Shown here one piece after another: positions 1 through 32,207 of a DNA stretch of 32,207 nt. The position numbers and the translations under genes were made by a program. Source of the DNA: Actinomycetota bacterium. Its GTDB lineage: Bacteria; Actinomycetota; Actinomycetes; Nanopelagicales; Nanopelagicaceae. The stretch spans positions 1 to 32,207 of the forward strand of contig CANBVO010000007.1 in NCBI GenBank assembly GCA_947372915.1. The letters run 5' to 3'. Within the stretch, counting starts at the first letter, position 1, and each line of letters opens with the position of its first letter. Below the pieces are notes generated by a model. That model was not told the origin of the DNA. It did no database searches and was given only the letters and a program-made list of their open reading frames with translations.

Positions 1-1
1 C

Positions 2-562
2 AAGCCAATCTCACTTCGCCGGGTAATTGCTGCGGTAATAACAGTTCTTGCAGTTCTGATTTCAGTGCTGGACCGACTCTCGGTTTCACACTTTCAAATC
101 CTCGCCGTCGCTTTAGGAATCTTGGCTGGTGTAATAATTGGTATCCAACGCTCGCTCAATGGCTCTATCAATGTCTATTCCAAAGCTAGCTATGCCACTT
201 CACTTCTCAATTTCATTATGGGATCGAGCTTTCTAGCCCTCTTTACCCTTGCTCTGCTTATCTTTCGGGGCGACCACATCAACCCGCTGCCATCTGGTCC
301 GTGGTGGATTTATACCGGTGGAGTCGTAGGCGTTATTTATATTGCGATGTCATCATTGATTGTGCAGCACCTCGGAGTCCTAACTTTCACACTCTTTAGC
401 GTCGGCGGACAACTGTTGGGTTCATTGCTCTTTGACATTATTACGCCAACACATGGAGCGCACGTCACTAGCTACCTGATTGCAGGAATTGTGATGACTT
501 ACGTCGGAGTGCTGGTGGGCGGAGAATCGCGGTTATTTAAGCCGAGCTCTTCACAGCGTTAG
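2..562 (+). CDS. DMT-superfamily (YdcZ/DUF606-like) membrane permease, 5' partial
   Basis: The reading frame is open from base 2, upstream of the GTG at 65 used by the ORF track, and the extra codons encode another hydrophobic helix. The gene therefore very probably starts before the window and only its C-terminal half is seen. The visible part holds about five hydrophobic helices and a conserved-looking stretch, GIQRSLNGS, that resembles the N-terminal repeat motif of YdcZ/DUF606 proteins. The family contains single-unit proteins of about 150 aa and tandem proteins of about 300 aa; the upstream helix suggests the tandem form. It is an inner-membrane protein of the drug/metabolite transporter superfamily with unknown substrate. 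Its 3' end overlaps the convergent malic enzyme gene by 26 bp. Confidence 0.7.
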   Translation, partial: KPISLRRVIAAVITVLAVLISVLDRLSVSHFQILAVALGILAGVIIGIQRSLNGSINVYSKASYATSLLNFIMGSSFLALFTLALLIFRGDHINPLPSGPWWIYTGGVVGVIYIAMSSLIVQHLGVLTFTLFSVGGQLLGSLLFDIITPTHGAHVTSYLIAGIVMTYVGVLVGGESRLFKPSSSQR

Positions 563-1913
563 CAACAGCAGTCACCACGCGAGCATCAAAGACGCTGGGC
601 ACAATGAAGTTAGCGTTGAGCTGATCTGCGGAAACGCAATCAGCAATTGCTTTAGCTGCTGCAATCAACATCCGCTTTCTGATCTTGGTAATTCCGGCAT
701 CAAGTAGACCGCGGAAGATGCCAGGGAATGCGAGAACGTTATTGATTTGGTTAGGTTGGTCGCTGCGGCCAGTCGCCACAACTGCTGCATATTTGCGAGC
801 AATCAATGGATCAATTTCAGGATCTGGATTGGCAAGAGCGAAGACAACTGAACCAGCGGCCATGGATGCAACATCGGCTTCGGTGAGAACATTCGGTGCG
901 CTGACGCCGATAAATACATCTGCGCCCTGCATTGCGGCAGAGATATCGCCACGGAATTCACCTGGGTTGCAATTATCGACGAACCATTTACGCAAAATAT
1001 CGTCGCCCTCTTTGTGTTCGCAGACCAGACCATCTTTATCAAAACCAATGACATTGGTCGCGCCGGCTTCAACGAGAAGCTGTGCAATAGCAGTACCAGC
1101 AGCACCAGCACCGGACATCACGATTTTGACGGCTGAAAGATCCTTCTTTACGAACTTAAGTGCATTGGTGAGTGCCGCGAGCACGACAATCGCAGTTCCG
1201 TGTTGATCATCATGAAAGACCGGAATATCCAGGAGTTCACGTAAACGACGTTCAACTTCAAAGCAACGTGGCGCTGAAATATCTTCGAGGTTAATGCCGC
1301 CATAGACCGGCGCAATGATTTGAACAGTACGAACGATCTCATCGACATCTTGGGTGTCGAGGCAGACGGGCCAAGCATCAACATCGGCAAAGCGCTTAAA
1401 TAACGCTGCTTTTCCCTCCATCACCGGAAGAGCCGCTTCAGGGCCAATATTTCCAAGGCCTAAGACCGCAGAACCATCGGTAACTACTGCAACAGTATTT
1501 CTCTTGATCGTAAGGCGGCGTGCATCAGATTTATCTTTAGCTATCGCCTGCGAAATACGGGCTACGCCAGGTGTGTAAGCACGAGACAAATCATCACGAG
1601 TTTTTAGTGGAACTTTGGATTGAATCTCAATTTTGCCACCCAGGTGAAGCAAGAAGGTGCGATCGCTGACCTTTCGAACATTAAGGCCAGGATGTGCAGC
1701 AATCGCCGCAGTAATTTGTTCAGCATGATCGGCATCAATAGCGTCGCAGGTAACGTCGATAACAATAGTTTCGAGTTGAGATTCCACAACGTCAAGTGCG
1801 GTAATGGTTGCACCAGCAGCGATGATTGCATTGGTTACTTCAGCAACTGGTTGAGCAGATGGCGGACCATCGACTCGAATAGTAATTCCGTAGCCAGGAC
1901 TAGTTGATGCCAT
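537..1913 (-). CDS. NAD(P)-dependent malic enzyme with N-terminal ACT-like domain
   Basis: This cytosolic enzyme oxidatively decarboxylates malate to pyruvate. Residues about 9-80 form an ACT-like regulatory domain, as in many actinobacterial malic enzymes. The catalytic core follows: Tyr113 in SRAYTPGV, Lys168 in MEGKAALF, metal ligands in NLEDI (about 209-213) and HDDQHGT (about 234-240), and a Rossmann loop SGAGAAGT near 267-274. At 458 aa it matches a short bacterial malic enzyme plus the extra domain. The ATG at 1913 lies 2 bp after the upp stop, so the two are probably co-transcribed. Cofactor preference (NAD or NADP) cannot be read with confidence. With PEPCK at the other end of the window it gives two C4-C3 interconversion enzymes, though they are not in one operon. 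Confidence 0.93.
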   Translation of the reverse strand: MASTSPGYGITIRVDGPPSAQPVAEVTNAIIAAGATITALDVVESQLETIVIDVTCDAIDADHAEQITAAIAAHPGLNVRKVSDRTFLLHLGGKIEIQSKVPLKTRDDLSRAYTPGVARISQAIAKDKSDARRLTIKRNTVAVVTDGSAVLGLGNIGPEAALPVMEGKAALFKRFADVDAWPVCLDTQDVDEIVRTVQIIAPVYGGINLEDISAPRCFEVERRLRELLDIPVFHDDQHGTAIVVLAALTNALKFVKKDLSAVKIVMSGAGAAGTAIAQLLVEAGATNVIGFDKDGLVCEHKEGDDILRKWFVDNCNPGEFRGDISAAMQGADVFIGVSAPNVLTEADVASMAAGSVVFALANPDPEIDPLIARKYAAVVATGRSDQPNQINNVLAFPGIFRGLLDAGITKIRKRMLIAAAKAIADCVSADQLNANFIVPSVFDARVVTAVANAVKSSA

Positions 1914-1915
1914 TT

Positions 1916-2560
1916 TTACACTACTCCGTATAGTCGATCGCCTGCGTCGCCGAGGCCCGGAACGATGTAACCCTTTTCATTTAACTTCACATCAAGTGCG
2001 CCAGTCACAATAGTGATCGGAACATTGCGTCCTTCAAAAGCTTTTTCTAATGCCGCAATACCTTCTGGTGCAGCCAAGATGGTGATTGCTGTGATGTCCT
2101 TTGCGCCGCGTTCGAGCAAATATTCGATTGCCATAATCAAAGTTCCACCAGTGGCAAGCATGGGATCCAAGATATACACCTGGCGACCAGTGAGATCTTC
2201 TGGCAGGCGATTGGCATAAGTCGATGCTTGCAGTGTCTCTTCGTTACGTACCATTCCTAAGAAACCAACTTCAGCCGTTGGAATCAAACGTGTCATGCCT
2301 TCGAGCATTCCTAGACCAGCGCGAAGAATCGGAACGACAACTGGGCGAGGCTTGGCAAGGACATCACCAGTAAATGGAGCAACCGGAGTCTCAATGCTTT
2401 TAGAAACTGTTATGACTTCACGCGTCGCTTCGTAAGCTAGCAACATCACAAGCTCTTCGGTTAACCCACGAAAAGTTGGCGAATTTGTGTTCTTATCGCG
2501 TAAAACTGTGAGTTTGTGCGCAATGAGCGGGTGATTGGCTACATGAATCTTCACACCCAT
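1916..2560 (-). CDS. upp: Uracil phosphoribosyltransferase
   Basis: This pyrimidine salvage enzyme converts uracil and PRPP to UMP in the cytosol. The 214-aa length is typical. The PRPP-binding loop [12 protein letters not shown] (about 130-141) and the uracil-binding C-terminal signature [13 protein letters not shown] are both intact, as is the PILRAGLGM segment near 77-85. The ATG start at 2560 faces the tadA-associated gene across about 54 bp, so the two promoters must be packed back to back. The gene leads a likely two-gene operon with malic enzyme (2 bp spacing). Confidence 0.97.
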
Positions 2561-2614
2561 ACCTTACTCAATAGAAGGCTTGTTTCACAGCGATATTGGT
2601 GCCACCATGTATTT

Positions 2615-3085
2615 ATGAGTACAGAAATGGCTGACGATTTCGGAGTCATTGCGTGGCACGAAGATGGCCGGTGGACTCTTTCCGAGTTAAGCGATACCCG
2701 TGATTTAGGTCATGTCATGGATCAACTCAAAGCTCAACGCACCAATGGTGGCGCGATCGCACTGATATCTATTGATGAAGAATTTTTTATTGTTGTACGT
2801 TCGCTCGGAACAAAAATGCAGATGATGATTAGCGATGCAACATACGCACTCGAATATGACATTGCAGCAGAACTCGTTGAAATTCTCGATCTTCCCTTTC
2901 CTGAAGAAGGTGACGAATCAGAGCCAGGCGGCGATGTAGATCTGCTTGCTGATTTAGGAATGAGCGCGATGGAACTCGAAATCATCTCCTTCGACACTGA
3001 TCTCTATCCTGACGAACAAATCGATGCAATTGCCGCAAAGCTTGGATTTGGAAATGAATTCAATGAACTTTATGAGATGCCATAA
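2615..3085 (+). CDS. tRNA adenosine deaminase-associated protein
   Basis: This is a small acidic protein of 156 aa belonging to the family found almost only in Actinobacteria directly upstream of tadA. Its biochemical role is not established; a link to tRNA wobble editing rests on gene neighbourhood. The ORF track start at 2516 overlaps the upp gene and encodes an unconserved-looking, His/Arg-rich leader. The ATG at 2615 (MSTEMADDFG) or 2627 is the more plausible start. The protein has no obvious catalytic motif and no membrane segments, and it carries an acidic stretch PEEGDESEPGGD in its middle. It ends 2 bp before the tadA start, indicating translational coupling. Confidence 0.82.
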   Translation: MSTEMADDFGVIAWHEDGRWTLSELSDTRDLGHVMDQLKAQRTNGGAIALISIDEEFFIVVRSLGTKMQMMISDATYALEYDIAAELVEILDLPFPEEGDESEPGGDVDLLADLGMSAMELEIISFDTDLYPDEQIDAIAAKLGFGNEFNELYEMP

Positions 3086-3087
3086 CC

Positions 3088-3543
3088 TTGAGCGATAAGT
3101 ATGAAGCGGCGATGAAGCGCGCCTTAGAAGTTGCACAAAAAGCGCTTGATACCGGAGATGTTCCCATCGGTGCCATCATTATGGATAGCGATGGAAATAT
3201 TGTTTCCTCTGGATTTAATCGCCGAGAAGCAGATAACGATCCGACCGCACATGCAGAAATTGTGGCGCTTCGCGAAGCATCGGATCTGGCAGGTAACTGG
3301 CGATTAGATAATCACACACTTGTGGTCACCCTCGAACCGTGTGCAATGTGTGCAGGTGCCATTGCACAAGCCCGCATTAAGACGGTGGTATTTGGCGCAT
3401 GGGATGAAAAAGCGGGAGCGGTTGGCTCAGTCTGGGATGTGCTCCGTGACCCACGTTCACCGCATCGAGTTGATGTTGTGTCCGGGGTTCTAGAAGAGGA
3501 ATGCGCCCTCTTATTAAATGAATTCTTTACTGAACTTAGATAA
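3088..3543 (+). CDS. tadA: tRNA-specific adenosine deaminase (TadA)
   Basis: TadA deaminates the wobble adenosine A34 of tRNA-Arg(ACG) to inosine. The zinc-site motifs of the cytidine/deoxycytidylate deaminase fold are complete: HAE at 55-57 (zinc ligand His and proton-shuttle Glu) and PCAMC at 84-88. The length of 151 aa is normal. The start is a TTG at 3088, two bases after the preceding stop; the next in-frame ATG would remove the conserved N-terminal helix. The 3' end overlaps the convergent APC permease gene by 8 bp. Confidence 0.95.
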   Translation: MSDKYEAAMKRALEVAQKALDTGDVPIGAIIMDSDGNIVSSGFNRREADNDPTAHAEIVALREASDLAGNWRLDNHTLVVTLEPCAMCAGAIAQARIKTVVFGAWDEKAGAVGSVWDVLRDPRSPHRVDVVSGVLEEECALLLNEFFTELR

Positions 3544-5887
3544 CGAGTTCGTACGAAGGATTCAAAATAATCAGCGCTCCATCTGCTTCACCGACCATGC
3601 CTTCAGCGCAGATAGTTGAACCGACTTCTAGGCCCTTAATTTCGCGACGACCTAAGAATTGAAGGGTAATTCCACCAGTGGAGTCCCAGATTTCAACTTC
3701 GATTCGAGGTGCGCCGCCAGAAGGAGCAGTACGAATAGAGGTGACATTGCCGCGTACATGAGCGCGCTTTCGCCACAGCGCCTTAGCAATCGGCTGAATA
3801 TTTTCATCGTAATGACTGATTGATCCAGTCTCGTAATTTAATGGCTCTACTGGCTTTGCAAGTGGCTTTGGTTCTGCCGCTTTAACAGCCAGAACTTCTT
3901 TCTTTTCATGAACAAGAAGTTCTTCGCCAGAGAGAATCTTTTCGACATCGAACGGAACAATTGTTGCAACGACTCGATCTAATTGCGAAATCGGACGAGC
4001 AATTTCTTCAGCAGTTTGATCGTGCAAGAGACGACCAAGGAAGGCGGAGTAAGAACGACGTGGCAGCAAGAGCGTGAGTTCAACGTCGGGCGATGTTGTC
4101 GCGCGAATGGAATATTCCACCGCAGCATTTGGAATTCGGCGATCTGGGCAATCAATAAGTTCAAGCTGAACATCCGATAGCGCTGCATTTGTCGCCCAAG
4201 CCGCAGAAATATCTTCAGCGCGACGATCATCAATCACAAAGTGAACCGCGCTGAGTTTACGTGGATTCAAACTACGGGCATATCGAATTGCACCGACTGT
4301 CGCGATATCAACGCTATCGATGAGAACAGTGACATCGTGGCGAGCTATCGAAGTAGCGCGTGATTTCTCTTGCGTGACATTGAGCGCTGCTTGCTCTGCA
4401 CGGTATTGGCGGTTAAGTCGAAGCAATGCTACAACCAGAATTGGTGTGATCAGCAAAATAATCCATGCACCTTCAGCAAATTTAACGACTGCAAAGATAA
4501 TAATGATGGCGAAGGAAACAACACCAGAGATTGTGTTGATGACGTAGCTACGTTGCCAACCCTTTTCTTTGCGGGTCTTTGCGCGCTTTGCCATTCCAAA
4601 TCCAACCAGCGAGAAGCCAGTGAAAACGCCGAGGGCATAGAACGCGACCAAGTGTTCGACTGATGCACGAGTGAAAATAACTAAAAGAACGGCTGATCCC
4701 GCGAGCAAAATAATTCCGTTAGAGAAGGCGAGGCGGTGTCCACGCTTGCTGAGCTGACGTGGCAAGAAGCCATCGGTAGCTACAAAATTCACCAGGTATG
4801 GGAAACCGCTATAGGCAGTATTTGCACCGGTAAAGAGAATGAGCATCGTTGCTGCTTGCACGACGAAGAAGAAAATCGAACCGGCAGTACCCGTACCCAG
4901 TACACCCTTAGCAATTTGAGAAATAACGGTCGGCGTTCCCTTTTCGTAAGGGAAGGCATGCATCGCATGGGCAAAGTAAGAGACGCCAAAGACGAGAGTG
5001 CCGAGAATTGCGCTCATAACAACGAGTGTGCGACGAGCATTCACGCCTTCAGGGGCTTTAAATAGTTGCACGCCATCTGAAATTGCTTCCAAACCGGTTA
5101 GCGATGATCCGCCATTAGCGAAGGCGCGGAGCAAGATAAATATTGCAGCAAATGTTAGCAAGCCTTGCGAATGTCCCAGTGGAACTGCGCCAGGAACGGA
5201 AGGGTCAAACTTAGGAAGAGTTCCATTGATGGTGCGAACGATTCCAGTCACAAAGACAACGGCAAGCGTTCCCGCAAAGAGATAAGTAGGCAGTGCAAAT
5301 GCTGCGCCAGCCTCTTTCACACCACGAAGATTTCCAAAAGTCAGAAGCGCAATAACGCCGAGCACTATCCAAATTTTGTATGGATGCAGACTGTTAAAAG
5401 TAGAGACGAGCGCATCGACACCAGCCGATGATTGAATCGCTACCGTCACGATGTAATCCAGCATGAGTGCAACTGCTGCAACTTGGGCAACAACAGGACC
5501 AAAGTTATCTCGCGAAACTACGTACGCTCCACCTGATTTTGTATAGAGCTGCACAACTTCGCGATAAGAAAAAGTAACGATAATTAAGACTGCAAGAACA
5601 ACCACAGTCATCGGCATCAAAATCGAAAATGCCGCTAAACCAAATGCTGGAAGCAGCGCAAGCAGAATCTGTTCACTGCCATAAGCAGATGATGAAATAC
5701 AGTCAGAGGAGAGAATTCCTAAAGCAAACTTCTTGCTCAGGCGTTGGTGCGAAAGCGAGTGGCGGTTGAGCGGATTACCTAAAAAGGCCTTCTTGATTTT
5801 GTAGGAGAGCGGATCTTTCAGGTGCGCATGATCCTGAAGAACCATCGGTTCTGGGGCATCATCAGTCCAGGCTTTAGGCACTGTCAC
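3536..5887 (-). CDS. APC-superfamily (KimA/KUP-like) permease fused to a C-terminal OB-fold domain
   Basis: Residues about 50-510 contain roughly twelve hydrophobic segments of the APC amino acid/polyamine/organocation type, with a short helix-breaking motif SSDCISSSAYG at the first core helix. The order (membrane core, then a soluble domain at about 515-650 resembling the universal-stress-like cytoplasmic part of KimA-type potassium importers) suggests a cation or amino acid importer. Unusually, residues about 705-783 form an additional small beta-rich domain (VRGNV...LGRREIKGL...NPSYEL). From memory it matches the OB-fold protein family that is a separate gene in many actinobacteria. The start is a GTG at 5887 preceded by a purine-rich AGAGAGAA. 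At 783 aa it is longer than the usual 600-680 aa of related permeases. Substrate is unassigned. Confidence 0.8.
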   Translation of the reverse strand: MTVPKAWTDDAPEPMVLQDHAHLKDPLSYKIKKAFLGNPLNRHSLSHQRLSKKFALGILSSDCISSSAYGSEQILLALLPAFGLAAFSILMPMTVVVLAVLIIVTFSYREVVQLYTKSGGAYVVSRDNFGPVVAQVAAVALMLDYIVTVAIQSSAGVDALVSTFNSLHPYKIWIVLGVIALLTFGNLRGVKEAGAAFALPTYLFAGTLAVVFVTGIVRTINGTLPKFDPSVPGAVPLGHSQGLLTFAAIFILLRAFANGGSSLTGLEAISDGVQLFKAPEGVNARRTLVVMSAILGTLVFGVSYFAHAMHAFPYEKGTPTVISQIAKGVLGTGTAGSIFFFVVQAATMLILFTGANTAYSGFPYLVNFVATDGFLPRQLSKRGHRLAFSNGIILLAGSAVLLVIFTRASVEHLVAFYALGVFTGFSLVGFGMAKRAKTRKEKGWQRSYVINTISGVVSFAIIIIFAVVKFAEGAWIILLITPILVVALLRLNRQYRAEQAALNVTQEKSRATSIARHDVTVLIDSVDIATVGAIRYARSLNPRKLSAVHFVIDDRRAEDISAAWATNAALSDVQLELIDCPDRRIPNAAVEYSIRATTSPDVELTLLLPRRSYSAFLGRLLHDQTAEEIARPISQLDRVVATIVPFDVEKILSGEELLVHEKKEVLAVKAAEPKPLAKPVEPLNYETGSISHYDENIQPIAKALWRKRAHVRGNVTSIRTAPSGGAPRIEVEIWDSTGGITLQFLGRREIKGLEVGSTICAEGMVGEADGALIILNPSYELVI

Positions 5888-5958
5888 TTCTCTCTTCGAA
5901 TTCGCTCGTAGTTGCCAAGATTACAACTAGGTAGGGATTTTACGCGGGTATCGGAGCG

Positions 5959-5964
5959 TATGCT
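5959..5964 (+). promoter_or_regulatory. Candidate -10 element of a leaderless promoter for the aldehyde dehydrogenase
   Basis: TATGCT lies 6 bp before the ATG at 5971, the distance expected if transcription begins at or next to the start codon. No well-placed Shine-Dalgarno sequence is present (the nearest GGAG is about 15 nt upstream). No convincing -35 box is visible, so this is only a candidate. Confidence 0.35.
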
Positions 5965-5970
5965 TGTCTT

Positions 5971-7395
5971 ATGCAAATCAAAACCGACCTTTATATCGAT
6001 GGCGCATGGGTTAAGGGCGATGGTGCTCTTCCTGTCTATAACCCCAGCACAGGTGAAGTGATTGCAGAGTTTCAGACAGCTGGAGAAGCGCAGTGCGATG
6101 CAGCACTTACTGCTGCACATAACGCCTTCCCTTCATGGGCGAAGACCGCACCTCGTGTTCGATCCGAGATCTTGCGTAAAGCTTTCGAGATTATGACTGC
6201 CGAGGCGGACGAGATTGCCAAGTTAGTATCGATGGAGAACGGAAAAGTTCTTAGCGATGCAAAGGGTGAAGTTCTTTATGCCGCTGAATTCTTCCGTTGG
6301 TTTGCCGAAGAAGCGGTACGTACACCTGGAGATTTCCGCCATTCCCCTTCTGGTGACAAGCGCATTCTTGTTACGCACCAACCTATTGGCGTCTCATTAC
6401 TTATTACACCGTGGAATTTCCCGGCAGCTATGGCGACTCGCAAATTAGGACCTGCGCTCGCAGCCGGTTGCACCGTCATTCTTAAGGCAGCATCCGAAAC
6501 ACCTCTTACGGCAATCTATATCGTTGATATTTTGCATCGCGCCGGAGTTCCTAAGGGCGTAGTCAACTTCATCATGCCATCAAAGACTGGTGCAATGATT
6601 TCTATGATCATGCACGATCCGCGTCTTCGTAATATTTCATTTACCGGTTCGACTGAAGTGGGTCGCACACTCATCAAAGAGTCGGCTGATCTTGTACTGC
6701 GCACATCCATGGAACTCGGTGGTAATGCACCATTCGTCGTTCTTGATGACGCAGATATCGACGAAGCAGTGAAAGGTGCGATGATTGCCAAGATGCGCAA
6801 CGGTGGCGCCGCATGTACTGCGGCCAATCGCTTTATCGTTGCTAAGAAGATTGCAGAAGAGTTCACCACCAAACTAGCCGCGGCAATGTCAGCTCTCAAG
6901 GTCGCAGATGGCTTAACCGAAGGTGCTCAACTAGGAGCAAGTGTCTCTATTAAAGAGCGCAACAAGATTGCCGAGCTCGTTGACGCATCAGTTGCAGCCG
7001 GCGGAATATTGCACGCTGGTGGATCTGTTCCGGCAGGTGAAGGAGCTTTCTATCCTGCAACAGTTATCACTGTTGATAAGAAGAATCCGATTCTTGCTAA
7101 TGAAGTGTTTGGGCCCGTCGCTCCTATCGTCACTTTTGATACTGATGAAGAAGCAATTGCACTCGCCAATGACACCGAATACGGCCTGATTAGCTATATC
7201 TATTCATCCGATTTAAAACGCGCACTGCGCTCCGCCGAAGCTCTGGAATCAGGAATGGTCGCCGTCAATCGTGGCGTTATCTCTGATCCTGCTGCACCAT
7301 TTGGTGGCGTCAAGCAATCCGGCCTCGGCCGCGAAGGTGGCTTCGCTGGAATCCATGAGTTCTTGGAGACTAAGTACATCGGCGTGGAGATTTAA
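5971..7395 (+). CDS. Succinate-semialdehyde-type NAD(P)-dependent aldehyde dehydrogenase
   Basis: A 474-aa ALDH-superfamily enzyme oxidising an aldehyde to the acid. Catalytic residues are all present: Asn149 (PWNFP), Lys172 (ILKAAS), Glu248 (ELGGNAP) and Cys282 (AACTAANR). The C-terminal PFGGVKQSGLGREG motif is typical of the GabD/succinate-semialdehyde group. The closely similar glutarate-semialdehyde enzymes cannot be excluded. It stands alone on the plus strand, divergent from the APC permease and followed by the repeat/tRNA-Ser region. No GABA transaminase is nearby, so the in vivo substrate is open. Confidence 0.88.
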   Translation: MQIKTDLYIDGAWVKGDGALPVYNPSTGEVIAEFQTAGEAQCDAALTAAHNAFPSWAKTAPRVRSEILRKAFEIMTAEADEIAKLVSMENGKVLSDAKGEVLYAAEFFRWFAEEAVRTPGDFRHSPSGDKRILVTHQPIGVSLLITPWNFPAAMATRKLGPALAAGCTVILKAASETPLTAIYIVDILHRAGVPKGVVNFIMPSKTGAMISMIMHDPRLRNISFTGSTEVGRTLIKESADLVLRTSMELGGNAPFVVLDDADIDEAVKGAMIAKMRNGGAACTAANRFIVAKKIAEEFTTKLAAAMSALKVADGLTEGAQLGASVSIKERNKIAELVDASVAAGGILHAGGSVPAGEGAFYPATVITVDKKNPILANEVFGPVAPIVTFDTDEEAIALANDTEYGLISYIYSSDLKRALRSAEALESGMVAVNRGVISDPAAPFGGVKQSGLGREGGFAGIHEFLETKYIGVEI

Positions 7396-7413
7396 ATTAA
7401 TGAGCAAATGATG

Positions 7414-7512
7414 GCGGAGGATGTCCGAAGTCGTGACATCCGCATCAGGCACTGGTTCCAGCTGAGCCACTGAATAAGAAAATGAGTGATTCAGCCGGAG
7501 CGAACGAAGTGA
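7414..7512 (+). repeat. Direct repeat copy R1 next to tRNA-Ser(CGA)
   Basis: About 99 bp beginning GCGGAGGATGTCC and ending just before the GCGGAGGATG that is the complement of the tRNA 3' end. It shares most positions with R2 and R3, including a common stretch AATGAGTGATTCAGCCGGAG. It contains an additional 7-bp inverted repeat (GGATGTC / GACATCC) not kept in the other copies. Confidence 0.85.
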
Positions 7513-7513
7513 G

Positions 7514-7596
7514 CGGAGGATGAGGGATTTGAACCCTCGAGACTTTCGTCTACGCGTGTTCGAGACGCGCGCACTCGGCCGCTATGCGAATCCTCC
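7514..7596 (-). tRNA. tRNA-Ser (anticodon CGA)
   Basis: The minus strand folds as a class II tRNA of 83 nt. The acceptor stem GGAGGAT/ATCCTCC is perfect, followed by discriminator G. The anticodon stem CGCGT/ACGCG encloses loop CTCGAAC, giving anticodon CGA that reads UCG. A long variable arm is present, and the T arm is GAGGGTTCAAATCCCTC. CCA is not encoded. Confidence 0.95.
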
Positions 7597-7611
7597 GAGA
7601 GAATATTAGCG

Positions 7612-7998
7612 CTAGTTCTTTTTAGTGGTTTTTCGTATTTCTAGACCAGCGGCGATACCAGGAACATCTAAATCCCCAGTTGCAACTGCGAGTACCAATT
7701 TTTCTGCAGAATCCACATCATTAAAGATGTCGTAGTTATTGAGTAAGCAAAAAGTTCTGGTTGCAGCCCACGCTAACCGCTTATTGCCATCAATCAGCGG
7801 ATGATTTCTTGCTAGCGAATGCATCAAGGATGCCGCTTTTAACTCGAAGCCTTCATAAGCATCATTGCCGTATACCGATGTTTGAGGTCTTGCAGCCGCA
7901 GCCTCAAGCAAACCGATATCCCTGACCCGAAAATCATGGATGAGGGCGGCGCCAATTTCTAAAAGGTCGTGAATGTCGAGGAAGTCGATGGCTGCCAT
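7612..7998 (-). CDS. Doc-type Fic-domain toxin of a toxin-antitoxin pair
   Basis: A 128-aa protein with the Fic/Doc active-site loop HPLIDGNKR at residues 66-74, preceded and followed by predicted helices. Its size and motif match Doc (death-on-curing) proteins, which phosphorylate EF-Tu rather than AMPylate targets in the characterised P1 system. Whether this one does so is inference. Its ATG at 7998 overlaps the antitoxin stop by one base (TAATG), the usual antitoxin-first arrangement. The pair sits between two tRNA-Ser genes. The gene ends only about 16 bp from the tRNA-Ser(CGA) 5' end. Confidence 0.88.
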   Translation of the reverse strand: MAAIDFLDIHDLLEIGAALIHDFRVRDIGLLEAAAARPQTSVYGNDAYEGFELKAASLMHSLARNHPLIDGNKRLAWAATRTFCLLNNYDIFNDVDSAEKLVLAVATGDLDVPGIAAGLEIRKTTKKN

Positions 7999-8195
7999 TA
8001 CTTAGCCAAGCGATCCAGTAATTCCTTATCCTCAACTGCGATTCGGGAGATTGCGTCTTTCAATCGAAGTTGACGCTTAGAGATATATTCATCGATGGCG
8101 GTTAGGGCAATTTCATGCATCGATGCACCTTGCGCCTCAGCAACTTTTTTGAGCCCAGCGCTTTGCTTTTCGGAGAGCCGTAATGTCATAGCCAT
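7998..8195 (-). CDS. Ribbon-helix-helix antitoxin partner of Doc
   Basis: A 65-residue protein beginning MAMTLRLSEKQ, a beta-strand then two helices as in CopG/Arc-type ribbon-helix-helix DNA-binding antitoxins. Its C-terminal part (KDAISRIAVEDKELLDRL) would wrap the toxin. The ORF track begins at 8222, but that start would translate through the palindromic operator. The ATG at 8195, or the one at 8189, is preferred. The family normally represses its own promoter, and a perfect inverted repeat lies directly upstream. Confidence 0.82.
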   Translation of the reverse strand: MAMTLRLSEKQSAGLKKVAEAQGASMHEIALTAIDEYISKRQLRLKDAISRIAVEDKELLDRLAK

Positions 8196-8203
8196 GGCGA
8201 AAT

Positions 8204-8220
8204 GATACCACGGTGGTATC
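8204..8220. promoter_or_regulatory. Palindromic operator upstream of the antitoxin
   Basis: GATACCAC-G-GTGGTATC is a perfect 8-bp inverted repeat with a single central base, 9 bp upstream of the preferred antitoxin start. Position and symmetry fit autoregulation by the RHH antitoxin or the toxin-antitoxin complex. Confidence 0.7.
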
Positions 8221-8241
8221 AAATTCCAGTGGCGGAGTTTG

Positions 8242-8334
8242 GCGGAGGATGTCCTAGCTTGTGACTTCTACATGGGGCAGGGGTTCCGGCTGAGCCACCT
8301 AGAATGTAAATGAGTGATTCAGCCGGAGCGATGA
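8242..8334 (+). repeat. Direct repeat copy R2 (tandem with R3)
   Basis: A 93-bp unit beginning GCGGAGGATGTCC and directly followed by R3. It differs from R3 at only a handful of positions and from R1 at many more plus an indel near the end. It carries CCGGCTGA and TCAGCCGG as an internal inverted repeat. Confidence 0.88.
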
Positions 8335-8427
8335 GCGGAGGATGTCCGAGCTTGTGACTTCTGCATGGGGCAGAGGTTCCAGCTAAGCCACCCAGAATGT
8401 AAATGAGTGATTCAGCCGGAGCGATGA
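8335..8427 (+). repeat. Direct repeat copy R3 abutting tRNA-Ser(GGA)
   Basis: A 93-bp unit almost identical to R2. It ends exactly where the complement of the tRNA 3' end starts. Each unit opens with the same GCGGAGGATG decamer that forms the tRNA-repeat junction. Confidence 0.88.
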
Positions 8428-8428
8428 G

Positions 8429-8513
8429 CGGAGGATGAGGGATTTGAACCCTCGATAGGTTTCCCTATACACGCTTTCCAAGCGTGCGCACTCGGCCGCT
8501 ATGCGAATCCTCC
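8429..8513 (-). tRNA. tRNA-Ser (anticodon GGA)
   Basis: The minus strand gives an 85-nt class II tRNA with acceptor GGAGGAT/ATCCTCC and discriminator G. The anticodon stem CACGC/GCGTG encloses loop TTGGAAA, giving anticodon GGA that reads UCC/UCU. It has a long variable arm and the same T arm as the tRNA-Ser(CGA) at 7.5 kb. The 5' and 3' thirds of the two genes are identical; they differ in the anticodon and variable arms. Confidence 0.95.
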
Positions 8514-8562
8514 AGTGAAGCGAGCTAACCTTACCCGCCTTTTAGCAGCTGGCTAAACCCGC

Positions 8563-9825
8563 TTATAGAGCGAGCCAGAATGGATTTTCAAAGCGCTTAA
8601 CAAAGGCAGCCAGCCATTGGGCGGCTAGCGCGCCATCCACTGCACGATGATCGACTGACATCGTGAAGTTAATAACGGAGCGAACGACAATTTGGCCATC
8701 GAGAACAACTGGCTTCTGCTTTGCCGCGCCCACTGCCAAAATTGCAGATTGCGGTGGATTGAGAATTGCAGAGAATTCATCAGTTCCGTACATACCCAGA
8801 TTAGTAACCGAGAATGTTCCACCCTCAATTTCATTTTGTTTCAGACCACCTGTGCGTGCCCGATCAATGAGTTCGTTAGCAGCCGCATTTAATTGAATAA
8901 GCGACATGTGATTAACTCCGCGGATTACTGGAGTAATTAACCCCTTATCTGTTGCTACCGCAATTGCAACGTCAACGTCGCTAAATTGACGAAGTGCGGT
9001 ATCTGTCCAGATGACATTGGCAGCAGGAACATCTGCGAAAGCAGCAGCAACCGTTTTTACAATGAGGTCAGTAACTGAAACCTTCTTTGGTGCCCACTCA
9101 TTAAAGCTAGTGCGGAATTTCAGCATCTCATCGGCAATTACTGGAGCGTTGAGATAAAAGTGCGGAACCGTTGTTTTGCTCTCAGTTAAGCGACGAGCAA
9201 TTGCTTTGCGCATTCCGGAGTGCGGTATTTCAATGAAGGTACCCGCTGGAATTACCGGAGCAGAAACTGCAGGTGTGCGAGGCGATCCTCCACTAGCAAT
9301 CGCTGCCTGAACGTCGCGGCGAACAATGCGACCATCGGGACCAGTGCCTTGAATAAAAGTTGGATCAATTCCATTCTCTTTAGCTAAACGTCGAGCTAAT
9401 GGGCTTGCAAAAAGTCGTCCGCCAGTATTAGCCGGTGCAGCTGCAACAACTGGTGCGGGCGCAGCAACAACAGGCGCCGCTGGAGGTGGAGTTTGGGCAG
9501 TACCGACAGGTGCCGGTGCAGCAGCCGGCGCAGGAATATCTGCGCCAGCTTCTGTCAGTAACTTATCGATCTCTGCTTGGCCTTCGCCCGCAGCGAGCAA
9601 GATTGCAATGGGCGCACCAACTTGAACATGGGCACCATTTTGAGCCAAGTACTTTCCAAGAATTCCGTCGCTTTCGGCAGGTACTTCGACCAGAGCCTTC
9701 TCTGTCTCCACTTCAGCCATTGGCTGACCAACTGTGAAAGAAGCGCCTTCAGCAATTAACCATTTCGCAATGATTGCCTCGGTCGCATTAGCCAGAACTT
9801 CTGGCATTCTCATGATTGCGGCCAT
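8563..9825 (-). CDS. Dihydrolipoamide acyltransferase (E2) of a 2-oxo-acid dehydrogenase complex
   Basis: E2 carries the acyl group on lipoate and transfers it to CoA. Domain order: a lipoyl domain (residues 1-75, lipoyl-lysine K43 in ETEKA); an Ala/Pro-rich flexible linker; a peripheral-subunit-binding domain near FASPLARRLAKENGI; a second linker; then the catalytic domain with HRAVDG (His393, Asp397). The ATG at 9825 lies 1 bp after the E1 stop, so the track start at 9876, inside E1, is rejected. The lipoyl domain is single. No E3 (dihydrolipoamide dehydrogenase) is present in the window. Acetoin, pyruvate and branched-chain 2-oxo acids are all possible substrates. Confidence 0.92.
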   Translation of the reverse strand: MAAIMRMPEVLANATEAIIAKWLIAEGASFTVGQPMAEVETEKALVEVPAESDGILGKYLAQNGAHVQVGAPIAILLAAGEGQAEIDKLLTEAGADIPAPAAAPAPVGTAQTPPPAAPVVAAPAPVVAAAPANTGGRLFASPLARRLAKENGIDPTFIQGTGPDGRIVRRDVQAAIASGGSPRTPAVSAPVIPAGTFIEIPHSGMRKAIARRLTESKTTVPHFYLNAPVIADEMLKFRTSFNEWAPKKVSVTDLIVKTVAAAFADVPAANVIWTDTALRQFSDVDVAIAVATDKGLITPVIRGVNHMSLIQLNAAANELIDRARTGGLKQNEIEGGTFSVTNLGMYGTDEFSAILNPPQSAILAVGAAKQKPVVLDGQIVVRSVINFTMSVDHRAVDGALAAQWLAAFVKRFENPFWLAL

Positions 9826-9826
9826 G

Positions 9827-12016
9827 TTAACGAGCACCGCCAAATCCAGCTTGTACTCGGCTGATGCCCGCAACAATCTCTTCTACGCCGGCATATGCTG
9901 CGCGCTCGAGCACCTTAGAAATGCTTGGCGAGGCTTCTCCGCCAGAAACGCGTTGTACTGGTTGATCGAGCCAATCAAAGTAACGACGATGAATCTCATC
10001 AGCAAGCCAACCACCGTATGAAGTACCAAGTGCGCCTTGTTCAACAATCAGAACATTATTGGTCTTCTTGATAGAGGCCTCAATAGTTGTCCAGTCAATC
10101 GATGCACGATCGAGCCAACGTAAATCAATAACCTCAGCGTCAATACCAGTTTGTTCGACAGCGGTAAGTGAATGCTTCACCATAGAAAGATAGGTTAGAA
10201 CAGTTGCATCTTTGCCTTCACGTCGAATATTCGCTTTACCAAATGGGATTTGATATCCGAAATCATTTTCCGGTACATCTCCCAAATCTTGGTAGAGATC
10301 AACGTGCTCAAGGACAAGAACTGGATCTTGAAGGGCGAGCGCTGCATTCATGAGACCGATGTATTCCGCAGGCGTGGATGCGGCAACGATGCGCCAACCA
10401 GGGCTAGTCGCAAAGATTCCTGCAGGATCCATTAAGTGTTGCGAACCATAACCACTGCCGATTGCGACCTTTGTACGGAGAACAAGTGGAACTGGATTCT
10501 GTCCACCAAACATGTGGCGCGCTTTTCCGATCTGGTTAAAAACTTGGTCTGCAGCTACCCACATAAAGTCTGGATACATAAATTCAACAATCGGACGGTA
10601 ACGGCGATCGAGTGCCATTCCACCACCGAGTCCAGCAAATGCATTTTCGCTGATAGGTGTACCTAATACGCGATCGGGATATTTCTTAGAAAGTCCCTTT
10701 GTCGCGCCATTTGTTCCACCATTGAGTCGATGGATATCTTCACCAAGAACAACAACCCGGTTATCACTCTCCATTGCAGCATCAATCACACCAGCAACAG
10801 CATCGACAAACTTCATATTTGTCTTAGGGCCAGAATCTTTCAGTGGCTCTAAGGTGCGTGCGCCATTGAGTTCAGAGGTATCTCCGCGGACGCCGACGTT
10901 AACGAAAGATGCATCAGGCCAGAGTTCTGGCTTAATTCTCCGCTTTCCAGGTGCATCTGGGTTGGCTTCAAGAAGTGCCGCCGCGGCTAAGCGATTAGCA
11001 GCTAGTGCTTGCTCGCGAACCGAGTCCACACCAGCTTGATCCATAAGTCCGAGTGCAATCATTTCGTTCGCAACGCGAAGCAGTGGATCGCGCTCTCGCC
11101 ATTGTGCTTCTTCTTCCTTCGTGCGGTAACCAAATGCGCTGCCAGGGAATGGACCATTCTGGTGGAAGTAGCGATATACATCCGCTTCTATAACGACTGG
11201 ACCTTTTCCTGAACGCATATGAGATTCTGCTTCCTTCATTGCAAGGTGAACGGCAAGCGGATCCATGCCATCTACTTTCCATGATGGAATTCCAAAGCCA
11301 AGTGCACGGCCAGAGAGTCGAGGTTCTGCTGTCACCTCAGAGACGTGAGTAGAAACGGCATACAAGTTATTTTCAATGAAGAAAGCAAGTGGCAATTTCC
11401 AGGCAGCTGCAAGGTTCATAGTTTCTAGAACTGAACCAATATTGACTGCACCATCTCCGAAGTAAGAAACGGTGATGTTCTCAGTTAGCGCCTGGCGTTG
11501 TGCCCAGGCATTACCGGCTGCGAGCGGAACTCCGCCACCAACAATTGCATTTGTTCCTAATGCGCCGGCTTCGAAATATTGAAGGTGCATCGATCCGCCA
11601 CGACCGCTGCAATAACCTTGCGCTAGTCCAAGAATTTCGGCAAGAGTCTTCTGTAATACTTCTTGCAGAGCCGGCGTCACTAAGGCATTGACATCTAATT
11701 TGCCAGCCGAGACATGGTTAATCACCTTAGCGAGAAATTGATGGTGCCCGCGGTGGGAACCGTTAATTGCATCCTGAGTTCCTAGCGAGATGATGGAGCC
11801 AACGGCTCCGCCTTCTTGACCAATCGAAGAGTGTGCTGGTCCGTGGACAAGTCCTTCTCCGGCAAGTTCGAGTACAACTTCTTCAAAGGCGCGAATGAGG
11901 TGTAACTGCCCCAACATATTTTCGAGCAACTGCGGACTGGCATTTCGCCAGTCTTCTGCCGTTGTCCGAAGTTCGATCCAAGGAGCGCGTGCTTCTAAGG
12001 GGGCGCGTTCGGTCAT
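9827..12016 (-). CDS. Fused alpha-beta E1 component of a 2-oxo-acid dehydrogenase
   Basis: This thiamine-diphosphate enzyme performs the decarboxylation step. Residues about 30-330 are the alpha part: SHRGHH at 87-92, GRGGSMH near 138-144, and the ThDP motif GDGAVN (187-192) ending in ENN. Residues about 395-729 are the beta part, with GEDIHRLNGG and the PISE catalytic Glu. In most bacteria these are two genes, so the 729-aa protein is a natural alpha-beta fusion. The start is supported by GAGGAG upstream of the ATG at 12016. It is translationally coupled to E2. The upstream region carries a candidate GntR operator between possible -35 (TTGTGA) and -10 (TTTACT) boxes. Confidence 0.92.
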   Translation of the reverse strand: MTERAPLEARAPWIELRTTAEDWRNASPQLLENMLGQLHLIRAFEEVVLELAGEGLVHGPAHSSIGQEGGAVGSIISLGTQDAINGSHRGHHQFLAKVINHVSAGKLDVNALVTPALQEVLQKTLAEILGLAQGYCSGRGGSMHLQYFEAGALGTNAIVGGGVPLAAGNAWAQRQALTENITVSYFGDGAVNIGSVLETMNLAAAWKLPLAFFIENNLYAVSTHVSEVTAEPRLSGRALGFGIPSWKVDGMDPLAVHLAMKEAESHMRSGKGPVVIEADVYRYFHQNGPFPGSAFGYRTKEEEAQWRERDPLLRVANEMIALGLMDQAGVDSVREQALAANRLAAAALLEANPDAPGKRRIKPELWPDASFVNVGVRGDTSELNGARTLEPLKDSGPKTNMKFVDAVAGVIDAAMESDNRVVVLGEDIHRLNGGTNGATKGLSKKYPDRVLGTPISENAFAGLGGGMALDRRYRPIVEFMYPDFMWVAADQVFNQIGKARHMFGGQNPVPLVLRTKVAIGSGYGSQHLMDPAGIFATSPGWRIVAASTPAEYIGLMNAALALQDPVLVLEHVDLYQDLGDVPENDFGYQIPFGKANIRREGKDATVLTYLSMVKHSLTAVEQTGIDAEVIDLRWLDRASIDWTTIEASIKKTNNVLIVEQGALGTSYGGWLADEIHRRYFDWLDQPVQRVSGGEASPSISKVLERAAYAGVEEIVAGISRVQAGFGGAR

Positions 12017-12070
12017 CTCTATCTCCTCGGAGTCGGTTCAAAATTAAGTGTGAGAGAACAGTAAACCTAG

Positions 12071-12082
12071 ATTGCATCCAAT
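12071..12082. promoter_or_regulatory. Candidate GntR operator, copy 1 (E1-proximal)
   Basis: ATTG-CATC-CAAT, preceded by CTAG. It is nearly identical to the second copy 62 bp away (about six helical turns). It lies between plausible -35 and -10 boxes of the E1-E2 operon, so binding would block transcription. Assignment to the neighbouring GntR protein is inference. Confidence 0.6.
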
Positions 12083-12132
12083 CACAAGGTTTTTACCCCA
12101 ATATCTTCCATTTAAAGGCGAATTGAGGCTAG

Positions 12133-12144
12133 ATTGTATCCAAT
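12133..12144. promoter_or_regulatory. Candidate GntR operator, copy 2 (VOC/gntR-proximal)
   Basis: ATTG-TATC-CAAT, preceded by CTAG as in copy 1. The 16-bp match has one mismatch. It sits about 40 bp upstream of the VOC start, consistent with autoregulation of the VOC-gntR operon. Confidence 0.6.
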
Positions 12145-12184
12145 ACGCTCTAAAGTCGAGCTTTTACCAGAAGAGGAGTCCTTG

Positions 12185-12712
12185 ATGGCCGGAATTCCAG
12201 GCTTACGTGGCACCGAACATATTGGCTTTACTGTTCCAGACCTGGACCAGGCAGAGCGCTTCTTTGTCGATGTCATCGGCTGCGAACGAATTTATGCCTT
12301 GGGGCCTTTCATTAAGGATGATAACTGGCTGGCCGATCACCTCGGAGTTCATCCTCGAACTGTGATGCGAGAGCTTCGATTCTTTCGGTGCAAATTCGGC
12401 CCTAACTTTGAAATCTTTCAGTACGAATCCGCTGATGGCCAAGCACCACAGCCTCGCAATTCAGATATCGGTGGCCATCACTTAGCTTTTTACGTCGATG
12501 ATTTCGATACCGCGCTCGATTATTTAAAGAGCAAGGGCGTAGAAATTATGGCCGAGCCAACTTTAAGTAAGAGTCACAGCGAAGGTCAAAAGTGGGTTTA
12601 CTTCCGAAGTCCATGGGGAATGCAATTTGAACTTGTCTCCTTCCCCAATGGCAAAGCATATGAAGCAACTGCCACAACTAAACTCTGGCACCCGGCAGAT
12701 CCGAGCAACTAA
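12185..12712 (+). CDS. VOC-superfamily (glyoxalase/extradiol dioxygenase fold) protein
   Basis: A 175-aa protein with two beta-alpha-beta-beta-beta modules. Candidate metal ligands are His12 (EHIGF), Glu76 (NFEIFQ), His98/99 (GHHLAFYV) and Glu149 (QFELVSF), the usual 2-His/2-Glu pattern. The ATG at 12185 follows an AGGAG ribosome site; the track start at 12134 (TTG) lies inside the operator and is rejected. Members act as lyases, epimerases, isomerases or dioxygenases, so the reaction is open. It overlaps the GntR gene by one base, which suggests that the regulator senses this enzyme's substrate or product. Confidence 0.85.
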   Translation: MAGIPGLRGTEHIGFTVPDLDQAERFFVDVIGCERIYALGPFIKDDNWLADHLGVHPRTVMRELRFFRCKFGPNFEIFQYESADGQAPQPRNSDIGGHHLAFYVDDFDTALDYLKSKGVEIMAEPTLSKSHSEGQKWVYFRSPWGMQFELVSFPNGKAYEATATTKLWHPADPSN

Positions 12713-13371
12713 TGTCAATTATCGAAAGCGATCTTGCACTCAGCCAACAAATTGCCAATTCTCTTAAAGAAGAGATTCTCTCTGGAAAATTCCCACCCGG
12801 TGTTCGAATCCGACAAGAAGATATTGCAGAACAATTTGGCGCATCGCGCTCGCCGGTTCGAGAAGCGTTACGAATTCTGGAAGCTGAAGGGCTGATTAAT
12901 TTAGTCGCTCACACCGGTGCCTGGATCTCGCATTTAAGTTTGGCCGAGTGTGAAGAGATGTATCAACTTCGCGAACGAGTTGAACCCTTACTTCTTCGAT
13001 TAAGCATCGCGCATATTTCCGAAGAAACTATTTTGCATTTGCAAGAATTAGCTAGTGAGATGGAAGCGACGAATGATGTAGAAAAGTTTCTTAAGTTAGA
13101 TCGAGAATTTCATCTCCTCTCATACTCTGGTGCAGAGACTGTGCTGGTCGGAGACATGGTTAACCGGCTATGGAACACAACGCAACATTATCGCCGCGCA
13201 TATTCTCAGATGATGGCCGCAAGTTCTTTCAAGCCCGCACATTATGAGCACCATTTACTTTTATCTGCATTGAAGAAGCGGGATGCAGATGATGCCGAGC
13301 GGATTCTTTATGGACACATCCGGCGTACTAGGCTCGAATTAGCCCAGCACCCGGATGTCTTTAATTCTTAA
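12712..13371 (+). CDS. GntR-family transcriptional regulator with FCD ligand domain
   Basis: Residues about 8-75 form a winged helix (GVRIRQEDIAEQFGASRSPVREALRILEAEGL, split here across the recognition helix). Residues about 85-215 are the all-helical FCD domain. Metal/acid-binding residues of the FCD type appear in LDREFH, HYEHH and GHIRRTR. FCD regulators usually sense organic acids. TAATG coupling to the VOC gene and the paired sites in the divergent promoter make it the likely repressor of both the E1-E2 and VOC-gntR operons. Confidence 0.9.
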   Translation: MSIIESDLALSQQIANSLKEEILSGKFPPGVRIRQEDIAEQFGASRSPVREALRILEAEGLINLVAHTGAWISHLSLAECEEMYQLRERVEPLLLRLSIAHISEETILHLQELASEMEATNDVEKFLKLDREFHLLSYSGAETVLVGDMVNRLWNTTQHYRRAYSQMMAASSFKPAHYEHHLLLSALKKRDADDAERILYGHIRRTRLELAQHPDVFNS

Positions 13372-13372
13372 A

Positions 13373-14443
13373 TTAAGCGCGAGGCGGAATGATTTTCTCT
13401 GCGCGTAATTGATCGAAGAGTTCAAAGAATGAATCTGGAGTTACCTGTACTTCACGGAACCCAGCCTTGCGGCTCTTACCCATGTCAGCAAAAGTTTCTA
13501 CTTGTCGACCGAGGTCAGCATCTGAGTGCCACCATGATGCAATTTCAGAGGCTTTGTGATCGACCAAATTATATTTAGCAACAATCTTCGCCCATTGCTC
13601 ATCTGCACCAGACATCCGTGGCTCAAGTGGTGAGATTTCTGCAGGATAACCGGGATCGGTTACACCAAAGTAATCTGCGAGAAGTCGCCAGAGTTGGCGC
13701 CAACGAAATACATCGCCGTTAACAGTGTTGAAGGCCTCGTTCTTGCCGGCAGGATCAGTTGCAGACCAGACTGCATGACGTGCGAGCAAGCGCGCATCAG
13801 TTACGTCGGTAACGCCGTTGTATTGCTCTTTTGAACCAGGGAAAATAAATGGCGCACCAGTCTCTTTGCAGATAGATGCATATACGGCGAGCGTGACGCC
13901 CATGTTCATTGCATTACCCAACGCCCAACCAATCATGGTGTGAGGGCGATGTACTGACCAAGAGAAACCTTGTTCCTTAGCAGCTTTGAACAGAATATCT
14001 TCTTGGGTGTAATAGAAGTTATCAATCGGAAGGCGAGCTTGGCTCTCCTTGAATGGAGTCTCCATTGGAGTTGCTGCATATGACTCGAATGGTCCGAGGT
14101 AGTGCTTAAGACCTGTTACTAAAACTGTGTGCTCAAGAGTGCGCTTCTGAGCAAAAGCGTCGAGCGTGTTCTGCAACATCGCGCCATTAACAGCGATGTT
14201 CTCCTTCTCGGTATTTTGACGAGACCAGGTACAGAAGAAGAGATGAGTAACAGGAAGATCGGCAACAGCTGCCTTCACGCTCGCTGGATCAAGAACATCG
14301 CCATACACATGCTTTACTCCAGGAACGATAATTCCCGGTTTGCGGGAGAGCCCGTAGACCGTGAAGCCTTTCTTCTGCAGTTCTTGCGCGATGTTGTTAC
14401 CGGTTATTCCAGTAACTCCGATAACCAGGGCGTTCTTACTCAT
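13373..14443 (-). CDS. PRISE-like atypical short-chain dehydrogenase/reductase
   Basis: A 356-aa extended SDR. It has an N-terminal nucleotide-binding loop GVTGITGNN (about 9-17) and SRKPG after beta-2, which favours NADPH. The active-site segments TGLKHYLGP and FYYTQED correspond to the Lys and Tyr of the progesterone 5-beta-reductase/iridoid synthase (PRISE) group, which reduce activated C=C bonds of enones. The bacterial substrate is unknown. It converges on gntR with 1 bp between the stops, and is divergent from the SDR operon across a region with an inverted repeat. No strong Shine-Dalgarno is seen. Confidence 0.82.
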   Translation of the reverse strand: MSKNALVIGVTGITGNNIAQELQKKGFTVYGLSRKPGIIVPGVKHVYGDVLDPASVKAAVADLPVTHLFFCTWSRQNTEKENIAVNGAMLQNTLDAFAQKRTLEHTVLVTGLKHYLGPFESYAATPMETPFKESQARLPIDNFYYTQEDILFKAAKEQGFSWSVHRPHTMIGWALGNAMNMGVTLAVYASICKETGAPFIFPGSKEQYNGVTDVTDARLLARHAVWSATDPAGKNEAFNTVNGDVFRWRQLWRLLADYFGVTDPGYPAEISPLEPRMSGADEQWAKIVAKYNLVDHKASEIASWWHSDADLGRQVETFADMGKSRKAGFREVQVTPDSFFELFDQLRAEKIIPPRA

Positions 14444-14483
14444 AATCCATTTCCATTCTGTGGCTCAGTTCAGGGTCTCGATG

Positions 14484-14503
14484 TTATGTGAGACTACACA
14501 TAA
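14484..14503. promoter_or_regulatory. Inverted repeat between the PRISE-like gene and the SDR operon
   Basis: TTATGTG-AGACTA-CACATAA is a perfect 7-bp inverted repeat with a 6-bp spacer, of operator size. It lies about 40 bp upstream of the PRISE-like start. A possible promoter for the SDR operon follows (TTGACG at 14537, 17-bp spacer, weak CAAACT). Confidence 0.45.
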
Positions 14504-14607
14504 AGACAAGATGAGGGGTCAGGCGTTCTCTGACACTTGACGCTTTGGGCTCACAGTGCCAAACTTTTGGGAGTACCGAACCGACATAAGTGGACATAGG
14601 AGTTCAT

Positions 14608-15390
14608 ATGGGACGCGTTTCTGGAAAATCAATCCTTATCACTGGAGCCGGATCTGGCATCGGGGAAGGTTTTGCACGAATCTTCGGCGCCGAGGGCGCA
14701 AAGGTTGGCGTCTGCGATCTCAATACCGCCGCAGCCGAACGAGTAGTGGCTGTCATCAATGAGAACGGCGGCCAGGCAATCGCTATCACCGCAGATGTTT
14801 CTAAGCGCGATCAGGTGCGCACTGGTTTTAAGAAGTTTGTCGACTGGGCCGGTTCTTTCGATGTCATCTTTAATAACGCTGGTTTTAACAAGCCAATGCA
14901 TCTCATGGAAGTAACTGAAGAGAATTGGAATGCAATCATGAGCGTCAACGGTCTTGGCGTTCTTATCTGCACCCAAGAAGCAGGTAAGTACATGATTGCT
15001 CAGAAGAGCGGCAAGATTATTAATACCGCTTCAATCGCTGGCCGCCAGGGTTATCCAGCTTTCGCTCCTTACTGCGCCAGCAAGTTTGCAGTAAACGCGC
15101 TTACTCAAGCAACAGCTCGCGGTTTAGCAGAGCACAACATCACCTGTAATTCGTTTGCTCCTGGCGTTGTAGACACACCACTGTGGATTGATCTTGATCG
15201 CGATCTCATGGAGATGGGAATGTCAGAACGTCCCGGCCAAGCAACTGAAGAATTCTCTGCCGGTATTTTGCGTGGACGTGCTGCCACCCCAGAAGATCTT
15301 CAGGGAATGGCGCTCTTCTTGGCTTCACAAGATTCTGACTATATGACCGGCCAGACCATCATGATTGATGGCGGAATGGTTCTTATTTAA
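14608..15390 (+). CDS. Classical SDR oxidoreductase, polyol/butanediol dehydrogenase-like
   Basis: A 260-aa NAD(P)-dependent enzyme with cofactor loop TGAGSGIG (12-19), NNAG (89-92), and catalytic Ser142, Tyr155 and Lys159 (YCASK). An Asp after beta-2 (CDLNT, about 37) favours NAD. The C-terminal GQTIMIDGG is standard. The overall pattern resembles sorbitol/galactitol or meso-butanediol dehydrogenases, but similar SDRs act on many alcohols. The ATG at 14608 has AGGAG upstream; the track start at 14590 lacks one. First gene of a packed dehydrogenase operon. Confidence 0.88.
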   Translation: MGRVSGKSILITGAGSGIGEGFARIFGAEGAKVGVCDLNTAAAERVVAVINENGGQAIAITADVSKRDQVRTGFKKFVDWAGSFDVIFNNAGFNKPMHLMEVTEENWNAIMSVNGLGVLICTQEAGKYMIAQKSGKIINTASIAGRQGYPAFAPYCASKFAVNALTQATARGLAEHNITCNSFAPGVVDTPLWIDLDRDLMEMGMSERPGQATEEFSAGILRGRAATPEDLQGMALFLASQDSDYMTGQTIMIDGGMVLI

Positions 15391-15444
15391 GCCTGATTTA
15401 TCGCTTTTGCACCCCTACTACTGAAAACTGAAATGAGGAGAGAA

Positions 15445-16422
15445 ATGAAAGCACTGCAGTTCATGTCCCCGAACGTAATGGCCGTTAATGAAATCGCAAT
15501 CCCCAAGATTGCTGATGACGAAGTTCTCCTTGCAAGCCGTGCGGTTGGAATCTGCCACTCTGATATCGAACTTCTCGAGGGTCGCTACATCATTCCTTTC
15601 CAATATCCAATTATCCCTGGCCATGAATGGGCAGCAGAGGTTATGGAAGTTGGCAGCAAAGTCTCCAAGCTAAAAGTAGGAGACCGCGTTGTAGGCGAGT
15701 GCGTGATTGGTCAAGAGCACTTTGGTTTCTCTATCTCTGGCGCTATGGCTGAGTTCTTTATTGCAAAAGCTGATTGGCTCCATAAGTTGCCCGAAAATGT
15801 TTCCTGGACACAAGGCGCATTAGTCGAACCGTTCTCATGCGGATATTACGCAACCGTTCGCGCAGACAATATGGATGCGAGCGACACCGTTGCAGTCTTT
15901 GGCGCTGGTCCAATTGGTCTTGGCGTTGTTGCTGCTTCTGCAGCAAAGGGTGCTCGCGTTATCGTGATTGAGCCGTCTGCCGAACGCGCAAAGATTGCAC
16001 AAAGTCTCGGCGCTGAAGTCGTCATCGATCCCACCAAACAGAACACGAAAGATGCTGTCATGGATGCAACTAAAGGTGTCGGTGCGACAATCGTCATCGA
16101 TGCAAGTGGTCGCCCAGATGCAATGGCAGCTACCCTCGAAGTTGCTGCATTCCATGGTCGCGTAGTGATCATCGGAATCAGTGTGGGCGGCAAAGCCCCT
16201 ACTGAGATGGGCCTGATTCAATCCAAGGAGCTTCAAGTACGCGGAATCATTGGCTCTCCGGGTGTCTGGCCCGAGACTATTCGCTTCCTCTCTCGCACTA
16301 ACTTGGATCTATCTAAGTTAGTAACCGCAACATTCGATATCTCTGAAGCTGATAAGGCATACCAGAAAGTACTTACTGACAAGAGCCAAGTGAAGGTTCA
16401 CGTCACGAATTCAGGTAAGTAA
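15445..16422 (+). CDS. Zinc-dependent medium-chain alcohol dehydrogenase without the structural zinc loop
   Basis: A 325-aa MDR enzyme. Catalytic zinc ligands are Cys37 (GICHSD), His60/Glu61 (GHEW) and Glu128 (VEPFSC); the Rossmann loop GAGPIG is at 153-158. The four-cysteine lobe that binds structural zinc is missing: the segment after GDRVVGEC carries no Cys cluster. Sorbitol-dehydrogenase-type MDRs also lack this site. The ATG at 15445 is preceded by GAGGAGAG; the upstream ATG at 15433 lies inside that ribosome site. It follows the SDR gene by 54 bp and overlaps the next MDR gene by one base (TAATG). Confidence 0.88.
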   Translation: MKALQFMSPNVMAVNEIAIPKIADDEVLLASRAVGICHSDIELLEGRYIIPFQYPIIPGHEWAAEVMEVGSKVSKLKVGDRVVGECVIGQEHFGFSISGAMAEFFIAKADWLHKLPENVSWTQGALVEPFSCGYYATVRADNMDASDTVAVFGAGPIGLGVVAASAAKGARVIVIEPSAERAKIAQSLGAEVVIDPTKQNTKDAVMDATKGVGATIVIDASGRPDAMAATLEVAAFHGRVVIIGISVGGKAPTEMGLIQSKELQVRGIIGSPGVWPETIRFLSRTNLDLSKLVTATFDISEADKAYQKVLTDKSQVKVHVTNSGK

Positions 16423-17486
16423 TGTCATCAACAATGCGCGCTGCAGTACTGCACGACATTAAAGATTTGAGAGTTGAAGATTTTCCTAAACCATCAACTC
16501 TTGGCCCTAATGATGTTCTTGTTCACGTTAAATACAACGGATTATGTGGCACTGACGCATCGGAGTATGCCAAGAGTTCGTTAATGGTTCCGCTCAAGAA
16601 TCCACATCCCAATAGCAAGCATCAAGGTGCAACAATCCTGGGACATGAATTTATTGGAACAGTTGTCGAAGCAGGCACTAGCGCACAAGAGATGTTGGGC
16701 AAGCGAGTAGCGTGCGGAGCAGGTGTCTCATGTGGTCAATGCGCACTGTGCAAAGAAGGTCGCACCAACTTATGCGATCATTATTACACATTAGGTTTGA
16801 GTATCCACGGTGGATTAGCAGAGTATGCAGTTGCACCAAAGAATATTTGCGTGCCGATTCCAGATGGCGTCTCTGACGAGAGTGCGGCACTTGCACAACC
16901 GCTCGCAGTTGGTATCCACGGCGTGCGTCGCGCTGGCGTCAAGAAGGGGAATCAAGTCGTTCTTCTTGGAGTGGGAGCTATCGGTTCCTTTGCCTGCGTT
17001 GCTCTTCAAAGCTATGGCGTAGAAATAATTGCGCTGGATATTGATCAAAAGCGATTAGATGTTGCAACTCAATTAGGTGCGAGTAAAACCATTTTGATTT
17101 CACCGGATATCACTCCCGCTGAAATTAAGGCTTTCATTCCAGCTGGTGCAGATGTGGTCTTTGAGACTTCTGGCGCGCCAGGAGCGGCTGCACGTGGACT
17201 TGCGTTAACAAAACGTGGTGGAACCCTAATGCTGATGGGTCTGAACAAGACGCCACAGGACTTTCCGTTTGCGGACGCTGTCCTACGCGAAGTTGTTCTT
17301 CAAACTACCGTTGCTCATGTCTGTAAAGACGATATGCCAGAGGCGCTACAACTTCTTGCCTCCGGCAAGGTTGCACAACTTCTTACCGACCGAATCTATT
17401 CCTTAGAGAATGTCAACGAAGCCTTTGAAGTTCTTGCCAGCGGAAAAGCGAATGGAAAGATTCTGGTAACTCCTCAAAATGTCTAG
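16422..17486 (+). CDS. Zinc-type medium-chain alcohol dehydrogenase, butanediol/sorbitol dehydrogenase-like
   Basis: A 354-aa MDR with Cys42 (GLCGTD) and His75/Glu76 (GHEF) at the catalytic zinc. An intact structural-zinc lobe is present: Cys104, 107, 110 and 118 (CGQCALCKEGRTNLC). The position usually filled by Glu in (V/A)EPLAV is Gln159 here (AQPLAV), which may alter the zinc site. Its overall layout resembles the (R,R)-butanediol dehydrogenase/threonine dehydrogenase group. It is translationally coupled on both sides, overlapping the preceding gene by 1 bp and the next by 8 bp. Confidence 0.87.
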   Translation: MSSTMRAAVLHDIKDLRVEDFPKPSTLGPNDVLVHVKYNGLCGTDASEYAKSSLMVPLKNPHPNSKHQGATILGHEFIGTVVEAGTSAQEMLGKRVACGAGVSCGQCALCKEGRTNLCDHYYTLGLSIHGGLAEYAVAPKNICVPIPDGVSDESAALAQPLAVGIHGVRRAGVKKGNQVVLLGVGAIGSFACVALQSYGVEIIALDIDQKRLDVATQLGASKTILISPDITPAEIKAFIPAGADVVFETSGAPGAAARGLALTKRGGTLMLMGLNKTPQDFPFADAVLREVVLQTTVAHVCKDDMPEALQLLASGKVAQLLTDRIYSLENVNEAFEVLASGKANGKILVTPQNV

Positions 17487-18366
17487 CATCAAGAATGTGG
17501 CAATTTTGGGCGTCGGCAAGATGGGCGCAGCAATGGCAAGAGAGTTAGTTACGGCTGGTTATAAAGTCAAGCTTTGGAATAGAAATCAAAGTACCGCTGA
17601 TCAACTTGCGACAGAACTAGCCTCACCATTGCTCTCGGTTTCTCTCACAACGAAAGCAGCGCTTGCTGACTCTGATCTTGCAATCTGTACTTTTACTAAT
17701 GGCGTAGTTACACAATCAGTCTTGCTCGAGGACTCCAGCGTTCTCGATGGCGTAAAAGAAAATTTGATAGTTGTAGATATGGGAACTAGCGGCGTAGAAA
17801 GTGCACATGCATTAGCGGCTGCACTGAGTGCTAAGAAAATTGCATTTATTGATGCACCAGTATCAGGAAGTGTGGCAACCATTGCCGCACATCAATTGCT
17901 TGTTATGGCAAGTGGTAATAAATCTGACATTAATCAGGCCAGCGTTGTGTTTGCTTCTTTTGCAAAGAAGACTGCATTTCTCGGAGCTGCTGGCGCTGGT
18001 CAGGCGATGAAGCTTGCGGTCAATCTGATTGTTCACACCTTGAGCGCTGCAGTAAGTGAGGGCCTGGCCCTTGCCACCGCTAATGGAATTGAAGCGAGCG
18101 CCGCATATGATGTCTTGGAAGAGAGCGTTATTGCCGCTCCCTTCGTGAAGTACAAGCGAGCAGCATTTCTTGACCCGGCCGCCCCAGTGGCGATGCGGAT
18201 CGATACCGTTCTCAAAGATATGGGCCTGATTCTCGATCTCGGTCAGGCTTCCCAGACCCCTCTGACTGCCGCCGCCGGGGTCCGCGAGCTCTACGCCCAC
18301 GCTGCGAGCGCGGGGTTTGACGCTGCGGATATGGCTGCGCTCTTCCGCTACATCCGCGAATCTTGA
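17479..18366 (+). CDS. Beta-hydroxyacid dehydrogenase (3-hydroxyisobutyrate/tartronate-semialdehyde reductase family)
   Basis: A 295-aa NAD(P)-dependent enzyme. The cofactor motif GVGKMG is at 11-16, with NRNQ after beta-2, which suggests NADP. The substrate loop is DAPVSGS (125-131), the catalytic lysine is Lys178 (GQAMKLAVN), and the C-terminal domain is helical. Family members oxidise 3-hydroxyisobutyrate, L-threonate, glycerate or related acids; which one cannot be told. Last gene of the dehydrogenase operon. The final 60 codons are distinctly GC-richer than the rest (116 of 180 bases at 18181-18360 are G or C). Confidence 0.88.
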   Translation: MSSIKNVAILGVGKMGAAMARELVTAGYKVKLWNRNQSTADQLATELASPLLSVSLTTKAALADSDLAICTFTNGVVTQSVLLEDSSVLDGVKENLIVVDMGTSGVESAHALAAALSAKKIAFIDAPVSGSVATIAAHQLLVMASGNKSDINQASVVFASFAKKTAFLGAAGAGQAMKLAVNLIVHTLSAAVSEGLALATANGIEASAAYDVLEESVIAAPFVKYKRAAFLDPAAPVAMRIDTVLKDMGLILDLGQASQTPLTAAAGVRELYAHAASAGFDAADMAALFRYIRES

Positions 18367-18387
18367 TGAAAACGTTATAGAAAGTCC

Positions 18388-18417
18388 TTGTTAACGCCGT
18401 CTGCGGCTATGTACAGT
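18388..18417 (+). promoter_or_regulatory. Candidate promoter for the ABC transporter genes
   Basis: TTGTTA, 18-bp spacer, TACAGT, ending about 30 bp before the permease ATG. It would let the transporter be expressed independently of the upstream dehydrogenase operon. Confidence 0.4.
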
Positions 18418-18446
18418 GGCACTTTACAGAGAAGTGAAAGGTGACC

Positions 18447-19457
18447 ATGAGTACTGCGCCCGTTCGTGAGTTGAAGCGTTCAGCACGCTTGCAGATTTCA
18501 CGCGGAATGAAGACTGTACTTGGTGCCACCATTCTTCTTTATATTGCAAGTGTCTTCATAGCACCGACAAGCGTCAGCAAGGTCGCCCAAATGGGCATGC
18601 TCCCCTTTGCCGCTTGCTTAGCAATTATTGGCCTTGGACAAACCCTTGTCATTCAACAAGGCGGTATCGATCTCTCGGTCGCAGGCGCTGTCTCCTTAAC
18701 AGTTGTAATTGTTACTTGGGGGCCAGATCGACACGATGATCGCTTACTTCCTGCAGTTGCTGCAGCTTTCGGAGCGGCGATAATCACCGGTTTGATTAAC
18801 GGATTTCTTATTACGAAAACGAAACTCAACTCTATTGTTGCCACTCTTGGCGTAAACGCACTTTTGTATGGCGTAATGATGGCTCTCTCCGGAGGTAGTC
18901 CGCGCCGAACAACTGATCGCCTCTCGCATATTACGAACGATAAAATTCTTGGTTTGCCCCACTCTATATATTTTGGAGTTTTCTTCACCATAGTCGTCAC
19001 TATTTTATTAAAGCGCACCGTTATAGGCCGACGATTTGAAGCTGTGGGCGCTAATCCACGTGCGGCGTATGCAACTGGCCTCAAAGTTGTGCGCTACCAA
19101 TTCGGTGCCTATGTCTCTGCACAGATTTTGTATTGTGCTGCCGGCGTAATTCTTGGCGGTGTTATCTCTCAACCGACTGCATATCAAGGTGATGATTACG
19201 TACTCCCTTCTGTAGCAATCGTTGTGCTTGGTGGAACTTCTCTTCTCGGCGGACGCGGTTTTCCTGCAGCATCGGCTCTTGCCGCACTCTTTATTAAGCA
19301 GCTAGATATGTTTGTTCTTTCGCTCGGCGTTCCCTATGGCGTGCGCACGATTGTGATCTCGGTTTCGCTCATGCTCGGAATTGCCCTCTATGCAGTGAAT
19401 TGGAAATCTACAAATTTCTCATTCAAGAAACGGGATAGGCAACTGCAACCTATCTGA
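18447..19457 (+). CDS. CUT2-type sugar ABC transporter permease
   Basis: A 336-aa membrane protein of the RbsC/XylH family with about eight to ten hydrophobic helices. It carries the family motif GGIDLSVAG near residue 72 and a GGTSLLGGRG segment near the C-terminus. The ATG at 18447 has AAAGGTG upstream, better placed than for the GTG at 18441. A periplasm-side sugar-binding protein and an ATPase follow. A second permease of the same family is fused to that ATPase, so the channel may be a heterodimer of the two. Confidence 0.9.
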   Translation: MSTAPVRELKRSARLQISRGMKTVLGATILLYIASVFIAPTSVSKVAQMGMLPFAACLAIIGLGQTLVIQQGGIDLSVAGAVSLTVVIVTWGPDRHDDRLLPAVAAAFGAAIITGLINGFLITKTKLNSIVATLGVNALLYGVMMALSGGSPRRTTDRLSHITNDKILGLPHSIYFGVFFTIVVTILLKRTVIGRRFEAVGANPRAAYATGLKVVRYQFGAYVSAQILYCAAGVILGGVISQPTAYQGDDYVLPSVAIVVLGGTSLLGGRGFPAASALAALFIKQLDMFVLSLGVPYGVRTIVISVSLMLGIALYAVNWKSTNFSFKKRDRQLQPI

Positions 19458-19463
19458 CTTAAG

Positions 19464-19488
19464 TTTCGACCTCGCAAGATCGTCGAAA
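19464..19488 (+). promoter_or_regulatory. Hairpin in the permease-binding protein gap
   Basis: TTTCGAC, 11-nt loop, GTCGAAA, with no T-run. In the transcript this could act as a 5' stabiliser or processing stem for the binding-protein mRNA. Confidence 0.35.
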
Positions 19489-19528
19489 GTGCGTCAATGG
19501 ATGCCGCACATCTAGGAAAGGAAATCAC

Positions 19529-20617
19529 TTGATACGCTTCAAATCTCGAGCCACTGTAGCTGCCAGCGTTTTCGCTATCGTTGCACTTGCAGCCTCTACA
19601 AGCGTTGTTGCTGTTTCATCAGCAAACGCAGCACTCCCTTCATGGTGCGGACCAAAGAAGATCACAATGGGCTTCACCGATGGATTCGGTGGAAACTCTT
19701 GGCGTCTAGTAACAACCGCCGCTGTCCGTGAAGAAGTTAAGCTCTGCCCTAACGTAACAAAGCTTTATTACGCAGATGGACAAGGCAAGACCGACAAGGC
19801 AATTTCAGATATCAAGGGAATGGTTGCAAAGGGCGTCAAGGCTCTCGTTGTATTCCCAGATGCTGGTGAAGCAATGCTTCCTGCACTTCGTTCAGCTTAC
19901 AAAGCTGGCGTTGTTACAGTTCCTTACCGCGTAGCTCCTGGTGGAACTGCTGGCAAGGATTACAACCTATTTGTTGGATCTGACTTCGTTCTCGCTGGAA
20001 AGCTCTGGGGACAATGGATTAAGAAGAACCTTCCAAACGGTGGAAACATCCTTCGTATCTCTGGTCCAGCTGGTAACAGCCAAGGCGCAGATGAGTCAAA
20101 GGGTCTTGAATCAGTTCTCGGTACAACTGGAAAGTACAAGTTTATCGGAGCCGCACCATTTGAGGTCACCGGCTGGGATCCAGGAAAGACTCAAGAAGTT
20201 TTGACTGCTGCAATCGCTAAGTACCCAAAGATTGATGTGATTACATCTGACTTCGGTCCTTCAATGGTTTCAGCTCTCCAAGCTGCCGTTGATTCAGGTT
20301 GGAAAGTACCTGCAATCGCGACATCAGACGGAAACGTCCTTGGTTGCTTCTACCAGGACAACAAGGCAACACAAGCAGACTTCAAGATGATGACAATCTC
20401 AACACAGAACGATCACTCACGCCTTGCAACACAGTGGGCAGTCGCTCTAGCAACAGGTGGAAAGACACCTAAGGACAAGGCATATCCATCAACCTTGTTC
20501 GAAGATTCAGTATCTGGAAAGCCTTCAGTGGTCCAGTGCCGTAAGGATCTTCCTGGTGACGTTTACCTCTCTGCAAAGATGTCAGGTGACGCACAAGCTA
20601 AGTTGAAGACCAACTAA
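19529..20617 (+). CDS. Sugar ABC transporter substrate-binding protein
   Basis: A 362-aa secreted protein. It has a signal peptide (basic start, then a hydrophobic core, ending SSANA with cleavage about residue 34). There is no lipobox, so it is not an obvious lipoprotein. The mature part is a two-lobed periplasmic-binding-protein fold of the ribose/xylose class (KITMGFTDGF...; DFGPSMVSALQ). Three cysteines in the mature part are notable for this class. The start is a TTG at 19529 after AGGAAAGG. Codon use is visibly biased (Lys almost always AAG), as expected for a highly expressed gene. A strong hairpin follows, which would keep its level above that of the ATPase. Confidence 0.9.
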   Translation: MIRFKSRATVAASVFAIVALAASTSVVAVSSANAALPSWCGPKKITMGFTDGFGGNSWRLVTTAAVREEVKLCPNVTKLYYADGQGKTDKAISDIKGMVAKGVKALVVFPDAGEAMLPALRSAYKAGVVTVPYRVAPGGTAGKDYNLFVGSDFVLAGKLWGQWIKKNLPNGGNILRISGPAGNSQGADESKGLESVLGTTGKYKFIGAAPFEVTGWDPGKTQEVLTAAIAKYPKIDVITSDFGPSMVSALQAAVDSGWKVPAIATSDGNVLGCFYQDNKATQADFKMMTISTQNDHSRLATQWAVALATGGKTPKDKAYPSTLFEDSVSGKPSVVQCRKDLPGDVYLSAKMSGDAQAKLKTN

Positions 20618-20650
20618 GCCGAGCAAGAAGTACAGTAAGTTAGGAAAATG

Positions 20651-20690
20651 AATCAGATTGGCTGCGTAAAGTAGCCAATCTGATTTTCTA
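20651..20690 (+). terminator. Perfect hairpin after the binding protein (partial terminator)
   Basis: AATCAGATTGGCT, 9-nt loop, AGCCAATCTGATT: a 13-bp perfect stem followed by TTCTAAT. The T-run is short, so it may act as a leaky terminator or as a 3' mRNA-protecting stem, a common feature between binding-protein and ATPase genes. Confidence 0.75.
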
Positions 20691-20754
20691 ATGCCAAAGC
20701 TTGTATAAGTTGTTAGTAAGCGAAAACAGCCAGTAACAGAAAAAAGGTGCACAA

Positions 20755-23223
20755 GTGTCACGCTCTCCATTGGTCTTGTCGAATATCTCTAAGAGCTTCG
20801 CAGGCGTTGCAGCGCTCCAGGATGTTTCCTTGGAAGTTCGCGCGGGAGAGATTCATGCACTTCTTGGCGAAAATGGCGCCGGAAAATCCACGTTGATGAA
20901 TGTTGCTTCCGGCACCCTTCATCCTGATTCCGGAACAATCGAGATTAACGGTGAGGCCCTCACCTCCCTTACCCCTCATCAAGCCACTGAACTAGGTCTA
21001 GCAATAGTTCATCAACATCCAGCTGTGCTTCCCGATCTCTCTATCGAAGAAAACATTAAAATTTCAGTGCCTGAAAAATTCCTACTTTCAGAGGGCACGC
21101 CTGCGGCCACTATGCGCAAGATGCTTGATGACTTTGGATTTACTGTCAGCATCAAGGATCGTGTAGAAAATCTGACTATTGCACAACAGCACTTGCTCGA
21201 CCTTGCTAAAGCATTTGCAGTTAATCCCAAAGTCCTTATTTTGGATGAACCTACTGCGCCCCTAGGCCAAGAATCTGTCGAGATTCTCTTTGACCGAGTT
21301 AAAAAAATAGCTGCTTCTGGAACGTCGGTTGTTTACATTACTCACCGGTTGGCAGAAGTTCGCGAACTCGCAGACCGTGTGACCGTTCTTCGCGACGGAA
21401 AATGGCGTGGCGTAAAAGAGATAGCTGATATTTCCGATGATGAGATTATGACTCTCATCGTTGGTCGCGAGCTTGAATCAACTTTTCCAGCAAAGCACGG
21501 CGGTAAGAGCAGCGATAAGCAATTCTTTAAAGTAGATAATATTTCCGGGACTGAATTTCAAAACGTATCTTTAACGGCCAACAAGGGTGAAATCGTTGGA
21601 ATTGCGGGAGTTGTGGGTAATGGTCAGAGCCAACTTCTTCGTGCAATTGCCGGACTAGATAAATTCTCGGGAACCATCGAAATTAGTGGCGAGCCTACAA
21701 CGGGCAAAGAACTGCTTAATAAAGCGGCATATATGCCTTCGGATCGCCATGGCGAGGGTTTAATGATGACGCTCTCTGTTCGAGAGAACGCTGCGGTTAA
21801 TGCGCTAAATAAGCTTACAAGTGGTCTATTTGTGAGCCGTAAGAAAGAGACCAATACGGTCCACGCCTCACTTCAATCCATTGATGTTAAAGCCCCTTCC
21901 ATGGATGCCGAAGTTTCTGCGCTATCTGGCGGAAACCAACAGAAAATTGTGATGTCGAGGTCTCTATTATCTGATCCGATATTGATTATCGCGGATGAGC
22001 CAACTCAAGGCGTAGATGTGGGTGCTCGCGCTGAAATCTATAAAATTCTCCGCGAGACTGCCGAAAATGGCATTCCGGTGATTGTTAACTCCTCTGATGC
22101 TAAGGAGCTAGAGGGTCTATGCGACCGTGTTTATGTGATGTCTCGCGGGCACATTGTTACAACTCTAGAAGGCGATGACATCACCGAAACAAAGATGGTC
22201 GCGGCAGCAGTAAGTTCAACTAAATTGAAGACTGCCGAAGAGAATGAACTTTCTGAGAAGAGCCTTCGCCGACGCAGAATTCTTCGTTCCGATTTTCTTC
22301 CTCCATCAGTTTTGATGGGCATGATTGCGCTCTTGGGATTGTTTATTTATTCTAAAAATAATTTATATTTTGGTTCTTATAACATTAACGCGGTTCTTGG
22401 TCTGGGAACTGGCTTAGGTTTTATAGCACTTGGTCAAACAATTGTGTTAATGACGGGTGGAATTGATCTCTCAGTTGGTCCCGCATCGGGTGTTTTATTA
22501 GTAGTCGGTTCCTTCTTTATTAATGACCATAAATCCCTTCCGGTAATACTTCTTGGGTTTTTGCTGGTGTTAATAGTGGCGCTGCTGATTGGCCTTATTA
22601 ATGGCTCACTTATTCGTTTTGCGAAATTCACACCTGTTGCAGGCACATTAACGGTTTATATCGGGCTAATTGGTATTGGATTCTTACTACGACCAGCTCC
22701 CGGCGGATATTTCAATGCAACGTTCACTGATCTCCTGCTGACAAAAATAGGTCCAATTCCCTATACATTTATTATTTTGATTGCAGCGGCAATCCTCTTC
22801 GAACTGCTCGTGCGCCGTACAGATTGGGGCGTACGACTTCGTGCTGCGGGTTCAAATGAAGAGTCAGCTCGTCGTCTAGGCGTAAATATCAATCGAACAA
22901 TTATTGGCGCCTATGTTGCGTCCGCACTCTTTGCAGCCGCTGGTGCAGTTATCATCATGGGGCTTATCGGTCTCGGAGATCCAGCACAAGGCAGTTCATA
23001 TACCTTGCAATCAATTACGGCTGTTGTCCTCGGTGGAACGAGCCTGCTTGGAGGGCGTGGCTCCTTTATTGGCAGCCTGCTTGGTTCAATCCTGATGGTT
23101 CAAGTTCTCAACGCTTGTGTATTTCTAGATCTCTCTCAAAGTTGGCAGTATCTCTTTCAAGGACTGCTTATTGTTTTCGCAGCAATCTCATACACACTCA
23201 CCCGATCCGGAGGAAAGAAATGA
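20755..23223 (+). CDS. Fused sugar ABC transporter: tandem ATPase domains plus membrane permease
   Basis: An 822-aa fusion of an RbsA-like duplicated ATPase (about 5-485) and an RbsC-like permease (about 515-822). ATPase 1: Walker A GENGAGKS (38-45), Walker B LILDEP (161-166), His197, but a degenerate signature LTIAQQ (140-145). ATPase 2: degenerate Walker A GVVGNGQS (285-292), good signature LSGGNQQ (390-396), ADEPTQG. The permease part has GGIDLSVG near 569 and GGTSLLGGRG near the end. A basic linker KSLRRRRILRS joins them, leaving the helices correctly placed for the membrane. The start is a GTG at 20755 after AAGGTG. It overlaps the next gene by 4 bp (ATGA). The fusion is unusual for CUT2 systems. 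Confidence 0.92.
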   Translation: MSRSPLVLSNISKSFAGVAALQDVSLEVRAGEIHALLGENGAGKSTLMNVASGTLHPDSGTIEINGEALTSLTPHQATELGLAIVHQHPAVLPDLSIEENIKISVPEKFLLSEGTPAATMRKMLDDFGFTVSIKDRVENLTIAQQHLLDLAKAFAVNPKVLILDEPTAPLGQESVEILFDRVKKIAASGTSVVYITHRLAEVRELADRVTVLRDGKWRGVKEIADISDDEIMTLIVGRELESTFPAKHGGKSSDKQFFKVDNISGTEFQNVSLTANKGEIVGIAGVVGNGQSQLLRAIAGLDKFSGTIEISGEPTTGKELLNKAAYMPSDRHGEGLMMTLSVRENAAVNALNKLTSGLFVSRKKETNTVHASLQSIDVKAPSMDAEVSALSGGNQQKIVMSRSLLSDPILIIADEPTQGVDVGARAEIYKILRETAENGIPVIVNSSDAKELEGLCDRVYVMSRGHIVTTLEGDDITETKMVAAAVSSTKLKTAEENELSEKSLRRRRILRSDFLPPSVLMGMIALLGLFIYSKNNLYFGSYNINAVLGLGTGLGFIALGQTIVLMTGGIDLSVGPASGVLLVVGSFFINDHKSLPVILLGFLLVLIVALLIGLINGSLIRFAKFTPVAGTLTVYIGLIGIGFLLRPAPGGYFNATFTDLLLTKIGPIPYTFIILIAAAILFELLVRRTDWGVRLRAAGSNEESARRLGVNINRTIIGAYVASALFAAAGAVIIMGLIGLGDPAQGSSYTLQSITAVVLGGTSLLGGRGSFIGSLLGSILMVQVLNACVFLDLSQSWQYLFQGLLIVFAAISYTLTRSGGKK

Positions 23224-24284
23224 AGGCAGCACGTTTTCATGGTCAGAAAGATATTCGTATCGAAGAAGTTGCTGCTCCCGGAGCTCCGCTCGCCGATGAA
23301 GTAGCGGTAGAAGTTCTTTACTGCGGTATTTGCGGAACGGATCTACATGAGTATGTGGTCGGCGCAATCGTTACTCCGACAAAACCGCATCCATTGACTG
23401 GCGTGACCAACCCTCAAATTCTTGGCCATGAATTTTCAGCACGCGTCATCGAAATTGGAAAAGATGTTCGTGATGTCAAAGTAGGAGATCGCGTAGCAAT
23501 CATGCCGGCGATTGTCTGCGGTCGATGCATTCCTTGTCGTACCGGTCGTGGCCATCTCTGTGAACTCTTTGCTTGCACAGGTTTGTCAGCACCTACAGGT
23601 GGTCTGGGTGAGATTGCCATCCTTAAGGAGTACCAAGTTGCCAAGCTTCCTGATTCAATGTCAGACCAAGCTGGAGCACTTGTAGAGCCAGCGGCTGTTG
23701 CTGCTTACGGCGTAGACCGTGTGGGGGTTGCTGGTGGAGATATCATTCTTGTCACCGGTGCTGGCCCAATTGGAGCGCTCTCGGCTCTTTATGCCAATGC
23801 AATCGGAGCAGCGCAGGTAATTATTGCGGAGCCAAACCCACACCGAGCAGCGTTTGCGAAAGCTCTCGATCTTGGCCCAGTTCTCAATCCCATGGATGAT
23901 TCATTTGCAGCAGCGATTGCCGATCTCACTGAAGGTCGCGGCGTAGATATGGCCGTTGAAGCATCAGGTAGCACAGGTGGACTCACTGGCTGCATGAATA
24001 GCGTCCGCCGCAGCGGAAAAATTGTTCAGACGGGTTTGCACACAAAGCCAGCGACCATCGATGCAATGAAGTTATCTGAAAAAGATATTTCATACGTCGG
24101 TTCATGGTGCTACTTGCTGACTGACTGGCCACGCGTTATTCGCCTTGCTGCAACAGGCAAGTACCCGATTGAGAAGATGATCTCTAATGTAATCGGTATT
24201 GATGATGTAGTGACCAAGGGCTTTGATGTTCTTATCGATCCTAAGGGCGATCAGATGAAGGTTCTGGTTAAAGTTAAGAAGTAG
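23220..24284 (+). CDS. Zinc-type medium-chain alcohol dehydrogenase, (R,R)-butanediol dehydrogenase-like
   Basis: A 354-aa MDR with full catalytic zinc set Cys38 (GICGTD), His70/Glu71 (GHEF) and Glu156 (VEPAAV). The structural zinc ligands Cys100, 103, 106 and 114 and the Rossmann GAGPIG are also present. Its closest visible resemblance is to 2,3-butanediol/sorbitol/threonine dehydrogenases. It differs from the MDR at 16.4 kb in keeping the Glu zinc ligand. The ATG at 23220 has GGAGGAAAG immediately upstream and overlaps the transporter stop; the track start at 23115 lies inside the transporter and is rejected. It ends with a strong terminator. Confidence 0.88.
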   Translation: MKAARFHGQKDIRIEEVAAPGAPLADEVAVEVLYCGICGTDLHEYVVGAIVTPTKPHPLTGVTNPQILGHEFSARVIEIGKDVRDVKVGDRVAIMPAIVCGRCIPCRTGRGHLCELFACTGLSAPTGGLGEIAILKEYQVAKLPDSMSDQAGALVEPAAVAAYGVDRVGVAGGDIILVTGAGPIGALSALYANAIGAAQVIIAEPNPHRAAFAKALDLGPVLNPMDDSFAAAIADLTEGRGVDMAVEASGSTGGLTGCMNSVRRSGKIVQTGLHTKPATIDAMKLSEKDISYVGSWCYLLTDWPRVIRLAATGKYPIEKMISNVIGIDDVVTKGFDVLIDPKGDQMKVLVKVKK

Positions 24285-24294
24285 AAAATTCCAT

Positions 24295-24330
24295 GAAAAA
24301 GCCCCCGGATGGTACGGGGGCTTTTTCTTT
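24295..24330. terminator. Bidirectional intrinsic terminator
   Basis: GAAAAAGCCCCCG, 7-nt loop, CGGGGGCTTTTTC: a 13-bp perfect stem with T-runs on both strands. It serves the transporter/dehydrogenase operon on the plus strand and the convergent VOC gene on the minus strand. Confidence 0.95.
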
Positions 24331-24348
24331 GAAGTGGTACGAATCGAT

Positions 24349-24885
24349 TTAGTTGAAGAGTGGCTTAAGTGCACTAAGTGCAGGGCGTACCTTGAGGTAC
24401 TCCTGAGCTGCTGATTCGTGAACCTCTTTGTCGTAGTAATCCCATTGAATGAGTTCGAGCGCAAGACCATCTGGATCACTGAAGTAGCACCAGCGCCAGC
24501 CAGCAAGCGGACCTTCATCAACGACGTTGACGTCGGTGTAGAACTTAACTCCTTTGGATTCAAGTTCTGCCTTAGTGGCTCGAATATCGTCGACGTGGAA
24601 GCAGACGTGAGCCGCTCCAAGGTGATTATTAGGCACTGGCTTTCCATTGGTATCAGCGCGACCTGCATACTCGATAAGTTCAAAGGTGGTCTTATCATCG
24701 ACCCAGAGCGAGACCTGACGAAGCTTGGCGTTTGGAACGTTGACGCCCTTCTCTAGTTCTGGACCTTCAAACCAACCAGTGGGTTCATTTTGAAACTTGA
24801 AGCCCAAAATGTCGTGATAAAAATAGATGGAGCGGTCCAGGTCGCTACACACTAAGCCGACGTGGTGGACGTAGTTCATCTTCAT
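24349..24885 (-). CDS. VOC-superfamily (glyoxalase/epimerase-like) protein
   Basis: A 178-aa two-module VOC protein. Candidate metal ligands are His8 (HHVGLV), Glu69/72 (TFELIEY), His93/97 (HVCFHVDD) and Glu144 (LALELIQ). The pattern resembles methylmalonyl-CoA-epimerase/glyoxalase-like members more than ring-cleaving dioxygenases, but the substrate is not known. AGGGGA stands 8 bp before the ATG at 24885. It is divergent from the XRE-cupin regulator with a shared promoter, so it is probably the regulator's direct target. Its sequence differs clearly from the VOC protein at 12.2 kb. Confidence 0.87.
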   Translation of the reverse strand: MKMNYVHHVGLVCSDLDRSIYFYHDILGFKFQNEPTGWFEGPELEKGVNVPNAKLRQVSLWVDDKTTFELIEYAGRADTNGKPVPNNHLGAAHVCFHVDDIRATKAELESKGVKFYTDVNVVDEGPLAGWRWCYFSDPDGLALELIQWDYYDKEVHESAAQEYLKVRPALSALKPLFN

Positions 24886-24926
24886 ATATAAATCCCCTGT
24901 TCAGTATTGGCAAACAACTGGCGACG

Positions 24927-24978
24927 AATATACGCCCAGAAATTGGGGGTGTACAGCCCCTCTAAACACTTTTATACT
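24927..24978. promoter_or_regulatory. Symmetric divergent promoter sharing one palindromic -35 box
   Basis: The palindrome TGTACA (24950-24955) can act as -35 in both directions. On the plus strand it is followed by a 17-bp spacer and TATACT; on the minus strand by a 17-bp spacer and TATATT. It is the centre of a larger inverted repeat, GGGG-g-TGTACA-g-CCCC, which would suit a dimeric regulator, presumably the XRE-cupin protein. Binding would shut off both genes. Confidence 0.65.
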
Positions 24979-25078
24979 CGGCAGGTGCCAATAAATGGCC
25001 CTACTCCACGGTAGGTTTACGGCATATTCAGAGCGCCGTGCTCTTACTACCTACCAGAAGAGACCAGAAGAGAAGGTT

Positions 25079-25735
25079 ATGACTGATCCGATTGCCTACC
25101 TTGGACCTCGATTAAAAGAGATCCGAATGAAGACCGGACTCTCGCTTCGCGAGATTGCTCGCCAATTGGATGTTTCACCTTCATTTGTTTCGCAGATTGA
25201 AAACGGAAAGTCCCAACCATCTGTTGCCACCCTGTACGCACTTGCAAAACTTTTAAGTGTTCCTGTCGACGTTCTCTTTGAGAGCGCAGGCGACCCGGTC
25301 GCAGTTCCAACAAAACCTTATGATCTTGAAGTTAATCGAAATAATTTTGATCATCCAACAGATGCCTGGGATAGCTCAAGAGCACGTATCTCAGCGGTAA
25401 ATCCTAATAATCGCAGTGTTATTACGATGGACTCCGGCGTTACTTGGGAACGTCTTGCTGCGACATCAGAAGAGTCGGTCAACTTTATGGAGATCGTTTA
25501 CGAACCTGGCGCTGAAACAAATAAATCTGGCGAAATGATTTTTCATGATGGTTTTGAATATGGGTATGCCCTTGCTGGCGAACTTGAAGTCACCATCGGC
25601 GATCTCGTCCTTCAACTTTCAGCTGGCCATTCCATGGGATTTGATTCCTCCATCCCACACCGTTTTAGAAATACCGGCGGTACGCAGTTCCGTGGTATTT
25701 GGTTTGTCCATGGCTGCAATGTTGCCCACTCCTAA
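25079..25735 (+). CDS. XRE-family regulator with C-terminal cupin domain
   Basis: A 218-aa protein with an HTH_3 domain at about 10-66 (LKEIRMKTGLSLREIARQ; SFVSQIENGKSQPS) and a cupin_2 sensor at about 140-215 (EPGAETNKSG; SAGHSMGFDSSIPHRF). This architecture is common in regulators of small-molecule catabolism. The ATG at 25079 gives the family-typical N-terminus; the track start at 24995 would add an unconserved 28-residue leader. It is divergent from a VOC gene and sits upstream of the M24/EboE operon, whose promoter also has an operator-like inverted repeat. Confidence 0.9.
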   Translation: MTDPIAYLGPRLKEIRMKTGLSLREIARQLDVSPSFVSQIENGKSQPSVATLYALAKLLSVPVDVLFESAGDPVAVPTKPYDLEVNRNNFDHPTDAWDSSRARISAVNPNNRSVITMDSGVTWERLAATSEESVNFMEIVYEPGAETNKSGEMIFHDGFEYGYALAGELEVTIGDLVLQLSAGHSMGFDSSIPHRFRNTGGTQFRGIWFVHGCNVAHS

Positions 25736-25790
25736 CCAACGCTCACCCCGTTTTTTGCCCTCAGGGAGCGATTAGGGCGCTTAAAATACC

Positions 25791-25819
25791 TTGACACCCC
25801 TGTTTTGCTGGTGTTAACT
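25791..25819 (+). promoter_or_regulatory. Promoter of the M24-EboE operon with overlapping inverted repeat
   Basis: TTGACA (25791), 17-bp spacer, TTAACT (25814). The same bases form an inverted repeat TTGACACC-N11-GGTGTTAA, matching at 7 of 8 positions. The reverse strand contains GGGGTGT, also present in the VOC/XRE palindrome, hinting at one regulator for both. Confidence 0.7.
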
Positions 25820-25872
25820 AGGAGAGAACATCGAGCCAATTCAGGGCTAGATCTATCCCACAGGAGAGAACA

Positions 25873-27252
25873 ATGGCTATCCCAACGTACGGAACCAATG
25901 CAGTCGATTGGGAAAACCGAGTTGATTACGATCGCTTACGCACGCAGCGTTTAGCGCGTCTTAAAGCGGAGTTAGAGAATTCCAGCTTAGGCGCTCTCCT
26001 TACCTTTGATTTCAACAATATTCGCTACATGACCTCTACTCACATTGGTACATGGGCTATCGACAAGATGATTCGTTTCTCTATCTTGCCTCGCAGCGGA
26101 GAACCTGTCTTGTGGGATTTTGGTTCAGCTGCAAAGCACCACACTCTTCAAACTCCTTGGCTCGATAAGGCACATGCTGATGCAAGTGCAAATGGCCACG
26201 CTCCCCATCACGATGCCGGACCACTCTTGGGATCGCGCGCCGGAATTTCTACTCTTCGCGGCGCAATTCCACCAAGCGCTGGCCAAGCTGAAAAAGTTGC
26301 CGACAAGATTTACGAAGTTCTTAAGATTTATGGCTTAGAGAAAGAGCCACTCGGTATCGATATTGTCGAACCGCCAGTTCTCTTTGCACTGCAAGCTAAG
26401 GGAATTCAAGTTGTCGATGGCCAACAAATATTTCTTGCGGCTCGTCGCATTAAGACCAAAGATGAAATTACGCTACTTACTACTGCTGCATCTATGGTGG
26501 ATAAGGCGTACGAAGATTTGTATGCATTCCTTCGTCCTGGTGTTCGCGAGAACGAAGCAGTTGGCCTGGTCGCAAAGACTCTTTACGATTTAGGTTCCGA
26601 GCTAGTAGAAGGCGTTAATGCAATTTCTGGAGAGCGCTGCTCCCCACACCCACACGTTTTTTCAGATCGCATTATTCGTCCGGGCGATCCGGCCTTCTTT
26701 GACATTCTCCACTCATTCAATGGATATCGCACCTGCTACTACCGCACCTTCGCAGTTGGATCAGCTTCACCCGCGCAGCGCGATGCCTACACAATTTGCC
26801 GTGAATATATGGATAAGGCGATTGCACTTGTTAAGCCAGGTGCCACAACTGCAGATATCGTTGCGGTCTGGCCTAAGGCAGAAGAGTTTGGCTTTGCCAA
26901 CGAAGAGGCTGCGTTTGCTTTGCAATATGGCCACGGAGTTGGTCTCTCTATCTGGGAGCGTCCAATATTTAGCCGCATGATCTCCTTTGATCACCCTGAA
27001 ACCCTTGAAGAAGGCATGGTTTTTGCACTCGAAACCTATTGGCCAGCTAAAGATGGTTGGGGCGCTGCCCGCATTGAGGAAGAAGTTGTTGTTACTGCAA
27101 CTGGCTGTGAAGTAATTACTAAATTCCCGGCTGAAGAGTTATTGGTTGCAGGTCAGCGCTACTTCACCACCGGCGGATATCTCAACACAACACGTGATTC
27201 CCAATCACACCTCAACACTTCAACCTTTAACCACATCGGCAACGGTAAGTAA
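25873..27252 (+). CDS. M24-family (Xaa-Pro peptidase/creatinase/DddP fold) protein with substituted metal ligand
   Basis: A 459-aa protein with a creatinase-like N-terminal domain (to about 180) and a pita-bread M24 domain. Of the five classic metal ligands it keeps Asp277 (FFDILH), His354 (GHGVGL), Glu387 (ALETYW) and Glu402/403. The second Asp, expected 11 residues after the first, is Cys288 (GYRTCYYRT). The N-terminal region (LTFDFNNIRYMT) resembles the DddP/prolidase-like group. Activity could be a peptidase, another C-N or C-S hydrolase/lyase, or metal-independent like creatinase. AGGAGAG precedes the ATG at 25873. It is followed 2 bp later by the EboE-like gene. Confidence 0.85.
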   Translation: MAIPTYGTNAVDWENRVDYDRLRTQRLARLKAELENSSLGALLTFDFNNIRYMTSTHIGTWAIDKMIRFSILPRSGEPVLWDFGSAAKHHTLQTPWLDKAHADASANGHAPHHDAGPLLGSRAGISTLRGAIPPSAGQAEKVADKIYEVLKIYGLEKEPLGIDIVEPPVLFALQAKGIQVVDGQQIFLAARRIKTKDEITLLTTAASMVDKAYEDLYAFLRPGVRENEAVGLVAKTLYDLGSELVEGVNAISGERCSPHPHVFSDRIIRPGDPAFFDILHSFNGYRTCYYRTFAVGSASPAQRDAYTICREYMDKAIALVKPGATTADIVAVWPKAEEFGFANEEAAFALQYGHGVGLSIWERPIFSRMISFDHPETLEEGMVFALETYWPAKDGWGAARIEEEVVVTATGCEVITKFPAEELLVAGQRYFTTGGYLNTTRDSQSHLNTSTFNHIGNGK

Positions 27253-27254
27253 GG

Positions 27255-28475
27255 GTGGATCTCGGCAGCGGTTACGGCCACCTCACTTATTCCACTCTCG
27301 TTCACCCGGGAGATACCTGGTCTGATATGAAGAACTCGCTGGTCACTTACGTGCCAGAAGTGAAGAAGCGTTTTAGTCCAAGCGCTCCTATGGGCGTTTC
27401 ACTGCGCCTTGCTAATGCATCTGTTGAAGAACTTCTAGCAAAGCCAGAAGAGCGCCAATGGCTCAAGAAATTCTTACTTGATAACCAACTCTATGTATTC
27501 ACCGTTAACGCTTTTCCTTATGGGCCATTCAAGGGCGAGATCGTTAAAGAGAAGGTGTACGAACCTGATTGGACGACCGAAGCTCGCACCCAATACACAA
27601 TGCATATCGCAGATATCTTGGCTGAAGTTACTGATCAATCAGTAGAACCGACTATTCAAACCGCGCCATTGGCATATCGCCCTAAGGCGACCACTCCAGA
27701 ATTCATCGCATCATTTGATGAGAATATTTACCGAGTTATTGCCCACCTCATGAACCTCGAGAAGAAGACCGGCCATCGCGTAAAACTTGCGGTAGAACCC
27801 GAGCCGTACTGCTTTCTAGAGAATATTCCTGAAACTGTTCAGTGGTTTCAAGAGAAGGTGTATTCACTTGCTGCGGCAGAGAAGATTGCCAAGTACTCCG
27901 GCCAACCATTGTCCGAAGTATTTGGCGCGGTCCGTCGCTACCTTGGCGTTGTTCTCGATATCTGCCATCAATCCGTCGCCTTTGAAAGCATCGCCGATGA
28001 CATCGACCAACTCTCTCGTGCAGGTATTCCAATCTTTAAGCTGCAGGAAGCTGCTGCTTTACGTGTAGATAACGTGACTCCAGAGATTGTTGAAGAACTT
28101 AAGAAGTACACCGGCACTATCTATCTCTCACAGACCACTGAACTCCGCAATGGTGTCATCACTCGCTTCCTCAACCTAGAAGATGCAATTGCTGCGTGGG
28201 AACTAGACCCTGGTCCACGCGAATGGCGTACCCACTTCCATGTGCCGGTATTCCTCAAAGATCTTGGGCCATTCCAGACAACTCGTTCAGGCATTGATGA
28301 CGCGCTGCGCGTTCACGCCCGCACGCCACTCTCTAACCATCTAGAGATTGAGACTTACACCTGGGATGTATTGCCAGAACACTTAAAGACTGGCGATATT
28401 ACTGAATACGTCGTTCGCGAACTTGAATATGTCCGCGACGAACTATTTCGCCAAGTTGATGCGTTAAAGAAATAG
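27255..28475 (+). CDS. EboE-like TIM-barrel (xylose isomerase-fold) protein
   Basis: A 406-aa protein whose order of motifs matches EboE of the ebo metabolite-traffic clusters, as recalled: GYGHLTYSTLVHPGDTW at the N-terminus, LYVFTVNAFPYG, EPDW, AVEPEP (179-183), LDICH (234-238) and WRTHFHVP. These give probable metal ligands of a sugar-phosphate isomerase/AP-endonuclease-2 type barrel. Here no eboA, eboB, eboC, eboD or eboF is seen. The GTG start at 27255 is 2 bp after the M24 stop. Function of EboE itself is unproven; isomerase or epimerase chemistry is suggested by fold. Confidence 0.8.
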   Translation: MDLGSGYGHLTYSTLVHPGDTWSDMKNSLVTYVPEVKKRFSPSAPMGVSLRLANASVEELLAKPEERQWLKKFLLDNQLYVFTVNAFPYGPFKGEIVKEKVYEPDWTTEARTQYTMHIADILAEVTDQSVEPTIQTAPLAYRPKATTPEFIASFDENIYRVIAHLMNLEKKTGHRVKLAVEPEPYCFLENIPETVQWFQEKVYSLAAAEKIAKYSGQPLSEVFGAVRRYLGVVLDICHQSVAFESIADDIDQLSRAGIPIFKLQEAAALRVDNVTPEIVEELKKYTGTIYLSQTTELRNGVITRFLNLEDAIAAWELDPGPREWRTHFHVPVFLKDLGPFQTTRSGIDDALRVHARTPLSNHLEIETYTWDVLPEHLKTGDITEYVVRELEYVRDELFRQVDALKK

Positions 28476-28496
28476 TTTTACTTTAACGCAGTTTTT
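28460..28496 (+). terminator. Terminator hairpin spanning both convergent stop codons
   Basis: TGCGTTAAAG, 11-nt loop, CTTTAACGCA followed by GTTTTT. The stem uses the last codons of the EboE-like gene and of pckG, and the loop contains both stops. The T-run favours termination of the plus-strand operon. Confidence 0.8.
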
Positions 28497-30271
28497 AGCA
28501 ACTCAAATTGCTGCTCAAGCTCGGCAGGCAATTTGTTACCAATCTTGGTAAACCACTCTTGAATCAGCGGTAATTCTGCGCGCCATTCCTCGACATTTAC
28601 TGCCGATACTTCTTTCATATCTTCAGCAGAGGTATCGAGTCCCTTGGTATCGATTGCGCCTGGTGCTGGCACAAAACCAATAGGAGTGGGAACAGATGTA
28701 TTAGCGCCTTCGATCTGTTCGATGGCCCATTTGATGACACGTGAGTTCTCGCCGAATCCTGGCCACAAGAACTTGCCCGTGCTGCTACGACGGAACCAGT
28801 TCACGTAGAAAATCTTTGGCAGTGCAGCTGGGTCATGTTTCTTACCCATCGCTAGCCAGTGCTTGAAGTAATCACCTACGTGATAACCAATGAAGGGAAG
28901 CATCGCCATTGGATCACGACGAACTACGCCGACTTCACCAGTTGCTGCAGCAGTTGTTTCAGAGGAGAGAGTTGCGCCCATAAAGACGCCGTGTTCCCAA
29001 TCGCGTGATTGAACAACCAATGGAATTGTGGTCTTGCGACGTCCACCAAAGAAGATGGCAGAGATCGGAACGCCAGCAGGGTCTTCCCACTCTGGAGCGA
29101 TGATCGGACATTGCGCAGCTGGTGTGCAGAATCGAGAGTTGGGATGTGAGGATAATTCACCGTTTTCAGGCGTCCAATCGCGATTTTTCCAGTCAGTTAA
29201 ATGTGCGGGAGGCACCTCGGTCATACCTTCCCACCAAACATTACCATCGTCAGTCAGCGCAACATTGGTAAACAATGAATTGCCGTGTTCGATAGTGCGC
29301 ATTGCATTCGCGTTAGTGCCCCAGCCAGTACCTGGCGCTACGCCAAAGAAGCCGTATTCAGGATTTACTGCATAGAGTCGACCATCTTCACCAAAACGCA
29401 TCCAAGCAATGTCATCACCAAGTGTCTCTACCTTCCAACCATCCAAAGTTGGCTCGAGCATTGCTAGGTTAGTTTTGCCACATGCTGATGGGAATGCAGC
29501 CGCAAGATAATGTGCCTTACCGGATGGTGGCGTTACTTTAAGAATCAACATATGTTCAGCTAGCCAACCCTCATCACGGCCCATCACAGATGCGATGCGC
29601 AATGAATAACACTTCTTGCCAAGTAGCGCGTTACCACCGTAGCCAGAACCAAAGGACCAGATCATTCGCTCCTCTGGAAATTGCGTAATGTATTTAGTCT
29701 CGTTGCATGGCCACTTCACATCTTTTTCGCCAGCATAGAGCGGTGCTCCTACGGAGTGCATTGCTTTTACATAGTGACGATCAGAGCCCATTGCATCTAA
29801 AACAGAAGTTCCCATTCGCGTCATGATGTGCATAGATGCAACGACATAAGCGCTATCCGTTAGTTGAACACCGAACATCGGATCCTTGGCGGTGAGTGGA
29901 CCCATGCAGAATGGAATGACATACAAAGTGCGACCGCGCATACTTCCGCGATACAAATCAGTCATCAAAGACTTCATCTCGGACGGATCCATCCAGTTAT
30001 TTGTTGGACCAGCATCAGCTTCATTGACAGAGCAGATGTAGGTGCGATCCTCAACGCGAGCCACATCGGTGGGATCAGATGCGCACCAGAATGAATTTGG
30101 CTTCTTCTTTAGGCGGACCAGAGTTCCGGCATCAACGAGCGCAGAAGTTATTTGGTCCCATTCAGCAGTTGTTCCCGTGCACCAGTAAATATCGTCTGGT
30201 TGAGTTAAGTTGGCGACCTGGGTTACCCATTCAATTAAATCTGCATGAGTGGTGGGTGGGGTAGTGGCCAT
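28478..30271 (-). CDS. pckG: Phosphoenolpyruvate carboxykinase (GTP)
   Basis: This cytosolic enzyme interconverts oxaloacetate + GTP and PEP + CO2. It is the gluconeogenic entry step and, in actinobacteria, an anaplerotic enzyme as well. The 597-aa length and the GTP-class motifs are clear: kinase-1a loop [12 protein letters not shown], the kinase-2 region [18 protein letters not shown], and [12 protein letters not shown] for nucleotide binding. The ATG at 30271 has AAAGGAG upstream. The track start at 30385 would add 38 unconserved residues and run towards the ffs promoter, so it is rejected. Confidence 0.96.
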
Positions 30272-30402
30272 AAATGACTCCTTTGAGGGTAGCAACTCTG
30301 CTTTCGGTAGTGTAAACCAGCACTGAACACGTGAGCCATAGGTGGCGCGAGTGGTTTTGCCCACGCCCGCACTGACGGCCCGCACGCCTAAGATTGGCCC
30401 TA

Positions 30403-30490
30403 GATCCTCCGTGTGGCATTACCGTACTGAACTCCCCCAGGGCTGGAAGGCAGCAAGGGTAGGTGCGCTCTGATGGGTGCGCGGGGGGTC
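30403..30490 (+). ncRNA. ffs: Signal recognition particle RNA, small bacterial (4.5S) type
   Basis: The apical domain sequence GGGCTGGAAGGCAGCAAGGGT has the conserved GGAA tetraloop and the asymmetric-loop bases that bind Ffh. The ends pair over 13 bp allowing G-U pairs (GATCCTCCGTGTG with the segment ending GGGGGGTC), which sets the limits used here to within a few bases. A TAAGAT -10-like box ends 8 bp upstream, fitting this 5' end. It is located just before dnaX. Confidence 0.93.
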
Positions 30491-30537
30491 CCCAATATTG
30501 AGACCGTCAAAACTAGTAATAAGAAAGGTGCGTGCTT

Positions 30538-32207
30538 GTGTCACTAGCTCTCTATCGCAAGTATCGCCCATCTTCATTTGGTGAAGTCATCGGTCAAGAA
30601 CATGTCACTGAACCACTTTCAAATGCGCTGACCTCCGGCAATATTCATCACGCATATTTATTTAGCGGTCCCCGTGGTTGTGGTAAAACTTCGAGCGCTC
30701 GCATTATGGCGCGCAGCCTCAATTGTGAAAAGGGACCCACACCTAATCCATGTGGTGAATGCCAATCCTGTAAAGATTTAGTTGCCAATGGTCCTGGTTC
30801 TATCGATGTCATCGAACTCGATGCCGCGACACATGGCTTAGTTGATGATGCGCGAGATCTGCGTGACAAAGCTTTCTTCGCGCCAGTATCTTCCCGCTAC
30901 AAGATTTACATTATCGATGAGGCACACCAACTCGGACCCGGCGCCGCTAACGCGTTATTAAAAGTTGTGGAAGAACCACCTCCCCACGTTCTCTTTATCT
31001 TTGCTACGACCGAACCAGATAAATTAATTTCTACGATTCGTTCGCGTACTCACCATTATCCATTTCGCTTAGTACCACCCGGCATCTTGGCTGCACATCT
31101 CGAAAAGGTCTGCAATGCCGAAGGCGTCAAAGTCGCTAAAGGCGTATTGCCGCTTGTTGTTCGCGCTTCTGGTGGATCTGTTCGTGACGCGCTTTCTGTA
31201 CTTGGGCAATTGCTTGCCGGTGCTGGCAAAGATGGCGTTACTTATGAAATTGCAATCCAGTTATTGGGCTATACCGATGGTGCGCTGCTCGACGAGGCAA
31301 TCGATGCGCTAGCCGCACGCGATGCCGCCACACTATTTAAGACCGTTGATCGCGTTATTGAATCCGGCCATGATCCGCGCCGCTTCGCACAAGATTTCCT
31401 TGAACGCCTGCGCGATCTCATTATTGTCTCCGCACTCGACGATAACGCCAGCCATATCCTTCGCGAATTCCCTGAAGACCAGCTTCAGCGCATGCGCACT
31501 CAATCCAATTTAATTGGCACCGGCTCTCTTATTCGTGCAGCAGATATCGTCGCTGCCGGATTAACCCAGATGCGCGGTGCGACTGCACCCCGCCTTATCC
31601 TCGAAATCATTTGTGGCCGAGTACTTCTACCGGGTGCGGATGATGCCGGTCTTGTTGCACGAGTAGAACGACTAGAACGCATCGGTTCGGTTGCCAACAA
31701 TCCTGCTCCTGCTGCTTCACCCAAAGCAGAGCCCAAATCAATTGTTGAAGAAGCTGCAACATCTGTCACAAGCAAGATTGCAACAACTCCTGAAGAACCA
31801 GTTGTTGCTAAGACCACGCCGATTCGTCAAGCACCACCTACACCAAATCCCAACAAGCCCACCGGGCCGTTGGATATCTCTGCACTCCGTCGTTTCTGGC
31901 CAGAAGTTATTGAAAATGTTAAGCGACGTCGCAGACTTACCTGGTCACTACTTTCTGCCAGCGCCCAAGTCATTGCCGTCGATGACAAGATCATCACCAT
32001 CGCAATTGTTAACGCCGGTGCACAAGAATCTTTCAAGCGTTCCGAATCTGACGAGATTCTGCGTCAAGCATTTATCGATGTCACCGGCCTTGATCGCAAG
32101 ATTGAATGCATCGTCGATGCCGGACTTAATGCACCAGTGATGACTCGCACCGTTGAAGAAAATACCGATGCTGACCAATTGACTGGACAAGCACTGTTGA
32201 TGCGCGA
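30538..32207 (+). CDS. dnaX: DNA polymerase III subunit tau/gamma, 3' partial
   Basis: This is the clamp-loader ATPase. The frame is open from the GTG at 30538 to the window end (556 codons), so it is missing from the ORF track. It begins MSLALYRKYRP. It has Walker A GPRGCGKT (44-51), the zinc module Cys63, 72, 75 and 78, a DEAH-type Walker B (IIDEAHQLG), and the sensor segment ATTEPDKL. A Pro/Ala/Glu-rich linker follows from about residue 385, then a structured region (LRRFWPEVIENVKRRRR) typical of the actinobacterial C-terminal part. AAGAAAGG lies 9 bp before the GTG. No frameshift heptamer was looked for beyond the visible part. Confidence 0.96.
   Translation, partial: MSLALYRKYRPSSFGEVIGQEHVTEPLSNALTSGNIHHAYLFSGPRGCGKTSSARIMARSLNCEKGPTPNPCGECQSCKDLVANGPGSIDVIELDAATHGLVDDARDLRDKAFFAPVSSRYKIYIIDEAHQLGPGAANALLKVVEEPPPHVLFIFATTEPDKLISTIRSRTHHYPFRLVPPGILAAHLEKVCNAEGVKVAKGVLPLVVRASGGSVRDALSVLGQLLAGAGKDGVTYEIAIQLLGYTDGALLDEAIDALAARDAATLFKTVDRVIESGHDPRRFAQDFLERLRDLIIVSALDDNASHILREFPEDQLQRMRTQSNLIGTGSLIRAADIVAAGLTQMRGATAPRLILEIICGRVLLPGADDAGLVARVERLERIGSVANNPAPAASPKAEPKSIVEEAATSVTSKIATTPEEPVVAKTTPIRQAPPTPNPNKPTGPLDISALRRFWPEVIENVKRRRRLTWSLLSASAQVIAVDDKIITIAIVNAGAQESFKRSESDEILRQAFIDVTGLDRKIECIVDAGLNAPVMTRTVEENTDADQLTGQALLMR

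Follow-up and report, generated by a model that had tools for sequence, protein, structure and literature searches.

A predicted divergent promoter pair sharing one −35 hexamer within a candidate XRE-cupin operator of an actinobacterial catabolic island

Can a single hexamer serve two promoters that face away from each other, and how would the two genes behind them then be controlled? The question is raised by a stretch of 32,207 nucleotides (hereafter the window) from a member of the Nanopelagicaceae (Actinomycetota), in which the original prediction had placed mirror-image promoters between a VOC gene and an XRE-cupin gene.

The predicted promoter pair and its conservation

The VOC (glyoxalase-fold) gene was located on the reverse strand at 24349–24885 (Pfam PF00903, E 1.5e-14), and the XRE-cupin regulator gene on the forward strand at 25079–25735 (HTH_3, PF01381, 4.7e-16; Cupin_2, PF07883, 1.6e-12). 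The regulator combines an N-terminal Cro/C1-type HTH (PF01381, residues 12–66) and a C-terminal cupin (PF07883, residues 140–209) in one protein, the layout that defines the XRE-cupin family, and both domains exceeded the Pfam cut-offs. Its start codon is most probably at 25079 rather than at the first in-frame ATG (24995), because the conserved N-terminus MTDPIAYLG begins there and is preceded by AGAAGAGAAGG. Just upstream of this codon, positions 25053–25072 form a perfect tandem 10-bp repeat, ACCAGAAGAG. Of the 296 same-family genomes, 22 had the gene; the species collection had it at 60 loci, two of which matched only weakly over the HTH. The HTH segment SQIENGKSQPS was nearly invariant, partly because the search for loci used peptides from that segment.

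The hexamer TGTACA (24950–24955) is the putative shared −35 element. Direct reading confirmed a 17-bp spacing on each side. On the forward strand, the hexamer is followed by TATACT (24973–24978), the putative −10 box for XRE-cupin; on the reverse strand, it is followed by TATATT (24927–24932, AATATA on the forward strand), the putative −10 box of the VOC promoter according to the sigma-70 consensus scan and the relatives. TGTACA matched the −35 consensus TTGACA at four of six positions and is surrounded by a palindrome, GGGGGTGTACAGCCCC (24945–24960), with one mismatched pair. The scan of 24700–25900 for the sigma-70 consensus returned exactly these two promoters, with 9/12 matches each, and shuffles of this stretch gave an expectation of 1.2 ± 1.2 promoter-like sites. 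The predicted −10 boxes thus point outward at sigma-70 spacing from overlapping candidate −35 elements, with the predicted VOC and XRE starts ~65 bp apart. None of 100 dinucleotide-shuffled windows contained the combined 52-bp pattern, and a search of the 1.3-Mb genome that tolerated one mismatch still found it only once. There was one genome occurrence of GGGGNTGTACANCCCC at zero mismatches; its single match in the window was exact, and shuffles gave a mean of 0.53 matches with three mismatches allowed.

Conservation of the 52-bp arrangement was checked in 15 loci, window included, in which the VOC gene is divergent and the promoter region could be aligned; down-weighting of near-duplicates reduced these to 12. 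Loci without a divergent VOC gene (L042, L049, L051, and L052) formed the comparison set, and the ungapped alignment was anchored on TGTACA. On the VOC strand, TANNNT was found 17 bp from TGTACA in 10 of the 12 weighted loci and 18 bp away in the other two, and at any other offset in at most one of the 12. Counted by locus, the VOC-side box at 17 or 18 bp was present in 15/15 divergent loci versus 0/4 nondivergent loci. It occurred as TATATT, TAGAGT, TAAAGT, TAGTCT, TATTCT, TATTGT, TATCGT, TAGCCT, and TAGGCT, and such variability of the central three bases is the pattern expected of a real −10 box. On the XRE side, the 17-bp spacing of the −10 box held for 12 of the 16 weighted loci (.A.A.T test). 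The presence of the VOC-side box in divergent loci only, together with the XRE-side spacing, indicated that the shared −35 geometry is, at the level of sequence, real and under selection.

Mean conservation was 1.86 bits for TGTACA and 1.75 bits for TAAACA, the neighboring half-site described below, and 0.22–0.36 bits for the outer flanks. The GGGG...CCCC palindrome, in which the hexamer had been placed, is present in the window but did not hold as a functional unit, for the CCCC arm is lost in relatives and the GGGG arm is partly kept.

Candidate operators and the catabolic island

TGTACA is also the left half of a 19-bp sequence, TGTACA-N7-TAAACA, which extends toward XRE only, its right half being 13 bp from the left. 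The candidate operator has the shape of a 19-bp imperfect palindrome, TGTWNA-N7-TNAACA. The putative operator Op2 (TGTACA-GCCCCTC-TAAACA, 24950–24968, forward strand) covers the XRE promoter from the −35 into the spacer. Op1 (TGTTCA-GTATTGG-CAAACA, TGTTCAGTATTGGCAAACA, 24898–24916) lies between the predicted VOC start site and the start codon, and Op3 (TGTTAA-CTAGGAG-AGAACA, TGTTAACTAGGAGAGAACA, 25812–25830) lies between a TTGACA at 25791 and the start of an M24 gene. Op3 was kept in every same-family locus in which M24 follows XRE. Wherever Op1 and Op2 both scored, they were 51–53 bp apart, roughly five turns of the helix, which might allow cooperative binding or a small loop. The idea that a single dimer controls both genes equally found no support, since Op2 is asymmetric, with TAAACA on the XRE side only, and VOC has a second putative operator of its own in Op1. 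Another inverted repeat, TATTGGCA/TGCCAATA (24905–24912 and 24986–24993), was rejected; its left arm is inside Op1 and its right arm is lost in relatives.

A matrix trained without the window detected five sites above shuffle level in the 32 kb, at 30311, 25812, 18410, 24950, and 24898, all in intergenic or upstream positions. Besides Op1, Op2, and Op3, these comprised TGTACAGTGGCACTTTACA (18410–18428), upstream of a sugar-ABC permease gene (18441–19457), and TGTAAACCAGCACTGAACA (30311–30329), 40 bp upstream of the PEPCK start codon (30271, reverse strand). The operator pattern was first noticed in the tested loci, which makes the motif tests partly circular, and in the window Op3 does not differ from training sequences of relatives; thus, only a matrix built from distant Actinomycetota alone was fairly independent. 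With it, the sites at 24898, 25812, 30311, and 18410 ranked first to fourth in this order, and Op2 (24950) was only sixth in the window. Two loose forms were enriched in the window, which represents 2.5% of the assembly: 4/7 genome matches of TGTWNAN8RAACA and 3/6 genome places of TGTWNAN7TNWACA fell inside it. A weak operator-like site, TGTTATGTGAGACTACACA (14482–14500), was seen between the divergent genes 13373–14443 and 14590–15390, within shuffle range.

In other genera, the homologous island carried the motif just upstream of XRE, M24, EboE, E1, ABC or MDR genes. It recurred in Streptomyces (TGTTCAATGAGAGCGAACA at XRE and TGTTCAGTGACACTTGACA at M24), Cryobacterium (TGTTCAATGATACTTAACA), Nonomuraea, Galbitalea, and others. 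Op1 and Op2, as putative palindromic operators, are conserved and, as is usual in the XRE-cupin family, adjoin the regulator's own gene. In line with the original prediction, the regulator is likely to be the XRE-cupin protein.

The M24 metallopeptidase-family gene (25873–27252, forward strand; PF00557, E 3.6e-40) is a conserved neighbor and a presumed member of the regulon. It is probably in one operon with the EboE-like TIM-barrel gene (27255–28475, forward strand; NF035939, 398.9 bits, cut-off 250), and EboE in other genera has its own operator. The PEPCK gene (28478–30271, reverse strand) was found in 11/16 XRE-positive genomes and in 0/14 XRE-negative genomes examined, so that it seems to travel together with the catabolic island. 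An operator-like site was upstream of the gene in 8 of the 11 genomes with this PEPCK, one site being degenerate. The same island includes a GntR (FadR-like) gene (12712–13371). Positions 8563–13371 comprise fused E1 alpha-beta and E2 dehydrogenase genes, a second VOC gene, and the GntR gene, a unit conserved with window-type XRE across Actinomycetota. For the substrate of the island, NCBIfam and PDB matches gave family-level names only.

Proposed regulation, alternatives, and known systems

Our best reading is that the XRE-cupin protein would be a local autorepressor of the catabolic island, with its own candidate operator overlapping the shared −35. Two back-to-back promoters of sigma-70 type, VOC leftward and XRE-cupin rightward, would use the common self-complementary −35 TGTACA, and an XRE-cupin dimer would bind the 19-bp imperfect palindromes. 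Since the halves of Op2 are TGTACA and the TAAACA inside the XRE promoter spacer, the bound regulator would block its own promoter directly and hide the VOC −35. Op1, which closely follows the predicted VOC start site, would be a second block on VOC; VOC is likely under the repression of two dimers, XRE under that of a single dimer. Through the further operator copies, the protein would repress M24-EboE, the sugar-ABC transporter, and PEPCK, and its cupin domain would sense a metabolite of the imported compound and release the repressor. In the derepressed state, the shared −35 would be usable by one polymerase at a time. We infer such mutual exclusion of polymerases at the divergent pair, which had also been proposed originally, from the conserved shared −35 with its two outward −10 boxes. 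We consider this explanation as a whole (back-to-back promoters sharing a −35, XRE-cupin repression via 19-bp operators, and release by an inducer) to be probable. A bolder version, in which TGTACA is the −35 both ways as well as the repressor half-site, and this three-way exclusive switch was evolved and kept by a genome-reduced lineage, is offered tentatively, as a possibility that falls a little short of an even bet. If true, the repressor, the left-going polymerase, and the right-going polymerase compete for the same six bases.

With just 4/6 positions agreeing with the −35 consensus, TGTACA could be conserved for its operator function alone. It would then be merely an operator half-site, the VOC promoter would have no real −35 or would have an extended −10 (GCGTANNNT), and the 17 bp would be a by-product of operator-to-promoter geometry. 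The almost equal conservation of TAAACA agrees with this, as does the conserved CGC beside the VOC −10, which could compensate for a weak −35. We nevertheless find it rather unlikely, in that 17–18 bp is the optimal −35/−10 spacing, every one of the 15 divergent loci keeps it, and it is gone without the VOC gene. It is scarcely believable that the palindrome and two AT-rich hexamers came together by chance with no common function. Single hexamer matches are common, and about one promoter-like site was expected in the scanned stretch, but the conservation and spacing in relatives refute a chance arrangement, and the whole pattern had zero shuffle matches and was unique in the genome.

Other readings concern the regulator. 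The GntR protein (12712–13371) could bind some of the sites; it is conserved in many islands, and its gene is directly upstream of XRE in L042, L049, and L051. That GntR or another regulator binds them, with the XRE-cupin gene merely a target, is improbable, as the Streptomyces loci L083–L090 have kept the motif at both XRE and M24, their 12-kb stretch yielded no GntR homologue, and XRE-cupin proteins typically bind beside their own gene (PMC7901475). We give equally little credence to a toggle, in which the XRE-cupin protein activates one promoter from the −35-overlapping site and represses the other. Some activators do bind where this operator lies, over a poor −35, and RcoLS20, of the XRE family, acts as activator and as repressor at divergent promoters that overlap (PMC4207663); however, all P. 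aeruginosa XRE-cupin factors with a determined regulon are inhibitors (PMC7901475). Moreover, Op1 follows the predicted VOC start and Op2 spans the XRE −35 and the spacer before its −10, both of which are predicted repressor positions.

With repression by the XRE-cupin protein as the preferred reading, the locus appears to be a compact, conserved version of a familiar type of gene switch. Overlapping divergent promoters with one operator are classical, e.g., in the E. coli biotin operon. No direct precedent for promoters described as sharing one −35 was found in the open-access literature.

The P. aeruginosa XRE-cupin factors with determined regulons are local inhibitors acting at palindromes in core promoters, usually beside their own gene (PMC7901475). 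Pseudomonas PauR, PsdR, and ErfA share with the present regulator the HTH_3 and Cupin_2 domains, a gene adjoining catabolic and transport targets, and palindromic core-promoter sites, including beside the regulator's own gene (PMC7901475), the binding sites here being putative. In contrast to them, the candidate operator here is TGTWNA-N7-TNAACA, the presumed targets are more numerous than for most, and the operator overlaps a predicted −35 common to two promoters. E. coli PuuR, with the same domain layout, gave the best NCBIfam match (NF007408), but the score of 69.3 bits was below the cut-off of 211, and the regulator is therefore not PuuR; no polyamine gene was recognized among the neighbors examined.

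The Pr/Pc promoters of pLS20 with RcoLS20 resemble the window in having an XRE-family regulator, two operator regions, and control of its own and an overlapping divergent promoter (PMC4207663). There, the promoters are superimposed, the −10 of one being proposed as the −35 of the other, and looping was shown (PMC4207663), whereas the promoters here are predicted to lie back-to-back with one −35. The bidirectional promoters of Warman and colleagues (PMC10268837, PMC12825309) likewise have a symmetric core element that allows starts in either direction, one at a time. They share a symmetric −10 and start 7–25 bp apart; here the −35 would be shared, the −10 boxes are apart (24927–24932 and 24973–24978), and the predicted starts are separated by the ~65 bp given above.

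No published study of this actinobacterial XRE-cupin regulator was found. The analysis provides a testable operator, TGTWNA-N7-TNAACA, and a candidate regulon for this widespread regulator, with the practical scope of a single catabolic island. The locus also appears to be a natural case in which a shared −35 is held by selection and the surrounding bases drift, and a comparison of loci that have the divergent VOC gene with loci that lack it offers a built-in control for the role of each half of the region.

Variants of the arrangement

L038 carried TGTAAA instead of TGTACA, and its XRE −10 was unclear. In L041-type loci, the right half-site was degraded to TAAATA. An overlapping site, TGTGAAGTGTGACTGTACA, was observed ~58 to 27 bp upstream of XRE in L041 (also in L053 and L075) and extends toward VOC; the operator side may be flipped in these loci. 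At 1183–1201 of L048, there was a near-perfect XRE-promoter operator, TGTACAGTAGGGCTGTACA, with TGTACA in both halves.

No shared −35 was found in the distant VOC-divergent loci (Microbacteriaceae and others) that were read for it, and their operator was mostly beside the VOC start. The shared −35 arrangement thus looks like a trait of the small-genome actinobacterial family of the window, built on an older operator beside VOC, and it may have originated through genome compaction. In the Microbacteriaceae-type loci L055, L057, L058, L060, L064, L067, and L070, a block resembling an extended −10, TGTGTATATT, was kept upstream of XRE, and the operator was at the opposite end of the intergenic region.
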